NCBI GenBank assembly: GCA_038400315.1
Contig: CP151667.1
Coordinates: forward strand, 6,459,174-6,523,173
Length of the DNA stretch: 64,000 bases
Source of the DNA: Isosphaeraceae bacterium EP7
GTDB taxonomy: Bacteria > Planctomycetota > Planctomycetia > Isosphaerales > Isosphaeraceae
Direction: 5' to 3'
Below the pieces are notes generated by a model. It was given only the letters and a program-made list of their open reading frames with translations. It made no database searches and had not been told where the DNA came from. Shown one piece after another: positions 1 to 64,000 of the stretch; position 1 is the stretch's first letter; each line of letters begins with the position of its first letter. Made by a program: the position numbers and the translations under genes.

Positions 1-1
1 G

Positions 2-796
2 GCACCGCCGCACCGGATCGACCCGACGATCGTGCTGCTGACGCCGGGCGTGTTCAACTCGGCCTACTTCGAGCACACGTTCCTGGCCCGCCAGATGGGC
101 ATCGAGCTCGTCGAGGGACGCGACCTGGTCGTGCACGACAACGTCGTCTGGATGAGGACGACGGCCGGACTGGAGCGGGTCGACGTCATCTATCGGCGGC
201 TCGACGACGACTTCCTCGACCCGCTCGCCTTCCGGAGCGACTCGCGCCTGGGCGTGGCCGGGCTGTTCAACGCGTATCGGTCGGGGAACGTGGCGCTGGC
301 CAACTCGATCGGGACCGGCGTGGCCGACGACAAGGCGATCTATGCGTACGTCCCCGCCATCATCAAATACTACCTGAATCAGGACCCGATCCTGCCCAAC
401 GTCGAGACCTTCCTGATGACCAACCCGGTCCATCAGGCTCACACACTCGACAACATCGAGAAGCTGGTGGTCAAGGCGGTGGGCGAGTCGGGCGGCTATG
501 GGATGCTGATCGGGCCGCACTCGACGAAGGCTCAGCGGGATGACTTCCGGGCGCTCATCAAGGCCGACCCGCGCAACTACATCGCCCAGCCGACGCTCTC
601 GCTCTCACGCGCCCCTTGCTTCATCGACGGCGAGGTCGAGGCCCGGCACGTCGACCTCAGGCCGTTCATCCTCTATGGCGAGAAGGTGACGATCATTCCG
701 GGAGGCCTGACCCGGGTGGCGCTGAAACGAGGTTCGCTGGTGGTCAACTCGTCCCAGGGGGGCGGCAGCAAGGACACCTGGGTCCTGTACGAGTAG
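2..796 (+). CDS. Circularly permuted ATP-grasp protein (COG2308 type), 5' end outside window
   Basis: This is the C-terminal part of a circularly permuted ATP-grasp enzyme (DUF404/DUF407 class). The frame is open to the left edge, so the start is missing; an internal GTG at 32 is not the true start. Readable family landmarks are the [16 protein letters not shown] segment, the [10 protein letters not shown] segment, the [13 protein letters not shown] stretch typical of ATP-grasp nucleotide binding, and the [21 protein letters not shown] segment near the end. Enzymes of this family are thought to make peptide-like bonds using ATP. The next two genes, an alpha-E protein and a transglutaminase-like protein, are the classic neighbours of this family, which supports the call. 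The substrate is unknown. Confidence 0.9.
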
Positions 797-866
797 CGGG
801 ATCCGACGACGCCCGCTCGCACCAAACGAAGCCAATGCCCAGGACCAGGACCGAGGCCTTTCCACC

Positions 867-1826
867 ATGCTCTCCCGAGTCGCCGACACGCTCTACTGGA
901 TGAGCCGCTACCTGGAGCGGGCCGAGCACACCGCGCGGCTGGTGGACGTGAACCTGAACCTGATGCTCGACCAGTCCCCCGAGTCCGCCGTGCCTCGGTG
1001 GGACCGGGTGTTGACCAGCCTGCGGGCGAAGATCCCCGGCGTGGACCTGGAGAGCGACCCGTACGCGATCGCGCGGACGTTGATGTTCGACCCGACCAAT
1101 CCGTCCTCGGTCGTCGCCTGCATCGGCGTGGCCCGCGAGAACGCGAGGCAGGCCCGTGAGTTGATCAGCTCGGACATGTGGGAGCACCTCAACCGGATGT
1201 ACCTGGATGCCCGGACGGCCGGCGCCGACGGGTTTTTCCAGGCACAGCCGGCCGACTTCCTCCGCGGCGTCCGGCTGTCGGCGCACACGTTCCAGGGGCT
1301 CACCGAGTCAACCATCGCGCATGACGAGTCGTGGCGGTTCATCGAGCTGGGCCGCTACATCGAGCGGGCGGGCGCGGTGGCCACGCTGCTCGACGCCTAC
1401 TTCAACACGCTGGACGAGGCCGAGGCCGCGCCCGGCGGCGACCACCTCGAGTGGATCGGCCTGCTGAAGGGCTGCACCGCCTTCGAGGCCTACTGCAAGG
1501 TGTACACGGCCGACCTGCACCCCGACCGGATCGCCGAGTTCCTGCTGCTAAGCGGCGACTTCCCGCACTCGGTCCGGTTCGCCGTCGAGCGAGTGCAGGG
1601 GGCCTTGCAGGCGATCGCGGCGCAGGCCGTGCGCCGCAACGCCGGGCGGCTCGACCGCCTGGCCGGGCGGCTCCGTTCGGCCCTGAGCTTCGGCCAGATC
1701 GACGAGATCCTCGTCTCCGGCCTGCACGCCTACCTGGAAGAGATCCGCAGGCAGTGCGCCCTGATCCACAAGGCGATCCACGACTTCTACATCGCCTATT
1801 CCGTCGAGAGTGCCCTGGGGGCCTGA
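867..1826 (+). CDS. Alpha-E domain protein (DUF403)
   Basis: A 319-residue, mostly helical protein matching the alpha-E (DUF403, COG2307) family. It opens with MLSRVADTLYWMSRYLERAEHTAR, shown here in part, which is the family hallmark. It follows the ATP-grasp gene by 70 bases on the same strand and precedes a transglutaminase-like gene by 44 bases, so the three probably form one operon. The biochemical role of alpha-E proteins is not established; they are inferred to act with the ATP-grasp ligase in making or modifying a small peptide. The ATG at 867 is chosen because the conserved N-terminus begins exactly there. Confidence 0.92.
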   Translation: MLSRVADTLYWMSRYLERAEHTARLVDVNLNLMLDQSPESAVPRWDRVLTSLRAKIPGVDLESDPYAIARTLMFDPTNPSSVVACIGVARENARQARELISSDMWEHLNRMYLDARTAGADGFFQAQPADFLRGVRLSAHTFQGLTESTIAHDESWRFIELGRYIERAGAVATLLDAYFNTLDEAEAAPGGDHLEWIGLLKGCTAFEAYCKVYTADLHPDRIAEFLLLSGDFPHSVRFAVERVQGALQAIAAQAVRRNAGRLDRLAGRLRSALSFGQIDEILVSGLHAYLEEIRRQCALIHKAIHDFYIAYSVESALGA

Positions 1827-1870
1827 CCGAGCCCGGACATCGGCGACGCCCGACCTGGAGGACGCCCTTC

Positions 1871-2914
1871 ATGTTCTATTACGCGATCCGCCACGTCACC
1901 CGCTACCGCTACTCCACCCCCATCGGCGAGAGCGTGATGGAAGTGCGCATGCAGCCCAGGAGCGAAGGCTCGCACCGCTGCTGGGACTTCCAGCTCTCCA
2001 GCGCCCCGCGCGCCAAGGTGGCCTCGTACCGCGACAGCCTGGGCAACCACGTCCACCACTTCGACATTCCGGGCCGGCACACCAAGCTGACGATCACCGC
2101 CGAGTCGGTCGTCGAGATCGCGCCCACCCCCGAACCCGTCGGGATCGGCCCCGAGGCCTGGGACGCGCTGGACGCCCTGGCCGAGTCGGGCCGCGAGTGG
2201 GAGATGCTCCGCCCCAGCAAGTTCTCCCGCTCGAGCCCGCTGCTCGAGGAGTTCGCCCTCGAGATCAACCTGTGCCGCGGCGAAGACCCCTGGACCACAC
2301 TGCTCGGGCTGAACAAGGCGATCCACGAGGCCTTCGAGTACGTCCCCAAGAGCACGCGGGTCGACTCCCCCATCGACCTCGTCCTGGAGCAGCGCCGGGG
2401 GGTCTGCCAGGACTTCGCTCACGTCATGGCCGTGCTCATCCGCAAGCTGGGCATCCCCTGCCGGTACGTCAGCGGCTACCTCTTCCACCGACGGGGCGAC
2501 GAGGGCGAGCGCAGGGCGGCCGACGCCACGCACGCCTGGGTCGAGGCCTTCCTGCCCGGCCACGGCTGGGTCGGCCTGGACCCGACCAACAACACGGTCG
2601 CCTCCGACCGTCACGTCCGCGTGGCGATCGGCCGCGACTACCACGACGTCCCCCCCACCCGCGGGTTCTACAAGGGGGACTCCAGGAGCGAGCTGAGCGT
2701 CTCCGTCGAGGTCAGCGAGACCGACGCCCCCGTCGACTTCGACCCGCCGGCGCCCGAGAACTGGGTCGCCGTCGAGACCGAGGCTCCCGACGTCACCTCC
2801 CTCCAGCAGCAGCAGCAGCAATCCCAGCAGGAGCAGCAGCAGCAGTCGCTCAATGGGTGGCGGCAGTCGCAGAGTGGATCCGGTAAGAGTCAGCGGCAGT
2901 CGCAGGGGCGTTGA
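1871..2914 (+). CDS. Transglutaminase-like cysteine protein with a Gln-rich tail
   Basis: A 347-residue protein of the bacterial transglutaminase-like superfamily (COG1305). An N-terminal beta domain (about 1-85) starts with the typical YAIRHVTRYRYSTPI segment. The catalytic core carries Cys179 in GVCQDFAH, His221 in DATHAWVEAF and Asp237 in GLDPTNN, so the papain-like triad looks complete. It is the third gene of the ATP-grasp/alpha-E/transglutaminase set and probably hydrolyses or forms amide bonds on the product of that pathway. The ATG at 1871 is preferred because the family N-terminus begins there, although the frame stays open upstream across the alpha-E gene. Unusual: the last 40 residues are a Gln/Ser-rich low-complexity tail. 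Confidence 0.9.
   Translation: MFYYAIRHVTRYRYSTPIGESVMEVRMQPRSEGSHRCWDFQLSSAPRAKVASYRDSLGNHVHHFDIPGRHTKLTITAESVVEIAPTPEPVGIGPEAWDALDALAESGREWEMLRPSKFSRSSPLLEEFALEINLCRGEDPWTTLLGLNKAIHEAFEYVPKSTRVDSPIDLVLEQRRGVCQDFAHVMAVLIRKLGIPCRYVSGYLFHRRGDEGERRAADATHAWVEAFLPGHGWVGLDPTNNTVASDRHVRVAIGRDYHDVPPTRGFYKGDSRSELSVSVEVSETDAPVDFDPPAPENWVAVETEAPDVTSLQQQQQQSQQEQQQQSLNGWRQSQSGSGKSQRQSQGR
2814..2845 (+). repeat. CAG-rich low-complexity run coding for polyglutamine
   Basis: Consecutive CAG/CAA codons interrupted by one TCC and one GAG encode a Q6-S-Q2-E-Q4-type run at the C-terminus of the transglutaminase-like protein. It is seen directly; such runs are prone to length variation by slippage. Confidence 0.8.
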
Positions 2915-2947
2915 CCGACCCCGCGGGTTCTTCGTACGCTCAGGGGC

Positions 2948-3520
2948 ATGGGTTACGAGGTCGAGATCAAGTTCAGGTGTCCCGATCACGGGGCCATATC
3001 GAAGCGCCTGATGGCTCTGGGGGCCGGCCCTGGGGCCGAGGTCGAGCAGGCCGACGCCTACCTGGCTCATCCATCGCGCGACTTCGCCGCGACCAACGAA
3101 GCCCTGCGCATCCGCCGCGAAGGGGCCGAGAACCGGGTCACCTACAAGGGGCCAAAGCACCCCGGGCCGACCAAGACCCGCGAAGAGATCGAAATCCCCT
3201 TCCAGGGGGGGCAAGAGGGATTTGAAGCCACGTCCAGGCTGTTCGAGGCCCTAGGCTTCCGCCCCGTGGCCGTCGTGCGGAAGCGGCGAATCCCCCATCA
3301 CGTCCGCTTCCAGGGGCGTGAGTTGGAGGTGACGCTCGACCTGGCCGAGGAGCTTGGCCCGTTCGTCGAGGTGGAGGCCTTGGCCGCCGACGCGGCCGAC
3401 CTGCCCGCCGCGCAGGCCGCCGTCCAGGCGCTGGCCGCCGAGCTCGGTTTGACCGACGCGAGCGTCGAACCCCGGTCCTACCTGCGGATGCTGCTGGAGC
3501 TGAGCGGGAACCAGGGCTGA
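2948..3520 (+). CDS. CYTH-domain protein, class IV adenylate cyclase-like (CyaB type)
   Basis: A 190-residue CYTH (CyaB/thiamine triphosphatase) domain protein. The diagnostic E-x-E-x-K motif is at the extreme N-terminus (Glu4, Glu6, Lys8 in YEVEIKFR), followed by the expected basic strands LRIRREG and VTYKGPK and the acidic EVTLDLAEELGPFVEVE strand. These build the triphosphate- and metal-binding tunnel. Members include class IV adenylate cyclases and triphosphate hydrolases, and the sequence alone does not decide between them; the spacing of motifs resembles CyaB. It starts 33 bases after the transglutaminase-like gene on the same strand and may be co-transcribed. The ATG at 2948 places the motif at the N-terminus as in the family. 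Confidence 0.85.
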   Translation: MGYEVEIKFRCPDHGAISKRLMALGAGPGAEVEQADAYLAHPSRDFAATNEALRIRREGAENRVTYKGPKHPGPTKTREEIEIPFQGGQEGFEATSRLFEALGFRPVAVVRKRRIPHHVRFQGRELEVTLDLAEELGPFVEVEALAADAADLPAAQAAVQALAAELGLTDASVEPRSYLRMLLELSGNQG

Positions 3521-3641
3521 GCCGTCGGCCGGTCCGGGTGGCCGAACCCGACTATCCAGGATTGCCCACCTCTGGTAGATATCCCCCCGCTCAGGGCCGC
3601 ACGAGGTCCGGGCGCCCAGATTCTCGGGGGAGACTCTCGCG

Positions 3642-4349
3642 ATGGACCGCCGCCGATACGTTCCGATGACCGACACGCTGGAAGGGCGGCAGCTCCTCTC
3701 CACCGCCAGCGCCACCATCTCGGCCGCAGATGCCAAGGCGAAGACCACCACGAGCAGCACCACCACCACGAATCTCAAGAACCAGACCACCACCACGACG
3801 GTCGTCGTCACCACCGACGGCGTCAAGACCGCGACGACGACCACCACCAGCACCATCACGAACGACCCGGACTCGATCGCCAAGAAAGAGAGACGGGTCA
3901 AGAATCTACCCGTTTACCTCAAGCAGACCGTACCGGGCCGTTATATCCCACCCGCCGTCCTGACGCAGATCCAGGCCAACCTGTCAGCGATCATCGGTCA
4001 GCTCAAGCCGCCCAACCCGGAAGTCCTCAACGGGTTCAACGAACGCCTCCGCGACCTCGGCCAGTGGCAGAACCTTCGCCCCGAGGACGCCGCCGCCCTG
4101 AATCATGACTTCGGCACGGTGCTCAAGGCAGCCGGGGCCACCGACGCTCAGACGACCAGGCTCCAGGATTCCATGAAGCAGCTGGCGCAGGTGAGCGCCA
4201 ACAGCGTCAGCCCGTCGATCCTGGCCCGCAACGACTACGCGACGGTCATCCAGACGGCCCTGTCCGTGGGGCGTGCCCCGGTTGCCAGGACGACGGTGAA
4301 CACCGTGGTGGCCCAGGCGCATCCCAAGGGCGCAACGTCCCTTAAATAA
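3642..4349 (+). CDS. Thr-rich protein with N-terminal L-E-G-R-Q-L-L-S motif
   Basis: A 235-residue protein of unknown function. It begins MDRRRYVPMTDTLEGRQLLS: the basic N-terminus followed by L-E-x-R-x-L-L-S is a recurrent N-terminal signature of planctomycete exported proteins. Residues about 24-75 are a Thr-rich low-complexity linker. The C-terminal 150 residues are predicted mostly helical with no recognised domain (ILTQIQANLSAIIGQL-like segments). There is no Cys, and no classical signal peptide can be read, so the export route is inferred only from the motif. It stands 121 bases after the CYTH gene and just before the candidate 6S RNA. Confidence 0.75.
   Translation: MDRRRYVPMTDTLEGRQLLSTASATISAADAKAKTTTSSTTTTNLKNQTTTTTVVVTTDGVKTATTTTTSTITNDPDSIAKKERRVKNLPVYLKQTVPGRYIPPAVLTQIQANLSAIIGQLKPPNPEVLNGFNERLRDLGQWQNLRPEDAAALNHDFGTVLKAAGATDAQTTRLQDSMKQLAQVSANSVSPSILARNDYATVIQTALSVGRAPVARTTVNTVVAQAHPKGATSLK
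3746..3856 (+). repeat. ACC-rich low-complexity Thr codon tract
   Basis: Runs of ACC/ACG codons encode T-T-x-T-T clusters in the linker of the preceding protein. The tract is directly visible and explains spurious open frames in the other reading phases. Confidence 0.7.
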
Positions 4350-4387
4350 TTGGCCGCGGGCGAAGCCGGGGCGGGTCTTTCCCGAGC

Positions 4388-4416
4388 TTGATTCGGCCGC
4401 CCTTCGTGGCTACCAT
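4388..4416 (+). promoter_or_regulatory. Sigma70-like promoter for the candidate 6S RNA
   Basis: A -35-like TTGATT (4388-4393) and a -10-like TACCAT (4411-4416) are separated by exactly 17 bases. The predicted transcription start, 7-9 bases after the -10 box, falls at about 4424, which is where the closing stem of the candidate RNA begins. Confidence 0.6.
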
Positions 4417-4423
4417 GACCTTT

Positions 4424-4619
4424 GTCCGGCCTCGGCCGGGCTGCCTCTGCCATGTTCGTCAGCGGCGTTCTTTTGGCGAACCAACGAGTCCCCGTTGGGC
4501 ACCGAAACTGGCCTCTGGGCTTGTCCCTGAAGGTCTCAGGTTCCCACTTATTAATTGCGGGTTCTCAAAAGCGCCTCAACGGCATTGCGGTGGAGGCTTC
4601 ACCCGGCCCACGCCCGGAG
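4424..4619 (+). ncRNA. ssrS: Candidate 6S RNA
   Basis: 6S RNA binds housekeeping RNA polymerase by mimicking an open promoter. Evidence here: the position directly upstream of 5-formyltetrahydrofolate cyclo-ligase (ygfA), the classical 6S location; a length near 195 nt; and a long-range closing stem. In that stem 4425-4429 (TCCGG) pairs with 4614-4618, 4434-4440 (GGCCGGG) pairs perfectly with 4602-4608, and 4443-4451 (GCCTCTGCC) pairs with 4589-4597 using G-U wobbles. The 5' arm reads ATGTTCGTCAGCGG, close to the E. coli 6S stretch ATGTTCGCAAGCGG as I recall it. A smaller hairpin (CCAACG/CGTTGG, 4481-4498) lies inside. No good coding frame uses this stretch. A covariance search was not possible here. 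Confidence 0.7.
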
Positions 4620-4670
4620 CCGACTCGATCGGCCCCGCGTGCGGGCCGGTCTTCGTTTCGAACCTCGGCG

Positions 4671-5264
4671 ATGACGCCCATGGACAACCGCACGCGGAAA
4701 CGCCGGCTCCGCCGGGAAGTCCGGGCCAGGATTCTGGCCACGGCCCCGGCCCGACGCCTCGAGGAAGAGGCTGAGCTCGCCCTTCGATTCGAGACCCTGC
4801 CGGGCCTCTCCTCGGCTCGGACGGTCCTGCTCTACGTCCGCGCGTTCCGCGAAGAGATCGACACGCGACCGATGGTCGCTTCGGCCCTCGAACGAAACCT
4901 GATCGTCGCCTGCCCGCGCGTGGATGCGGCCGGTCAACGCCTGCGCCTCTTCCGCATCGCCGACCCCGACCGCGACCTCGTCCCGGGCACGCTGAACATC
5001 CCCGAACCCGCCGCGACCTGCCCCGAGCTTTCCCCCAAAGCGATCGACTGGGTCCTCGTCCCGGGCCTCGCCTTCGACCCGCGTGGCTATCGACTGGGAC
5101 GCGGAGGCGGCTACTACGACCGACTGCTGCCCGAGCTACGCCCCGACGCCCCGCGCTGGGCGCTGGCCTTCGACGCCCAGTGGGTCGAAGGCCTCCCCGT
5201 CGAGCCGCACGACATGCCGCTCGACGGGATCGTCAGCCCTTCTCGGACGGAGACGCCCGCCTGA
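4671..5264 (+). CDS. 5-formyltetrahydrofolate cyclo-ligase
   Basis: This enzyme converts 5-formyltetrahydrofolate to 5,10-methenyltetrahydrofolate using ATP. The 197-residue product has the family length, a basic N-terminus (RTRKRRLRREVRARI), the middle segment RTVLLYVRAFREEIDT, the DWVLVPGLAFDPRGYRLGRG segment and the GGGYYDRLL motif that forms the substrate/ATP site. The frame is open further upstream, but that part overlaps the candidate 6S RNA, so a start at 4671 (or the second ATG at 4680) is chosen; this fits the family N-terminus. The gene ends one base before the convergent gene on the other strand, leaving no room for a separate terminator. Confidence 0.92.
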   Translation: MTPMDNRTRKRRLRREVRARILATAPARRLEEEAELALRFETLPGLSSARTVLLYVRAFREEIDTRPMVASALERNLIVACPRVDAAGQRLRLFRIADPDRDLVPGTLNIPEPAATCPELSPKAIDWVLVPGLAFDPRGYRLGRGGGYYDRLLPELRPDAPRWALAFDAQWVEGLPVEPHDMPLDGIVSPSRTETPA

Positions 5265-5265
5265 C

Positions 5266-6468
5266 TTACGGCTTGGCCTTCTCGACGCCGATCGCCAGCG
5301 ACGCATAGGCCGAGTTCGCCGCGGCGACCTGCGCCGCCGTCGTGTCGCCTGCGTGGAGGATGACCCGATAGCGGAACGTGATCGACTTGCCCTGCGGCAC
5401 GACGAGGTCACCGCTGCGCCCGGACTTGGGGTCGAACTCGCGATTTCCGAACGGATTGGCGGCGAACAGCCCATAAGTGCGGACGTGCCAGGTGGTCGGG
5501 TAGCGGACGCTGGTCGGGTGATTGAGGATGGCGATGCCGACCGTCTTGCCGTTGACGGGCCCGACATAGTCGACCCAGGCCGAGGGCTTGCCCCAGGCAG
5601 CGTCATCGGTCAGTCCCTCGGCATTGATAATCTTGCCACCTTGCTTGGCGGTGACATCCATGCTGCTGGCCACACGCACGCCGAACGACCCTTCCTTGGT
5701 GTCGCCGAAGGTGAGCGGCCCTTCGCTAGCCTTCACGGTGAAGTCGAAGTCGATGACCCGGGCGCCCTTGGTGTTGTAGAACCGGGCGACGCGCTCGTCT
5801 TCGCAAACCTTCTTGCCATCGGACCCGATCCAGTCGTCGGTGGTGCGTAGGATGCCGACGGCGGGGCCGCCCAGCTTCGTGAGCTTGGACGTCTCCTTGA
5901 TCGTGCCGTGGCCGGGCATCTCGGACCAGAAGTCGACACCATTCACCTTGCCGTGATTGAACCAGAGCGAACGGTGGTGCGGGTGGTCGAGCTTCTCGCC
6001 CGCGACCTTCTTCATGGGGAAGGCTCGCGTGACAGGGGCGCCGGTCGGCCCGATCAGGGGGAAGAAGAACGGCTTGGGCCCGACATTGCTGACGTACTCG
6101 GTCAGGGGCTTGCCGCCGACCGTCACGGCGACGTTCGGCCCCTCATCGGTGAGCACCACGCCCGGCGCCGCGGCCGAGTCGGCGGCCTGTGTCACTTCGA
6201 AGCCGTTCGTACCCTGGTCGAGCGCCGGCAGCACGACGGCCAGATACGTCTTGCCCGCGTCCTTGTAGACCTGCGCCGCGAGGGCGGGGCCTTTCCCTTC
6301 CGGCCGGACCAGGTAGGCGCCGGGGGCGGCATCGACCTGGAACCAGATGGGCGTCTCGCCCAGCACAGGGCCGGGGTTGTTGACCGTGAATTGCCAGGGC
6401 TCGACGGCTCCCGCCGCGGGGGCCGCGAGCAAGAGCAGGGCGATCGCGGCTCGAATCGTTGGCTTCAT
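5266..6468 (-). CDS. Secreted DUF6807 (PmoA-family) protein
   Basis: A 400-residue protein with a clear N-terminal signal peptide (MKPTIRAAIALLLLAAPAAGA). The body matches the DUF6807 family, often annotated as 'methane oxygenase PmoA' although these proteins are unrelated to membrane methane monooxygenase subunits. The diagnostic block is HPHHRSLWFNHGKVNGVDFW near the middle, followed by late segments such as VGIAILNHPTSVRYPTTWHVRTYG. Planctomycetes carry many copies beside sugar-related oxidoreductases and hydrolases. Function is not established; a role in extracytoplasmic carbohydrate metabolism is inferred from such contexts. It lies 54 bases downstream of the esterase gene on the same strand and may be co-transcribed with it. 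Confidence 0.82.
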   Translation of the reverse strand: MKPTIRAAIALLLLAAPAAGAVEPWQFTVNNPGPVLGETPIWFQVDAAPGAYLVRPEGKGPALAAQVYKDAGKTYLAVVLPALDQGTNGFEVTQAADSAAAPGVVLTDEGPNVAVTVGGKPLTEYVSNVGPKPFFFPLIGPTGAPVTRAFPMKKVAGEKLDHPHHRSLWFNHGKVNGVDFWSEMPGHGTIKETSKLTKLGGPAVGILRTTDDWIGSDGKKVCEDERVARFYNTKGARVIDFDFTVKASEGPLTFGDTKEGSFGVRVASSMDVTAKQGGKIINAEGLTDDAAWGKPSAWVDYVGPVNGKTVGIAILNHPTSVRYPTTWHVRTYGLFAANPFGNREFDPKSGRSGDLVVPQGKSITFRYRVILHAGDTTAAQVAAANSAYASLAIGVEKAKP

Positions 6469-6522
6469 CGGGCGGCACTCCGTGGGTCGTCTGATCGGTT
6501 CACATCGTGGTCGTTCGGGCGG

Positions 6523-8517
6523 TCAGGGCAGCCGCCATCGCTCGTCGAAGAATCCGGCAACCTTGGCCTTCTGGTTCGGGTCGGCCAGCTCGAAGACGGC
6601 GTAATCCCCCAGCTGGGGATAGAGCAACGCATTCGTCCCCTTGAATGCCGATGCGCCGAACGTGTGGCCGCTGTTGAGCACCACGTAGCGGCCCCTGGCC
6701 AGCGGGCTGGGCGCGATCAAGGCCGGCGAGTGCGTGGCCGCGTCGTAGGTGTTACGGAGCCGCAACGACTCGCGCGTCCAGGTCAGCGGCAGCCCGGAGA
6801 GCGAGCGGGCGATGAGCGAGTTGGAGCCGGGATCGCCGAACAGGATCAGATTCTTGCCGGCAATGTCGGCCTCTGTCACTTGCGCATCGTCCTTGACGGG
6901 CAGGTCGCCCCGCATCCACTTGCTCCAGTCCTTGGAGAAGCGGTCGAGGCGGGCGTCGGCCCAGGCCTGGAGCGCCGGGTTCCAGGGGGTCCCGGTGCCC
7001 CGGACGCAGAGGAACGGGCCGGTGAATGCGTCGTCGATCGGGCCTTGAAGGCCGGGTGCCTTGGTTCCGTCGAGGTTCTCCTGCAACCCGCGCGAGGCCT
7101 CGTGGTCGAGCACCTCCCAACCCTTGGCCCGCTTCTGGTAGTAAACCGAGGGGAGCAGGCCCGACGCCGCCAGCTTCAAGGGGAGTTCGTCGCCGTCGAG
7201 CTTGATCGTCTCGCCCACCTGGCGCTGAACCGAAAGGACCGCCACGTTTTCCGTGGTCGCGATCACGGAGCCGCCCTCGACGCGGGCATCGACGGTCGCC
7301 CGCGTGTAGTGCTCGCCCATGCGCTCGACGGCCAGCCATGCGGCCTTCGGATACTTGAGCGAGTACGTGACGAACCGGACTCGGGCGGGTTCCAGGTTCG
7401 CCCCGTCCTTGGCGTGCTCGTCGTGAAAGGCCGCGAGCAAGGCGGCGCTCGCCGGGTCGACCTTGTGGCCCATCTTCGCGCCGACGACGCCGAGATAGTC
7501 GATGTCGGTCCCTCGCGTGACCAGGCCGTCGGCCTTCAGGGCGAACCCCAGCGTGCGCAAGGCTTCTTCAATATTGCGGCTCGCCTTCAACTGCGGGTCA
7601 TCCTCGCCGCCATAGCCCGCCATCGGCACGTTGAAGGCGTTCAGCGCATGATCCACCGACTCGTAAAGGTGGATCCCTCGGGCCTCGACCTCGGTGAGAT
7701 TGGCGAGCTTGGCATAGCGTTTCGTCTCGGTGAAACCGGCGCCAGCCTCGACCGACGACCAGGCGGCCGGGTGGTGCAGGCCCAGGTGCCAGGCCCCTGC
7801 CCCGCCCATCGAGAACCCGCGCAGGACGACTCGACGGTCGTCGACGGGATAGTTCCGCTTGACCGCCTCGATGGCCTCGAAGACGTCGGTCTCGCCCGCC
7901 CAGCGGTAGGCGTTGTTCCCCCGGCCGAAGACGTGCAGCACCAGGCCCGCCTGCCCCGCCGGCGCGGGCTTGCCCTGGTGAGCGTGCAGGAAGCTGACCT
8001 CGTTGAGCGTCGCCCCGCGCCCGTGCAGGACGACGTCGAGCCGCAGCTTCCTGTCCGCGGGCACACCTCCCGCGGGGACGACCACCGCATAGGGCTGGAT
8101 TGATCCATCGACCCTGGAGACATATCCGCGAGCGGTCGATCCCTCGGCGGTCGCCCATGGGCTCTCGCGATGGGCAAGCTTGCCCGCCCGGTCCAGGCCC
8201 CTGCCCAGCCCCTCCAGCGTCCAATCCGCGTACGCAGGGGTGTAGAACTCGCCGTGTTCCACGATCAATCGGGCCGCGCGGAGGTAGACGCGGACGTCGG
8301 CCACCAGATCGGCCGACTTCGGCGGGACGATCCCCCGCTCGATCGACACAAGGGCCTTCTCCAGCTCGTCGGATTTGGCCGCGATCGCCGCGAGCTGTTC
8401 CGCCTTGGGCTCGATCGTGGCCGAGGGCGGCGGTGCCTGCGCCCGCGCATCGCCCTGTGACGTGGCCAGGGACAGGAGCCCCAGCGACGCGGCCAGAAGG
8501 CCCTTGAAACTCATCAT
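6523..8517 (-). CDS. Secreted alpha/beta-hydrolase (esterase/prolyl-oligopeptidase type)
   Basis: A 664-residue exported protein. After a signal peptide (MMSFKGLLAASLGLLSLATSQGDARA, cleavage near residue 26) comes a helical region and then an alpha/beta-hydrolase core. The core has an oxyanion-hole-like LDVVLHGRG segment (160-168) and the nucleophile elbow GFSMGGAG with Ser236. This resembles PHB-depolymerase/feruloyl-esterase and prolyl-oligopeptidase-like hydrolases. The C-terminal third (about 430-664) resembles the extra domain seen in planctomycete hydrolases of this kind. The frame is open another 74 codons upstream, but the signal peptide fixes the start at 8517 (or 8514), preceded by a GAGGGGG sequence. 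The substrate is unknown. Confidence 0.82.
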   Translation of the reverse strand: MMSFKGLLAASLGLLSLATSQGDARAQAPPPSATIEPKAEQLAAIAAKSDELEKALVSIERGIVPPKSADLVADVRVYLRAARLIVEHGEFYTPAYADWTLEGLGRGLDRAGKLAHRESPWATAEGSTARGYVSRVDGSIQPYAVVVPAGGVPADRKLRLDVVLHGRGATLNEVSFLHAHQGKPAPAGQAGLVLHVFGRGNNAYRWAGETDVFEAIEAVKRNYPVDDRRVVLRGFSMGGAGAWHLGLHHPAAWSSVEAGAGFTETKRYAKLANLTEVEARGIHLYESVDHALNAFNVPMAGYGGEDDPQLKASRNIEEALRTLGFALKADGLVTRGTDIDYLGVVGAKMGHKVDPASAALLAAFHDEHAKDGANLEPARVRFVTYSLKYPKAAWLAVERMGEHYTRATVDARVEGGSVIATTENVAVLSVQRQVGETIKLDGDELPLKLAASGLLPSVYYQKRAKGWEVLDHEASRGLQENLDGTKAPGLQGPIDDAFTGPFLCVRGTGTPWNPALQAWADARLDRFSKDWSKWMRGDLPVKDDAQVTEADIAGKNLILFGDPGSNSLIARSLSGLPLTWTRESLRLRNTYDAATHSPALIAPSPLARGRYVVLNSGHTFGASAFKGTNALLYPQLGDYAVFELADPNQKAKVAGFFDERWRLP

Positions 8518-8689
8518 CACCGGATTTCGCCCCCTCGCACGAAGGCCGGGACCCGCCCGGCCGGGCCCCGATTGTAGCCGAACCGAAAGGCCGGCCAAGG
8601 CCCAAGGCCGCCGGCGGACTCGACCGGGGGATGCGTTTGTGGTCTCATCGGGGATCGCCCCGACATCACCCCGCAGGACCGATCCAACG

Positions 8690-9052
8690 ATGGCCGAATC
8701 CAGGTTTGGCGTGGGCTTATGCTCGCCCGACGATCTCAAGAAGCGCCTCGACGAAGGTCAGCCCCTGGTCCTGCTCGACGTGCGCGAGGACGACGAGCGG
8801 AACTATTGCGCCATCGCCGCGCCCGTGCATGCGACCGACCTGCACGTCCCCATGGGCAGCATCCAGGAGTCTTATGAGCAGATCCGCGAGGTGGCCGAGA
8901 CGGCCCCGGTCTTCGTCTACTGTCACCACGGGATGCGGTCGATGACCGTCGCACGCTGGCTCGCGGGCCGGGGCCTGACGGGCGTTCACAACCTCGAAGG
9001 GGGGATCGACGCCTGGTCTCAGGGCATTGATCCCGGCGTCCGCCGGTACTGA
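8690..9052 (+). CDS. Single-domain rhodanese-like protein
   Basis: A 120-residue single rhodanese domain. The active-site loop is CHHGMRS with Cys78, the cysteine that would carry persulfide sulfur; the opening LVLLDVREDDERNYCAIAAPVHA and the closing NLEGGIDAWSQGIDP are textbook for the family. It probably handles sulfur transfer in the cytoplasm, though a partner cannot be named. The ATG at 8690 gives the normal length for a single-domain rhodanese and there is no signal peptide. The gene is divergent from the esterase gene, with 172 bases between the two starts that would hold both promoters. Confidence 0.92.
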   Translation: MAESRFGVGLCSPDDLKKRLDEGQPLVLLDVREDDERNYCAIAAPVHATDLHVPMGSIQESYEQIREVAETAPVFVYCHHGMRSMTVARWLAGRGLTGVHNLEGGIDAWSQGIDPGVRRY

Positions 9053-9735
9053 GACGGGCCGGCCTGGGTCAACGGCTCTCCAATGGCAACGAGCGACGCC
9101 CGGCGGGAACCGAAGGAAGCGCCGATGGCCTTGGAATCGAGCAACCCCGGCAGCCGACCGGGGTCTTCGGCGGTCCAAGGCGCATCCAGTACGCCATCAG
9201 AGAGTGCAACCTCGCCCAGAGGGCCATCGAGAATCCGACCGCCCCCAGACCGTCCAGCCGGGCTGCTCTCGGCCGCCCAATGCACCTCCGGCCCCGCACC
9301 CAACGCATCAGACTCTCGACCACGCTTGGGCGATCCACGCCGATCATCATGCAACCAACCCGCCGCCGGAAAATCGCACGTTTTCTCTCGATCGCCCTCC
9401 GCTCTGGCAACGCGTTTACATGGATTTACGCGAATTAATCATTTTCTCAAACCAATACACTCTTTTAACTTGCGTCGGCTATACCCGCATTTATGGCCAC
9501 AAACACGGCGAAATCGGGTCGACCCGGCGCTCGCCTCCATGTAGAACGAACGCTTTCGTTTGAACCCCGGACACTCGGGTCCGGAACAGCGGAAGGCTCC
9601 GACCGAGCAACCCCACTTTCGCCGCATCGAACGGGCGGAAATTGCTCCCGGTTGGGAGCCGTACCTCGGACACGCTCATAAGGATGCGTGCGTGTTCGGC
9701 TGGCTAGCCGCGTTCCAGGTCGAAGAGGTGAAGGC
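9053..9735. other. Gene-free stretch of 683 bases
   Basis: No convincing gene was found. Short open frames here lack family resemblance, ribosome sites and consistent codon use. There is an AT-richer pocket at about 9355-9480, and two small hairpins follow (AACGAA/TTCGTT near 9545-9560 and CCGGAC/GTCCGG near 9568-9584). The stretch presumably holds the promoter of the acyltransferase gene, but I cannot assign boxes with confidence. Confidence 0.5.
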
Positions 9736-10935
9736 ATGAAGCCAGACCTTGTCCCAACGCGTTTCCATGCCTTCGACGGCCTCCGGGCTTCGATGATGCT
9801 GCTGGGCGTCGTCGTCCATACCGCTCTGTCCTACAGCCAGATCCCCTCCAGCAGGCATTGGGTCTTCAAGGACTCGCAGACCAGCATCGTCTGCGACCTG
9901 TTGCTGACGGGGTCGGGCCTGTTCCGGATGCCGGCCTTCTTCGTGCTGGCGGGGTTCTTCGCGGCGTCGACCCACCGCAGGCGAGGGCCGGCCGGGCTCG
10001 TCCGCGACCGGATGCGGCGGATCGGACTGCCCTTGGTGGCGGGCTGGGTGATTGCGTTCCCCATCACCCGCGCCGCCTTCGCCTGGGCGCGGACACCCGC
10101 GGGCGTCGGCCCGGTCGCCTCCATCTTGCTGGCCATCCGCGAAGGGTCGCTACTGGACCGGCCCGGTCCGATGCACTTCTGGTTCCTCGAGAACCTGATC
10201 CTGTATTGCACCCTGGCGGCGCTGACCGCCCGGCTGGTCCGCGGCATGCCCAGCCTGGCGATCCGGCTCGACGCGGCCTTCCGCGGCGCCTTGCAGTCGC
10301 CCCTGGGGCCTCTGGCGTTCGCCGTAGCGACGTTGCCGGCGTTCTGGATCTCGCCGGGCGCGGCTCTGGAGACGCCCTCGTCGTTCCTGCCGCCCGCCTC
10401 GTCGCTGCTCGGCGACTGGGGCTTCTTCGCCTTCGGCTGGATGCTGGGCCGCCACCCGGAGCAAGTCCAGGCCCTGGCGCGGTACCCGATCAGGCTGCTC
10501 GCCCTGGCCCTGGTCTGCTGGCCGCTCACCCGCACGGCGGGCCTGTTGCGGCGATCCGGCCTCGATCCGGTGCGGCTGTCATTCGGGCCCGAGCTGGCCC
10601 ACACGGCGTCGGCCGCGGCGACCTCGCTCGTCACCTGGCTGCTCGTCTGCGGGGTCATCGGCCTGGCCCTGTGCTATCTGGACCGCCCCATCCGCGGCGT
10701 CCGCCCCCTGGTCGCCGCCTCGTACTGGATCTACCTGGCCCACCTGCCGCTGGTCGCCTGGCTCGCCCCGTTCCTGGCCGATGTCCCCCTGCCGGGCGTG
10801 GTCAAGCTGGTCATCGTGGCGTCCACGACGATCCTCACCTTGCTCGTGGTGCACAAGCTGGCCACCCGCCCCGGGGCGATCCGGATCGTCGCTGGAACCT
10901 GGGGCAGAGACCATCCGGGGCCGGTTCACGCTTGA
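9736..10935 (+). CDS. Acyltransferase family 3 membrane protein (OpgC-like)
   Basis: A 399-residue integral membrane acyltransferase of the acyltransferase-3 superfamily, which O-acylates sugars or glycans at the cytoplasmic membrane. The N-terminal block FHAFDGLRASMMLLGVVVHTALSY contains the conserved Arg and the catalytic His of the family. About ten hydrophobic helices follow, with the FRMPAFFVLAGFFAA and PMHFWFLENLILY segments and the late SYWIYLAHLPLVAWLAPFL helix. The start at 9736 is chosen because GAGGTG lies 6 bases upstream; a GTG 48 bases earlier would add a short basic leader. The acceptor is unknown, and membrane glycans or osmoregulated glucan-like polymers are possible by analogy with OpgC. 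Confidence 0.85.
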   Translation: MKPDLVPTRFHAFDGLRASMMLLGVVVHTALSYSQIPSSRHWVFKDSQTSIVCDLLLTGSGLFRMPAFFVLAGFFAASTHRRRGPAGLVRDRMRRIGLPLVAGWVIAFPITRAAFAWARTPAGVGPVASILLAIREGSLLDRPGPMHFWFLENLILYCTLAALTARLVRGMPSLAIRLDAAFRGALQSPLGPLAFAVATLPAFWISPGAALETPSSFLPPASSLLGDWGFFAFGWMLGRHPEQVQALARYPIRLLALALVCWPLTRTAGLLRRSGLDPVRLSFGPELAHTASAAATSLVTWLLVCGVIGLALCYLDRPIRGVRPLVAASYWIYLAHLPLVAWLAPFLADVPLPGVVKLVIVASTTILTLLVVHKLATRPGAIRIVAGTWGRDHPGPVHA

Positions 10936-11068
10936 GCGCCGGCCTCGGCTCTGGTACCAACGCGGTCAAGAACCCCGAATTTGCACGGGCTTCCCCCGCC
11001 GACACGCGTCGCCAGCCACCGGGCATGGCGACCCCCACCAGACGCAGGCAGCAAACGAGGACCCGCCC

Positions 11069-12376
11069 ATGACCGATCCCACCACCAGGCGCGACTTCCT
11101 GGCCGCCTCGGCGTTTGCCGCAGCGAGCCTGGCCGCCACCAGGGCCGGCGCCGACGAGCCGAAAAAGGCCGTCGGGGCCAATGACAAGATCAGCCTCGGC
11201 TTCATCGGCGTCGGCGGCATGGGTTCAGGCCTGCTGAACATCTTCAAGACAATGCCCGACGTCAACGTCGCCGCGCTATGCGACGTCTACGAGCCCCACC
11301 TCCTCCGCGCCCGGTCGGCCGTCGACGGCAAGCCCGACACCTACGGCGACTTCCGCAAGGTGCTCGAACGCAAGGACATCGACGCCGTCGTCATCGCCAC
11401 GCCCGACCACTGGCACGCCATCCCGGCCATCATGGCCTGCCAGGCCGGCAAGGACGTCTACTGCGAGAAGCCCCTGTCCTATCGGATCGCCGAGGGTCGG
11501 GCGATGGTCGACGCCGCGACCAAGTACAAGCGCGTCACCCAGATGGGCAACCTCATCCACGCTGGCGAGAACTATCGCAGGGTCGTCGAGATCGTCCAGT
11601 CGGGCGCCCTGGGCAAGGTCCTGAAGGCCCGGGTCTGGCTCAACGGCGACCACAGCGGCCTCGGCAGCCCGGATGATCTGTCGCAGCCCCCCGCCGGCGT
11701 CGACTACGACTTCTGGCTGGGCCCGGCCCCCAAGCGTCCGTTCAACGCCAATCGCTTCACCTTCAACTGGCGCTACTTCTGGGATTACGCCGGCGGCAGC
11801 CTCTGCGACTTCTGCTGCCACATCATCGACCTGGTCCATTGGGCCATGGAAGTTGACGCCCCCGAGACCATCACCGCCACCGGCGGCCGGTACGGCCTTC
11901 AGGATAACGCGGAGACCCCCGACACCCTCGAGGTCGTCTACCACTACCCCAAGGGAGAGAAGGGCTTCGACCTCGTCTGGAGCTCGTCCGACGTCAACCC
12001 TCGCGGCTTCGAGGGCAAGTCCATGGGGATCGCCTTCTACGGCTCCGAGGCCACGCTCGTCTCCGACTACGGCAGCCATCAGGTCTTCGCCAACAAGAAG
12101 GGCGCCGAGATCAGCCTGCCACCCAAGACCCTGCCCCGATCCGTCGGCCACCATCGCGAGTGGCTCGACGCCATCGCCAGCCGCGGCCAGGCGTCGTGCC
12201 ACTTCGAGTACGGCCATCGCCTGACCAGCACCGGCCATCTGGGCAACATGGCCCTCTTGACCGGCGAGAAGCTGCACTGGGACGCCAAGGCCGAGCGCGT
12301 GACTAACCACGAGGCCGCCAACCAGCACCTCTCTCGCGCCGAGTACCGGGCCCCCTGGACCCTGCCCAAGATCTGA
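11069..12376 (+). CDS. Tat-exported Gfo/Idh/MocA family oxidoreductase
   Basis: A 435-residue NAD(P)-dependent sugar oxidoreductase of the Gfo/Idh/MocA family. Residues 7-27 (RRDFLAASAFAAASLAATRAG) are a twin-arginine signal, so it is exported folded with its cofactor. The Rossmann fold starts at ISLGFIGVGGMGSG (41-54). The PDHWHAIPAIMACQAGKDVYCEKPL stretch, given here in part, holds the conserved E-K-P motif. The C-terminal domain has the planctomycete-type block FNWRYFWDYAGGSLCDF and ends APWTLPKI, as does the second copy at 18932. The substrate is unknown. A 19-bp hairpin follows the gene. Confidence 0.92.
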   Translation: MTDPTTRRDFLAASAFAAASLAATRAGADEPKKAVGANDKISLGFIGVGGMGSGLLNIFKTMPDVNVAALCDVYEPHLLRARSAVDGKPDTYGDFRKVLERKDIDAVVIATPDHWHAIPAIMACQAGKDVYCEKPLSYRIAEGRAMVDAATKYKRVTQMGNLIHAGENYRRVVEIVQSGALGKVLKARVWLNGDHSGLGSPDDLSQPPAGVDYDFWLGPAPKRPFNANRFTFNWRYFWDYAGGSLCDFCCHIIDLVHWAMEVDAPETITATGGRYGLQDNAETPDTLEVVYHYPKGEKGFDLVWSSSDVNPRGFEGKSMGIAFYGSEATLVSDYGSHQVFANKKGAEISLPPKTLPRSVGHHREWLDAIASRGQASCHFEYGHRLTSTGHLGNMALLTGEKLHWDAKAERVTNHEAANQHLSRAEYRAPWTLPKI

Positions 12377-12402
12377 GATTTCTCGGGACGACGCCGACTT
12401 CT

Positions 12403-12444
12403 CATCCCACCCCGCAGCCGGGCCGCCGGCTGCGGGGTGGGATG
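12403..12444 (+). terminator. Perfect 19-bp hairpin, likely terminator
   Basis: The arm 12403-12421 is the exact reverse complement of 12426-12444, with a 4-base loop. It lies 27 bases after the stop of the Gfo/Idh/MocA gene. There is no strong U-tract, so the termination role is inferred from position and stability. Confidence 0.6.
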
Positions 12445-12652
12445 CTGCGCGCACCGAAGAAACTCGGGAGCATCACGAAGGCTTCACGCAACCTTCCCGG
12501 AGCGAGGGGATAATCAGGCGAATGTGAATGGATAGCGGTCCGCACGACCGCCCCCCATCGCAGGGCCCCGGCCCATCTGTTCATCTCGCCGCCCCGTCGC
12601 CGCTGCCGCGTCCATCGACGCTCGCATCGGCGAAGTTCCCAGGAATCCAACC

Positions 12653-13681
12653 GTGCCCCAGCCGCTCGCCTCATCACGTCGTCACGCCGGCTTCACACTC
12701 ATCGAATTGCTGGTCGTCATCTCGATCATCGCCGTGCTGATCTCGCTGCTGCTCCCCGCCGTGCAGAGCGCCCGCGAGGCCGCCAGGCGCGCGCAGTGCG
12801 TCAACAACATGAAGCAGATCGGCCTAGCCCTGCACAATTTCGAGTCGACCAACGGCTTCTTCCCCCCCTCGGGCATCACCGCGGCCGGCGAGTTGAAGGC
12901 CATGGCCATCAACGTCGACGATCAGGGACGAGACCTCCCGGCTCGCCACCCCGAACGCGGCAGCCATTACTTCCTGACATTCCTCCTCCCCTTCGCAGAG
13001 CAGCAGCAGGTCTTCAACACCTACAACATCCGGCTCGACTCACGCGAGCGGGTCAACTCCACGACCGTCGGCACCCAGCTCGCGATGTTCGCCTGCCCTT
13101 CGACCCCCGAGGCGGACCGCTACCACGTCTTCGACGACACCAACGTGCAGTCGTCGGCCACGTATACGGGCATCAAGATGGCCATGACCGACTACGCGGT
13201 CAACAATGGGATCGAGGTCAATCTCGCCGCAACGGGCCTGGTCGACCCCATCTCGGGCCAGATCGCCATGCTACGCAATGCCACCGACGCCCTGCCCAAC
13301 AACCAGACCCGCCACTCCGACGTCACCGACGGCCTGACCAACACGTTCCTCGTCAGCGAGATCGCCGCCCGACCGTTCCGCTATCGAGGCTGGAGGAAGC
13401 TGGCGACCTTCGTCCCCAGCGCCGGCACCGGCGGTGGCTGGGCCGACTATGACTCGGGCTACACCACACACGGCTTCACCGTCGATGGGCTCAAAAACCC
13501 CGGGCCTTGCCATACCAATTGCACCAACAACAACGAAAATTACGCCTTCCACCCGGGCGGAGCCAATAGCCTGATGGGCGACGGCTCGGTCCGGTTCATC
13601 AAGTCTACGCTCGACATCCGGATCTTCGCCCGCCTGCTGTCCCGAAGCGGCGGCGAGGTCGTTTCGTCCGACCAGTACTGA
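12653..13681 (+). CDS. DUF1559 protein with prepilin-type N-terminus
   Basis: A 342-residue planctomycete pseudopilin-like protein. The N-terminus has a type IV prepilin cleavage/methylation site, [23 protein letters not shown], here partial (Gly at about 13, Glu at +5). The helix is followed by the DUF1559 signature [23 protein letters not shown]. The C-terminus carries the H-X9-DG motif, [16 protein letters not shown]. Such proteins are secreted through a type II-like system and are hugely expanded in planctomycetes; the individual role is unknown. The start is a GTG at 12653 without a strong ribosome site. It is followed by a small lipoprotein gene, a common pairing for DUF1559 genes. Confidence 0.93.
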
Positions 13682-13703
13682 TCCGTCGCCACACCATTCA
13701 AGC

Positions 13704-13733
13704 GGCAGGGCGGCAACTTATTGCTGCCCTGCC
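13704..13733 (+). terminator. 13-bp hairpin between DUF1559 and lipoprotein genes
   Basis: GGCAGGGCGGCAA (13704-13716) pairs with 13721-13733 with one G-U wobble and a CTTA loop. It begins 22 bases after the DUF1559 stop and could terminate or attenuate transcription into the lipoprotein gene. Confidence 0.55.
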
Positions 13734-13743
13734 CTTCCCCTTG

Positions 13744-14280
13744 ATGAGTTCCCTCACCATGCCTTCGCACTCCTTCCGGGCGCCGCGCCACCAGGCGACG
13801 GCCGCACTCTCGCTCGCCCTCGCTGCCCTGACCTCGCTCGCCGGCTGCGGCTCGGACGAGTTCCGCCTCAAGGTCTACCCGGCCGGGGGAACCGTCCTTG
13901 CCGGCGGCAAGCCCGTCGCCGACGCCCTCGTCCGGTTCCACCCGGTCGACCCTGCAACCGTGAAAATCCCAGAGGGCCAGGCCGGCTACCCGATCGCCAA
14001 CCCGACGACCGAGACCGCCGCCGACGGCAGCTTCCAGCTCAGCTCCTACCTGGCCAACGACGGCGTGCCCTCGGGCGAGTACAAGGTCACCGTCCTGGTG
14101 GGAGCCGGCAACCCGGGCGACGATGACTCGGGCGAGGAGGCCAACCCCGACGCTCAGAAGCCCCGGACGAAAGGCCCGAAGCTCGCCGCCGCCTCCAAAT
14201 ATCGCGACCCGGCCAACACACCCCTCAAGGCCACGATCAAGCCCGGCCTCGAGAACCGCTTCACCTTCGAGCTTAATTGA
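13744..14280 (+). CDS. Small lipoprotein, carboxypeptidase-regulatory-like fold
   Basis: A 178-residue predicted lipoprotein. A hydrophobic signal ends in the lipobox L-A-G-C (about residues 34-37 from the ATG at 13744; a second ATG at 13759 would give a more typical signal length). The mature part starts with charged residues, then VYPAGGTVLAGGKPVADALVRFHPVD, cut here for length, and TAADGSFQLSSYLANDGVPSGEYKVTV: this is the transthyretin-like/carboxypeptidase-regulatory beta-sandwich pattern. It is a typical companion of DUF1559 genes in planctomycetes. No catalytic residues are seen. The exact start is uncertain because no ribosome site stands out. Confidence 0.8.
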   Translation: MSSLTMPSHSFRAPRHQATAALSLALAALTSLAGCGSDEFRLKVYPAGGTVLAGGKPVADALVRFHPVDPATVKIPEGQAGYPIANPTTETAADGSFQLSSYLANDGVPSGEYKVTVLVGAGNPGDDDSGEEANPDAQKPRTKGPKLAAASKYRDPANTPLKATIKPGLENRFTFELN

Positions 14281-14452
14281 CCCGGTCCGGAGAGGGGGGC
14301 GACGCCATGCAGCCCGCTTCCCGGCTCGCCGGGCACGGTGTCGTCCCGCCTTGCTCGGAAGATTCGCACTCGTACACCGAGAGCCGATTGTCCATTGTTC
14401 TGGGCGGTCGAATTGTTCTCGATCTCAACACGCATGGCATTGTTCACCGGCG

Positions 14453-16147
14453 TCAATGCGCCCACTTCATCCGCTCGAAGTAGGGTCGCGCCGGCAGTTG
14501 CACATCCTTCGACAGCCGCAGGTCGGGGCCGAACGGCCTGAGATGCGGCCAGTAGACGGCGAACACCTTTCCGATCAGCAGGTTGTCCGGCACTTCCCAG
14601 CTGGCACGGGGCGTCGAGGTCCAGCCTTCGCCGGGCTTTAAGGGATCAATCTGGTCGATTTTCCCCCAGGATCGGCCGTCGTTGCTCCACGCGCTGTTGT
14701 CGCCCAGCATCATGGAATGCCCCGGCCTGATGTCGTACTCGGTGGCCGCCGCCTTGATCGTCGACGCGTAACGATCGGGGTCGGCCAGCAGGTCGAACAG
14801 CTCGGAGGGATCGGTCCGATCGAGCGCCTGGTCGTCTTGCCGGGTGGGGAACTGCGTGTAGTACAGGTCGCGGCTCAGGACGAGGCCGCCGACACGGACC
14901 GAGGCCCCGCGCGACGCGACCGCGACCGGTGCCAGGTCGGCCGAGGTCGGACCGACTCGCTCGCCACGATGTTCGATCCCGTCGCCGAAGGGAGCCTCGC
15001 CGTCGACCCAGAGCGAGAGACGGCCGTCGACATTGGCGAACTCGACGTCGTAGGCTCCCGCCCCGCGAATCGGCGTCGGCCTCGGCTCGCCCAGCGGCTC
15101 ATCGCCGCGTCTCAAGGTCGCCAGTCCGCTGGTCAGGTCGACCTCGCATGTGAGGGGCACGCCCCCCTCGATGAGTTCGAATCGCACCGCGCCACGGGGT
15201 TGCTCGACGTGCAGGCGCAGCGCCAGCGTGAGCTGACCGACCCAGTGCGGATAGAGCCAGCCCTTGGAAGACGCGCGAGGTTCGAGTTCCAGGCCCGCGG
15301 GAACGTCGGTGTCGTAGGCGTTGAAGTCGGTGATCAGGGTGGGCCTGGGCGGATGCGGCAGATCAACTCCCACTCGGATCGCCGCCCACTGATCGGGCTC
15401 GGGCACGACGTGGCGATATCGCAGCTCGGACCAACCCGGCGCATCGCCCGGTCGATAGAGGCCGGTCGGCCCCTCGCTCCAGCCAGTCCAGCGATCCCAC
15501 CGAGGGTCGCCCCGGAGCGCCTTCGCCCTGTGCGAGTCGTCGTGGACGAGCATCTGCATCCCCCGCCGATGCTCGGTCGACCGCTCGGGTCGGCGGAATG
15601 GGGCCGAGGTCCCCAGGGGGCGGGCATAGATGTCGCCGTTGTCGATGCGAATCTGCTCGCCGGAGAGTCCGACCAGTCGTTTGATGTAAGGCTCGTTGGG
15701 AATCTCCGGGCGGCGGAAGACGATCATCTCCCAGCGTTTCGGGCCGCCGAACAGCCCCGGCCAGGCCACGTTCGTCTTCATCACCCCGATCCGGTCGCCC
15801 TGGAAGACCGGCAGCCCGCCGATCGCCGCATCGTTCCGGCAATTCCCGCAAGTGCCCCGGGCCACCTCGGTCCCCTCGCTGACATTCACCTGGAAGACCG
15901 AGCCGCACTCGGGGCACGCCAGCTCCTTGTGACGCCCCATCAGGGTCGGGCCCATCGACCCCGTCGGGATCACGAACCCTTGCGCCTCGAAGCCGACGAG
16001 CAGGTAGACCAGCGCCACCGCCACGCACGACTCCACCGTCTCTCGCCAGCCCCCTTTTGCCTTCGGAGGCTGCGGCCTGGACGCGGGAAGAGGCGCGGCG
16101 GGAACCGCTGGTTTCGTCTTGCGCGAGTTGCGTCGCGGTCGTGCCAT
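14453..16147 (-). CDS. lepB: Signal peptidase I with zinc-ribbon and large inserted domain
   Basis: A 564-residue S26 signal peptidase, roughly twice the usual bacterial length. After a basic Pro/Ala-rich cytoplasmic leader and one membrane helix (about 38-56), the nucleophile is Ser64 in IPTGSMGPTL and the general base Lys156 lies in YIKRLVGLSGE. The closing motif GDNSAWSNDGRSWG is at about 482-495. Between Ser and Lys there is a four-cysteine ribbon (Cys78/Cys81 and Cys100/Cys103). Between Lys and the closing box a roughly 300-residue insertion includes a beta-rich segment reading VEFANVDGRLSLWVDGE, reminiscent of LamG/concanavalin folds. It would process exported preproteins at the cytoplasmic membrane. 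Divergent from pyrD. Confidence 0.9.
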   Translation of the reverse strand: MARPRRNSRKTKPAVPAAPLPASRPQPPKAKGGWRETVESCVAVALVYLLVGFEAQGFVIPTGSMGPTLMGRHKELACPECGSVFQVNVSEGTEVARGTCGNCRNDAAIGGLPVFQGDRIGVMKTNVAWPGLFGGPKRWEMIVFRRPEIPNEPYIKRLVGLSGEQIRIDNGDIYARPLGTSAPFRRPERSTEHRRGMQMLVHDDSHRAKALRGDPRWDRWTGWSEGPTGLYRPGDAPGWSELRYRHVVPEPDQWAAIRVGVDLPHPPRPTLITDFNAYDTDVPAGLELEPRASSKGWLYPHWVGQLTLALRLHVEQPRGAVRFELIEGGVPLTCEVDLTSGLATLRRGDEPLGEPRPTPIRGAGAYDVEFANVDGRLSLWVDGEAPFGDGIEHRGERVGPTSADLAPVAVASRGASVRVGGLVLSRDLYYTQFPTRQDDQALDRTDPSELFDLLADPDRYASTIKAAATEYDIRPGHSMMLGDNSAWSNDGRSWGKIDQIDPLKPGEGWTSTPRASWEVPDNLLIGKVFAVYWPHLRPFGPDLRLSKDVQLPARPYFERMKWAH

Positions 16148-16306
16148 CGTCGTGAGTCTCCCTCATGAAGTCGGAACTCCGGAGATTCGCCGCCGTTGGC
16201 CGGTTATTGCCCCCGACATCCCGGCTCGCCGCATGCAGGGCCTTTCGGCTATGCTCGGGCGATTCGCAAGTGCAACGCCTCGCCCCCTTCGGAGAGCCGG
16301 TTGGCC

Positions 16307-17224
16307 ATGGATCTGAGCGTACGCCTCGGTCGGCTCGAGCTGAAGAACCCCGTCCTCGTGGCCTCCGGTACGTTCGGATACGTGCGCGAGATGAGCCCGT
16401 TCGTCCGCATTGAACGTCTGGGCGGGGTCATCCCCAAGACGGTCACCGCTCGACCGCGTGCCGGCAATCCCACGCCGCGCACGGCCGAGACCGCCTCGGG
16501 CCTGCTCAACGCGATCGGACTGGATAACGACGGGTTGGAGCACTTCATCGACCACCACATGCCCTACCTGCGCACGGTGGGCACGGCGGTCATCGGCAAC
16601 ATCGCCGGCGAGGACGAGGACCAGTTCGTCGCCATGGCCGCCCGCATCGGCGAGTGCCCTGGGCTGGCGGCGCTGGAGCTGAACGTCTCGTGCCCGAATG
16701 TCAGCCACGGGCTCGACCTGGGCATCGACGCCGCGGCTGTTGGCCAGCTGGTGGCCCGCGTCCGCGCGGTCTGCCCGCTGCCGCTCATCGCCAAGCTGAC
16801 GCCCAACGTCACCGACATCGTCGCCATCGCCCGCGCCGCCGCCGAGGGGGGCGCCGACGCGGTCAGCCTGGTGAACACCTTCCGCGGGATGGTCGTCGAC
16901 TGGCGCCGCCGCCGCCCGGTGCTGGCCAACGACATCGGCGGCCTCAGCGGCCCGGCCATCAAGCCGCTGGCCTTGCGCATCGTCTGGGAGGTCTCCCGCG
17001 CCCTTCCCGACCTGCCCATCATCGGCGTCGGCGGCATCTCCAACGCCGACGACGCCCTCGAATTCCTCGCGGCCGGGGCCACCGCCATCCAGGTCGGCAC
17101 CGCCACCTTTGCCGACCCCGCCGCCGCCGACCGCCTCGTCGACGACCTCGAAACCCACCTTCAAGCCGCCGGCCTCACCTCGGTGCGCGAGATCATCGGC
17201 ACCCTGAAATCCAACCGAGCCTGA
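16307..17224 (+). CDS. pyrD: Dihydroorotate dehydrogenase, class 1B catalytic subunit
   Basis: This enzyme oxidises dihydroorotate to orotate in pyrimidine synthesis. The 305-residue product has the normal class 1B length, an N-terminal LKNPVLVASGTFGYVREM, the ELNVSCPNVSHG motif with the catalytic Cys that distinguishes class 1 enzymes, PLIAKLTPNVTDI with the FMN-contacting Lys, and SLVNTFRGM and IIGVGGISNADDALEFLAAGA for FMN phosphate binding, each partial here. Class 1B normally pairs with the PyrK electron-transfer subunit, and no pyrK is adjacent. The ATG at 16307 gives the canonical N-terminus with GGAG 12 bases upstream. The gene ends before a 13-bp palindromic element. Confidence 0.94.
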   Translation: MDLSVRLGRLELKNPVLVASGTFGYVREMSPFVRIERLGGVIPKTVTARPRAGNPTPRTAETASGLLNAIGLDNDGLEHFIDHHMPYLRTVGTAVIGNIAGEDEDQFVAMAARIGECPGLAALELNVSCPNVSHGLDLGIDAAAVGQLVARVRAVCPLPLIAKLTPNVTDIVAIARAAAEGGADAVSLVNTFRGMVVDWRRRRPVLANDIGGLSGPAIKPLALRIVWEVSRALPDLPIIGVGGISNADDALEFLAAGATAIQVGTATFADPAAADRLVDDLETHLQAAGLTSVREIIGTLKSNRA

Positions 17225-17261
17225 CCCGCCGGGAAGCAACGGGCTCCGACCGGTACCCCGC

Positions 17262-17302
17262 CCGGGTGCCATGCGTCCTCAACGCACAAGCATGGCACCC
17301 GG
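17262..17302. terminator. Perfect 13-bp inverted repeat between convergent genes
   Basis: CCGGGTGCCATGC (17262-17274) is the exact reverse complement of 17290-17302, with a 15-base loop. It lies between the ends of pyrD and the convergent MFS gene and can serve both strands. The GGGTGCCA/TGGCACCC arms resemble dispersed palindromes of some planctomycete genomes; that is recollection and not checked. Confidence 0.65.
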
Positions 17303-17309
17303 AGACCCG

Positions 17310-18740
17310 TCACTCCGGCAGCGGCTTGCCCTTCGTCTCGGGGGCGAAGGGGAGCGCGGCCAGGCCGATCAGGAAGCAGGCGGTCATCGTCACGCAGGCC
17401 AGGCGGTTGGACATGATCTCGCCGTAGCCGCTGTAGACGACGGTGAGCTGGCCCAGGAACAACGGGCCGAGCGCCGCGACGAGCCGCCCCACGTTGTAGC
17501 AGAACGACGTGCCGGTGCTGCGCAGGCGGGTCGGGAACAGCTCGGGGAAGTAGATCGCGTAGCCGCCGAAGACGGTGAGCTGGCAGAATCCCATGATCGG
17601 GATCAAGACGAAAATATGCCAGAACTCGCTGATATACCAGAAGGTGAACGCCGTCGACGCCATCGCCAGGACGAACGAGATGGCGAATGCCGGCTTGCGG
17701 CCAATCTTCGCCGTCACCCGGCTGAAGGCGTAGACGCCGAAGAATGCGCCGAAGTTCTGAAGCAGCGACGTGATCCCCGTCCAGATCGTCAGCTTGCCGG
17801 CGATCTCCTTGGGGTTGAGGCCTTGCGCCTTGAAGTGCCCCTCGAAGATCGGCCGGATCACGTCGAAGCTGAAGAAGCCGATCCCCCAGAGGCCCACCAC
17901 GCCGGCAAACGCCAGCATCATCCCCACGATCAGGTTGTGCCGCCACCGCGGGTCGCTGAACATCTCGCTCAACGAGCCCAGCTTCGGCGCCCCGGCGATC
18001 TCCTCCTTCGCCTCGGCGGCCGCGGCCGCCTTCCAGCGCTCGGGCTCCTTCAGCCTGCGGCGGATCAGGATCGCCAGCAGCGCGGGGAACATGCCCACCA
18101 GGAACATGATCCGCCAGGGGGCCATCCCCTTGCCCGTCGCGTCCATGCCAATCTGGCCCGCTTGCTCCAGCAGGCCCAGCACGATCGCGATCAACGCGGC
18201 CAGCATGTTGCCCACCGCCGAGAGCGCCTGCACCCAGCCCAGCGCGAACGGCCGGGCCCGCTCGGGCATCACCTCGGCCACCAGCGCCACGCCCACCGCG
18301 AACTCGCCGCCGACGCCCAGTCCGGTCAAAAATCGGTAGAAGCTGAAGTCCCAGACCCCCACCGACAGGGCGCTCAGGCCCGTGCAGAGCGAGTAGATCA
18401 GGATCGTCAGCAGCATCGTCCGCGCCCGGCCGATCTTGTCGCCCAGCACCCCGAAGATCAGGCCACCGATCGCCCAGCCGACCATGAAGATCGAGGTTGC
18501 GTAGGCGCCATATTTCGTCACCAGCTCGGGGGCAGGCCGCACCCCGCCGACGGTCAGCAGCTCGGTGATGGCCGGCTTGCGGGCCAGGTTGAAGAGCTGC
18601 TGATCCATCGTGTCGAACAGCCAGCCCATGCAGGCCACCACCAGCACGAACCAGTGATATCGGGTCAGGTCCTTGTACCAGGGCCCGGTGTCGGCCCCCG
18701 TGGATGGCGACGCCGTCGACGCCGGGTCTTCGAAATGCAT
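17310..18740 (-). CDS. MFS transporter, metabolite:H+ symporter type
   Basis: A 476-residue major facilitator with about 12 hydrophobic helices. The first helix reads RYHWFVLVVACMGWLFDTMDQQLF, cut here, with the membrane Asp typical of the metabolite:proton symporter/sialic acid transporter branch. Loop 2-3 has the G-x-x-x-D-x-x-G-R-x motif (GVLGDKIGRARTM), and the FFGVYAFSRVTAKIGRKPAF segment repeats it in the second half. The frame extends 30 codons upstream of the chosen start at 18740 through a Pro-rich leader; either start leaves the membrane part intact. It sits head-to-head with an exported Gfo/Idh/MocA oxidoreductase, which suggests uptake of a sugar or sugar acid, but no substrate can be assigned. 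Confidence 0.87.
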   Translation of the reverse strand: MHFEDPASTASPSTGADTGPWYKDLTRYHWFVLVVACMGWLFDTMDQQLFNLARKPAITELLTVGGVRPAPELVTKYGAYATSIFMVGWAIGGLIFGVLGDKIGRARTMLLTILIYSLCTGLSALSVGVWDFSFYRFLTGLGVGGEFAVGVALVAEVMPERARPFALGWVQALSAVGNMLAALIAIVLGLLEQAGQIGMDATGKGMAPWRIMFLVGMFPALLAILIRRRLKEPERWKAAAAAEAKEEIAGAPKLGSLSEMFSDPRWRHNLIVGMMLAFAGVVGLWGIGFFSFDVIRPIFEGHFKAQGLNPKEIAGKLTIWTGITSLLQNFGAFFGVYAFSRVTAKIGRKPAFAISFVLAMASTAFTFWYISEFWHIFVLIPIMGFCQLTVFGGYAIYFPELFPTRLRSTGTSFCYNVGRLVAALGPLFLGQLTVVYSGYGEIMSNRLACVTMTACFLIGLAALPFAPETKGKPLPE

Positions 18741-18931
18741 CGGGGGATAGCTCCCGGGAAACGAGGCGGGGGGTGGGGGCCGGAGCGGGTCGGGCCTGCC
18801 GGGGGGTGTCAACTCCGACGATCTTTCCATCTCCCGGACCCGGCCGCAACCGCCAGCCCCTCGAAATCCGGGCGGGCGCCGGCGACGATAACGGGCTCGC
18901 CCGCGACAACCGACCCAGGAGGCCCAGATCG

Positions 18932-20311
18932 ATGCTCGACCCGAAACCTGCCGCGACGGCCCACACGCGCCGGGCCTTCCTGGGCGCGGCCGCCGCCGGC
19001 CTCGCCTTCCCCACGATCATCCCCGGCTCGGCCCTGGGCCTCGGCGGCAAGGTCGCGCCCAGCAACCGGATCACGCTGGCGGTCATCGGCACCGGCAACC
19101 AGGGGTTCAACGACATCCGGTCGTTCCTGAAGGACGAGCGGGTCCAGATCGTCGCCGTCTGCGACGTCAACCGCGAGAGCAAGGGCTACTGGGAAGACAA
19201 GCTCGGCGGCCGAGAGCCCGCCAGGCGGCTGGTGGACGACCACTACGGCAAGATCAAGGACAAGGGGCCGGGCACCTCGAAGGGCTGCGACGCCGTCGTC
19301 GACTTCCGCGAGATCCTCGGCCGCGCCGACATCGACGCCGTCGAGGTCGCCACCCCCGACCACTGGCACGCCATCCCCGTCATCGAGGCCTGCAAGGCCA
19401 AGAAGGACGTCTACTGCCAGAAGCCGCTGTCGCTGACCATCGCCGAGGGCCGCGCCATGGCCGACGCGGCGAAGAAGCACGGCGTCGTCTTCCAGACCGG
19501 CAGCCAGCAGCGGTCCGACCCCCATTTCCGCAAGGCCTGCGAGCTCGTCCGCAACGGCCGGATCGGCGCCTTAAAGGTCGTCAAGGTCGGCCTCCCGGGC
19601 GGCCGGCCCGACCTCGCCAGGAACGCCGACAAGAAGGCGGTCGCCCCCGTCCCCGAGGGGTTCGACTACGACCGTTGGCTCGGCCCGGCGCCCGACGCCC
19701 CCTATGCGCCCGCCCGCTGCCACGTCAATTTCCGCTGGATCTTCGATTACTCAGGCGGCAACGTCACCGACTGGGGAGGCCACCACCCCGACTGCGCCCA
19801 GTGGGGCATGGGGACCGAGTTGACTGGGCCCGTCGAGATCCGAAACGCCAAGGGGGTGTTCGCCCCCGACCCCCTCTGGAACACCGCGACCGAGTTCACC
19901 TTCGACGCCGTCTATGAGAACGGGGTCGTCATGCAGGTCGCCAACACCAACCCGATGGGCGTCACGTTCGTCGGCACCGAGGGGACCATCCACGCCGACC
20001 GGGGCAAGTTCACGACCGACCCCGCGTCCTTGCACGACTCGGAGATTAAACAGGGCGAGATCCACCTCTACGCCAGCGACGACCACTTCCGCAACTTCAT
20101 CGACTGCGTCATCTCCCGGGGTCCCACCGCCGCGCCGGCCGAGATCGCGCACCGGTCGATCACCGTCTGCCACCTGGGCAACATTGCCATGCGCCTGGGC
20201 CGAGACCGCCTGCGTTGGGACCCCGTGGCCGAGAAGATCCTGGGTGATGACGAAGCCGCCGCGATGCTCAGCCGCCCCTACCGGTCCCCCTGGACCTTGC
20301 CCGTGGCCTGA
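18932..20311 (+). CDS. Tat-exported Gfo/Idh/MocA family oxidoreductase
   Basis: A 459-residue second member of the family in the window. The leader has twin arginines (THTRRAFLGAAAAGLAF, quoted approximately from residue 11) followed by IIPGSALGLGG. The Rossmann motif is ITLAVIGTGNQG. The conserved block PDHWHAIPVIEACKAKKDVYCQKPL, partial here, has Q-K-P where the family usually shows E-K-P. The C-terminal domain has VNFRWIFDYSGGNVTDWGGHH and ends PWTLPVA. AGGAGG at 18917-18922, 9 bases before the ATG at 18932, fixes the start. It is divergent from the MFS gene, so the two may be co-regulated. The substrate is unknown. Confidence 0.93.
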   Translation: MLDPKPAATAHTRRAFLGAAAAGLAFPTIIPGSALGLGGKVAPSNRITLAVIGTGNQGFNDIRSFLKDERVQIVAVCDVNRESKGYWEDKLGGREPARRLVDDHYGKIKDKGPGTSKGCDAVVDFREILGRADIDAVEVATPDHWHAIPVIEACKAKKDVYCQKPLSLTIAEGRAMADAAKKHGVVFQTGSQQRSDPHFRKACELVRNGRIGALKVVKVGLPGGRPDLARNADKKAVAPVPEGFDYDRWLGPAPDAPYAPARCHVNFRWIFDYSGGNVTDWGGHHPDCAQWGMGTELTGPVEIRNAKGVFAPDPLWNTATEFTFDAVYENGVVMQVANTNPMGVTFVGTEGTIHADRGKFTTDPASLHDSEIKQGEIHLYASDDHFRNFIDCVISRGPTAAPAEIAHRSITVCHLGNIAMRLGRDRLRWDPVAEKILGDDEAAAMLSRPYRSPWTLPVA

Positions 20312-20362
20312 CCTGCGAATGGGTCGTGCGCCTGCGGACTGGCCTGGAACTCGGCGGCGAAA

Positions 20363-20408
20363 TGTGGAAACTTGACGATTGGTCGCGGCAAATCGTCAAG
20401 TTTCCGCA
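20363..20408. terminator. 18-bp hairpin downstream of the oxidoreductase gene
   Basis: 20363-20380 pairs with 20391-20408 over 18 bp with a single T-G wobble; the arm core is GGAAACTTGACGATT and the loop is 10 bases. It lies 51 bases after the Gfo/Idh/MocA stop and 50 bases before the next start. No U-tract follows, so it may be a terminator or a protein/RNA-binding stem in the leader of the next gene. Confidence 0.6.
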
Positions 20409-20457
20409 AACATTGATTTGAAAAGGCCTGAGTCATGTTGACACGAAAGGACTTTTG

Positions 20458-20736
20458 ATGGATTTCCTGACGAGGATTATTTTCGGTCTAATGGCTTTCG
20501 ACGCGGTCATCGTCGCGGTTTTCTATCTGAAACTTCGGTCGACCTCGCCTATCGATGAGAAAACCCTCTCCGCCAGCGGATTAGGGCTGCTTATGTTCGT
20601 GGTGCACGCCTTGTTCTTCTTCAAGGGGGCACTCCTGATCATCCAACTCGTATCCATCGCGGCTCTCTTCGCCATTTGTCAGCTCCAGCACATGGGGAAA
20701 ATCTCGAAGTCCTCGCTTGTTCCGTCGAAGAAGTGA
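20458..20736 (+). CDS. Small membrane protein of unknown function
   Basis: A 92-residue protein with two to three hydrophobic helices: FLTRIIFGLMAFDAVIVAVFYL near the N-terminus, LGLLMFVVHALFFFKGALLII in the middle, and a continuing hydrophobic stretch LVSIAALFAICQL. The tail is short and basic. No family is recognised. GAAAGGA lies about 6 bases before the ATG at 20458. The base composition is clearly more AT-rich than the surrounding genes and codon use is less GC-biased, a possible sign of recent acquisition. It is followed after 25 bases by another small gene with similar composition, so the two may form a unit. Confidence 0.72.
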   Translation: MDFLTRIIFGLMAFDAVIVAVFYLKLRSTSPIDEKTLSASGLGLLMFVVHALFFFKGALLIIQLVSIAALFAICQLQHMGKISKSSLVPSKK

Positions 20737-20761
20737 AGGCCGGGATCTGTCGGATCTTTTC

Positions 20762-21121
20762 ATGGTTTTACACAGAGATTTTCGAGAGTTGAACTCCGTT
20801 GAAACGGCGAGAATCGACCGCCTTCTCGCGGTCGATTTCCCCGGACGCGATGAACTCGCCATTCAAATCCAGGACTGCTGGGTCAAATCGCTCGACGAAA
20901 ATGGCAGCCTCGAGATTCAGGTTCGGTCTCCAATCAAGGCAGCTTCCGTGAGTGGCCGCGTTCCCGCTGAGGGTGAATGCGCGGATTCCGATGGAATCGT
21001 CATTCATTATCTCCTGCATGTTCTTGACGGCAGAGTTTGCGAGCTGGAAGTGGACAAGGACGACCTTTCGGCCGTGGTGAACCATCCCCCAGCCCTATCC
21101 ATCCAGGTTTTTTCTTATTAG
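20762..21121 (+). CDS. Small protein resembling the DUF6984 family
   Basis: A 119-residue acidic cytoplasmic protein. The pattern ARIDRLLAVDFPGRDEL, then VKSLDENGSLEIQV, then ADSDGIVIHYLLHVLDGRVCELEV, each shown in part, resembles the small DUF6984 family as I remember it; such proteins are sometimes found near toxin-immunity loci, but function is not established. I chose the ATG at 20762; an in-frame TTG at 20717 would overlap the previous gene by 20 bases. Like its upstream neighbour it is less GC-rich than the window average. No toxin gene is visible next to it. Confidence 0.65.
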   Translation: MVLHRDFRELNSVETARIDRLLAVDFPGRDELAIQIQDCWVKSLDENGSLEIQVRSPIKAASVSGRVPAEGECADSDGIVIHYLLHVLDGRVCELEVDKDDLSAVVNHPPALSIQVFSY

Positions 21122-21190
21122 GGTATGGCGATCAATTCGCCCGATCCCGCCCCCACGATCGACGACGCACGCAACGCCGGAGTTCCGCCG

Positions 21191-22402
21191 ATGTCCGAGC
21201 CCGAGAGCAACCGCCCGACCCCCGTTTCCATGCGTACCCAGGCCGTCTGGGCCGGCGAAGGGGGGACGCACATGCAGGGGGCCACCCAGGTCCCGGTGGT
21301 GCACAGCGTCTCGTTCGGCTACGACGACCTCGACCACTGGCGGGCCGTCTCGCTGGGAGAGGCCGAGGGGCACATCTACGGCCGCAACACCAATCCCACG
21401 GTCGCCGTCTTCGAGGAGAAGCTGCGCGTCCTGGAAGGGGCCGAGGCCGCGACCAGCTTCTCCACCGGCATGGCCGCCATCAGCGACACCCTGTTCACCC
21501 TGCTGGAAACCGGCCAGCGGGTCGTCTCCGTCACCGACACCTACGGCGGCACCAACCGACTCTTCGACGAGTTCCTCCCCAGGATCGGTGTGAAGGTCAC
21601 CCTCTGCCAGACCCACGACCAAGGCGAGATCGAGGCCGCCATCGACGCGGGCCTGCGCGTTCTCTACCTGGAAACGCCCACCAACCCCACCTGCAAGATC
21701 CTCGACATCGCCCGCCTCGCCGCCCGGGCCCGAGCCAAAGGGGCGATCGTCGTCGTCGACAACACCTTCGCCACGCCCATCAATCAGCACCCGCTTGAAC
21801 TTGGCGCCCACCTCGTCGTCCACAGCGCCACCAAGTTCCTGGGCGGCCACGCCGACGCCCTCGGCGGCGTGCTGGCCGGCGACAAGCATCTCGTCGAGGC
21901 CGTCTTCCGTCGCCGCGAGATCACCGGCGCCACCCTCCACCCCGAGGCCGCCTACCTGATCCTGCGCGGGATGAAGACCCTGGCCCTGCGCGTCGAACGC
22001 CAGAACAGCAACGCCCTGACGATCGCGCGCCACCTGAAGGCCCACGACCGCGTCGCCAGCGTCTTCTACCCCGGCCTGGAAGACCACCCCAACCACGACG
22101 TGGCCAAGCGGCAAATGCCCGGCGGTTACGGCGGCGTGCTCAGCTTCCAGCTCCACGGCGAGTTCGACGCCGTGAAGCGGTTCCTCCCCCGCCTGCGCTG
22201 GGCCCACCGAGCCGCCAATCTCGGGGCCGTCGAGACCGTCGTCGCCCCGCCGGCCACCGGCTCCCACGTCGAGCTGACCGCCGACCAGCGGGCCGCCCTC
22301 GGCATCCCCGAGACCCTCGTCCGCTACTCCTGCGGCATCGAGGACGTGAACGACCTCATCGCCGACCTCGACCAGGCCCTCGAATCCAGCCGCCTGGCCT
22401 GA
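21191..22402 (+). CDS. PLP-dependent trans-sulfuration enzyme (cystathionine gamma-synthase/lyase family)
   Basis: A 403-residue Cys/Met-metabolism PLP enzyme. The PLP-binding Lys215 is in VVHSATKFLGGHADALGG, preceded by IVVVDNTFATPINQHPLE. Other landmarks are IYGRNTNPTVAVFEEKL, LEGAEAATSFSTGMAAIS, TDTYGGTNRLF and the C-terminal RYSCGIEDVNDLIADLDQAL. The family covers cystathionine gamma-synthase, gamma-lyase, beta-lyase, methionine gamma-lyase and O-acetylhomoserine sulfhydrylase, and the sequence does not settle which. The ATG at 21191 is preferred over one at 21125 because GGAG stands 8 bases upstream and the conserved N-terminus starts soon after. It is convergent with the next gene. Confidence 0.9.
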   Translation: MSEPESNRPTPVSMRTQAVWAGEGGTHMQGATQVPVVHSVSFGYDDLDHWRAVSLGEAEGHIYGRNTNPTVAVFEEKLRVLEGAEAATSFSTGMAAISDTLFTLLETGQRVVSVTDTYGGTNRLFDEFLPRIGVKVTLCQTHDQGEIEAAIDAGLRVLYLETPTNPTCKILDIARLAARARAKGAIVVVDNTFATPINQHPLELGAHLVVHSATKFLGGHADALGGVLAGDKHLVEAVFRRREITGATLHPEAAYLILRGMKTLALRVERQNSNALTIARHLKAHDRVASVFYPGLEDHPNHDVAKRQMPGGYGGVLSFQLHGEFDAVKRFLPRLRWAHRAANLGAVETVVAPPATGSHVELTADQRAALGIPETLVRYSCGIEDVNDLIADLDQALESSRLA

Positions 22403-22457
22403 CCTTCTCACTGGCCCTCGGCCACCGACCGATCATCTCAAACCGAGGGTTCGGTTC

Positions 22458-22880
22458 TCAGCGGGTTCGCGCCTCTCCCTGCCATTCAATGCTCGCTGAA
22501 TGCGCCGAGATGTAGATGCATGAATTCCAGCTGCTGACGTAAATATAGTGGGCAAAGGCCCCCTGGGGGACCGGGCCGGGCAACTTCATCTCCGGCGGCC
22601 ATTTCATCGACTCGACCGAGCCCGAGTCCACCCAGAGCGGGCCCGCCACCTGGTAGGGATAGTCGGGGAACGGGGGCTCGATGCAGCAGTACAGCAGCCC
22701 CGAGATTGTCACGGTCGCCAGGCGATAAGCATCGCGCTCGTCCGGTCCATCGTCAGGAAGACCGACGCTGATGTCCATCTCGATCACGACTTCCCGGCGG
22801 ACGTAATCGATCCGGAGACTGGCAACATCGGCGTCGTGGAATCCACTCGGCAACGATTTTTCAAGTTCATCGAGCGTCAT
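22458..22880 (-). CDS. Small protein of unknown function
   Basis: A 140-residue cytoplasmic protein. It opens with MTLDELEKSLPSGFHDADVASL followed by a beta-rich body (RREVVIEMDISVGL, LATVTISGLLYCCIE) and an aromatic-rich C-terminus (HYIYVSSWNSCIYISAHS). The LPSGFHDA-x-x opening recurs in small proteins I have seen annotated as hypothetical or immunity-like, but I cannot name a family. No signal peptide or membrane segment is present. It is probably its own unit, because a terminator with a U-tract separates it from the upstream PEP-CTERM gene on the same strand. Confidence 0.7.
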   Translation of the reverse strand: MTLDELEKSLPSGFHDADVASLRIDYVRREVVIEMDISVGLPDDGPDERDAYRLATVTISGLLYCCIEPPFPDYPYQVAGPLWVDSGSVESMKWPPEMKLPGPVPQGAFAHYIYVSSWNSCIYISAHSASIEWQGEARTR

Positions 22881-22913
22881 GCGGCCGTCCGATCGATGCG
22901 GGTTCGCGATTGT

Positions 22914-22978
22914 AAAAAGGCCCGGGAGCCAGGCGTATCACATGGCTTGTCGCCTCATGATACCCAGGTCGCCGGGCC
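22914..22978 (-). terminator. Intrinsic terminator of the PEP-CTERM gene
   Basis: Read on the minus strand, a long imperfect hairpin (outer GGCCCGG/CCGGGCC stem, 22919-22925 with 22972-22978, and an inner GTATCA/TGATAC stem) is followed at once by a run of five T (22918 down to 22914). This is the classical Rho-independent layout. Confidence 0.75.
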
Positions 22979-23012
22979 CGCGATTGTCCGCGTGCATTGA
23001 GCTGGCCGCCGA

Positions 23013-23576
23013 TCAGGTGACGGGACGCTTGCGTCGGGCCAGGGTGACGATCCCGATCATGCCGCCGATGCCGCAGAGGGCCAGGGACGTGGGCTCGGGC
23101 ACCGAGGTGAGCGTCAGGGAGATCACGCCGTTCGACGTGAACCGGAGGCCGGCGAGGTTGACCAGCAACCGACCTTGAGTGAGCGTGATCCTCGAGCTCG
23201 AGAATCCCACGATGTTCGAGGAGGGGTCGATCGCGAATGTGTTGACGCCAAGATTGCCGGCGATGTCGGTGAAGCTGAAGCCGTTGAAGCTCGAGTTGGC
23301 GAAGGTCTGGTTCCCGGTGATCAGGCTCGTGATCGTCAGGTTCGTGTCGCTGAGCACGGCCTGGAGGAATGGCGAACCGAACTGCTTCGCCTGGAACGTC
23401 GCCGTGGGGGCGACGACCTGCGTCCCTTGGTCGTGGTACAGCGAATTGATGTTGGGGCTGAAGTACTGCGAGTGAATCGAATGGTTGATCATCCCCGCAT
23501 CGACCCGTGTCAACATCCCCGACATCAGGGCCAGCGCTGCGAAGCCGAACGCGATCCTGCGCATGTTGCTCACCAT
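23013..23576 (-). CDS. PEP-CTERM sorting-domain protein
   Basis: A 187-residue secreted protein. An N-terminal signal peptide (MRRIAFGFAALALMSGMLTRVDAG, partial) is followed by an Asn/Ser/Thr-rich beta-type body. The C-terminus is a textbook PEP-CTERM tag: VPEPTSLALCGIGG, then a hydrophobic helix, then the basic tail RRKRP. Such tags are recognised by an exosortase and released or anchored at the envelope; no exosortase gene is in this window. The start at 23576 is fixed by GAGGAGG 8 bases upstream (23585-23591 on the minus strand); the frame stays open further upstream but without signal-like sequence. Confidence 0.92.
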   Translation of the reverse strand: MVSNMRRIAFGFAALALMSGMLTRVDAGMINHSIHSQYFSPNINSLYHDQGTQVVAPTATFQAKQFGSPFLQAVLSDTNLTITSLITGNQTFANSSFNGFSFTDIAGNLGVNTFAIDPSSNIVGFSSSRITLTQGRLLVNLAGLRFTSNGVISLTLTSVPEPTSLALCGIGGMIGIVTLARRKRPVT

Positions 23577-23791
23577 CGATCGAACCTCCTCAGATCGTCC
23601 CGCAACCCGGCTCGTCCACCCTGGATACCGGCTAACAAAGGCTAGAACACCCTCTGACGCTCGCATCCAGAATTCGTTGAACGTGCCGAAATCGCACTCG
23701 CAAACCATCAACACACGACTGGTCGTCGGGGATGAAGAGCCTTGAGGATCGGATGCCTCGGTCGACGGACCGACCCGGGCTCAATGAGAAA

Positions 23792-23827
23792 CGCCCGCGT
23801 CCCGACCTGATGGCCGGAACGCGGGCG
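23792..23827 (-). terminator. Hairpin after the DUF1501 gene
   Basis: CGCCCGCGT (23792-23800) is the reverse complement of 23819-23827. Read on the minus strand it comes 27 bases after the DUF1501 stop and is followed by TTTCTCATT, a weak U-tract. Confidence 0.55.
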
Positions 23828-23854
23828 ATGTCGGTTCGATCGGGAGGCGTCCGA

Positions 23855-25279
23855 TCAGGCGAAGATGTCGCGCACCACGTTGCCGTTGTTCACCCGCAGG
23901 GGCCTGCCCAGGGGGTCGAACAGCTCCAGCGCGGGGTCGATCCCCAGGGCGTGCAGGATGGTCGCGCCCACGTCGTCGGGGCTCACCGGGTTCTGGATGG
24001 GGCTCGCGGCCCAACGGTCGGAGGCCCCGTAGATTGACCCTCGCTTCACCCCGCCGCCGGCCATCGCCGCGGTGTAGCAGCGCGGCCAGTGCTCGCGGCC
24101 CCCGCGCACGCCGGCCACCGGGTTGATCCGCGGGGTCCGGCCGAACTCGCCCGTCCAGACGACGAGCGTCTCGTCGAGCATCCCCCTGGCCTCCAGGTCG
24201 TCCAGCAGCGCCGAGAAGGCGCGGTCGGCCGGCGGCATCAGGCGATTCTGGAGGTGGTCGAAGTTGTCACCGTGGGTGTCCCAGAAATTCTGGCCGTCGT
24301 CGTGCCAGTTGACCGTCACAAGGTGCACGCCGGACTCGACCAGCCGCCGGGCCATCATCAGGCACTGGCCGTGGATGTGCCGGCCATAGCGATCGCGGAG
24401 CCGGGGGTCCTCGCCGTCGAGCGTGAAGGCGCCCCGGGCCTCGGCCGAGGAAAGGGCATCGATCGCCTTCGACTGGAATCCGCCCCAGGCGCCCGAGCTC
24501 TCGACCGGAGACAGGCCCCCCAGCAGCGAGCGTCGGCCGACCATCCGCTCCGGGCTTACGCCGTCGGGCAGGTCGAGGCCGGCGACCTTGAAGGCGGGAT
24601 TGTTGGGGTCGCCCTCGACGGCGAACGGGTCATACGCCTTGCCCAGCCACCCCGCGTGCTGCCCAGGGGCCCTGCCGCCGGGTGCCGCCGGATGGGCCAC
24701 CGTCCAGGGCATCGTCACGCTGGCGGGCATCGCGCCACGCGCCGGCATCATCCGGGCGACCAGCGAGCCCAGGTGGGGCGAATCGTTCGGCGTCGGGCCG
24801 GCCGCGTCGGAGATGGGCGTCGGGGCCAGGTGGCCGGTCAGCACCCGGTGGGCGCTGGAGAGATGCGCCGGGTCGTTGTGCGACATCGACCGGATGAGGG
24901 TCAGCTTGTCCATCCGCTGCGCCAGCATCGGGAAGTGCTCGGAGATCTGCACCCCCGGCACGCTCGTCGAGATCGCCTTGAACGGCCCTCGAATCGCCTC
25001 GGGCGCCTCGGGCTTGGGATCCCATGTGTCGAGCTGGCTAGGCCCGCCCCACATGAAGACCAGGATGCACGCCTTGGCCTGGCCGAACCCGTCGGCGCCC
25101 CCCGCCTTCAGCTTCCCCGCCTTGCGAGTGGCCGCTGCAAGCGCACGCCCGCCCATCAATTCGGGGAGCCCCAGGCCGGTCAGCCCCAGAGTCCCCGCCT
25201 TGAGCATCGACCGCCGGGTCACGCCAAGGTCCTGGAACCCCGAGCACCCCGAATGTCCACCGTCGGCCTTGCGTGCCAT
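23855..25279 (-). CDS. Tat-exported DUF1501 protein
   Basis: A 474-residue DUF1501 protein, a planctomycete-rich branch of the alkaline phosphatase/sulfatase-like fold. The leader has twin arginines (VTRRSMLKAGTLGLTGLG). The core shows ACILVFMWGGPSQLDTWDPK, the SMSHNDPAHLSSAHRVLTGH block, VTVNWHDDGQNFWDTHGDN and TLVVWTGEFGRTPRINPVAG near the end, each partial. Function is not established; many members are paired with DUF1549/DUF1553 proteins, but here the gene stands alone. It lies downstream of a 41-bp tandem repeat region that separates it from the genes to the right. Confidence 0.92.
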   Translation of the reverse strand: MARKADGGHSGCSGFQDLGVTRRSMLKAGTLGLTGLGLPELMGGRALAAATRKAGKLKAGGADGFGQAKACILVFMWGGPSQLDTWDPKPEAPEAIRGPFKAISTSVPGVQISEHFPMLAQRMDKLTLIRSMSHNDPAHLSSAHRVLTGHLAPTPISDAAGPTPNDSPHLGSLVARMMPARGAMPASVTMPWTVAHPAAPGGRAPGQHAGWLGKAYDPFAVEGDPNNPAFKVAGLDLPDGVSPERMVGRRSLLGGLSPVESSGAWGGFQSKAIDALSSAEARGAFTLDGEDPRLRDRYGRHIHGQCLMMARRLVESGVHLVTVNWHDDGQNFWDTHGDNFDHLQNRLMPPADRAFSALLDDLEARGMLDETLVVWTGEFGRTPRINPVAGVRGGREHWPRCYTAAMAGGGVKRGSIYGASDRWAASPIQNPVSPDDVGATILHALGIDPALELFDPLGRPLRVNNGNVVRDIFA

Positions 25280-25861
25280 CTGCGGGCTCCGATCGCCCAG
25301 GACCGCGTCCCACGGGCGACACCGTCGCCGCCCATGTTCAACCTTCGCTCAACACGGTCTACAACCCGAACTGTATCCCACCGGCCCCCCGTTGTCCACC
25401 CTCCGACCACATCAGCAACACATCACGCACACAAGCATCCATCGCGAATCCGAAGCAGTTCGGTACGCACATCGAACGTTCGACGCTAGGACCTCTCCGG
25501 GCAATCCGGGATATTCAACAATTTTTCCCGCCGGTTTTCTCGGGCGATTACAACTCTAAGGTTGTGCTGCGGGCCGGGCGATTTCTCATCGGCACCTCGA
25601 ACGACCTTTCCCAATCCGGTGCATCCCAGACTTGCCGCCGCCGGCAAATCGAACCCACCTTTGGCGCAAAACGAACCCACTTTTCGACCTGAATGCCCAC
25701 TTAGGCGCAAAACGAACCCACTTTTCGGCCTTAAACATCACCGTGGTGCAAAACGAACCCACTTTTCGACCTGAATGCCCACCTCGGCGCAAAACGAACC
25801 CACTTTCGTGGGCTCGAACCGCGCGATTGATTCAACAAACCACCGGGCCTAGGGCGTCGCC
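25280..25861. other. Gene-free stretch holding a DUF1501 leader and a tandem repeat
   Basis: About 580 bases without a supportable gene. The left part (25280-25640) is the upstream region of the minus-strand DUF1501 gene and shows no clear promoter boxes. The right part (25644-25808) is a 41-bp-period tandem repeat described separately. Open frames across the repeat translate into repeated basic peptides but shift phase from copy to copy, so they are not coding. Confidence 0.6.
25644..25808. repeat. Tandem repeat, 21-bp unit with 41-bp period
   Basis: The 21-bp unit GCAAAACGAACCCACTTTTCG starts at 25666, 25707, 25748 and 25789, exactly 41 bases apart; the last copy lacks one T and a degenerate copy lies at 25644. 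The 20-base spacers alternate: the first and third are near-identical (ACCTGAATGCCCAC core, 18 of 20 bases), the second differs. Because 41 is not a multiple of three the array cannot encode a repeated peptide. Similar GAACCCACTTTT-type arrays are, from memory, dispersed in planctomycete genomes. Not a CRISPR array: the spacers repeat and no cas gene is near. Confidence 0.9.
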
Positions 25862-26227
25862 TCATCGCGTCTTCAGGAAGTCGGCAAGCCTCTTGCTCTC
25901 CGATTCGATCAGACCGGTCACGATCTCGTAGAGGGCATCGGCCGCGAATCGGTCGACGGGCACCGACTTGCGCCACTTGACGGTCCTCCCGTCCAGACGA
26001 AGCGTGACCACGAACGCGTCGGGCATCGGCCTCACCCGGATGGTGTAGTAGGGGGCCCCGCCGCTGCCGGTCGTCTTCACGCGAAGCAGGTCGACAAATC
26101 CCTCGGTCACCAGTTGAAGGCGCCTGTTCGCCGCCCCGGCGTCCCCCTCCTTGTCCCTGGCCAACCGATCATGAAGGGCTTGCAGGACGGTTGCCGGATC
26201 GAACGTCTCTGAATCCATGGTTCCCAT
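25862..26227 (-). CDS. Conserved-looking small protein of unknown function
   Basis: A 121-residue cytoplasmic protein without a recognised domain. The N-terminal half is helical (DPATVLQALHDRLARDKEG); the middle is beta-rich (YYTIRVRPMPDAFVVTLRLDGRTVKW), shown in two parts here, and the end is an amphipathic helix (LYEIVTGLIESESKRLADFL). Codon use matches the neighbours, supporting a real gene. Two ATG codons (26227 and 26218) are possible. It lies 46 bases downstream of the rtcB stop side on the same strand and might be co-transcribed with rtcB, but nothing else links them. Confidence 0.65.
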   Translation of the reverse strand: MGTMDSETFDPATVLQALHDRLARDKEGDAGAANRRLQLVTEGFVDLLRVKTTGSGGAPYYTIRVRPMPDAFVVTLRLDGRTVKWRKSVPVDRFAADALYEIVTGLIESESKRLADFLKTR

Positions 26228-26273
26228 CGATCGTTGTTGGTCTCGAAATTGGGTCGCCGGCCATCCGAGGAGT

Positions 26274-27740
26274 CTAGCCCTTGATGACCCCGACTGGCCT
26301 GAGGCGGGCGACCTTGCGGGAGATCCCGGCGCGGTCGACGACCTCGACCACCTGGTCGACGTCCTTGTAAGCAGCCGGCTGTTCCTCGGCCAATCCCTTG
26401 ACTCCTCGGGCCCGGGCGATGATCCCGAGGGCGTCGAGTTCCTGGTCGATTCGACGGCCGGCGGCGAGCTTCACCGCGGCGGTCCGGCTCATCATCCGCC
26501 CTGCCCCGTGGCAGGTGGTGCCAAACGAATGCTCCATGCTCCCGGGCAGGCCCGCGAGCACCCAGCTCGCCGTCCCCATGCTACCCGGAATGATCACGGG
26601 CTGCCCGATCGCCTGGTAAGCGTCGGGGATCTCCGGGTGGCCGGGCGGGAACGCCCGGGTCGCCCCCTTGCGGTGGACGCAGACCCGCTTGCGGAGGCCC
26701 CCGCCGACGTCGTGATCCTCGAACTTGGCGATATTGTGGGCCACGTCGTAGACCTGGGTCATCCCCAGCGATTCCCAGGGCTTGCCGAAGACGCGGGCGA
26801 AGACCTCGCGGGCCTGGTGCGCCAGCAGTTGCCGGTTGCACCAGGCGTAGTTCGCCGCGGCGCGCATCGCCCCCAGGTAGGCTCTGCCCTCGGGGCTATT
26901 CACCGGGGCGCAGGCGAGCTGAGGGTCGGGCAGCTCGAAGCCGTACTTGCGCGGGGCTCCCCTGAACAGGGCGAGGTTGTCGTCGCAGACCTGGTAGCCG
27001 AGCCCGCGCGAGCCCGAGTGGATCAGGACCGTGACCTGCCCCTCTTGCAAGCCCATCACGCCGGCCGCGAGCGGGTCGATGACGCGGTCGACCACCTGGA
27101 CTTCGAGGAAGTGGTTGCCCGAGCCCAGGGTGCCGCACTGGTCATATCCGCGGGTGTAAGCCCGGTCGCTCACGAGGTCGGGGTCGGCCCCTTCGAGGCG
27201 GCCGTGGGCCTCGGTGAACTTCAGGTCGTGCTCGGTCCCCCACCCCTGCTCGACCACGTAGGCCGAGCCCATCTCCATCAGGCGCCTGAGCTTCGGCCTG
27301 TCGAACTTGTAGTTGCCGCTCTGGCCGACGCCGGTGGGAATGTCGCGAAAGAGCTGGTCGACCAGGTCGCGGATCCGTGGCCTGGCTTCGGCCCAGGAGA
27401 GGTCGGTACGCAGCAGGCGGACGCCGCAATTGATGTCGTAGCCAACCCCGCCGGGCGAGATGACGCCCCCCTGTTCGGGGTCGGTCGCGGCCACCCCGCC
27501 GATGGCGAATCCGTACCCCCAGTGGATGTCCGGCATAGCCAGGCTGGCCTTCTGGATCCCGGGCAGGGTCGCCACGTTAACGACCTGCTCGGGCCCCTGA
27601 TCCTTGCGGATCTGCTCGATCAGGACCTCATCGGCGAAGATCAGGCCATCCACTCGCATGTCGGCCCGGTAGCTTTTGGGAATCCGCCACTGGCAAGGGC
27701 CCGCCTGCTCCAATGGCCCCGTGTATCCGGCGTTCGCCAT
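26274..27740 (-). CDS. rtcB: RtcB 3'-phosphate RNA ligase
   Basis: RtcB joins RNA 2',3'-cyclic-phosphate or 3'-phosphate ends to 5'-hydroxyl ends using GTP and manganese. The 488-residue product has the metal-binding Cys105 in GYDINCGVRLL, the GSGNHFLEVQ block with its Asn/His, IHSGSRGLGYQ and the guanylylated His411 in TCHGAGRMMSR, so the catalytic set looks intact. Length and N-terminus match the family. In bacteria the enzyme is tied to RNA repair, for instance of tRNA or rRNA cut under stress. No archease or rtcA gene is next to it. The start is the ATG at 27740. Confidence 0.95.
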   Translation of the reverse strand: MANAGYTGPLEQAGPCQWRIPKSYRADMRVDGLIFADEVLIEQIRKDQGPEQVVNVATLPGIQKASLAMPDIHWGYGFAIGGVAATDPEQGGVISPGGVGYDINCGVRLLRTDLSWAEARPRIRDLVDQLFRDIPTGVGQSGNYKFDRPKLRRLMEMGSAYVVEQGWGTEHDLKFTEAHGRLEGADPDLVSDRAYTRGYDQCGTLGSGNHFLEVQVVDRVIDPLAAGVMGLQEGQVTVLIHSGSRGLGYQVCDDNLALFRGAPRKYGFELPDPQLACAPVNSPEGRAYLGAMRAAANYAWCNRQLLAHQAREVFARVFGKPWESLGMTQVYDVAHNIAKFEDHDVGGGLRKRVCVHRKGATRAFPPGHPEIPDAYQAIGQPVIIPGSMGTASWVLAGLPGSMEHSFGTTCHGAGRMMSRTAAVKLAAGRRIDQELDALGIIARARGVKGLAEEQPAAYKDVDQVVEVVDRAGISRKVARLRPVGVIKG

Positions 27741-27844
27741 GATCTCGCCCCCGTCCCGAACCGCCTGCGTCCCGCCCCGTCACCGAGCGAAGCCCGTGCC
27801 GCGCCCCGTCCGGACACGAGCGAAGTGGGCGGGTTCGCCCCATC

Positions 27845-30163
27845 TCAACGGCTGGCCGTCTCGGTTGCCGCCGCGCAGCACGAGCACGCCTCCTCGGGGA
27901 AGACGGCGCGAGCTCGCTCGCGGAGGGCGGGGTCCCGATGCTCGACCAGCCTGCGGCGGTACGCGGCATCGACCTCTTCGGGGGGCGTGCAGGTGTCCTC
28001 AAGCGACGAGATGAGGTCCCCGGTCCAGTCGGCCCGCGCGAGCAGCGCGTCCAGCACGGCCAGCCTCTCGACCGGCCCGTGGTTCGACCAGCCGGCCAGC
28101 AGCACCTCGGGCACGCGGGCATCGGCCGATCGAGCCAACGCCGAGATCGCGGCCAGCCTGACAGGCCCGGGGGCCTGCGGCCCGACCAGACCGGCCAGCA
28201 TCTCACGATCGCCGGGGCCCAGAATTCCCAGCGCGACGACCCTGGCCGATTCGGGCAAGGCCGCCGAACCGGCCACCAGCCGGGCGACGGGCGCGAGCTT
28301 CTCACGGGTCTCGGGCCGGAGCCAGGCTGCGGCCTTCTTCGGAGTCAATCCGGCCTTCTCCAGCAGGGTCTTGAACGATCGGCGGTCCACCAGGTCCATC
28401 TTCCCCGCGGTGTCCTCGTTCTGCACCCAGAGGTGCCCGCCGGAGAACCAGGCGCCGTTGTCCGTGCCGCCGCGGACGATCCTGGGCAAGGCGTTGTCCT
28501 CGCCGGCTTTCCCCGCCGTCACCTTCCTCGGCCAGCCCGCCGCCATCGACTCGAACAGGAACAGGCCATACGCATCATCATTCGAGAACGCGACATCGTC
28601 GCGGCCGTTACCGTCCACGTCCACCAGCCGCAGGCCGGCGTCGGTCCCCGAGCGATCCACGAATCGGGCCCCGTCCGGCAGGCGGATCGGCAGGAGTGTC
28701 CAGCGGTCGCCCGACCGGCCGAAGACGGCATTCTGACGCGCATTGGCCACGATCAGCTCGCAGACGCCGTCGCCGTCCAGGTCCCGCAGCCTGGCCCCGA
28801 GGTCGTGGCCCCCGGCGTCCAGCTCCAGCGGCTTGCCGTCGATTTCGAGGCCGGCCGACAGCGACGCGTCCGGGAGCCAGGCGGAACCATCGAACCGCCA
28901 GCCGACCGGGCCGCGTTCGCCGTCGGCCAGGACGATCACCGAGCCCCCCGCGCCAATCCCGAAGCGGGCTCCCGGATTGCCGGCCAGGAGGACGGGGAAC
29001 GGCCCGACCTTCCAGCGACCTGCGGCGGGATCCCAGATGCGGGTCTCTCGGCGTGACGCGTTGCCGACCACGAAATCCATGAAGCCATCGTCATTCAGGT
29101 CGAGCATCCGCACGCCGTTGTCGCCGCCGTCCTTGGCCCTCAGAGGCTGGCCGGCCAGCATGTGGGCGTCGATGCGGGCCTGGGCCTCGCGGAAGTTGAG
29201 GAACTTCACCTTGCGGCCGTATTTGGCCTTCGCCTGGTCGATCAGGGCCACGACCTGCTCTGTGCTCATCCATCCGTGCGGGTGGAAGACGAGGCAGAAG
29301 ACCCCCTGCTTCAAGACGGTGGCATCGACGGCCGCCTTCATGTCGGCCAGTGTCTTCGGGCTGTTCTTGCCGTTGAGGTTCTGCCCCTCCCAGTCCGAAG
29401 GGACCATGCAGGGGAACTCCCAGGCCAGCTTGTTGATCACAAACGGATAAGGATAATTCTCCACGACATTGACGAACGAGCGGAACGGCAGGAACTTGCG
29501 GAATCGGTCGCGGCCGTCGGGGTCCACCGTCAGCTCTCGGGGCAGCGCCTTGTCGGCCGAGGTCGTCAGGTTGAAGACCGAGGTGTCGATGGTCAGGAAC
29601 CGCCCGCCGGGGCTCGTCTTGTTGAACATCTCGGAGAAGAACCGCGGGCTGACGGTGTTCTGCGAGTCGCAGCAGGGCATCCGGAAGGCGGCCGGCCGGT
29701 TCCCCTCGATCGCGCCGACCTGGTCGACGCAGTCGTGATAGGCACGGGCCGCCGCGGCGAAGTCCCCCTTCTGGAGCAACGGGCAGGGATGAGTCACCGA
29801 GTGGATGTCGAGCGACACCCCCTCGCCCAGCCAGCGCTTGACCTCGGGGGAATTGGCCGCGACCGAGTTGGTCATGATGCTCAGCGCACCGCGCCCCTCG
29901 ACCTCCTTGAGCCGGTCGATGATCGGCCGGAGGAAGGTCTCGTACTTCGCCGGATTCCCCTTCAGGTCATCCACGGCCAGCACCACGACCGCCTCGACCC
30001 CCGCCTCTCCGACCCATTGCGGCGTGGTCAGCCTGGGCGACTTGAGGCCCACGTGATAGGGGCTCGTCTCGTCAAGCGAAACGAGCCTGTTACCGTCGCC
30101 GCCTCGGGCCTGCGCCGCCAGCATCAAGACGGTCAAGCATGCGAACGGGATGCGGGCGAGCAT
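27845..30163 (-). CDS. Secreted deacetylase-like protein with FG-GAP-type repeats
   Basis: A 772-residue exported protein: signal peptide (MLARIPFACLTVLMLAAQARG), then a region like polysaccharide deacetylases (about 50-350) with the Asp pair in VVVLAVDDLKGNP, a histidine block HSVTHPCPLL and a late FCLVFHPHGWM. The Asp and His spacing is compatible with a metal site, but this is inference. From about 355 onward there are several FG-GAP/VCBS repeats with acidic calcium-type loops (DLNDDGFMDFVVGNA, DLDGDGVCELIVANA, DVDGNGRDDVAFSND) that build a propeller. The C-terminal 150 residues are helical (HEAT-like LARSADARVPEVLLAGW) and end with a Cys-pair. A cytochrome motif is absent. Confidence 0.75.
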   Translation of the reverse strand: MLARIPFACLTVLMLAAQARGGDGNRLVSLDETSPYHVGLKSPRLTTPQWVGEAGVEAVVVLAVDDLKGNPAKYETFLRPIIDRLKEVEGRGALSIMTNSVAANSPEVKRWLGEGVSLDIHSVTHPCPLLQKGDFAAAARAYHDCVDQVGAIEGNRPAAFRMPCCDSQNTVSPRFFSEMFNKTSPGGRFLTIDTSVFNLTTSADKALPRELTVDPDGRDRFRKFLPFRSFVNVVENYPYPFVINKLAWEFPCMVPSDWEGQNLNGKNSPKTLADMKAAVDATVLKQGVFCLVFHPHGWMSTEQVVALIDQAKAKYGRKVKFLNFREAQARIDAHMLAGQPLRAKDGGDNGVRMLDLNDDGFMDFVVGNASRRETRIWDPAAGRWKVGPFPVLLAGNPGARFGIGAGGSVIVLADGERGPVGWRFDGSAWLPDASLSAGLEIDGKPLELDAGGHDLGARLRDLDGDGVCELIVANARQNAVFGRSGDRWTLLPIRLPDGARFVDRSGTDAGLRLVDVDGNGRDDVAFSNDDAYGLFLFESMAAGWPRKVTAGKAGEDNALPRIVRGGTDNGAWFSGGHLWVQNEDTAGKMDLVDRRSFKTLLEKAGLTPKKAAAWLRPETREKLAPVARLVAGSAALPESARVVALGILGPGDREMLAGLVGPQAPGPVRLAAISALARSADARVPEVLLAGWSNHGPVERLAVLDALLARADWTGDLISSLEDTCTPPEEVDAAYRRRLVEHRDPALRERARAVFPEEACSCCAAATETASR

Positions 30164-30190
30164 GGGATGGAGGCTCCGGAAGGTCCGAGA

Positions 30191-31240
30191 TCAAGGGGAA
30201 GGCGTCGGCGCGGCCACGCTCGCCCCGGTCGTCGGATCGAACCAGACCCCCCGCGCCAGGTCAAGCCCCAGGTCGAGCACCGAGCCCACGGCCAGGTCGG
30301 CTGCGGCCGGCAATCGGGCGATCAGAGCCTGACCGCCCGCGTCGAACGAGGCCAGCCGTTCGTGGCCCGTCGTCTCGATGCGTACCACCCGCCCCGGGGC
30401 CGCCAGGTCGCCGGGCCGAGGCGGAATGTGGACGTGCTCGGCCCGCAGGCCCAGCATGACTGACCCCGCCGCGTCGAGCCGGAATCGCCCGCCATCCCCG
30501 ATGCGACCCATCAGCAAATTCATCGGCGGCGAGCCGACGAACGCCGCGGCGGTCGCCGAGGCGGGACGGTCATAGACCTCGGCCGGGGTCCCCACCTGGA
30601 GCAATTGTCCGCGATCCAGGACCGCCATGCGGTCGCCCACGGCCATCGCCTCGCCCTGATCGTGGGTGACGAACAAGGTGGTCGTCCCGCTCGCCCGCTG
30701 AAGGGCCGCCAGTTCGCCACGGAGGGCGACACGCAGCGGGGCGTCGAGCGCCGAGAAGGGCTCATCCAGCAGCAAGACCAGCGGCCGACGGACCAGCGCC
30801 CGCCCCAGCGCGGCCCGCTGCCTCTGCCCTCCAGAGAGCGTCGCCGGCATCCGAGCCAGCACCGAGCTCAGGCCCAGAAGCTCGGCCATCTCGGCCACCC
30901 GTCGGCGTGTCTCATCGCGGGCCACGCCCCTGGCTCGCAGGCCGAAGGCCAGGTTGTCGCCGACGCTGAGGTGCGGGTAGAGCGCCGGGTCCTGGAAGAC
31001 CATCGCCACGTCGCGGTCGCGCGGGGGCAGTCCGTCGATCCGGCGGCCACCGGCCCAGACCTCGCCGGCGGTCGCCGTCTCCAGGCCGGCAACCAGCCGC
31101 AGGAGCGTGCTCTTGCCCGATCCCGACGGGCCGAGCACCGCCAGGAACTCTCCCGAGTTGACGGCCAGGTCCAGCGGCCCAAGGCCGACGACGCCTCCGG
31201 GGAACCGTTTCGACACCCCCCGCAACTCGATCCTGGCCAT
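30191..31240 (-). CDS. ABC transporter ATP-binding protein, sugar-uptake (MalK/UgpC) type
   Basis: A 349-residue ATPase of the carbohydrate-import class. Walker A is GPSGSGKST, the Q-loop VFQDPALYPHLS, the signature LSGGQRQR, Walker B VLLLDEPFSALD and the switch His is in FVTHDQGEA. The C-terminal 110 residues form the TOBE/regulatory domain that separates MalK-like proteins from other ABC ATPases (VMLGLRAEHVHIPPR). No permease or binding protein gene is next to it, so it is an orphan that may serve several importers. The ATG at 31240 is preferred over an upstream TTG at 31264 because GAAGG stands about 9 bases before it. Confidence 0.9.
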   Translation of the reverse strand: MARIELRGVSKRFPGGVVGLGPLDLAVNSGEFLAVLGPSGSGKSTLLRLVAGLETATAGEVWAGGRRIDGLPPRDRDVAMVFQDPALYPHLSVGDNLAFGLRARGVARDETRRRVAEMAELLGLSSVLARMPATLSGGQRQRAALGRALVRRPLVLLLDEPFSALDAPLRVALRGELAALQRASGTTTLFVTHDQGEAMAVGDRMAVLDRGQLLQVGTPAEVYDRPASATAAAFVGSPPMNLLMGRIGDGGRFRLDAAGSVMLGLRAEHVHIPPRPGDLAAPGRVVRIETTGHERLASFDAGGQALIARLPAAADLAVGSVLDLGLDLARGVWFDPTTGASVAAPTPSP

Positions 31241-31318
31241 CGCGACCGCCTTCTCGAGGGGCAATGTCGGCGGGGCGAGCGAGGCTGCCCGGGCCGCAGA
31301 TCCGCGGCCGTCGCCGTC

Positions 31319-31744
31319 TTACTCGGCCGGAATCATGACGTCCAGATAGCTCAATCCCCCGTGCTGCTTCACGGTGCAGGAGACCTTGTAGCGATGGGGC
31401 TCGGGCGTGAGGAACCCGTAGGTGACCTTGGCGGGGCCGAACCTCAGGGTCTCGACCGGCTCGCCGAGGGCCGCCCTCAGTTCCTCGAATTCCATCCCCG
31501 GGCGAACCGGAAGGCCGATGGCCTTCAGCACCCGGTCCGCGGCCTGCCTCGGAAACTCCCCGAAATCGAGTGAGAGCGAGCCAAGAACCTCCGGGGTGTC
31601 GGCCGGCCTCAACCATTCGGAGAACCCGACGGCCTCGCCGACCCACTCGCGATCCTCATACTCCCAGCCCTCAAGCTCGCTGATCTCCGCGTCCGGGCGG
31701 AACTGGCTCAAGCGAAGGGCGCCGAACTCGGGGTAGGAAATCAT
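31319..31744 (-). CDS. Small protein of unknown function
   Basis: A 141-residue cytoplasmic protein opening MISYPEFGALRLSQFRPDAE. The middle contains EFEELRAALGEPVETLRFGP and the end KYVVSC-like strands (HRYKVSCTVKQHGGLSYLDV), giving an alpha/beta impression. No family is recognised. The frame is open far upstream on this strand, but that part is the antisense shadow of the DUF1549/DUF1553 gene; the start at 31744 is the first ATG outside it. It is 78 bases upstream of the ABC ATPase gene on the same strand. Confidence 0.7.
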   Translation of the reverse strand: MISYPEFGALRLSQFRPDAEISELEGWEYEDREWVGEAVGFSEWLRPADTPEVLGSLSLDFGEFPRQAADRVLKAIGLPVRPGMEFEELRAALGEPVETLRFGPAKVTYGFLTPEPHRYKVSCTVKQHGGLSYLDVMIPAE

Positions 31745-32014
31745 CGCGGCCTCCGGCGGTGCTCGATCGAGTTGCGAGGGCGGGCCGAGGGGTTGCGGGA
31801 CCACCATGTCAGTTCGTGGGCCGCCCCATGATACGCGTCCACGGGGCCGAGCTCCATGGAGCGACCGATCGCCCCCATGCCGACGAACTCCCTTGGCTTG
31901 CCGGCCGGTTCCTGACACAATGAAAGGCCGGGGATGGGTCCGTCGACCGCCCTCCGGCCAGGTCGCCCCGCCCCGCCCACCCGCCCGCGACCCACCTGCT
32001 CGGGAGACCCACGC

Positions 32015-34351
32015 ATGAGCCGAGTCCCCCGGACCGCTCGCGTCCCTCTGGCGATGACGAGCCTGCTCGCCTTCGGAATCTTCGCCGCGCGCACGCCGGC
32101 CGACGAGCCGAAGCCCACGGCCGCCCCCGCCGAGGTCGCCCCGCCCGAGAAGTTCAACTCCGAGCAGAAGTCGCACTGGGCGTATCAGATCCCCAAGCGG
32201 CCCGAGTTGCCCGCGGTGAAGGAAGCCGGCTGGGTCCGCAACCCCGTCGACCGCTTCATCCTGGCCGAGCTCGAGGCAGTCGAGCTGGCCCACTCGGCCG
32301 AGGCCGACAAGATCGCCCTGATTCGCAGGGTCACGTTCGACCTCACCGGCCTCCCCCCGACGCCCGCCCAGGTCGACGCCTTCCTGGTCGATGCCAGGCC
32401 CGATGCGTACGACCGGCTGGTCGACCGATTGCTGGAGAGCCCGCAGCACGGCGAACGCTGGGCCCAGCACTGGCTCGACCTGGCCCATTATGCGGACACC
32501 AACGGCTTCGAGCTGGACGCCGAGCGGCCCGACGCGTGGCGATACCGCGACTGGGTGGTCAACGCCCTGAACGCCGACATGCCGTATGACAGGTTCTTGA
32601 CCCTGCAACTGGCGGGCGACGAGGCGAGCCCCGGCGACCGCGACGCCCTGATTGCCACCGGATTCGGCCGCTGCGGCCCGCGCGAGGTGGTCGGCGGCAA
32701 CGTCGACCCCGAGGTCCGCCGCCAGTCGGAGATGACCGAGGTGACCGGCACCGTCGGCTCGGTCTTCCTGGGCCTGACCTTGGGCTGTGCCCGCTGCCAC
32801 GACCACAAGTTCGACGCCCTGCCCACGACCGACTACTACCGCCTCCAGTCGTTCTTCGCCGCGTCCACGATGGACGACCGCTCGATCGCCGACGCCGCCG
32901 AGACCGACGCGTTCGCCGCCGCCACCAAGGACGTCGCGGCGAAGGTCGCCCCTCTGAGGAAGGCGATGGCCGATCTGGAAGCCCCCTACCGCAAGGTGCT
33001 CAAGGCCCAGAAGGACGCGACCCTCACCGCCGACGAGCGCAAGGCGCTGGACACCGCCGAGAAGGACCGGACGCCCGAGCAGAAGAAGACCGTCGCCGGC
33101 TTGGCCTCCAGCCTCGCCATCCAATGGCCCGAGGTCGCCGAGGCCGTCTCCAAGGTGCCCGCCGACCATGCCGAGCGCGAGCGCCTGAAGCGGGAGATCG
33201 ACGCCATCGAGCGGACCTTGCCCAGGCCGCCCGCGGGTGCCATGGCGCTCGCCGACTCCGGCAAGGACGCCCCCGACACGTTCGTCTACCGCCGCGGCGA
33301 GGTGAAGTCGAAGGGTCCCAAGGTCGCCCCCAGGCCCCCCGGAATCGTGCTCACCTCGCTGCCCGCCGGCTCGTTCCCCGACGAGATCAAGCCGGGCGAG
33401 AAGACGACCGGACGCCGCAAGGCCCTGGCCGCCTGGCTGAGCCGGCCCGACAACCCGCTGACCGCCCGCGTGATCGTCAACCGGCTCTGGGCGCACCACT
33501 TCGGCCGCGGGATCGTGGCCACACCCAGCGACTTCGGCGTCAGGGGCGAGGCCCCCACCCATCCCGAGCTGCTCGACTGGCTGGCCACCGAGCTGGCCTC
33601 CAACGGCTGGCACCTGAAGCCCCTGCATAAGCTGATGGTCACCTCGGCCACCTACCGCCAGACGAGCGCAGGCGACCCCAATCGCGCCACCCTGGACCCC
33701 GAGAACACGACCCTCTGGCGCATGAACCGCCGGCGCCTGGAGGCCGAGAGCCTGCGAGACGCCATGCTGGCCGTCAGCGGCGAGCTGAACCCCAAGCTCG
33801 GCGGCCCCGGCGTGCTCGTCCCCATCGAGCGCGAGGTCGAGGACCTCATCTTCACCGAGGCCGAGGTCGTCGACCTCTGGCCCGAGACCCCGGACACCTC
33901 CGAACACGCCAGGCGTTCGCTCTACCTCTACCGCAAGCGCAACGTCCGCTACCCGATGTTCGACGCCTTCGACGCCCCCGACACCCAGACCGCATGCCCT
34001 CAGCGGGCCGTTAGCACCCACGCACTCCAGTCGCTCGTCATGCTCAACAGCGACTTCGCCCTCTCTCGGGCCGCGGCGCTCGCCGGCCGTCTCTACCGCG
34101 AAGGGCAAGGGGCCGACGACCGGATTAGGCTCGCTTATCGCCTCGTCCTGGCCCGCGAGCCCCGTCCCGCCGAGGTCGACCAGGCTCGCGCCTTCCTCGC
34201 CTCGCAGGCCGGGCGCCTCTATGGCCGCGAACCCGAGAAGCTCGCCCGGCCCGCCTTCGTCCCGGCCGAGACCCCCGCCGTGGCCGCCGCCGCCTGGGTC
34301 GACTTCGCCCTGGCCATGCTCAACCGCAACGAGTTCGTCTACATCCCCTGA
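32015..34351 (+). CDS. Secreted DUF1549/DUF1553 protein
   Basis: A 778-residue exported planctomycete protein. A signal-like N-terminus (about 1-32) leads to the DUF1549 domain with NPVDRFILAELEAV, RRVTFDLTGLPPTPAQVDAF and ERWAQHWLDLAHYADTNGFE. A CARCHDHKFD motif (C-x-x-C-H) sits at its end and could bind haem. The DUF1553 domain follows from about residue 460 with TARVIVNRLWAHHFGRGIV, TPSDFGVRGEAPTHPELLDWL and RRRLEAESLRDAMLAVSG, partial. The usual N-terminal planctomycete cytochrome (PSCyt1) domain is absent. It is followed 69 bases later by a DUF1501 gene, the standard two-gene arrangement. Function is not established. GGGAG about 9 bases before the ATG at 32015 supports the start. Confidence 0.93.
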   Translation: MSRVPRTARVPLAMTSLLAFGIFAARTPADEPKPTAAPAEVAPPEKFNSEQKSHWAYQIPKRPELPAVKEAGWVRNPVDRFILAELEAVELAHSAEADKIALIRRVTFDLTGLPPTPAQVDAFLVDARPDAYDRLVDRLLESPQHGERWAQHWLDLAHYADTNGFELDAERPDAWRYRDWVVNALNADMPYDRFLTLQLAGDEASPGDRDALIATGFGRCGPREVVGGNVDPEVRRQSEMTEVTGTVGSVFLGLTLGCARCHDHKFDALPTTDYYRLQSFFAASTMDDRSIADAAETDAFAAATKDVAAKVAPLRKAMADLEAPYRKVLKAQKDATLTADERKALDTAEKDRTPEQKKTVAGLASSLAIQWPEVAEAVSKVPADHAERERLKREIDAIERTLPRPPAGAMALADSGKDAPDTFVYRRGEVKSKGPKVAPRPPGIVLTSLPAGSFPDEIKPGEKTTGRRKALAAWLSRPDNPLTARVIVNRLWAHHFGRGIVATPSDFGVRGEAPTHPELLDWLATELASNGWHLKPLHKLMVTSATYRQTSAGDPNRATLDPENTTLWRMNRRRLEAESLRDAMLAVSGELNPKLGGPGVLVPIEREVEDLIFTEAEVVDLWPETPDTSEHARRSLYLYRKRNVRYPMFDAFDAPDTQTACPQRAVSTHALQSLVMLNSDFALSRAAALAGRLYREGQGADDRIRLAYRLVLAREPRPAEVDQARAFLASQAGRLYGREPEKLARPAFVPAETPAVAAAAWVDFALAMLNRNEFVYIP

Positions 34352-34420
34352 AGTCGACCGACGAACCCAGGCCAACAACAGCCCGCCCCGAATTCACGCC
34401 GCCCGCGGAGACCCGACGCC

Positions 34421-35887
34421 ATGAGCCAGCCGAGCAACCCCCGCCGCTGCCCTGGCCCGCAGCCGTTCAGCCCCCCCAGCCGACGAGACTTCCTCAAGAC
34501 CGCCGGCAACGGGTTCGGCATGCTCGGGTTGTCTTACCTGATGCAGCAGCAGGCGATTGCCGACTCCTCCAGGGCTGCGGTCAACCCGCTGGCGCCCAGG
34601 CCCGGACACTTCCCCGCCAAGGCCAAGCGCTGCATCTTCCTGTTCATGACCGGCGGCCCCAGCCAGATGGACCTGTTCGACCCCAAGCCGGCGCTGAACA
34701 AGCTGGAAGGGAAGCCGCTTCCGAAGAGTTTCGGCAAGATCAGCAGCCAGTTCCTGGAGGCCGACCCCGTCTGCATGGGCAGCCGCCGGAAGTGGGGCAA
34801 GTACGGCCAGTCGGGCATGGATCTGTCCGACCTGATCCCCAACATGCACCCGCTCGCCGACGACATCGCCCAGATTCGCTCATGCGTGGCCGATAACGTG
34901 ATCCACGCGCCGGCCATGTATCAGATGAACACGGGCCGGACCTTCATGGGCTACCCTAGCCTTGGCAGCTGGGTCACCTACGGCCTCGGCTCCGTCAGCG
35001 AGAACCTCCCCGCCTACGTCGTGATGCCCCAGCCCGAGGGGACCCCCGAGGGGGGCGCGCCCTGCTGGGGGGCCGGCTTCCTGCCCGCTCAGCACCAGGG
35101 GACCCTCTTCCGCGGCGGGCCCAACCCCATCGTCAACCTCAAGCCCGCCTCGGCCGCCTTCACCCGAGACCAGCAGCGCGGGACGCTCGACCTGCTCCGG
35201 TCGATGAACGAGCAGGACCTGGAGCCCGACGACTCGGAACTCTCCGCCCGGATCGCCAGCTATGAGCTGGCCTTCCGCATGCAGAGCGAGGCCCCCGAGG
35301 CCGTCGACCTGTCGCGCGAGACCGAGCAGACCCGCGAGATGTACGGCCTGAACGACGCGCGCACAGCCGAGTTTGGCACCCGCTGCCTGCTGGCCCGCAG
35401 ACTGGTGGAGCGCGGGGTCCGGTTCGTCCAGCTCTACTCCGGCGGCGGGCCGATCACGGTCCAGTGGGACGCCCACGACGACGTCGACGCCAATCATGAG
35501 AAGATGTGCGGGATGACCGACAAGCCGGTCGCCGCCCTGCTGGCCGACCTGAAGCGCACCGGCCTGCTGGAAGACACGCTCGTCATCTGGGGCGCCGAGT
35601 TCGGCAGGACGCCGGTCTGCCAGGCGGGCGGGCGCGGGCGAGACCACAACGCGGACGGCTTCACCATGTGGATGGCCGGCGGCGGGATCCAGGGCGGTCG
35701 CGTCGTGGGGGCCACCGACGAGATCGGCTACAAGGCCGTCGAGGACCGGGCCCACGTCAACGACATCCACGCCACGATCCTGCACCTGATGGGCCTCGAC
35801 CACAAGCAGCTGACCCACCTGCACAACGGCCGCGACGAGCGGCTGACCGACGTCGCCGGCAAGGTCGTCACCAAGCTCTTCGCCTGA
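34421..35887 (+). CDS. Tat-exported DUF1501 protein, partner of DUF1549/DUF1553
   Basis: A 488-residue DUF1501 protein with a twin-arginine leader ([21 protein letters not shown]). Core landmarks are [20 protein letters not shown], the [21 protein letters not shown] block, [23 protein letters not shown] and [15 protein letters not shown], then [17 protein letters not shown]. These are metal-site regions of the sulfatase/phosphatase-like fold, but activity is not proven for the family. It forms an operon with the upstream DUF1549/DUF1553 gene. It is of the longer DUF1501 subtype, unlike the shorter copy at 23855. Confidence 0.93.
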
Positions 35888-36101
35888 CCGACCCGTCGAC
35901 TCCTGCCCGCTCCCCACGCCCGGGCCCCGCCGGGGGGAGCCCACGCCCCCGGACCCGGCTTGACCGGGGCGGGTGCGTCCCTAGACTGGAAGCCGTCTCG
36001 CGCGATCCGCCGCCTGTGGCTCGTCCGACCGATCTCCCGACCGAACCGGCACCTTTTTCCGGCCGGGCGCCCGAACTCTCCGCCGCCGCGGGACGTACCC
36101 A

Positions 36102-36749
36102 ATGACGAAGGCTCTGGAATCGGACGCGACCCTCGACCTCGCCTCCACAACGGACGAGGCCCTGATCGGCCGCTACCGCGACGAGGGCCGGACGCAGGAC
36201 TTCAACGAGCTCGTCCGACGCTACGAGCGCGAGCTGTACCGCTACCTGGCCCGTTACCTCGGCGACCCCGCGCTCGCGGAGGACGTGTTCCAGAACACGT
36301 TCCTCCAGATCCACCTCAAGCGGGCGCTCTACGAGGACGGCCGACCATTCCGACCCTGGCTCTACTCGATCGCCACCCACCAGGCCGTTGACACGCTGAG
36401 AAAAGTCGGGCGGCACCCCACCGTCAGCCTCGATCAGCGCACCAGCGGCGGCGACGACTCGAACTCGGGGACCTTGGTCGACCTGCTCGTGAAAGACGAG
36501 CCCGGCCCCCTGGCCGCGCTCCAGGGCCAGGAACGCGAACAGTGGGTTCGAGACGCCGTCGCCAAGCTCCCCGAAGTCCTCCGCCAGACGCTCACCCTCG
36601 CCTATCACCAAGATCTCAAGTACCGCGAGATCGCCGAAATTCTCAAAGTCCCGGTCGGCACAGTCAAGTCTAGGTTGCACGCCGCGATGGCCAAGTTGCA
36701 GGACATGGCCCGCGCCGCCGACCGTGACGCAGACGGATCGATGCCATGA
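36102..36749 (+). CDS. ECF-type RNA polymerase sigma factor
   Basis: A 215-residue sigma-70 family factor with region 2 (FNELVRRYERELYRYLARYLG, then AEDVFQNTFLQIHLKR and FRPWLYSIATHQAVDTLRK) and region 4 (LPEVLRQTLTLAYHQDLKYREIAEIL, then VPVGTVKSRLHAAMAKL), each partial. Both helices needed for -10 and -35 recognition are present. The stop overlaps the next start in ATGA (36746-36749), so the sigma factor and the membrane protein that follows are translationally coupled, as expected for a sigma/anti-sigma pair. The target regulon is unknown. Confidence 0.93.
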   Translation: MTKALESDATLDLASTTDEALIGRYRDEGRTQDFNELVRRYERELYRYLARYLGDPALAEDVFQNTFLQIHLKRALYEDGRPFRPWLYSIATHQAVDTLRKVGRHPTVSLDQRTSGGDDSNSGTLVDLLVKDEPGPLAALQGQEREQWVRDAVAKLPEVLRQTLTLAYHQDLKYREIAEILKVPVGTVKSRLHAAMAKLQDMARAADRDADGSMP

Positions 36750-37711
36750 ACTCATCTCACAAGCTCGACTATGCTCTCGGCCAGCTCGAAGGCCCCGAGC
36801 TGGCCGCCGCCGAAGCCGCCAGGGAGGCCGACCCCACCCTGGCCGCCGAGCTCGCTCGCCTCGGGCTAGCCCTGAGCCGGCTGGCCGACGACGGCCAGGA
36901 CGACATGCTACCCCCGGAAGGCCTCCGCTTCCGGACCGTCGCCTTCGTCGCCGAGGCCGAGCTGGCCCGGCCCAAACGCCGCCGGTTTCACGATCTGGCC
37001 CCCTCCACCGTCCCCTTCAAGTGGTCCGACGTCGCCGTCGCCGCCGGCATCTTCATCGCCGGCCTGCTGACCCTCATCCCTGCCGTCCAGCAAACTCGCA
37101 CGCGGTCGATGCTCGCCGGATGTGCCTTCAACCTCCATCAGATCGGCACGGCGCTCTCCCAGTACAGTGGCCAGCATCACGCTTTCCCGTTCGTCTCGCC
37201 CGAGAACCCCACCGCGCAAACCGGCACCTTCGCCGTGATCCTGCACGATGCCAAGCTCCTGAACAATCTGGACGCCCTCCACTGCCCCAGCAACAGCTCC
37301 GCCCGCCGCACTCCCCTGCCCGACTACAAAACCCTCTGCTCCTGGCGGCACACCGACCCCGAGGGGTTCAGGCAGGCCCTCAGCCTCGACTTCGCTTACC
37401 ATGTGGGCAATCGTCAGCCATCGGGTCGACCTTGCGCCGTCAAAGGGCAGCTCATCTCGAGCATCCCCATCCTGGCCGATCAGCCCCCCAATGACGGCGT
37501 CGCCAGAGTCATGGATGGGAACAGCCCCAACCACAATGGCCGGGGGCAGAACATCCTCTTCAGCGACGGCCACGTCCGCTATCGCCGGACCCGCTGGATC
37601 AGCGGTCACGACACCGACGTCTACCTGAACTCCGACGGGAAGGTTGCTCCCGGCACTGATCTGGATGACTCGGTGCTCGCCCCCAGCATCTTCCCCTTCG
37701 GCGGCCGTTGA
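36746..37711 (+). CDS. Putative anti-sigma factor fused to a pseudopilin-like (DUF1559-type) domain
   Basis: A 321-residue protein coupled to the sigma factor by an ATGA overlap. The N-terminal 80 residues (LDYALGQLEGPELAAAEAA) resemble the cytoplasmic helical part of anti-sigma factors. One membrane helix spans about 95-113 (VAVAAGIFIAGLLTLIPAV). Directly after it comes a DUF1559-like block, RTRSMLAGCAFNLHQIGTAL, and the C-terminus has HNGRGQNILFSDGHVRY, like the H-x-DG tail of planctomycete pseudopilin-like proteins but with one extra residue between H and DG. I infer an envelope-sensing anti-sigma factor whose outer domain is borrowed from pseudopilins. The usual zinc-binding H-x-x-x-C-x-x-C motif is absent. 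Confidence 0.8.
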   Translation: MNSSHKLDYALGQLEGPELAAAEAAREADPTLAAELARLGLALSRLADDGQDDMLPPEGLRFRTVAFVAEAELARPKRRRFHDLAPSTVPFKWSDVAVAAGIFIAGLLTLIPAVQQTRTRSMLAGCAFNLHQIGTALSQYSGQHHAFPFVSPENPTAQTGTFAVILHDAKLLNNLDALHCPSNSSARRTPLPDYKTLCSWRHTDPEGFRQALSLDFAYHVGNRQPSGRPCAVKGQLISSIPILADQPPNDGVARVMDGNSPNHNGRGQNILFSDGHVRYRRTRWISGHDTDVYLNSDGKVAPGTDLDDSVLAPSIFPFGGR

Positions 37712-37735
37712 GCCCCATCAGGCGACATCCAACAC

Positions 37736-37777
37736 AGACGGCCAGATCCGGGGCAGACTCCCCGGATCTGGCCGTCT
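37736..37777. terminator. Perfect 18-bp bidirectional terminator hairpin
   Basis: 37736-37753 is the exact reverse complement of 37760-37777 with a 6-base loop (CAGACT). It lies between the stop of the anti-sigma gene and the stop of the convergent Nudix gene and can serve both. Confidence 0.75.
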
Positions 37778-37795
37778 TGAGTCACGGCTCCGGCT

Positions 37796-38347
37796 TCAAG
37801 CCCGGGCGGCCTTCCGCCTGGCGTCGCAAATCAGCAATGCCAGCATCGTCTTGGCGTCATCGATCCGACCGTCGGCGACCATGGCCATTGCCTCGTCCCA
37901 GGTGACCACGATCGGCTCGATCCGCTCGTCGGGCTGATGCTCGGTCGGCCCGGGGCTCAGCTCGGTGCAGAGGAAGATGTGCATCCGCTCGGTCATCAGG
38001 GCCGGGGAGACCCACCAGGTCGACACCGGCTCGATCCGGCCCGCGCGATAGCCCGTTTCCTCGATCAGCTCACGCGCCGCGGTCGACTCGGGCGTCTCGC
38101 CGGGGTCGAGCGTCCCGGCGGGAATCTCCAGGATCGACCGCGCCGGGGGATAGCGGAAGTTGCGCACCAGGCAGACGCGGTCGGCGTCGACCATGGCCAC
38201 CAGCCCCACCGCCCCTGGGTGGATGATCACCTCGCGATCGGCGGTTTTGCCGTCGCTCAGGCGGATCGACTGCAAGGCCAGGTCGACCTTGCGCCCCTTG
38301 TAGATCACCCGCCGACCTTCCGGCCCGTCCGTCGTCGCTTCGTCCAC
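37796..38347 (-). CDS. Nudix hydrolase, ADP-ribose pyrophosphatase type
   Basis: A 183-residue Nudix enzyme. The Nudix box is complete: G-x5-E-x7-R-E-U-x-E-E-x-G-U within GTLDPGETPESTAAREL followed by IEETGY. Upstream are VYKGR-like (VIYKGRKVDLAL) and VCLVRNFRYPPARSILEIPAG, which place it in the ADP-ribose pyrophosphatase branch. It likely hydrolyses ADP-ribose or related nucleoside-diphosphate sugars in the cytoplasm. The C-terminal helix is typical. The next gene upstream on this strand starts beyond a 58-base gap. Confidence 0.92.
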   Translation of the reverse strand: MDEATTDGPEGRRVIYKGRKVDLALQSIRLSDGKTADREVIIHPGAVGLVAMVDADRVCLVRNFRYPPARSILEIPAGTLDPGETPESTAARELIEETGYRAGRIEPVSTWWVSPALMTERMHIFLCTELSPGPTEHQPDERIEPIVVTWDEAMAMVADGRIDDAKTMLALLICDARRKAARA

Positions 38348-38405
38348 GAGATCCCACTCCCCGCCCTAGCCCCACTCATGCCATTCGGCCTGAGCACATC
38401 CCGCC

Positions 38406-39509
38406 CTAGCGGCTCACGACCAGCGTCAGGGACAGCCCGCCCACCACCATGCGAATCGGGGCGCCAGGGCCGACGGCGGGGTCGACCACGGGCACATAAG
38501 TGATGAACTGTCCGTCGGACGAAAACGCGGCTGGTGTCGGGTGGACACGTCGGGCGATGATCCGCTCAGACCCCTCGACCAGGCTCAGCGCCCCATCCAC
38601 GCCGCTCGCGGCAAGCTCGGCCAGTTCCAGGTGCCAGTGGGTCTCCCCATCTCGCCTCGCCAGGAATGCAACCTGGATGCCGCCGCCGAGCGAGCGCCCG
38701 ATGGTGGGGAACCGCCGCTCGCAGCCGGCCCCCTGAATTGAACGATCCAGGGGCTCGCATTCTAGGATTGATCCGTCCTCGGGATCGAGCCGCAGCCAGG
38801 CCATTTGATAGGGCGGAGTCCCCATCCCCCCGTCTGCCTTGCCCGGCAGCCGGGTGGTCACCAGCAGGCGGCCGCCCAGACGGGGGTCGGTCGGCCAGCA
38901 GACGTCGCGGATCTGGCCGATGGATCTCGGGGTCAGTCCCCCCCGCATTTCCAGCCGGCGGACGGCCATCCCCGACCGGGTCCCCCTGCGATACTCATAG
39001 AGCCGGCCGTCGAAGGCCGAGAAGACGATCCGCTCGGAGCCGTCCGGCGACCAGCACGGGTCGCTCGTCGGGATCACATCGAGCGAGACCCGGTCGATCT
39101 CCCGACCATCGGGCACCCCGAAGACCACAAGCCGATGCGTGCTCGATTCCCCCTCGCCGCGGCCCACCGCGGAGAATCCGGCGGCCCGGCGGGAACCCGT
39201 CCCGTCCGACGGCGGGGCCAGGCCGATCGGTCCGAAGCCCCCCTGCATCGGCAAGGCGAGACGCACCGACTCGCCGGTCTCCGGGTCGAAGAAGTTGTTC
39301 GCCTGATCCCGGCAGAACGCCGCGGCGTCCTGAATATGAACCGCGCGGACCACACCGTGAGGCTCACGCGCCCGGCCGACCAGCGGATCGACATAGCGGC
39401 CCAGAAGGATCGCCGCCACGGTGATCGCCAGGGCAAGGCCGATGACAACCCGCCCTACCATCCTGATCACGGCACCGACCCCCTTCATGGACCCGGCTGA
39501 AATCCTCAT
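38406..39509 (-). CDS. Membrane-anchored TolB-like beta-propeller protein
   Basis: A 367-residue protein with an N-terminal membrane segment (VGRVVIGLALAITVAAILLG, about 14-35) followed by a periplasmic-type body with PD40/TolB-like repeats. Examples are DPCWSPDGSERIVFSAFDG and AAFSSDGQFITYVPVVDP, plus a segment GQIRDVCWPTDPRLGGRLLV. Such propellers usually bind peptides or sugars; no catalytic residues are evident. The start at 39509 is chosen because GAGGG stands 9 bases before it; the frame is open another 37 codons. It may be co-transcribed with the Nudix gene downstream. Confidence 0.75.
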   Translation of the reverse strand: MRISAGSMKGVGAVIRMVGRVVIGLALAITVAAILLGRYVDPLVGRAREPHGVVRAVHIQDAAAFCRDQANNFFDPETGESVRLALPMQGGFGPIGLAPPSDGTGSRRAAGFSAVGRGEGESSTHRLVVFGVPDGREIDRVSLDVIPTSDPCWSPDGSERIVFSAFDGRLYEYRRGTRSGMAVRRLEMRGGLTPRSIGQIRDVCWPTDPRLGGRLLVTTRLPGKADGGMGTPPYQMAWLRLDPEDGSILECEPLDRSIQGAGCERRFPTIGRSLGGGIQVAFLARRDGETHWHLELAELAASGVDGALSLVEGSERIIARRVHPTPAAFSSDGQFITYVPVVDPAVGPGAPIRMVVGGLSLTLVVSR

Positions 39510-39718
39510 CGATCGATCCCTCGTACATTCGGGGCCCCCCCGCGCCGTTGCAGGACGGTGCCGACGGCCCGACGGGGTATTCCGGCGACGGGCCCCGATA
39601 TTGAGTCGAGACTCAGACAAAATGTCGCCAGGCTTAGGGACAATTTCGCCACAATCAAGGGCTGATGGACGGATTTAATCGGGAATCCTCGCATTCACGC
39701 CTGCTTAGGCAGAAGACT

Positions 39719-40759
39719 TCAGCGAATCCTGGGCAGCACGTCCGCCTCGATCGCGGTCGAGTCGGCCGTTGCCGGCAAGCCCCCGATCAGCTCCCAACGC
39801 TCGACGTGCTCGACGAAGTGACCTGGGGCCAGGGTCACCACGGGACCCAGGCTCTCGAGTTCCGCCATATCGGCGTTGCTGAACGTTTCATAGTTCACCC
39901 CGCCATCGGGGTAGCGTGCGTTTGCGTCGTAAGGGAACCGCTTGATGAAAAGGGTCCCCTTGTTGAGGTAGGCGACGGCGCCGGCCGTGTTGGCCAGCCC
40001 CAGCTTGGTCGGGCCCGCGGCGGCGGGGTCCTGCCTCAGCAGGATCGCGTCCGAGCCGAACGTCCAGCGAGGGTCCTTGAAGTCGAAGAAGGGCCAGACC
40101 GCGAGGACCTGGCTGGGTGCGAAATCGGCCGCCGACCTGGCGTTCTCGGGGCCTCCGGGATGAGGCCGCTTGGGAGGCAGAGGAATGACCTCCACGCCGC
40201 CGGGGGCCATCACCGTCAGGGCCCAGGGGGCCAGTTCGGTCGGGGTGTCGCCCAGATTGTGGATCCGGTGGGTGATGGTCACCTTCGAGCCCGACGGGGC
40301 CAGCGCCACGTCGAATTCACGCCTGAGCCCGAACGGGCCGTCGGGCGCGGGCGTGAAGCGGATGACGCCAGGGGAAACTTCCCGATGGGCCACCGGGCCG
40401 TTGTCGGGATAATAGGTCCGCTTGGGATCCTCGGGCCAAGACCAGAGGCGGTGGCCGCCGCGTGCCAGCCAGCCGGCCTCGCCCGACTTGCCCAGGTGCC
40501 CTTCAAATTCCTTGAACACGTTGACCCCGTCGGCCAGGCGGTAGCTCAGGATCCGCGGGCCCACCTCCAGGGTCACGATCAGCTCGGCATCACCGTTGGC
40601 GATCCGGAGGTTGTCCTTCCAGCCGCGATAGGCAATCGTCTCGGCCACGGCTCGTCCTTTCTGGGGCCGACCTTGCGCCCATACGGGCGCGGGCCATGCC
40701 GCCAAGGTCGCCACCACGGTGACGGCCCACCAGCGGAACCTCGTTACACGCACCGTCAT
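39719..40759 (-). CDS. Secreted DUF4380-like protein
   Basis: A 346-residue exported protein. The signal peptide runs through RFRWWAVTVVATLAAWPAPVWAQ. The mature protein starts with YRGWKDNLRIANGDAELIV and TLEVGPRILSYRLADGVNVF, then GGHRLWSWPEDPKRTYYPDN: this matches the DUF4380 pattern, a beta-sandwich resembling aldose-epimerase-like or glycosidase accessory folds. Function unknown; carbohydrate handling is inferred. The start at 40759 gives the best signal peptide; a GTG at 40798 and an ATG at 40795 lie upstream in frame. It is a single gene between two others on the same strand. Confidence 0.78.
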   Translation of the reverse strand: MTVRVTRFRWWAVTVVATLAAWPAPVWAQGRPQKGRAVAETIAYRGWKDNLRIANGDAELIVTLEVGPRILSYRLADGVNVFKEFEGHLGKSGEAGWLARGGHRLWSWPEDPKRTYYPDNGPVAHREVSPGVIRFTPAPDGPFGLRREFDVALAPSGSKVTITHRIHNLGDTPTELAPWALTVMAPGGVEVIPLPPKRPHPGGPENARSAADFAPSQVLAVWPFFDFKDPRWTFGSDAILLRQDPAAAGPTKLGLANTAGAVAYLNKGTLFIKRFPYDANARYPDGGVNYETFSNADMAELESLGPVVTLAPGHFVEHVERWELIGGLPATADSTAIEADVLPRIR

Positions 40760-40865
40760 TCGCCTCGCGCACCGGGAAAAGGGGCTCGGCCGCATCACTC
40801 GTCTCGGAGCACTGATCGGCCGCCCGTATTAGGAGGCCCACTCTCACATCAGTCAATGGATTTTC

Positions 40866-40890
40866 ACAAAAATTCTGTTCAAACGAACAG
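40866..40890 (-). terminator. Intrinsic terminator of the release-factor-like gene
   Basis: CTGTTC (40875-40880) pairs with GAACAG (40885-40890) around an AAAC loop. On the minus strand this hairpin begins just after the stop codon and is followed by AATTTTTGTG, a U-tract. Confidence 0.7.
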
Positions 40891-40891
40891 T

Positions 40892-41413
40892 TCATCGCAG
40901 GGGCTTCAGCCCGATCGACCGGCGATGCTCGTTGACCAGGCCCAACGCCCTCGGCTCGACCTGGAGGAACCGGGTCAGTTGCGTTGACGAGCACCCCAGC
41001 GCCGATGCCGCCGCCGGAACGTCCATCCCGCACACCGCCAGGGCATCGAGTGCCTCGGCAAGCAAGGCCGGGACATCGTCATGCTCGGGATTGACCGAGA
41101 TCCGCCCCCCCTTGCACCGAGAGGTCCAGAGTAGGCTCGGCAGGATCTCCCCATCCTTCTGGGGTGAACGGAGTTCTAGCGCCAGGAGCATGCGCAATCG
41201 GAAGAGCGCCGCACGCCTGTTCTCCCCCTGGGTCCGGCATTCGGCCGCCTCGGCCCGCAGCCCCGTGGGGAGGTGCTCCAGCACCGCGGCCGTCTCCACC
41301 TTGTTGCGGTTCTGCCCGCCGGGTCCCGAACGCCTGGTGAAGGTCACCCGGCACTGCTCGAGCAGCTTCTTGGGGTCGATCCGGCTGGGATGAATCTCGG
41401 CTGAGTCGCTCAC
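40892..41413 (-). CDS. GGQ-domain release factor-like protein with C-terminal helical extension
   Basis: A 173-residue protein with a class I release factor catalytic domain but no stop-codon-reading domains. The peptidyl-hydrolysis motif is SGPGGQNRNKVETAA with GGQ at 32-34. This resembles ArfB/RF-H-type rescue factors. ArfB ends in a basic ribosome-tunnel tail; instead this protein ends in a helical segment VPAAASALGCSSTQLTRFL, helix-turn-helix-like, and a basic KPLR end. The GTG at 41413 overlaps the TGA of the upstream glycosyltransferase in GTGA, with AGGAGG 4 bases before it; an ATG at 41437 is the alternative. A role in freeing stalled ribosomes is inferred. Confidence 0.82.
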   Translation of the reverse strand: MSDSAEIHPSRIDPKKLLEQCRVTFTRRSGPGGQNRNKVETAAVLEHLPTGLRAEAAECRTQGENRRAALFRLRMLLALELRSPQKDGEILPSLLWTSRCKGGRISVNPEHDDVPALLAEALDALAVCGMDVPAAASALGCSSTQLTRFLQVEPRALGLVNEHRRSIGLKPLR

Positions 41414-42618
41414 GGGGCCTCCTCGGCGATCGGCCATTCCAGGCCGAGGACCCTTGCCCAGAGCCGCTCATAGGCGGGTGCAACTCGCTCAATTCCGAAC
41501 TCGGCCTCGACCCGCGCCCTGCCCGCAAGTCCATACTGCGCCAGCCGATCGAGGTCGGACGCCGCGTCGCCCAGGGCAGCCGCGAGTGAACCGGCGGCTG
41601 CTGGAGGCACGAGCCATCCGGTTTCTCCGGGTCGAACCAGGTCTTCGGTCCCCTCGACCGACGTGGCGACCACCGCCCGACGCGCGGCCATGGCCTCGAG
41701 AACGACGTTGGGCATCCCTTCCCAGAGAGAAGGGAGCACCAGCAAGTTCGCCGCTTTCATCAATCCAGGGACGTCCTCGCGGCGCCCGAGTAACCCGACT
41801 CGCCCCCTGAGGCTCGACAAGCGGGCCTCGATCGCGGGCCGCTCGGGCCCCTCGCCGACCAGCAGCAACCACCAATTGGGATCGCTCTTCACCATGACCT
41901 CGGCCGCATCGAGCAGCGTCATCAGCCCCTTCTGGGTGTCAAGCCGGCCCACATAAAGCGCCAGAACGGCGGACTCGGGCACGCCCAAACTGACCCGTTC
42001 GACAGGACTTGCGACATCGATCGGGCCGACTTCGATGCCGTTGGGGATCACGACCAGGCGTTCCGGGTCCAATCGCCCCTGCCGCACGCTGAAGGCCCTG
42101 ACCCCCTCCGAGACGCAGACCGAGCCCAGGGCGAGGGGCATCGTCAGGCGGTCGATCTTCAGGTGACTGTTGGCCCGCCGCTCAGCCACCCGCAGGCCGC
42201 CAATCACCCAGGGTCGGCCCGCCAGCGGCGCCGCCAGGCGGGCCGCCACGTTCGCGTGGAACAGGAAGCTTTGCACCACTTTCGGCCGGATCCGTCGCAA
42301 CGCACGCGTTAGGGTCAGGACAGCAGCCGGCGGATTCCCGGCGGAAATGCCCAGGCAGACGGTGGGGATGCCCGCCCGACGCAAGGGCTCGGCCAGCGCG
42401 GCTTCCGGGCCCAGGCAGACGACGCTCGGCTCCCAGCGCCTGCGGTCGAGCCGCGTCGCCAGGGCGACCAGGGCTCGCTCGGCGCCGCCGACATCCAGGT
42501 CGGTGATCACCAGAGCGAGGCGCACAGGACCGGCCGACCAGGGGCGGCTCGGGGCGGTCGCGAGGCGGCGGGAGAGCGAGATCACGGGGCTTTCGGCTAC
42601 AATCCGAGGGAGAATCAT
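41410..42618 (-). CDS. Glycosyltransferase family 4 protein
   Basis: A 402-residue GT-B glycosyltransferase. The N-terminal domain has VRLALVITDLDVGGAERALV with the GGAE motif; the C-terminal nucleotide-sugar domain has VVIPNGIEVGPID, LALYVGRLDTQKGLMTLLDA, WWLLLVGEGPERPAIEARL and the E-x7-E motif region SLWEGMPNVVLEAMAARRAVV, partial. It likely transfers a sugar onto a lipid or glycan acceptor at the cytoplasmic face. No neighbouring polysaccharide genes are present to indicate the acceptor. The start at 42618 lies 58 bases from the divergent queA start; the frame is open upstream but overlaps queA. It is coupled by GTGA to the release-factor-like gene. Confidence 0.9.
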   Translation of the reverse strand: MILPRIVAESPVISLSRRLATAPSRPWSAGPVRLALVITDLDVGGAERALVALATRLDRRRWEPSVVCLGPEAALAEPLRRAGIPTVCLGISAGNPPAAVLTLTRALRRIRPKVVQSFLFHANVAARLAAPLAGRPWVIGGLRVAERRANSHLKIDRLTMPLALGSVCVSEGVRAFSVRQGRLDPERLVVIPNGIEVGPIDVASPVERVSLGVPESAVLALYVGRLDTQKGLMTLLDAAEVMVKSDPNWWLLLVGEGPERPAIEARLSSLRGRVGLLGRREDVPGLMKAANLLVLPSLWEGMPNVVLEAMAARRAVVATSVEGTEDLVRPGETGWLVPPAAAGSLAAALGDAASDLDRLAQYGLAGRARVEAEFGIERVAPAYERLWARVLGLEWPIAEEAP

Positions 42619-42676
42619 CGTTGGCGGTCGACGCGACGCCACCATCCTGACAGGCCCCGCGCCGCGGAGTAAGACG

Positions 42677-43714
42677 TTGCTGACGGCCGACTTCGATTTC
42701 GACCTCCCGGGCGATCTCATCGCCCAGCAGCCGGCCGAGCCACGCGACCAGTCCAGGCTCATGGTCCTGCGCCGCGGCAATCGGTCAATCGAGCACCGGA
42801 TCTTCGCCGACCTGCCCGACCTGCTCAATCCCGGCGACGTCCTCGTCCGCAACGTCTCGAAGGTCGTGCCGGCCCGCCTCATCGGCCGCAGGGTCGCGAC
42901 CGGCGGTGCCTGGGAAGGTCTCTTCCTCCGAGCCCTGGCCGACAACACCTGGGAAATTCTGGCCACGACCCGTGGAAGGCCCCAACCCGGCGAGATCGTC
43001 GAGGTCGGCCAGGGCCTGCAACTGACACTTGTCGAGCGCCACGAGGCCGGCCGCTGGATCGTCTGCCCACATGCGGAAGCCGGGTTGGATCTCGAAGGGC
43101 TGCTCGAACGGCACGGGCAAATCCCCCTGCCGCCCTATATTCGCAAAGGCCTCGAAGGCCCCGGCGATCGGGTGAACTACCAGACCGTCTACGCACGAGA
43201 TCCGGGCTCGGTGGCCGCCCCCACGGCCGGCCTCCACTTCACCCCCCTCGTCTTCGACCGACTCGACGCCCGAGACATTGCCCGGGTCGATGCAACCTTG
43301 CACGTCGGGATCGGGACATTCCGACCCATCCAGACGGAGTCCATCGAAGACCACGCTTTACATGGCGAATGGGCCGAATTGACCGACTCGGCCGTGCAGA
43401 CGCTCCTGGCCAGGCGCGAGGCGGGCGGGCGGATCGTGGCCGTTGGGACGACGTCGGCCCGGACCCTGGAGACGGCGGCAAAACCCACCGGCCGGCTTGC
43501 CCCGTTCCGAGGAGAGACGTCGACGTATCTGATGCCAGGTCACGACTTCCGCGGCCTCGACGCCTTGCTAACCAACTTCCACCTGCCCCGCAGCAGCCTG
43601 CTCGTCCTGGTTTCTGCACTGGCCGGGGTCGAATTCGCCCGCGAGGCCTACGCCGAGGCCGTCCGCCTGCGTTACCGATTCTACAGCTTCGGCGATGCAA
43701 TGCTTATTTTGTAA
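42677..43714 (+). CDS. queA: S-adenosylmethionine:tRNA ribosyltransferase-isomerase
   Basis: QueA adds the cyclopentene ring precursor to 7-aminomethyl-deazaguanine in tRNA during queuosine synthesis. The 345-residue product has the family opening FDFDLPGDLIAQQPAEPRDQSRLMVL, cut here, and VSKVVPARL, the GQIPLPPYIRK block, YARDPGSVAAPTAGLHFT, DATLHVGIGTFRPIQ and TNFHLPRSSLLVLVSALAG. The start is a TTG at 42677 with GGAG 7 bases upstream; no ATG lies near the conserved N-terminus. It is divergent from the glycosyltransferase gene with a very short shared promoter region. No other queuosine gene is in the window. Confidence 0.95.
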   Translation: MLTADFDFDLPGDLIAQQPAEPRDQSRLMVLRRGNRSIEHRIFADLPDLLNPGDVLVRNVSKVVPARLIGRRVATGGAWEGLFLRALADNTWEILATTRGRPQPGEIVEVGQGLQLTLVERHEAGRWIVCPHAEAGLDLEGLLERHGQIPLPPYIRKGLEGPGDRVNYQTVYARDPGSVAAPTAGLHFTPLVFDRLDARDIARVDATLHVGIGTFRPIQTESIEDHALHGEWAELTDSAVQTLLARREAGGRIVAVGTTSARTLETAAKPTGRLAPFRGETSTYLMPGHDFRGLDALLTNFHLPRSSLLVLVSALAGVEFAREAYAEAVRLRYRFYSFGDAMLIL

Positions 43715-43873
43715 GCCGAAAAACACCCCAGGAAGGCGACAAACTTCCCCCAGACCACCAAAGCCGCCTAGGATTCATGATTGCGGGGATGATTTCCGTC
43801 GATTCTCGGTATAGCATGGCGTATCTTCTGTTCGTCATGAAGATCGGATGTTGAAAATCCTGGTGAGGATGCC

Positions 43874-44203
43874 ATGTCGGAATCCGACGCTTCAGTCAGC
43901 CAGCATGACCCCCTGAAGGCCGTGGCCGACGCGATGGAAGCCGCCGTTCAGGCGGCCCAGGACGGCGCGACGAGCGCCCGCGACACCGCGGCCCGATTCC
44001 TCCCCGAAGCAAGCAGCATGCTGGCCCGTGCCGCGTACTCCACCTGCTATGGAATCTCCTACGGGCTCGTCTTCCCGTCGGTGTTCATCGCCCGCTCGAT
44101 CCCCCAGAACAACCCGCTCATCCATGGGCTGGTCGACGGTGCGCACGCCGCCCGTGATATGATCAGCGAGATGAAGGCGAGCAAGTCAGCCGTCGACATC
44201 TGA
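43874..44203 (+). CDS. Small protein, paralogue of the one at 52878
   Basis: A 109-residue protein of unknown function. The first 45 residues are an Ala-rich amphipathic helix (AVADAMEAAVQAAQDGATSA), followed by a moderately hydrophobic segment YSTCYGISYGLVFPSVFIARSIP and a closing helix HGLVDGAHAARDM. The block Y-x-T-x-Y-x-x-S-Y-G-x-V-F-P-x4-A-R-S-I-P-x-x-N-x3-H-G-x-x-D-G-A-x-A-A-R is shared with the protein at 52878, so the two are paralogues that bracket the P-type ATPase block. A membrane-associated role is inferred from the hydrophobic stretch. GAGG stands 5 bases before the ATG. Confidence 0.82.
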   Translation: MSESDASVSQHDPLKAVADAMEAAVQAAQDGATSARDTAARFLPEASSMLARAAYSTCYGISYGLVFPSVFIARSIPQNNPLIHGLVDGAHAARDMISEMKASKSAVDI

Positions 44204-44555
44204 CGTCCCTCGGGGGCTCCCCCCCCAATCGACAACCGACGACGAAGACGTCGCCACGATCACATCGCCCGCATTTCCGGATTCACTCGACGCCATCGGG
44301 CGACCGGGTCGAGGCGGTGTGCGTGTGTGCGCGTCGGCCAATCGGGCGTCGGTCTCGTAGGAGTCGAGCAAGAACTGCCGGCATCCCCCTCCTCCGCCCG
44401 CACATCCAAAACTCCTCCTGATCCGACCGATCGACTCTCGTCCACTTTCCGCACATCCGCCCAGGCCCGATTGGCGGGCCCCATCGAGACGCACGACCCA
44501 GACCCACGGGCGCGCCGCCTATGGCCCGCGGTTCGACCGACATAAGGCAGAATCT
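44204..44555. other. 352-base leader upstream of the P-type ATPase gene
   Basis: No gene is supported here. There is a pyrimidine-rich stretch around 44380-44450 and a short GTGTGCGTGTGTGCG alternation near 44318-44333. No clear promoter boxes or metal-responsive operator could be assigned, but the length suggests a regulated leader. Confidence 0.45.
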
Positions 44556-47249
44556 ATGGACTTCGCCGTCAGCTTCCCCTCCCCGGGCGTGATCCTGCTG
44601 AAGGGTCCTGAGCTATTCCGGGACACCGACTCGCCAGACTGCCGCCGGTTCCTTGACTGCATCTTCCAGGCGCCCGAGGTGAGCCACGTCGAGATCCGAC
44701 GGGCCGAGGCCGAGTTGAGGTTCTGCCCCAGGACACACAGCCTCAAGGACGTCGTCCGTCGCGTCTGCTCGTTCCTCGCCCCCAAGCCGGTGCCAGCCCC
44801 TGTTCATGTCCATGTCCGGGAGGTCGAGGTCGAGGTCCCCGCTTTCACCTTTGCGTATGCGGGCGGAGACGGCTCGTCGGGCGGCCCCGACCACGGCAGC
44901 AGCTACGTCTTCGAGCCCGAGTACGAGAACGCGTACGAGAACGGGCACACCAACGGCTCCCACCTTCCCAACGGCTCCCACCTTCCGCACGCCAGCGGGG
45001 CGTCCGGCGGCCCTCAGAACGAGACGCGTGGTCCCCTGATCGCGCGGCCCGACACGGCCCGCGACCGCAAAGGGGTGGTCCGCTACTATCGCCACGACTC
45101 GGTCGTCTCGGGCTGGGAGGTCAAGCTCGACCGGCCGGGCAGGCTCAAGGTCAAGAACCGGGTGCTCTACCGCAAGCAGGAGCTCTGCCAGGCGATCGAG
45201 CGCGAACTGGTGAGCGTCCTGGGCGTCGACAAATATCAATCGAGCTCGATGAGATGCACCGTCCAGGTCGACTACGACCCGCACGAGCTGACCAGGCGGC
45301 AGGTGATCGAGATCCTCGACTCGGCGCTCGCTGGCGCCGAGAATCCGTCGAAGCTCGACAAGCTCGACCTGCACTTGCCCATCTGCACCGCGTCGCTGCC
45401 GCTGGCCGCCCTCGCCCAGTTCGCCATGCCGCCGCTGCTGCCGGTCGCCGCGGTGGTCTTCGCCTACACGTCGATCCCGACCTTCAGGGAGGCTCGGGCC
45501 GTCCTGGTCGACGAGCGTCGCTTGGGCGTCGACGTTCTGGACGCCATCGTCGTCGTCGGCTGCCTGGGGACGATGTCCATCTTCCCGGGGGCCATGCTCT
45601 GCTGGTGCCTGGGCCTGGGCAAGGTGCTGGTCAAGCGGACGCAGGACAACTCCAAGAAGCTGCTGCTGAACGCGTTCGGCAAGCAGCCGCGCTATTGCTG
45701 GCTGTACAAGGACGGCGTCGAGGTGCAGGTCTCGCTGGATAAGCTCCAGCAGGCCGACGTCATCGTGGTCAACACCGGCGAGGTCGTGCCCGTCGACGGC
45801 GTGGTCGTCGAGGGGATGGCCATGATCGACCAGCACGCCCTGACCGGCGAGTCGACCCCCGCCGAGAAGGGGGTTGGCGACCGCGTCTTCGCCTCGACCC
45901 TGATGGTCGCCGGCAAGATGTACGTCTCGGTCGAGAAGTCGGGCAGCGACACCGCCTCGGCCAAGATCAGCCAGATCCTCAACGACTCGGCCGGCTACAA
46001 GCTCAGCTCGCAGCACAAGGGCGAGGTCATGGCCGACCGCGCGGTTATCCCGACCCTGGCCATCGGCGCCGTGGGCATGGCCACCATGGGCCCGGCCGGG
46101 TGTGTCGCGGTGCTCAACAGCGACTTCGGCACCGGCATCCGCATGGCCGCCCCACTGGCCATGCTCTCCAGCCTGGCCCTGTGTGCCAACAAGGGGATCC
46201 TGGTCAAGGACGGCCGGGCCTTGGAGCTGATGAACGAGATCGACACCGTCCTCTTCGACAAGACGGGCACGCTCACCCGCGAACGCCCCGAGGTCGGCCG
46301 GATGATCGCGTCGGAGGGCTTCGACGGCACCCAGATCCTCCGCTATGCCGCGGCCGCCGAGAAGAAGTTCCACCACCCCATCGCCCTGGCCATCCTCCAC
46401 AAGGCCCGCGAGCTGGGCCTCGACCTCCCCTCGATCGACGACACCCAGTACAAGGTCGGCTACGGGATCACCGTCCACCTGGAGGGGCACACCGTCCTGG
46501 TCGGCAGCAAACGGTTCATGGAGCTGGAAGGCATCGGCATGACTCCCGAGGTGGCCGAGGCGCTCGAGGCCTCGCACCTGGAAGGCAACACGATGGTCAT
46601 GGTCGGGGTCGACGGCCGCCTCGGCGGGGCCATCGAGCTGCAATCGGCCGTCAGGCCCGAGGTCAAGGACATCGTCGCCGGCCTGCGCAAGCGCGGGGTC
46701 AAGCACCTGGCGATCATCTCGGGCGACCACGAGGCGCCCACCCGCAAGCTGGCCGAGCAACTGGGCATGGACCGCTACTTCGCCCAGGTCTTGCCGGCCG
46801 ACAAGGCCGATTACGTCGCCAAGCTCCAGGCCGAGGGGCGCAAGGTTTGCTTCGTCGGCGACGGGATCAACGACTCGATCGCCCTGAAGAAGGCCAACGT
46901 CTCGATTTCCCTGCGGGGTGCCTCGTCGATCGCCACCGACACCGCGCACATCGTCTTCCTGGAAGAGGGCCTGTCCAAGCTCTGCGAGCTGAAGGACATC
47001 TCCAGGGAACTTGACCGCAACGTCAAGCGGAGCTGGCAGTTGATCCTGGCGCCCAATATCCTCTGCATTGCGGGCGTCTTCACGCTAGGCTTTGGCATCA
47101 TGGCCTCCGTCATCACCAACAACGTCGCCGCCATGGCCGCGCTAGGCAACGGGCTCCTGCCCCTCCGCCAGATCGCGCAGGTCGAGGCCGAGCGGCGGCA
47201 CAAGCGAGAACTCAGGCAGGCCCATGCCCTGGAAAGAAACGCTGTTTGA
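44556..47249 (+). CDS. P-type ATPase, P1B-like, with intact catalytic motifs but no CPC metal motif
   Basis: An 897-residue P-type ATPase. The catalytic set is intact: TGES (430-433), phosphorylation loop DKTGTLT (Asp568), HP in KFHHPIA (607-608) and GDGIND (768-773). The N-terminus has an unusual 180-residue stretch with a repeated NGSHLP linker, then an HMA2-like ferredoxin fold (GRLKVKNRVLY, VQVDYDPHELTRRQV; about 185-260). The membrane segment that usually carries C-P-C reads SDFGTGIRMAAP (522-533), without Cys, so the metal, if any, cannot be read from it. Length and domain order fit heavy-metal exporters. It heads a close run of genes with a small partner overlapping its end by 26 bases. 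Confidence 0.88.
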   Translation: MDFAVSFPSPGVILLKGPELFRDTDSPDCRRFLDCIFQAPEVSHVEIRRAEAELRFCPRTHSLKDVVRRVCSFLAPKPVPAPVHVHVREVEVEVPAFTFAYAGGDGSSGGPDHGSSYVFEPEYENAYENGHTNGSHLPNGSHLPHASGASGGPQNETRGPLIARPDTARDRKGVVRYYRHDSVVSGWEVKLDRPGRLKVKNRVLYRKQELCQAIERELVSVLGVDKYQSSSMRCTVQVDYDPHELTRRQVIEILDSALAGAENPSKLDKLDLHLPICTASLPLAALAQFAMPPLLPVAAVVFAYTSIPTFREARAVLVDERRLGVDVLDAIVVVGCLGTMSIFPGAMLCWCLGLGKVLVKRTQDNSKKLLLNAFGKQPRYCWLYKDGVEVQVSLDKLQQADVIVVNTGEVVPVDGVVVEGMAMIDQHALTGESTPAEKGVGDRVFASTLMVAGKMYVSVEKSGSDTASAKISQILNDSAGYKLSSQHKGEVMADRAVIPTLAIGAVGMATMGPAGCVAVLNSDFGTGIRMAAPLAMLSSLALCANKGILVKDGRALELMNEIDTVLFDKTGTLTRERPEVGRMIASEGFDGTQILRYAAAAEKKFHHPIALAILHKARELGLDLPSIDDTQYKVGYGITVHLEGHTVLVGSKRFMELEGIGMTPEVAEALEASHLEGNTMVMVGVDGRLGGAIELQSAVRPEVKDIVAGLRKRGVKHLAIISGDHEAPTRKLAEQLGMDRYFAQVLPADKADYVAKLQAEGRKVCFVGDGINDSIALKKANVSISLRGASSIATDTAHIVFLEEGLSKLCELKDISRELDRNVKRSWQLILAPNILCIAGVFTLGFGIMASVITNNVAAMAALGNGLLPLRQIAQVEAERRHKRELRQAHALERNAV
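44952..44987 (+). repeat. 18-bp tandem duplication in the ATPase gene
   Basis: Two back-to-back 18-base units (AACGGCTCCCACCTTCC plus one variable base) encode NGSHLP twice. It is in frame and lies in the linker before the HMA2-like domain. Confidence 0.85.
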
Positions 47250-47538
47250 GCGGAAGTTGAAGCGGCCCGTCGACGGGCCGCTCCGCAAGGACGTCGAGGA
47301 CGTCTACCAGCGGAGGCGCGGGGAGATCCCCATCTCCACCGACCTCAGCTGGCACCCGGAGAAGCCGGAATTCACCATCCGGTCGAAGCTGCTCTCCTTC
47401 ATCGTCCGCTTCACCCAAGACCAGCGCATGGTGGTCGAGGCCGAGCTCTCTCTGGCCGCCAAGCTGATGGCCACCGACGCCAACCGCCGTCAGGCCGTCG
47501 CCTTCATCGAGTCGATCGCCGACGACCTGAAGATCTGA
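47224..47538 (+). CDS. Small protein overlapping the P-type ATPase gene
   Basis: A 104-residue cytoplasmic protein of unknown function. Its ATG at 47224 lies 26 bases inside the ATPase gene in another frame, so translation is probably coupled. The first 45 residues are basic (MPWKETLFERKLKRPVDG); the rest reads EFTIRSKLLSFIVRFTQDQR, then VVEAELSLAAKLMATDANRR and a final helix AVAFIESIADDL. The strand-strand-helix pattern faintly recalls polyhydroxyalkanoate-granule-type (PF09650) proteins, but that match is weak. The tight overlap suggests a subunit or regulator of the ATPase. Confidence 0.75.
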   Translation: MPWKETLFERKLKRPVDGPLRKDVEDVYQRRRGEIPISTDLSWHPEKPEFTIRSKLLSFIVRFTQDQRMVVEAELSLAAKLMATDANRRQAVAFIESIADDLKI

Positions 47539-47568
47539 CCCGACCGACCCCCGGGGGGAGCGCCCGCC

Positions 47569-48108
47569 ATGTCAGAAAACGCCAACGCCGTCGAAGACAG
47601 GCCGGCCGACTCTCCCCCCAAGGGGGGCGTCGACCTGAACATGCGCGACCATCACTGGAACAACCCGCCGGGACCGCACGAGAAGCGGTTCAACTACTTC
47701 CTCGTCGACTCGGGCTGGAACCACGCCGTCTCCAAGATGGTCCGGTCCTTCTTCCCCACCTACTTCAACGCCCACACGCCCGACTCTCTCTACATTCTCA
47801 CTCCCGAGCAGTCGATGCTGATCCTCCAGCGCGACCCCGAGCTCATCGGCCGAGACCCGATCATCCTCGTCTACGACCTCTACGCCTCCAACCATCGGGG
47901 CGCACGCGGCTACCGCGGCTTCCGGCTCAACCTCGGCCTCATTCGGAGCCCCGAGCAGGCCATGGCCCGGCTCCAGGAGTTCGTCCGCTTCATCGCCGTC
48001 CACCGCTCCTCCCAGCACCTCGAGGGCGAGGTCCGCAGGGAGCTCCACCGCGAGGGGATCGATGGCATGGTCAAGATCCTCCGCGAGGCGACCACCGAGC
48101 TGCTCTAG
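47569..48108 (+). CDS. Protein of unknown function in the P-type ATPase cluster
   Basis: A 179-residue soluble protein with no recognised domain. After a polar N-terminus it has HWNNPPGPHEKRFNYFLVDSGWNHAV, cut here, FFPTYFNAHTPDSLYILTPEQSM, then an alpha/beta part DPIILVYDLYASNHRGARGY and RLNLGLIRSPEQAMARLQEF. The end is helical and charged. There is no signal peptide, so it should be cytoplasmic. The GGGGGGAGC sequence precedes the ATG. It sits 30 bases after the previous small gene, in the same unit. Aromatic and His content is high at the N-terminus, which could bind metal, but that is only inference. Confidence 0.78.
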   Translation: MSENANAVEDRPADSPPKGGVDLNMRDHHWNNPPGPHEKRFNYFLVDSGWNHAVSKMVRSFFPTYFNAHTPDSLYILTPEQSMLILQRDPELIGRDPIILVYDLYASNHRGARGYRGFRLNLGLIRSPEQAMARLQEFVRFIAVHRSSQHLEGEVRRELHREGIDGMVKILREATTELL

Positions 48109-48165
48109 CCACGCGGCCCTCCGAGGCCCGTCGACCGAACCATCCGTATCCGTGTGAGACCCCCG

Positions 48166-48363
48166 ATGAACGCCGAAGAACTGCCCATCCTGCCGATCAT
48201 CGCCGTCACGCTGGCCACCCTCTATTTCGGCTACGAGGTGGAGAAGCGCCGCAACCGCCTTCGGAACATCTTCGACACCTTCGACAAGACCGAGAGCCGA
48301 GTCGCCTCCGTGCTTGAACGCCTCGTCGAGAGCGGCCAGCTCACCCCCTACCGCGCCCCCTGA
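48166..48363 (+). CDS. Small single-span membrane protein
   Basis: A 65-residue protein with one membrane helix (LPILPIIAVTLATLYFGYEV) followed by a basic stop-transfer (EKRRNRLRN) and an amphipathic helix (FDKTESRVASVLERLVES). A GTG 12 bases upstream is an alternative start. The helix after the membrane segment could bind a partner; a role as accessory subunit of the neighbouring pump is suggested by position only. Unrecognised family. Confidence 0.7.
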   Translation: MNAEELPILPIIAVTLATLYFGYEVEKRRNRLRNIFDTFDKTESRVASVLERLVESGQLTPYRAP

Positions 48364-48472
48364 TCCCCCCGTTGCCACGCGTTCGATTCGCAAGCCCGCA
48401 ACGCCTCTGCTGAGCTGACTGCGTTCATGCTGACGCTCTGCGAACGCATGACATCCGGTGCTTATTCGAGGG

Positions 48473-50917
48473 ATGCACGTGTCTATCGCCCGGCCCGCCC
48501 CCAAACCCTCGACGCTCGCCGGACCGGTTGCCCTGCGCGACGGGGTCGTCTGCCTGCGCGATCGGGCGGCCTTCGGCCCCCTTGCCGACGAGCCGAGTGA
48601 CCGCCTCGTAAGGCTGGCCCTGGCACTGCCCGAAGTCCGCTCGGTCGCCATCAACCGGGCCACAGGCACCGCCACGATCCGCCACAAGCCTGCGGCCGGC
48701 TTCCACGCCCGGCTTGCCTCGGCCATCCGCGGCGAAGGAGTCGTGCTGCCCCTTCCGCCCGGCCCGGCGCTCGCCCCCGAAGGCGAGACCGACTACATCG
48801 CCAGGAGGCTGGGCGACGCGGCGACCACCTGGGATCTCGTCCACGTGGCCGAAGGCCGGGTCCGCCTGCGGCACGAACGCCTGACCCGCGACCTCGAGTT
48901 CGCCGAGGAGCTCACCCGCCGCCTCCGCGAGCTGCCGGGCGTCACGCGAGTTGGGGCCAATGCGATCACCGGCAGCGTCCTGATCGAGTACCGGCCCAGG
49001 TTGGTCACTCTCACCGGGCTGGCCAACGCCGCCGAGCGTTGCCTGCGCCCCGAGCCTGCCGCGCCGCAGCTCTTGAAGCCGCCGAAGCCGGTCCGCCTCG
49101 GCCCGGCCAATGCGACGCTTGGCATCGCGATGCTCGGCGAGCTGGCCCTGCCGGCGCTGCTACCGGTGAGCGCCATGCTGCTCATCGGCACCAACATCAA
49201 GATCTTTCGCGCCGCCGCCGCCCAGATCCGCGCGGGTCAGTTCGGCCTGCCGGTGCTTTACGCGGTGATCGTCGGCACCACGCTGGCCAGCGGACAGTTC
49301 TTCGCCTCGGCCCTGATGAGCTGGTCGCTCCGCTACTGGGAACGACGGCTACGCGGCGACCTCGCCGAGCATCGTCACCAGCTCCTGCACCGCGAACAGG
49401 CCGGCTTCGCGCGTCGGTTCGACCCGACAACCGACCGCGAGGTGCTCATCGAGGCCTCGCTCCTCCAGGTCGGCGATCGCCTGAACGTCGGCCCCGCCGA
49501 GATCATCCCGGCAGACGGCCGCGTCGACGCCGGCGAGGCCATCGTCGACGAGCGATCGGTTCGCGGCCTGGAAGGGGTCACGCGCAAGCGGGCCGGGGAC
49601 CGCGTGCTCGACGGCTCAACCGTGCTGACGGGCACCCTCACCGTCGAGGTCAGCCGCCTGGGCGACCGCACCCACGACTCGGGCGTGCGCCGCGCCATGC
49701 TGGCGGCAACCACTCCGGACCGCGGGTCCACAGCCCCCACCCGAGACGCGGAGGCCTTCGCCACGCGGGCCGTCGTCCCCACCCTGGCCACCGCCGGCTT
49801 CGGCCTGCTTGCCGGCGACCTTGGTGTTGCCGGCGCGATTTTAAGACCCGACTACGCGACCGGCCCGGGCATGGCCGTACCGCTGGAAACCCTGCGAGAC
49901 GTGGCCCTCTGCGCCCGCAGGGGGATTATCGTCCGCCAGCCCGACGCCCTCGCCCGACTCGCCGAGGTCGACCTCATCCTGGTCGACGATCACCCCATGC
50001 TCGCCCGCCCCGAGCTGGAAGTCGCTCGCATCACCACCAAGATGCCAGAGGACATCCTGCTCCCCCTGGCCGCAGCCGCCTTGCGTCACCTGGACGACGA
50101 GCGGGCCCACGCCCTGATGGCCGCTTGCCGGGCCCGCACGCTCTCCGTCTTCAAGCTGAATCCGACCCATTTCGATCGCGGCGTGACCATCACCTACGGC
50201 GACCACCAGATCCGGGTCGACGACCAGGACCCCGCCGGCGGTCCGATGGGCCCGATCGCCGTGGAGGTGGACGGCACCCTCGTCGGCCTGCTCGAGTTCC
50301 GCCGCTCGGCACGCCCCGAGGCCGCCGAGGCGATCCGCCGGATGCAGGCCCTGGCCCCCGTGCCGATGGCGTTCCTCTCTTCGCGACCCCAGGACGAGGC
50401 CGTCGCCCTGGCCGCAGCCCTGGGCATCCCCATCGCCCACGGCGACACAACACCCGAAGCCGCCGCCACACTGATCCGTGACGCCAAGGCCAGGGGTAGG
50501 CGTATCGCGTTCGTCGGCGACTGCCGCCGCTCGACCCTCGCGGCCGACGCCGCCCACGTGGCGATCGCCCTCCTTGATGACCGGGATGAGGACCTCGACG
50601 CCGGCCGCGCCGGAATCTTCATCCAGGGGGGACGCCCCGGCCCGCTCGCCGACCTCTGGAAGATCGCCGGGGCCCACCGTGACCGGGTTCGGGAGGCCCA
50701 CCGCCTCATCCTGGTCCCGAATCTATTCTGCATCGCCGGAGCCTTCTTCTTCGGCTTCACCAGCCTGGCGTCCGTTCTGGTGAGCAACCTGGGGACCTAC
50801 GGCCTCTATCGCCGGGCCACCGACTCGCTCCGAGACCTGGACGAGCCCGCAACGCGTCGGGCCCTCGGGCAGTTCGCCCTAGCCCCGGCCGGCGATCGAG
50901 TCCCCGGGCTGTCGTAA
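48473..50917 (+). CDS. P-type ATPase homologue with degenerate catalytic motifs (pseudo-ATPase)
   Basis: An 814-residue protein aligned along its length with the active pump at 44556: HMA2-like domains (AEGRVRLRHERLTRDLEFAE near 126-145), actuator, membrane and P-domain segments. All three hallmark motifs are lost. TGES reads RGLEG (364-368), DKTGTL reads DDHPML (505-510; the phosphorylatable Asp may remain but Lys-Thr-Gly-Thr is gone), and GDGIND reads GDCRRS (682-687). The CPC position again lacks Cys (PDYATGPGMAVP, 459-470), as in the active pump. The frame is intact with good codon use, so it is not a decaying pseudogene. I infer a non-pumping regulatory or structural partner. A GTG at 48458 or 48479 could also start it. 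Confidence 0.85.
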   Translation: MHVSIARPAPKPSTLAGPVALRDGVVCLRDRAAFGPLADEPSDRLVRLALALPEVRSVAINRATGTATIRHKPAAGFHARLASAIRGEGVVLPLPPGPALAPEGETDYIARRLGDAATTWDLVHVAEGRVRLRHERLTRDLEFAEELTRRLRELPGVTRVGANAITGSVLIEYRPRLVTLTGLANAAERCLRPEPAAPQLLKPPKPVRLGPANATLGIAMLGELALPALLPVSAMLLIGTNIKIFRAAAAQIRAGQFGLPVLYAVIVGTTLASGQFFASALMSWSLRYWERRLRGDLAEHRHQLLHREQAGFARRFDPTTDREVLIEASLLQVGDRLNVGPAEIIPADGRVDAGEAIVDERSVRGLEGVTRKRAGDRVLDGSTVLTGTLTVEVSRLGDRTHDSGVRRAMLAATTPDRGSTAPTRDAEAFATRAVVPTLATAGFGLLAGDLGVAGAILRPDYATGPGMAVPLETLRDVALCARRGIIVRQPDALARLAEVDLILVDDHPMLARPELEVARITTKMPEDILLPLAAAALRHLDDERAHALMAACRARTLSVFKLNPTHFDRGVTITYGDHQIRVDDQDPAGGPMGPIAVEVDGTLVGLLEFRRSARPEAAEAIRRMQALAPVPMAFLSSRPQDEAVALAAALGIPIAHGDTTPEAAATLIRDAKARGRRIAFVGDCRRSTLAADAAHVAIALLDDRDEDLDAGRAGIFIQGGRPGPLADLWKIAGAHRDRVREAHRLILVPNLFCIAGAFFFGFTSLASVLVSNLGTYGLYRRATDSLRDLDEPATRRALGQFALAPAGDRVPGLS

Positions 50918-51017
50918 GATGAATCCCGCCATCGAGCCCACGATTGACTCATCGGGCAACTCCCCGCCGCCACCGCCGACCGACTCTCACGCGTCCCCTC
51001 GCAGGCCGGAGCCCACG

Positions 51018-51320
51018 ATGTCCATTGCCATGCCCGAGAACGCCGGCGACCCCCTCGAAGTCAGCCCCGCCGACCGCCTGGGCAAGCTCCCGCGCGAGCT
51101 GGGCATCTTGCTCGTCTCCGTCGGGGCCGTCGGCACGCTCCTGCCCGGCATCGTCGGGGCCCCCGCCATCGTCGCCGGCGGCCTGGTCCTCTGGCCCACC
51201 GCGTTCGGCCGGGTCGAAGGCTGGCTCCGCCGCACCTGCCCCGACATCCATCGCCAGGGCTTCAACCAGATCGGCCGCTACCTCGACGACATGGGCCGCC
51301 GCTACCCCTGGGCTGACTGA
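51018..51320 (+). CDS. Small membrane protein in the P-type ATPase cluster
   Basis: A 100-residue protein. One or two hydrophobic helices are readable: RELGILLVSVGAVGTLLPGI then GAPAIVAGGLVLWPTAFG. The tail RVEGWLRRTCPDIHRQGFNQ is basic. The G-x-L-L-P-G and L-W-P pattern faintly resembles PGPGW-type small membrane proteins, but the match is weak. The ATG at 51018 has GGAG 6 bases upstream; an ATG at 50919, just after the previous stop, would add a Pro-rich leader. It directly follows the pseudo-ATPase and is probably in the same transcript. Confidence 0.72.
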   Translation: MSIAMPENAGDPLEVSPADRLGKLPRELGILLVSVGAVGTLLPGIVGAPAIVAGGLVLWPTAFGRVEGWLRRTCPDIHRQGFNQIGRYLDDMGRRYPWAD

Positions 51321-51490
51321 CCCGGCCCTCTTCCCATCCCCTGCCAGGTCCTCGCGCGATCCATCCCCTTTGGCAATTCGACCCAGCGAGCATCCCCGGC
51401 CCAACGAACCCACTCTCGCTCGCGTCGGCCGACTTTGAGGATTCTCTGGATTAATCCGGCAACTACAGCCGATCTCCTCAATCTGGCGGG

Positions 51491-52681
51491 ATGCGTCCAT
51501 CCGTCCGAACCGAGGTGTCTCGATTGGCCCGAAGTCAGACCAGGCATCCACTCGTCGCCACATTGGCCCTGGCAATCGCCGGGATGCAAGGATGCGCCAC
51601 TCTGGCGCCGAAAGCCGGGGGCAAGCCCGCCGAGACGGTCCGACTCCAGGACTCGGGCGCCCCGACACTCACCCTGCCCGCCCTGCCGGAGCCCGACCGG
51701 CGCGCCTCGCTCGATGATCCCGTCCCCCTCTCGCGCAACGACCCGGAGGACAAGGACGAGGACGAGCCCGTGTTCCCGGACATTCACTCCGATCCGCTTG
51801 CGGGCTCGTCGATCCCAGAGTCGGAGCGCGACCCCTTCCTCTTGCCCTGGGCCGTGAACCTGATCCACCATGACCGATGGCGGATGGAGGAAGGCCCCAG
51901 CGAGAGCCGGCTCGACCGATTCCGGCGCCAGGCCAGGGCCGACGTCCGCGACCCCGGGCCCGATACCGCCAATTTCCCCAACGGCGCGTACACCTTGCCC
52001 AAAGGTCGGGCCTACCTCGAGACCTCGCCCGTCGGCTTCTACGCCGGCTCGCGCGGGGCGCCTCGCCAGTACAACTGGGAGTTCCTGCTCCGCTACGGGC
52101 TGACCGATAGCCTCGAATTCCGCATCTTCTCCAGCGGCTTCACCGCCACGGGCGGGAATCACCCGACCAGCGGCTTCTCGCCGTTGGCGTTCGACATCAA
52201 GGCGCACTTCTGGGATGAGAACCGCAGGTATTTCATCCCCGCTGTCGGGGCCGAGATCTATCTTCAGACCCAGTTCGGCTCTCCGGCCTACAACGGTGGC
52301 GTTCAGCCATCGATCAACCTGCTGCTGGACAACACGTTGCCGCTCGAGCTCAACCTCGAAACCAACTTCGGCATGACCGGAGCGCAGGACTCGAAGGGTG
52401 CCATCGCCTACCAGTTCAGCTACCAGTGGGCCCTGGAGCGCGAGGTGGCCGACGGCCTCGTGGTCTTCGTTCACGGCTTCTACAACGCCGCGGCCCTCCC
52501 CCGGATCACCAACTTCCAGGGCCTTGCCCCCGGCAACAGCTTCCCGAACATCAACGTCGTCGGCGCCGGCACCACCTGGGCAGTCAACGATCGCATCGCC
52601 ATCTTTGGCAGCTACAACTTCGGGACGACCCCGGAATCACCCCAGACCATCGCCCTGCTCGGCTTCGCCATCGCACTCTGA
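51491..52681 (+). CDS. Outer-membrane beta-barrel lipoprotein (phenol-degradation MetA-like transporter family)
   Basis: A 396-residue exported protein. The signal ends in a lipobox-like G-M-Q-G-C at about residue 35. After an acidic Pro-rich linker comes a beta-barrel-type region from about 155 on: GRAYLETSPVGFYAG, YNWEFLLRYGLTDSLEFRIF, then FSPLAFDIKAHFWDENRRYF, TLPLELNLETNFGMTG, EVADGLVVFVHGFYNAA and AVNDRIAIFGSYNFGTT, ending IALLGFAIAL. This alternating pattern matches the MetA-pathway-of-phenol-degradation/transporter barrel family. As an outer-membrane channel it would match a pump system that moves something across both membranes. It ends just before a hairpin. Substrate unknown. Confidence 0.75.
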   Translation: MRPSVRTEVSRLARSQTRHPLVATLALAIAGMQGCATLAPKAGGKPAETVRLQDSGAPTLTLPALPEPDRRASLDDPVPLSRNDPEDKDEDEPVFPDIHSDPLAGSSIPESERDPFLLPWAVNLIHHDRWRMEEGPSESRLDRFRRQARADVRDPGPDTANFPNGAYTLPKGRAYLETSPVGFYAGSRGAPRQYNWEFLLRYGLTDSLEFRIFSSGFTATGGNHPTSGFSPLAFDIKAHFWDENRRYFIPAVGAEIYLQTQFGSPAYNGGVQPSINLLLDNTLPLELNLETNFGMTGAQDSKGAIAYQFSYQWALEREVADGLVVFVHGFYNAAALPRITNFQGLAPGNSFPNINVVGAGTTWAVNDRIAIFGSYNFGTTPESPQTIALLGFAIAL

Positions 52682-52683
52682 GA

Positions 52684-52719
52684 GGCCTCGGGCGTTGCCC
52701 TGAAACAACGCCGAGGGCC
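52684..52719 (+). terminator. Hairpin after the outer-membrane barrel gene
   Basis: GGCGTTG (52691-52697) pairs with CAACGCC (52706-52712), and outer GGCCTC/GAGGGCC segments extend the stem with bulges. It begins 3 bases after the stop codon. It probably ends the ATPase-cluster transcript and leaves the next small gene as a separate unit. Confidence 0.6.
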
Positions 52720-52877
52720 CACGAGTCGGCGGGGCGACCGACCCCGAGATCGAGGCGGATTCTTTTGGTCGCGCCCTCATCGCTGAGTTAATCTAGGAAG
52801 AGTTGGGCGATCAAGACAACGTGGCCCCGTCGCATGCGGCCATGCAGTTCAACCCTTTTCTCGGTCGAGGTAGTCCG

Positions 52878-53222
52878 ATGTCTGAAGAGTTCCACGAAGC
52901 GGGATCGAACAACGTCGCACAGGCCGCCGACACCCTGGAGATGGTCAGGAGCGGAGCCCGCCAGGGGGCGGCCGATGCCCGTGACGTCGCCAATCGCGTC
53001 TGGGACGGTGCCGGCCTCTTCTTCTGCCGGTTCCTCTACACGACCAGCTACACCCTCTCGTACGGCGTAGTCTTCCCCGCCACCCTGCTGGCCCGGTCGA
53101 TCCCCCGCGAGAACTCCGCCGTCCACGGTTTCATCGACGGAGCCAGGGCCGCCCGTGAGAAGGTCGACCAGGTCCTCGAGACCAGGTCGGAACACCACTC
53201 GCTGATCATCACCACCGTCTGA
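52878..53222 (+). CDS. Small protein, paralogue of the one at 43874
   Basis: A 114-residue protein. It shares the block Y-x-T-x-Y-x-x-S-Y-G-x-V-F-P-x4-A-R-S-I-P-x-x-N with its paralogue at the other end of the cluster (here LYTTSYTLSYGVVFPATLLA then RSIPRENSAVHGFIDGARAA). The N-terminal helix ADTLEMVRSGARQGAADARD corresponds to the Ala-rich helix of the paralogue. GAGG lies 7 bases before the ATG at 52878, so this start is preferred over an upstream in-frame GTG. Function unknown; membrane association is inferred. A second hairpin follows the stop. Confidence 0.82.
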   Translation: MSEEFHEAGSNNVAQAADTLEMVRSGARQGAADARDVANRVWDGAGLFFCRFLYTTSYTLSYGVVFPATLLARSIPRENSAVHGFIDGARAAREKVDQVLETRSEHHSLIITTV

Positions 53223-53811
53223 GCCAGTTCCCTCGGCCAGCAGATATGGCATCGGCCTCGAACGACGGCTCCCTCAGATCGAAGGGTCTTGCGGAGCCGT
53301 CCCTGAATTCACACTCGCAATCTTCACGCGACGCACAAAGAACGAGCACAACGTTCACGTCATCAGCAAAAACAGACTTCAGCGAGCCGAAGGCTAGTTC
53401 TCCACGCGATCAAATGTCTCTTTATCACTGAGTAGCCGGCCTAACACCCTCCGATCCGCCCAAAACCGCCGCACTTCATGCCATTATTTTGGGCTTCGAC
53501 TGCAATGCGCCGCCCGACCTGACCAATTCCCTCACAAGCTAAGTGAGTGGTGTACGGCAACTTGGCACCGATTGCCCGTGCATGCACCCTTTCGGTACAC
53601 CTCTTGCGTTAGGAGTCATCAACCTCGCGGCGTGGAGCCGCGGGGATGACACGACGGAGTGCCCTCTCCGGGCCCGCAACGCTCCTCCCAAACGCGGTCC
53701 CGAGCACATGTCTCGCTCCCATCCGTGCCGGCCGGCGATCGGACGAAGGCCCCCAAACGGGTCCCGATCTCGGGTCGAAGCACCGAGTCCCCGACGCGAG
53801 TTCTCCCTGCA
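53223..53811. other. Gene-free stretch of about 590 bases
   Basis: No gene is supported. It holds a hairpin at 53264-53301 and a second one at 53616-53649 (TCATC/GATGA outer and CGCGGC/GCCGCG inner pairs) some 160 bases before the MFS start. The AT-richer part at about 53330-53500 is a plausible promoter region, but no boxes could be assigned with confidence. Confidence 0.5.
53264..53301 (+). terminator. 9-bp hairpin downstream of the second small paralogue
   Basis: GACGGCTCC (53264-53272) is the exact reverse complement of 53293-53301, with a 20-base loop. It lies 42 bases after the stop of the small gene. No U-tract. Confidence 0.45.
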
Positions 53812-55080
53812 ATGAGGATGTCAATCGTCCCCAGTCGGACCACCGACGCGCCCGTTCTGCGCGCCAAGACCACCGGTGATCGATTCCTGAAGGCCCTGAT
53901 CTTCGCCAGCGCCGGGCTCACCGGGCTTTCCATCGCCATGTATGGCGGACTGGCCTCGTGGGTTTCCGAAGATCTGGACCTGCGGCATGTCCACTCGGGA
54001 CTGGCCCAGGCGGCCTTCTTCGCGGGCAACCTGCTGGCCGTCTGGCTGATGGGGCGGGCCTTGCGGGCCAACCCGTCGCCGGGCCGGCTCTGGCTGATGG
54101 CGCTGTCGTTCACGGCGATGGGTAGCCTGGCCACCGGGACGCCCAGCTTCGCGCTGCTCGTCTTCGGCCGGTTCGTGGCGGGCATGGGGCTCTCCAGCAC
54201 CACGCTGGCGCTGACCGCCCTGATCGTGGAACGCTGGCCGGCGGAACGGACGCGGATGCTCAACCTGATGCACGCGTGCACGGCGACGGCCGCGGCCCTG
54301 GCGCTTGGCGGCGGTCGTTCGCTGGCCGAGGGGCTCGGCGGTTGGATGCCCGTCTTCTGGCTCTGCGCCCTGGCGGGCGGCCTCACCGCCGTCGGCCTCC
54401 GATTCGTGGACCTCAGCCCTGTCGAGGAAGTCTCCGACGAGGAGACGGGCTTCGCCGAGGAGTTCGACGCCGATCGGCCCCCGGTTTCGCTGGCCCGGAT
54501 CATCGGCATCATGGGAGCCTATGTGGCGATCGAGCAGGCGCTCACCGTGTTCCTGCCCGCCCTGGCCGAGACGGCATTGAACCTGTCGCCGGCACGTGCC
54601 TCGCTGGCCGGGGCCGTGATGTGGGCGGGCGTGATCGTCGGCCGGCTCGGCTCCGCGGCGCTCCGCACGCTGCCCGAGCGGCCGACCCTGATCTTCGGCT
54701 CGCTCGGCATGGGTGCCAGCGTCCTGCTGGCCATGGTGCAGACCGAATGGTGGACGATGGCCCCGCTCATCTTCGCCGCGGGCGTCTTCGGTGGCCCCCT
54801 GATCCCGACCGGCTACGGCCTGGCCTCGCGCTCCAGGTCGGTCTCGCGCCCGCTGGCCATCAGCCTCTGCCAGGTCGGCACCGGCCTGGGCGGCCTGGCC
54901 GGCCCGACCTTCGTGGGCCTGGCCGGCGACGGCTGGGGCCTGCAAGCCGGCCTGACCTGCGTGGCGCTCACCGCCCTGGTCGCCGGCCTCGGCCTAGCGC
55001 TTCCAGCCCAGCTGGCCTCGACCGGCGAGGATGACGACGCCGTCACCTCGCCGTCGTTGAATCTGGCCGAGGCCGCCTGA
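53812..55080 (+). CDS. MFS transporter
   Basis: A 422-residue major facilitator with about 12 hydrophobic helices. Recognisable parts are FLKALIFASAGLTGLSIAMYG (helix 1), the GMGLSSTTLALTALIVERWPAERTRMLN region around helices 4-5, ALTVFLPALAETALNLSPA in the second half and GGLAGPTFVGLAGDGWGLQAGLTC near the end, each partial. An acidic loop (SPVEEVSDEETGFAEEFDAD) separates the two halves. The substrate cannot be told; the layout resembles sugar or drug exporters. ATG at 53812 or 53818 is possible; upstream of them the frame is open but has no family signal. A strong hairpin follows. Confidence 0.85.
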   Translation: MRMSIVPSRTTDAPVLRAKTTGDRFLKALIFASAGLTGLSIAMYGGLASWVSEDLDLRHVHSGLAQAAFFAGNLLAVWLMGRALRANPSPGRLWLMALSFTAMGSLATGTPSFALLVFGRFVAGMGLSSTTLALTALIVERWPAERTRMLNLMHACTATAAALALGGGRSLAEGLGGWMPVFWLCALAGGLTAVGLRFVDLSPVEEVSDEETGFAEEFDADRPPVSLARIIGIMGAYVAIEQALTVFLPALAETALNLSPARASLAGAVMWAGVIVGRLGSAALRTLPERPTLIFGSLGMGASVLLAMVQTEWWTMAPLIFAAGVFGGPLIPTGYGLASRSRSVSRPLAISLCQVGTGLGGLAGPTFVGLAGDGWGLQAGLTCVALTALVAGLGLALPAQLASTGEDDDAVTSPSLNLAEAA

Positions 55081-55110
55081 CGCCTCGGGGGATTTCCCCG
55101 AACGTTCGCC

Positions 55111-55144
55111 ACCGACGCGGGGTGCCTACCGGCCCCGCGTCGGT
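55111..55144 (+). terminator. 12-bp perfect hairpin terminator
   Basis: ACCGACGCGGGG (55111-55122) pairs perfectly with 55133-55144, with a 10-base loop, and is followed by TT. It lies 30 bases after the MFS stop; a shorter TCGGGG/CCCCGA hairpin precedes it. Confidence 0.65.
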
Positions 55145-55307
55145 TTGCGTAGATTGGATGGCTCAATCCGCCCGCGCCCTCAAGGCCTGGAATTCCCCCC
55201 TCTGAAACCGGAGAGCCCTGCGGAGAGTATCCTCGTTGCGCGGGCACCCGCGATGCCGCGGGACCGGCCACGCCGGGGCCGCCTCGAACCCTCGGAGAGC
55301 AGCATCC

Positions 55308-56738
<1,431 letters not shown>

Positions 56739-56755
56739 GCCGGCCGAACGAGACC

Positions 56756-56794
56756 GTCTCCCCGGCGTCTTCTGATGAATGACGCCGGGGAGAC
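56756..56794. terminator. Perfect 14-bp bidirectional terminator hairpin
   Basis: GTCTCCCCGGCGTC (56756-56769) is the exact reverse complement of 56781-56794, with an 11-base loop. It lies between two convergent stops (56738 and 56799). Confidence 0.75.
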
Positions 56795-56798
56795 CTGA

Positions 56799-59700
56799 TT
56801 ACTTCGACCGTGCGAGGGCAACCCGGCCGACGGGAGCCAGCAGCATCGCCCTCGACGCCCGGACCACCGACCGGACATACGGCACGAACCGCCGTGTCGT
56901 CGCGGTTTCCTGGCCACCGACATAGACGACCGCCGGGCTCGCCCCGGGGCTGGTGAGCGCCTTCCAGGTGATCTTCGTCGAGAAGTCCGTCCCCGGCGTG
57001 CCCCGCCCCGAATCATCGAGGGCCAGGCCATTGGTCCCGGCGAGTCCCGTCACTCCGCCGCCTACCGCCGTCAGCGTGTAGGACTTGAGAAGTTCCAGCC
57101 GACGGGCCGGCCTGAGCGTCACCGTCATCGTCGCCGAGTCATAAGCGGCCGCCACGATCGCGACCGGACGGCCGCGCGGGTCGACCAGCCGATAGTTGGC
57201 CGGGTCTTGCGCCCTGGTCGGTTCCAGCGGGCCGTCGAAGGTCAGCACGATCGTCGTCGGGGAGGCAAGCAAGCCATACCGGCTCAGCCCGGTCACCTTC
57301 GGCCCGGCGACCGTCAAATCCAGAGACGAGTTGCTCGACTCATAGAACCTGCCCTCGGAATACACCGCCCTGAACTGATGCACGCCCGGCGCGAGCGGCC
57401 CGACATCCAGGCTCGCATCGCCTTCAAACGAGAAGACAGTCCCCAGCAAGGTCGGGCCGTCGTAGAACGAGACGTTGCCGCCCGTGGTCCAGAGCCCGGA
57501 AGGGTCTTCAGACACCCGAGCATACAGCCGCGTGGATGTGCCCGTCGGCTCCGAAGTCAGGCTCGTCTTCGTGCCGATCGGCAGCACCGTCACCGAAGCC
57601 TGCATCGACGACTCGGCCGGCGTGAAATTCGAATCGCCCGAGTAGACGGCCCGGAAGGAATGCTCGCCCTTGGCCAACGACGTCACCGTCAGCGTGGCGT
57701 TGCAGGAGTATGTTTGGGGGACCATGGGCATGTTCAGCCCCGGCTCGCTGGCCAGGGTGCCCAGCAGGGTCTCGCCGTCGTAGAACGAGATGAGGCCGGT
57801 CATCCTCTCGCCGGCCTCGTGGGCGCTGAACGAAGCGTAAATCGCAACCGGCTGGCCGACGATCACGCTCCGGACATCGACAGTCAGCCATCCCCCGCTC
57901 GACAGCGACCGCGTGATCACCACGTCAACCGGGCTGGACTGGCTCGGTTCCGAGTTGCCATCTCCCCGGTAGACGGCCACGACCGCATGGGTCCCGACGG
58001 TGGGCCAGAGCGTGCGGAACTCGGCCAGGCCATTGGCCCCGATCGAGGCCGACCCGAGCAACGTGCTCCCCTCGTAGAAATCAACGAGCCCCGCTGGGTT
58101 CAGGGTCGAGGAGGTGACGCTCGCCGAGAAGCTCACCCACTCGCCCGCTGGGCTTGTTCCGGCCGATGCGACGAGCGTGGTGGCCGTCGGCGAAGGTGTG
58201 ACCACCTGGGCCACGACGCCGGAGGTGCTCGTTGCGAAGTAGCCGTCCGCCAGATAGATCGCCGATAGATGATGCGTCCCGACGCCGAGGGCCGAGGTCG
58301 TCAGCGTCGCCACCCCCCCGGCGCCGATCGCCGCCGAACCAATCGCCGTCTCGCCATCCTTGAAGACGACCGTGCCGGTGGGTGCGCCGAGTATTCCGGT
58401 CGGGCTCACCGTCGCTGTAAAGCCCAGGGGAGCTCCCGCGACCGACGGACCGGAGGTCACGGCCAGAGACGTGGTCGTCGGTAGGCCCAGGACCTCCAGG
58501 TCCAGAGGTGCGGAAACACTCTTCTTATAATACGGATAATCGTAGCTGATCTGACCGACGACATAGCTGGGATCGTTGTAGGTTGCCGTGAACGAGTACG
58601 ACCCGGTCGCAGGTGCCACGAACGTGAAGCTCGCGTCGCCGGACGAGTCAATCACGGCGTCGCCCAGGGCCACGTCCCCGGATCGGAAAACGATCCGACC
58701 CGAGAGGCCGGGTCGGAGTGAGTTCACATGGGCCAGCAACGTGACCGCCTGGCCGACGAGCAAGGGCCCGTTGACCGGGGCCAGAGACGTGCTCGTCTCC
58801 GCCCTACCGATCTTCTGCCACAGAAAATCGTACACGTTATTCGATGCGTCGGTCGCGATCCCGGAGACCCCATTCTCCAACATGAAGCCGAACGAGGAAT
58901 CCACGAGGAAGGCGGCGTGGCCTGAAGCGTCGGTCGTCACGACCTGCTTGGCGATCGAGAACGGCCCCTGAGGTTGGTTGGGAAAGGGGCTGAAGTTATG
59001 GAAGAATTCCAGGGTGTAGGTCGTGTTGGGTGCGCCGTAGAACGTCCCCGAGATCGTCGAGATTGAGTCGACGAGGCTCAACGTCGCGGTGATCGGATAG
59101 GTCTGCGAGACATCCGCACCGCCGGCATCGGTGCTCCAGACGACCTGTGCGAATAGGCGTCCCGTCTCGGAGGCGATCAAATTGCCGGTGAGCGAGTTAC
59201 CCGCGAGTTCCGGCCCGACGACCACAACCCCGACCCCACCATTCAATCCAATCGAATTGGCGAAGCCACCGCCGATCGTGTTATTCGTCCCATTGAGCCG
59301 GAGGCCGTCGCCGGCGTTGGCGATGATCTCATTGTTCTGGACGACGGCCCCGCTCACCGCGTAAAGATCGGCCCCGTCCTGGCCGTTGTGCCGGATCAGA
59401 TTGCCGAGGACCACAATGCCCGTCATGCCGCGAATCACGAGCCCATCCTTCGCGTTTCCGGCGGCGGCGACGAACGGGCTCTCATCGAGGAGAAGGACGC
59501 CGATCTGGTTACTCAGGATCGAGCTGATGGCCGGCGTTCTTTGTCCGTCCTGGTCGAGGACGACGCCGTTGCCGCCATTCCGCACGACGATGTTGCGATC
59601 GGCCAGGAAATTTGGCCCGCCGATCGTCACGCCGCCGGAAGACCGCACGAGGATGCCGTCATCCGAATTGTCCGCCACATAATTGGATCGGATGATCGCG

Positions 59701-60725
59701 TTATCGCTCAGGTCGGCGGCGATGCCGTTGGCGAGATATAACCTGTCGTACCGGAAACTTCCCTCGACCCGGTTGCCGCTGACCACGGCGGCGGGGGACA
59801 TCGAGAGGGCAATCCCGTCGGAGCCATTGTTGCCGACCGTATTGCCCCGGATCACGACCCCCGCCGAGCCTCCCACAGAGATCCCGCCGTAGGCGTTGCC
59901 GACCGGGGAGTGGTCGGCCGTCCAGCCGACGATGTTCGACTCGATCAGGTTCCATTTCGACGGGTCGGAGGCGTCCCCCTCGGCTTGACCCACGCCGATG
60001 CCTGTCCCGGAATTCGCGAAGATGACATTGTCTCGGATGATCAAATTCCTGGTCAGCGAAACCCCAATTCCGTTGCCGACATTCCGCGCGATTGTGTTCC
60101 CGAGAACCGAGAGGCCGTAGGACGTGCTGGCGTACAGGCCCGAGTCCGAGTTGCCGGCGGCGGTCCCGTCGGGCAGGATGCCCAGGAGATTGCCACGGAT
60201 CGTGACATTCGACACGGTCGTCACCCTGATCCCGGAACCAAACCCATGACCCGGCGTCGACGTGAAGTTGACGATCGACAGCCCGGCGATCGTGCTGCCA
60301 TCGGAGCCTGAAACGAGGTCTAGGCCGTCGCGATTGAACGATCCCTTGCCGTCGATGACGACATAGGCGGGGCCGGTTCCGCTGAAGGTGCTCTGGGTTG
60401 AGCCGTCGAGATCGATCGGTGCGCTCAGGGCCGGCAGTGGCGTCGCCCCGATCGAGATGGTCTGCAACCCGTCTGCGGCGATCTGGAAGTCGATCTTCGC
60501 CGTGTTGCCGGCGCCGGCGGCGTTGGCCTGGAGGATGGCCGCGCGGAGCGATCCGGGGGAGGGGTTCAGGTCGTCGCCGTTGTCGGCCACCGAGGTGACG
60601 TGGAAGACGGACAGGGAGAGGAGTTGCAGCCGCTCCAGGGTGTCGAAGGAGAGGCGGCGGCGGGTGTTCCGGGGCTTGGGGGCTCTGGAATTCCTGGTGT
60701 ACTTCAGCGTTGAAGGGGATGCCAT
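56799..60725 (-). CDS. Giant surface protein: beta-helix plus Ig-like repeats
   Basis: A 1308-residue protein. Near the N-terminus, after basic residues, is SFDTLERLQLLSLSVFHV, the planctomycete L-E-x-x-x-L-L-S motif, then the SLRAAILQANA motif common in adhesin-like proteins. Residues about 100-520 form a right-handed parallel beta-helix with Asn/Gly-rich repeats (SNVTIRGNLLGILPDG, ALSMSPAAVVSGNRVEG). From about 600 on there are several Ig-like repeats of the type TGTVVFKDGETAIGSAAIGAGGVATL, cut here. The last 190 residues (GLSRYGLLASPTTIVLTFDG) match the end of the next protein upstream. GGAG 9 bases before the ATG at 60725 fixes the start. Confidence 0.85.
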   Translation of the reverse strand: MASPSTLKYTRNSRAPKPRNTRRRLSFDTLERLQLLSLSVFHVTSVADNGDDLNPSPGSLRAAILQANAAGAGNTAKIDFQIAADGLQTISIGATPLPALSAPIDLDGSTQSTFSGTGPAYVVIDGKGSFNRDGLDLVSGSDGSTIAGLSIVNFTSTPGHGFGSGIRVTTVSNVTIRGNLLGILPDGTAAGNSDSGLYASTSYGLSVLGNTIARNVGNGIGVSLTRNLIIRDNVIFANSGTGIGVGQAEGDASDPSKWNLIESNIVGWTADHSPVGNAYGGISVGGSAGVVIRGNTVGNNGSDGIALSMSPAAVVSGNRVEGSFRYDRLYLANGIAADLSDNAIIRSNYVADNSDDGILVRSSGGVTIGGPNFLADRNIVVRNGGNGVVLDQDGQRTPAISSILSNQIGVLLLDESPFVAAAGNAKDGLVIRGMTGIVVLGNLIRHNGQDGADLYAVSGAVVQNNEIIANAGDGLRLNGTNNTIGGGFANSIGLNGGVGVVVVGPELAGNSLTGNLIASETGRLFAQVVWSTDAGGADVSQTYPITATLSLVDSISTISGTFYGAPNTTYTLEFFHNFSPFPNQPQGPFSIAKQVVTTDASGHAAFLVDSSFGFMLENGVSGIATDASNNVYDFLWQKIGRAETSTSLAPVNGPLLVGQAVTLLAHVNSLRPGLSGRIVFRSGDVALGDAVIDSSGDASFTFVAPATGSYSFTATYNDPSYVVGQISYDYPYYKKSVSAPLDLEVLGLPTTTSLAVTSGPSVAGAPLGFTATVSPTGILGAPTGTVVFKDGETAIGSAAIGAGGVATLTTSALGVGTHHLSAIYLADGYFATSTSGVVAQVVTPSPTATTLVASAGTSPAGEWVSFSASVTSSTLNPAGLVDFYEGSTLLGSASIGANGLAEFRTLWPTVGTHAVVAVYRGDGNSEPSQSSPVDVVITRSLSSGGWLTVDVRSVIVGQPVAIYASFSAHEAGERMTGLISFYDGETLLGTLASEPGLNMPMVPQTYSCNATLTVTSLAKGEHSFRAVYSGDSNFTPAESSMQASVTVLPIGTKTSLTSEPTGTSTRLYARVSEDPSGLWTTGGNVSFYDGPTLLGTVFSFEGDASLDVGPLAPGVHQFRAVYSEGRFYESSNSSLDLTVAGPKVTGLSRYGLLASPTTIVLTFDGPLEPTRAQDPANYRLVDPRGRPVAIVAAAYDSATMTVTLRPARRLELLKSYTLTAVGGGVTGLAGTNGLALDDSGRGTPGTDFSTKITWKALTSPGASPAVVYVGGQETATTRRFVPYVRSVVRASRAMLLAPVGRVALARSK

Positions 60726-60966
60726 CAGCCCAATCTCCAAGGTGCCGGACGACCGCCCTGGCGCACCGGGAGATGGCGCAACTCGGGCGAGTCCGGCCTT
60801 CCCTGGCATGGGCGGATGGGGGGCAAACGGCCTCGCGGGATCCCTCCCGACGGCAGGCCATCCGGGCAGCGACGCCTCGGATGCCCACATGGTTGCAAGT
60901 AAGACGAGGGGAAGGCAACCCCCCAGAGCATGGCCCCGCGACACAGGATTGAAGGTCTGCGCAACG

Positions 60967-61010
60967 GGACGGCCCCCGGCACACCCGGGTTGGGGTGTCG
61001 GGGGCCGTCC
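60967..61010 (-). terminator. Hairpin after the second giant surface protein gene
   Basis: GGACGGCCCCCG (60967-60978) is the exact reverse complement of 60999-61010; inner CACACC/GGTGT extends the stem with a bulge. Read on the minus strand it lies 37 bases after the stop at 61048 and so likely ends that transcript before the gene at 60725 begins. Confidence 0.7.
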
Positions 61011-61047
61011 AGGTTGTTTGTTGGCGGGTCAGGCTCGCGGTTGCGGG

Positions 61048-64000
61048 TTACTTGCCGCGGCGGGCGAGGGCTATCTGCTTGACGGCGAGGCGGGCGGTTG
61101 CGGCCTGCATGGCCGCCTTGGTGGCCCGGACGACCGCGTTGACGTAGGGGCCGAAGGAACCGGTGGTGGCCTTGGCCTGGCCCTTGACGTAGGTGACGGC
61201 GGGCGGCGAGTTGCGCGTCGTCAGGGTGCGCCAGCTGATCGGCGCGACAAAGTTGGATCCGGGGGTGCCGTTGCCGACCCCGTCCAGGGCCAGGCCGTCG
61301 GCGCCAGTCAGGTGGGTCGAGCCCGTGCCCAGGACCGTCAGGGTGTACACCTTGTGGATGTCCAGCCGGCGGGCCGGGGTCAGGGTGACGGTCTGCGTGG
61401 CCGCGTCGTAGGTGGCCGAGCGGATGGCGACCGGCTTGCCCCGGCCGTCGGTGATCCGGTAGTTGGCCACATTCTGGGCGGAAGCCACGTTCAGCGGGCC
61501 GCTGAATGTGAGCGAGAGCGTCGTCGGGGTGGCGTGGAAGCCGTAGCGGCTCAGGCCCACCACCTGCGGGCCGTCCGCGACAAATGCCAGGACGGCGGCG
61601 CTCGACGAGGCGTTGCCGCCGCCGGAGAAGACCGCCCTGAAGCCGTGAGCCCCGGCGGAGAGGGCCCCGATGTTCAGCGTGGCGACGCCGTTGACCACCG
61701 TCGAGGTGCCCAGGAGCGTGTCGCCCTCGTAGAACGAGACCGTGCCGTCGAGCGTCGGCGTGCCCGGCGAGGTCGCCGTGACGGCCGCGCTGAGGATGGT
61801 GGCACCCTGGGCGTTGCTGGATGCGGAGAGCGTGGTGCCCGTCGTGGCCTGGATGACCAGGACCGTGACGGGCGTCTCCGAGGTGGAGGGACTGTAGGTG
61901 GCGTCTCCCGAGTAGAGCGCCCGGATGACGTGCCCGCCCACGGAGAGCGTGGTGGTCGGGAGGCTGGCCTGGCCCGAGGCGATCGAGGCCGAGACCGACA
62001 GGCCGCTGATGCCGGTCGGGATCAGCGTCGCCGTCCCCAGGAAGGTGCTGCCATCGTAGAAGCTGACCGTGCCGGTCATCGGCGTCTGGCCCAGGGCGGT
62101 GGCCTCGAAGGTGGCCGTGAGAGTCACGTCCTGGCCATAGAACGACTGCGGGGTCGAGCTGACGACCTGCCCGCCCTCGGTTGCCACCTGCGTGACGACC
62201 AGATTGGCGGTGGACGATGTGTTGATCAGGAAGTCGGCCGCCCCCTGGAAGACGGCCGTGATCGTGTGCGTGCCGACGGCGAGCGACGAAGTGACCAGGG
62301 TGGCGACACCGTTCGCATCCACCGCTCCCGAACCGATCAAGGTCGAGCCGTCATAGAACAGGACCGTGCCGGAAACCGAACCAGTGGAGGTGGTGACGGT
62401 GGCCGACAGAGTCACCGGCTGGTTGCCCGCGACCGTTCCGGGCGAGGCGACCAGGTTGGTCGCCGTCTGGCCGAAGACCGACTGGTTGATGATCGGCGAC
62501 GAGCTGACGGCGAAGAATCCGCTCCCCTGGAAGACGGCCATGATCGAGTGCGGCCCGCGGGCCAGGCTCGACGTGGTGAAGGTCGCGACTCCGTCGGGGC
62601 TGATTTCGCCGTAGCCCAGGATCGTCTCCCCTTCCATGAACGCGACGGTGCCGGTCGGGCTGCCCTGGCCGGTGACCGTCGCGGTGAACGTGACCGCCTG
62701 ACCGACCGCGGAAGGGCTGACCGAGGTGGCCAGCGAGGTCGCCGACGCGGCGGTGATGACCTGCTGATCCTGGGGCGTGGAAGTCGCCTCGGCGAACAGC
62801 TCGGACGGGTTGTATGTGGCCGTGATCGCATAAGCACCGGCCGCAGGGGCCACCCCGGTGTAGGTCGCCGTCCCGTCGGCGGCCACCGTCGCGGTGCCGA
62901 TGATCAGGTCCCCATATCGGAACGTGACCGTGCCGCCGAAGCCCGCGAAGGGCGAGGCCACCTGAGCGCTAAGGACGAATGCCTGGCCGGCGATGGCCGG
63001 GCCCGTCTGCGGCAGCATCGAGACCTGGGTCAGCTTCAGGGCCGTCGCGTTGAGGGAGAATTCCGACGTGTTGTCCAGCGAGTCGGTGGCGGTGGACGAG
63101 ACGATCGTGCCGGGGGCCATCGTCATGGCCATGGGCAGGGTGAAGGTCGCGTTGCCGGCGACGTCGGTGGTCACCGACATGCTTCCCAGGAACGTCCGGC
63201 CCTGGCCGTGGCCCGAGGCATCGTTGGTCGGGTTGCTGAAGAACTCCAGGATGTAGTCGGACGAGGGGGCCCCGACGAGCATCCCGGCGATCGAGAGAGT
63301 GTCGGGAGAGACGGTGGCCGTGACGTCGACCGGATAATTCTGCGACTGGTTCGGCCCCGAGGGGCTGGAGCCGTTGGGAAGCGGCGTGGTGCTGCCCCCC
63401 AGGGTGATGCCCAGGCCGGCGTTGCCGTAGATCGAGTTGCGGCTGATCAGGACGCTCCGGCCGTAGTTGACCGGGGCACTGATGACGATTCCACCCGACG
63501 CGGCGGGGGCCGGCGGTGGGGTCGCCAGGACCGAGACGCCCGCGCCGCCGTTGTTGGCGATGAGGTTGGCGGCCCCGTCCATCGCACCGCCGATGGTGTC
63601 GTGATAGCCTAAGTCGGAGATGCCGTCGCCCAGGTTGGAGAGGACCTGATTGCTGCGGACCACCGAGTTCTGGGTGTATTTCAGGTTGATCCCGGACAGG
63701 GCGCTGTACCGGACCATGTTGCCCAGGATCGAGACGCCGCTGGAGGTCTCGACCTCGATGCCGTTGCGCCCGTTGCCGGTGGTCGCCGCCGAGCCGGTGC
63801 CGTCGGCCACCACGCCGATGGAGTTGCCCAGGATCGAGAGGTTCGACGAGCCGAGGAGGGCGTGGATGCCGTCGCCAGCATTCTTGACGACGACGTTGCC
63901 GTCGCCGGCGTTCGCACCGCCGACGATCGAGCTGGTCAGTCCCAGGGCGACGAGACCGTCTCCGCCGTTATGGGCGACCGCGTTGCCGGCGATCGTGACA
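61048..64000 (-). CDS. Giant surface protein (beta-helix plus Ig-like repeats), 5' end outside window
   Basis: The frame is open without a stop from 61048 to the right edge, giving at least 984 residues; the N-terminus is missing. The visible start is beta-helix (GVSILGNMVRYSALSGINL, SNLSILGNSIGVVADG). Then come at least six Ig-like repeats such as GTVAFMEGETILGYGEISPDG and GTVSFYDGSTFLGTATL. The end is a module with GLSRYGFHATPTTLSLTFSG, PARRLDIHKVYTLTVLG and GLALDGVGNGTPGSNF, and a basic tail; it matches the end of the protein at 56799. It is a tandem paralogue of that protein. The shared C-terminal module may serve surface anchoring. Confidence 0.85.
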   Translation of the reverse strand, partial: VTIAGNAVAHNGGDGLVALGLTSSIVGGANAGDGNVVVKNAGDGIHALLGSSNLSILGNSIGVVADGTGSAATTGNGRNGIEVETSSGVSILGNMVRYSALSGINLKYTQNSVVRSNQVLSNLGDGISDLGYHDTIGGAMDGAANLIANNGGAGVSVLATPPPAPAASGGIVISAPVNYGRSVLISRNSIYGNAGLGITLGGSTTPLPNGSSPSGPNQSQNYPVDVTATVSPDTLSIAGMLVGAPSSDYILEFFSNPTNDASGHGQGRTFLGSMSVTTDVAGNATFTLPMAMTMAPGTIVSSTATDSLDNTSEFSLNATALKLTQVSMLPQTGPAIAGQAFVLSAQVASPFAGFGGTVTFRYGDLIIGTATVAADGTATYTGVAPAAGAYAITATYNPSELFAEATSTPQDQQVITAASATSLATSVSPSAVGQAVTFTATVTGQGSPTGTVAFMEGETILGYGEISPDGVATFTTSSLARGPHSIMAVFQGSGFFAVSSSPIINQSVFGQTATNLVASPGTVAGNQPVTLSATVTTSTGSVSGTVLFYDGSTLIGSGAVDANGVATLVTSSLAVGTHTITAVFQGAADFLINTSSTANLVVTQVATEGGQVVSSTPQSFYGQDVTLTATFEATALGQTPMTGTVSFYDGSTFLGTATLIPTGISGLSVSASIASGQASLPTTTLSVGGHVIRALYSGDATYSPSTSETPVTVLVIQATTGTTLSASSNAQGATILSAAVTATSPGTPTLDGTVSFYEGDTLLGTSTVVNGVATLNIGALSAGAHGFRAVFSGGGNASSSAAVLAFVADGPQVVGLSRYGFHATPTTLSLTFSGPLNVASAQNVANYRITDGRGKPVAIRSATYDAATQTVTLTPARRLDIHKVYTLTVLGTGSTHLTGADGLALDGVGNGTPGSNFVAPISWRTLTTRNSPPAVTYVKGQAKATTGSFGPYVNAVVRATKAAMQAATARLAVKQIALARRGK

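Follow-up and report, generated by a model that had tools for sequence, protein, structure and literature searches.

The window, by which we mean the whole stretch of 64,000 nucleotides analysed here, belongs to a genome of 7.2 Mb and carries two overlapping genes on its plus strand. The first encodes a sigma factor and the second a predicted membrane protein in which an anti-sigma domain is followed by a part related to DUF1559, a family of pseudopilin-like proteins. The features of the locus are the following:

36072..36097, plus strand: ECF-type promoter CGAAC-N17-CGTA, with GAAC at 36073-36076 (-35-like) and CGTA at 36094-36097 (-10-like)
36102..36749, plus strand: ECF sigma factor, with sigma2 at residues 37-104 and sigma4 at residues 147-199
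36746..37711, plus strand: predicted membrane anti-sigma factor with a pilin-type outer domain, 321 aa, its start overlapping the sigma stop (ATGA)
36746..36967, plus strand: class I anti-sigma domain, residues 1-74, a three-helix bundle plus helix 4 (60-74)
37016..37177, plus strand: helix resembling pilin alpha-1, residues 91-144, with the membrane span inside it; residue 91 is the counterpart of mature pilin residue 1
37028..37030, plus strand: codon of D95, which aligns with pilin Glu5 (an acid in 79/79 sequences)
37079..37081, plus strand: codon of P112, which aligns with pilin Pro22 (Pro in 76/79)
37121..37135, plus strand: CAFNL block (C126, N129, L130), corresponding to CxNNL of DUF1559
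37283..37288, plus strand: C180-P181, at the place of the CPSD block of DUF1559
37520..37594, plus strand: NSPNHNGRGQNILFSDGHVRYRRTR block, corresponding to HPGGxNxLFxDGSVRF of DUF1559

The sigma protein matches Sigma70_r2 (E 1e-16) and Sigma70_r4_2 (E 2.5e-15). It consists of sigma2 and sigma4 only, joined by a linker of fewer than 50 residues, and the gene for its cognate anti-sigma factor adjoins it; these are traits of ECF sigma factors, for which the domain content and promoter pattern were taken from PMC8103513. ECF promoters carry AAC at -35 and CGT at -10 (PMC8103513). We found YGAAC-N17-CGTA before the sigma gene at 69 of the 79 loci (43/43 in the family and 26/36 in the class), the spacer of the GAAC/CGTA dyad being 17, sometimes 16 or 18. 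The commonest gapped word upstream of sigma was shared by 43 sequences; shuffled sets gave 5 at most. At the window locus the promoter ends 4 nt before the sigma ATG. By its AAC and CGT elements, the dyad is a putative autoregulatory ECF promoter. The sigma ATG lies only 2-4 nt past CGTA, both in the window (36094-36104) and at about 37 of the 43 family loci, and precedes the usual ECF transcription start; in genus g18, the start is an ATG further downstream. This means either a leaderless transcript with a short spacing or a wrongly assigned start codon. Downstream, a NUDIX hydrolase gene (window positions 37796-38347, minus strand) converges with the sigma/anti-sigma pair; it is found at about 17 family loci and is absent at that place in the rest of the class.

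The N-terminal domain of the second protein matched two NCBIfam anti-sigma models (residues 8-113, E 2.3e-10; residues 8-82, E 5e-7), both matches lying below the model cut-offs, and residues 1-74 lack the HxxxCxxC zinc motif. The AlphaFold model of the 321-aa protein has a mean pLDDT of 89.8 and shows helices at 3-10, 17-28, 30-47 and 60-74 in the anti-sigma part, with a linker before the fourth, followed by a disordered stretch at 78-86, the long helix and an outer domain of small size. In structure comparisons, residues 1-54 aligned to RslA (3hug_F, Z 6.5) and ChrR (2z2s_D, 51 residues at 1.6 A), and also to RseA and MucA. Class I anti-sigma domains have been described with helix 4 (PMC7406223), and the predicted model has both the three-helix bundle and this helix. 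Such a cytoplasmic domain would hold the sigma factor inactive, and proteolysis is a probable route of its release. Altogether, the coupling of a sigma factor to an anti-sigma factor with a pseudopilin-like outer domain, first noticed in a sequence-only reading of this DNA, is confirmed in its two open reading frames, their ATGA overlap, the single membrane helix and the domains.

When the window sequence was searched singly, it missed the cut-off of DUF1559 (PF07596), with E 0.0039 and 17.7 bits against a gathering score of 23.3. Among the orthologues, 31 of 43 gave DUF1559 matches at E <= 0.1, the best at 1.3e-6. Moreover, when the profile of the fusion was compared with one built from 20 DUF1559 proteins of this genome, E was 1.2e-11 over 70 gapless columns (residues 87-156), in which the aligned segment of the anti-sigma protein is PFKWSDVAVAAGIFIAGLLTLIPAVQ; the anti-sigma part gave no match in this type of comparison. 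The C-terminal block, aligned separately to DUF1559, reached E 1.5e-5, and ten column shuffles gave 0.098 or worse. Homology to DUF1559 is found over both the N-terminal and the C-terminal blocks, so that the domain search of the outer part, through the orthologue matches and the profile comparison, bears out the assignment made from the letters alone. Two details of that assignment need correction. The DUF1559-type block was placed directly after the membrane helix; it is there, but the homology also takes in the helix itself, which that reading missed. Similarly, the DGHV-type tail is present, but it is the C-terminal block of DUF1559, as GQNILFSDGHVRY against GANILFGDGSVRF makes clear.

The gapless alignment places P90/F91 at the prepilin cleavage site and equates D95 with Glu5, P112 with Pro22 and C126 with Cys36. 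In the 79 class-wide fusion sequences on which the register counts are based, the spacings of 17 and 14 between positions 95, 112 and 126 are identical in 79/79, with zero indels. Position 95 is Asp in 77 and Glu in 2, position 112 is Pro in 76 and position 126 is Cys in 77. None of the positions from +6 to +22 is charged, and D95 is the sole strictly charged site of the membrane span. At -1, 62/79 sequences have Pro or Arg, the window protein having Pro, and 5 have Gly or Ala, the other 74 having neither Gly nor Ala; +1 is aromatic in 67/79 and +2 is Arg in 60/79. True DUF1559 proteins from this genome have Gly or Ala at -1, Phe at +1 and Glu at +5 in 37/37. Of the pilin hallmarks, the fusion protein lacks the Gly or Ala at -1 that marks a prepilin peptidase site and retains the acid at position 5 and the long alpha-1 helix (93-144 in the model).

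The structure model agrees with this register. From residue 90/91 to about 308 it aligns to pilins starting at pilin residue 1 (PilA4 of Thermus, CFA/III and TCP); the best score, to PilA4, is a modest Z of 5.7 over 118 residues, in the same register as the sequence alignment. A model of a true DUF1559 protein, of lower confidence (pLDDT 63), has the same best pilin, also from residue 1, with a Z of 5.9. Foldseek against the PDB alone returned no significant match. The idea that the sensor uses the fold of DUF1559 is backed, as far as the fold is concerned, by the sequence profiles, the structure model and the pilin register. The fusion protein shares with DUF1559 (PF07596, SBP_bac_10) pseudopilin-like proteins the alpha-1 helix with acid 5, Pro22 and Cys36, together with the CxxNL, CP and C-terminal GxNxLFxDG blocks. 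Unlike them, it carries an anti-sigma domain in place of the cytoplasmic leader, has lost the prepilin cleavage residue, scores under the Pfam cut-off and occurs in one copy per genome. On a plain reading of the alignment, an anti-sigma domain would have taken the place of the cytoplasmic leader of a DUF1559 pilin; cleavage would have been lost and the docking residues retained.

As the sequence-only reading had suggested, we looked for the fusion in other genomes. A single-copy, full-length orthologue is present in 43/45 genomes of the family (Isosphaeraceae), and the family profile is matched in 140 of the 261 good genomes from the class Planctomycetia; because orthologous fusions recur across the class, the fusion is not a chance event. 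In the family, the sigma orthologue lies directly upstream in 43/43 loci, with stop and start overlapping or a few bases apart. At the class loci fetched, it lies upstream on the same strand in 40/40: in 36 within 300 nt, and in the other four overlapping or about 300-430 nt off. Most checked genomes with a sigma orthologue and no strong profile match carry a diverged fusion next to sigma (G011 in part, G046, G053, G055, G061, G064, G076, G089, G091 and G114). G011 keeps the sigma gene beside a strongly diverged partner; at this locus (L257, in a near-complete genome) the membrane helix can be recognised, but there is a long N-terminus and a degraded Cys/Asn-Leu block. Neither gene was found in the fragmented assembly of G003, and both are missing in family f2. 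Among 343 genomes sampled from the phylum, fusion matches came from Planctomycetia only. In a contig scan, the anti-sigma protein as query gave no match, and the loci were picked up with the sigma profile. Paralogous sigma genes beside other proteins (L261, L270-L276) were set aside, having neither the promoter nor the partner. At L273 (G038), the ORF after a paralogous sigma gene is short and consists of the anti-sigma domain alone (profile positions 1-57), with neither pilin part nor promoter motif.

The promoter motif also gave candidate targets. In three genome-wide scans it was found 39, 42 and 45 times, against 20, 28 and 56 for the reversed control. The motif is hardly enriched, and therefore either the regulon is small or the motif is too loose. 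As this excess is too weak for the motif by itself to define a regulon, candidate genes were checked in a range of genomes. Two genomes had two targets in common: clpB and a zinc-ribbon membrane protein (L180, L211), the latter with the motif upstream in two genera. For clpB, the motif was found in 8/30 genomes, always 63-85 nt before the ATG and against a shuffle mean of 0.19, a set in which two of the eight are seed genomes and some are congeners; weight-matrix scores of the clpB upstream regions separate the same loci. The sequence-only reading had the sensor set transcription according to pseudopilin export or assembly. Taken as control of DUF1559 genes, this finds no support: with about 106 matches in this genome, none has the cognate promoter within 500 nt, and a direct upstream scan gave 0/22; these genes were therefore set aside as sigma targets. 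Two candidate targets are supported: the sigma/anti-sigma operon and, in part of the genomes, clpB.

From the fusion, its register and fold, the sigma coupling, the promoter and the clpB promoter in a subset of genomes, all of them computed results, we infer the binding of sigma, the nature of the signal and the proteolytic step. The reading that we prefer, and to which we give an even chance, is an autoregulated sigma/anti-sigma switch in which the pilin module senses contact with DUF1559 (pseudo)pilins in the inner membrane. The two genes would form a positively autoregulated ECF switch, with the class I domain of the second protein keeping sigma at the inner membrane. From the membrane helix outwards, the second protein would be a DUF1559 pseudopilin with an anti-sigma domain in place of its cytoplasmic prepilin leader; as the cleavage site is lost, the inhibitor would stay tethered. 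Since the docking register (acid 5, Pro22, Cys36) is kept, contact with DUF1559-type (pseudo)pilins would be the most likely signal. Docking, or its loss or overload, would change the outer domain and lead to sigma release, probably by regulated proteolysis. The freed sigma would then transcribe the operon that encodes it and also, in several lineages, clpB, which codes for a disaggregase; this output fits quality control rather than pilin production. The constant adjacency of sigma and fusion (43/43 and 40/40) and the joint absence of both genes in f2 speak for the switch.

Pilin Glu5 is invariant, and assembly depends on its pairing with the free Phe1 amine of a neighbouring subunit (PMC5059446). 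Monitoring of pseudopilin export or assembly by the outer domain is plausible, given that the docking acid that pilins need is kept in 79/79 sequences. In a protein that is not cleaved, the retained acid suggests that the membrane helix and outer domain most likely contact DUF1559 pilins, the state of this contact deciding sigma release. The uncleaved protein would have no free amine, and Arg at +2 could stand in for it. More tentatively, and at somewhat less than even chance, the anti-sigma factor may act as a pilin mimic that docks DUF1559 pseudopilins through the Glu5-equivalent acid, possibly with Arg +2, and reports their supply or assembly to the ECF sigma factor. Against docking, D95 may have been conserved to cap the helix where it meets the edge of the membrane, and Arg at +2 (R92, 60/79) may follow the positive-inside rule. 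Further points count against the preferred reading: the loci compared have no conserved pilus, secretion or DUF1559 neighbours, shared neighbours being scattered; no DUF1559 gene carries the promoter; the Z scores to pilins are modest; the genome-wide motif excess is weak or absent; and the clpB promoter is missing in 22/30 genomes.

A rival explanation we consider a serious contender, albeit with odds below even. The protein may be a general envelope-stress anti-sigma factor, cut by regulated proteolysis, whose pilin fold is an inherited scaffold that never touches pilins and senses misfolding, a ligand or the redox state. The Cys pair and the C-terminal block would keep the domain folded, and D95 would cap the helix. 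The promoter on clpB is in line with this explanation, as are the lack of a pilin target gene and of pilus neighbours. So is the promoter, in Tautonia and this genome, on a Zn_peptidase_2 membrane protease, for which the motif was found in 4/26 genomes, three of them of one genus, a weak recurrence. Envelope stress alone leaves unexplained why acid +5, Pro +22 and Cys +36 persist across the class without an indel.

Continued processing by prepilin peptidase, with a cut at 90/91 that frees the anti-sigma domain with bound sigma and sends the outer part to a pseudopilus, is very improbable. The aromatic +1 and the acid +5 would suit a substrate, but Pro or Arg occupies -1 in most sequences and Gly or Ala in only 5/79, and the freed domain would still inhibit sigma unless degraded. 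We give just as little credence to an outer domain that is only an anchor, with regulation on the cytoplasmic side: the anti-sigma protein is far more variable than sigma (mean column identity 47% against 73%), but its outer residues C180, D245, H263, N295 and D308 are invariant in 79/79 class-wide sequences.

The preferred switch resembles other pairs of an ECF sigma factor and a class I anti-sigma factor (RseA/RpoE, RskA/SigK and RsiW/SigW) in having sigma2 and sigma4 only, a partner gene immediately behind sigma, a helix 4 added to the first three, a single membrane helix and an AAC/CGT autoregulatory promoter. Unlike in these pairs, the outer part is a DUF1559 pilin-like module, whose homology begins inside the membrane helix. 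In Clostridium thermocellum RsgI (PMC12203970, PMC4711584), the outer domain of the anti-sigma factor is likewise related to the system watched; by their descriptions, RsgI proteins with biomass-sensing outer domains belong to the SigI/RsgI family and sense polysaccharides, whereas the protein studied here combines an ECF/class I system with a pilin module. Sigma factor, anti-sigma domain and pilin module are each known; we found no report of an anti-sigma factor joined with a DUF1559 or pseudopilin module, nor a description of the combination in preserved register, in the open-access literature, of which our coverage is incomplete. DUF1559 is among the largest planctomycete families, and Planctopirus limnophila cannot do without two of its members (PMC10632474). 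A conserved regulator made from a DUF1559 module offers a handle on the role of these pilin-like proteins and on how the cell watches over them. It would also show that a filament subunit can become a transmembrane transcription sensor through replacement of its leader peptide.

Finally, YGAAC-N17-CGTA was found exactly 8-9 nt before the transposase start codon in three insertion-sequence families of three genomes (L169, L199 and L227, one family; L171/L188; L207/L209/L213). The motif is placed as if transposition were under an ECF promoter, and stress-induced transposases have been reported in Rhodopirellula (PMC2754498).
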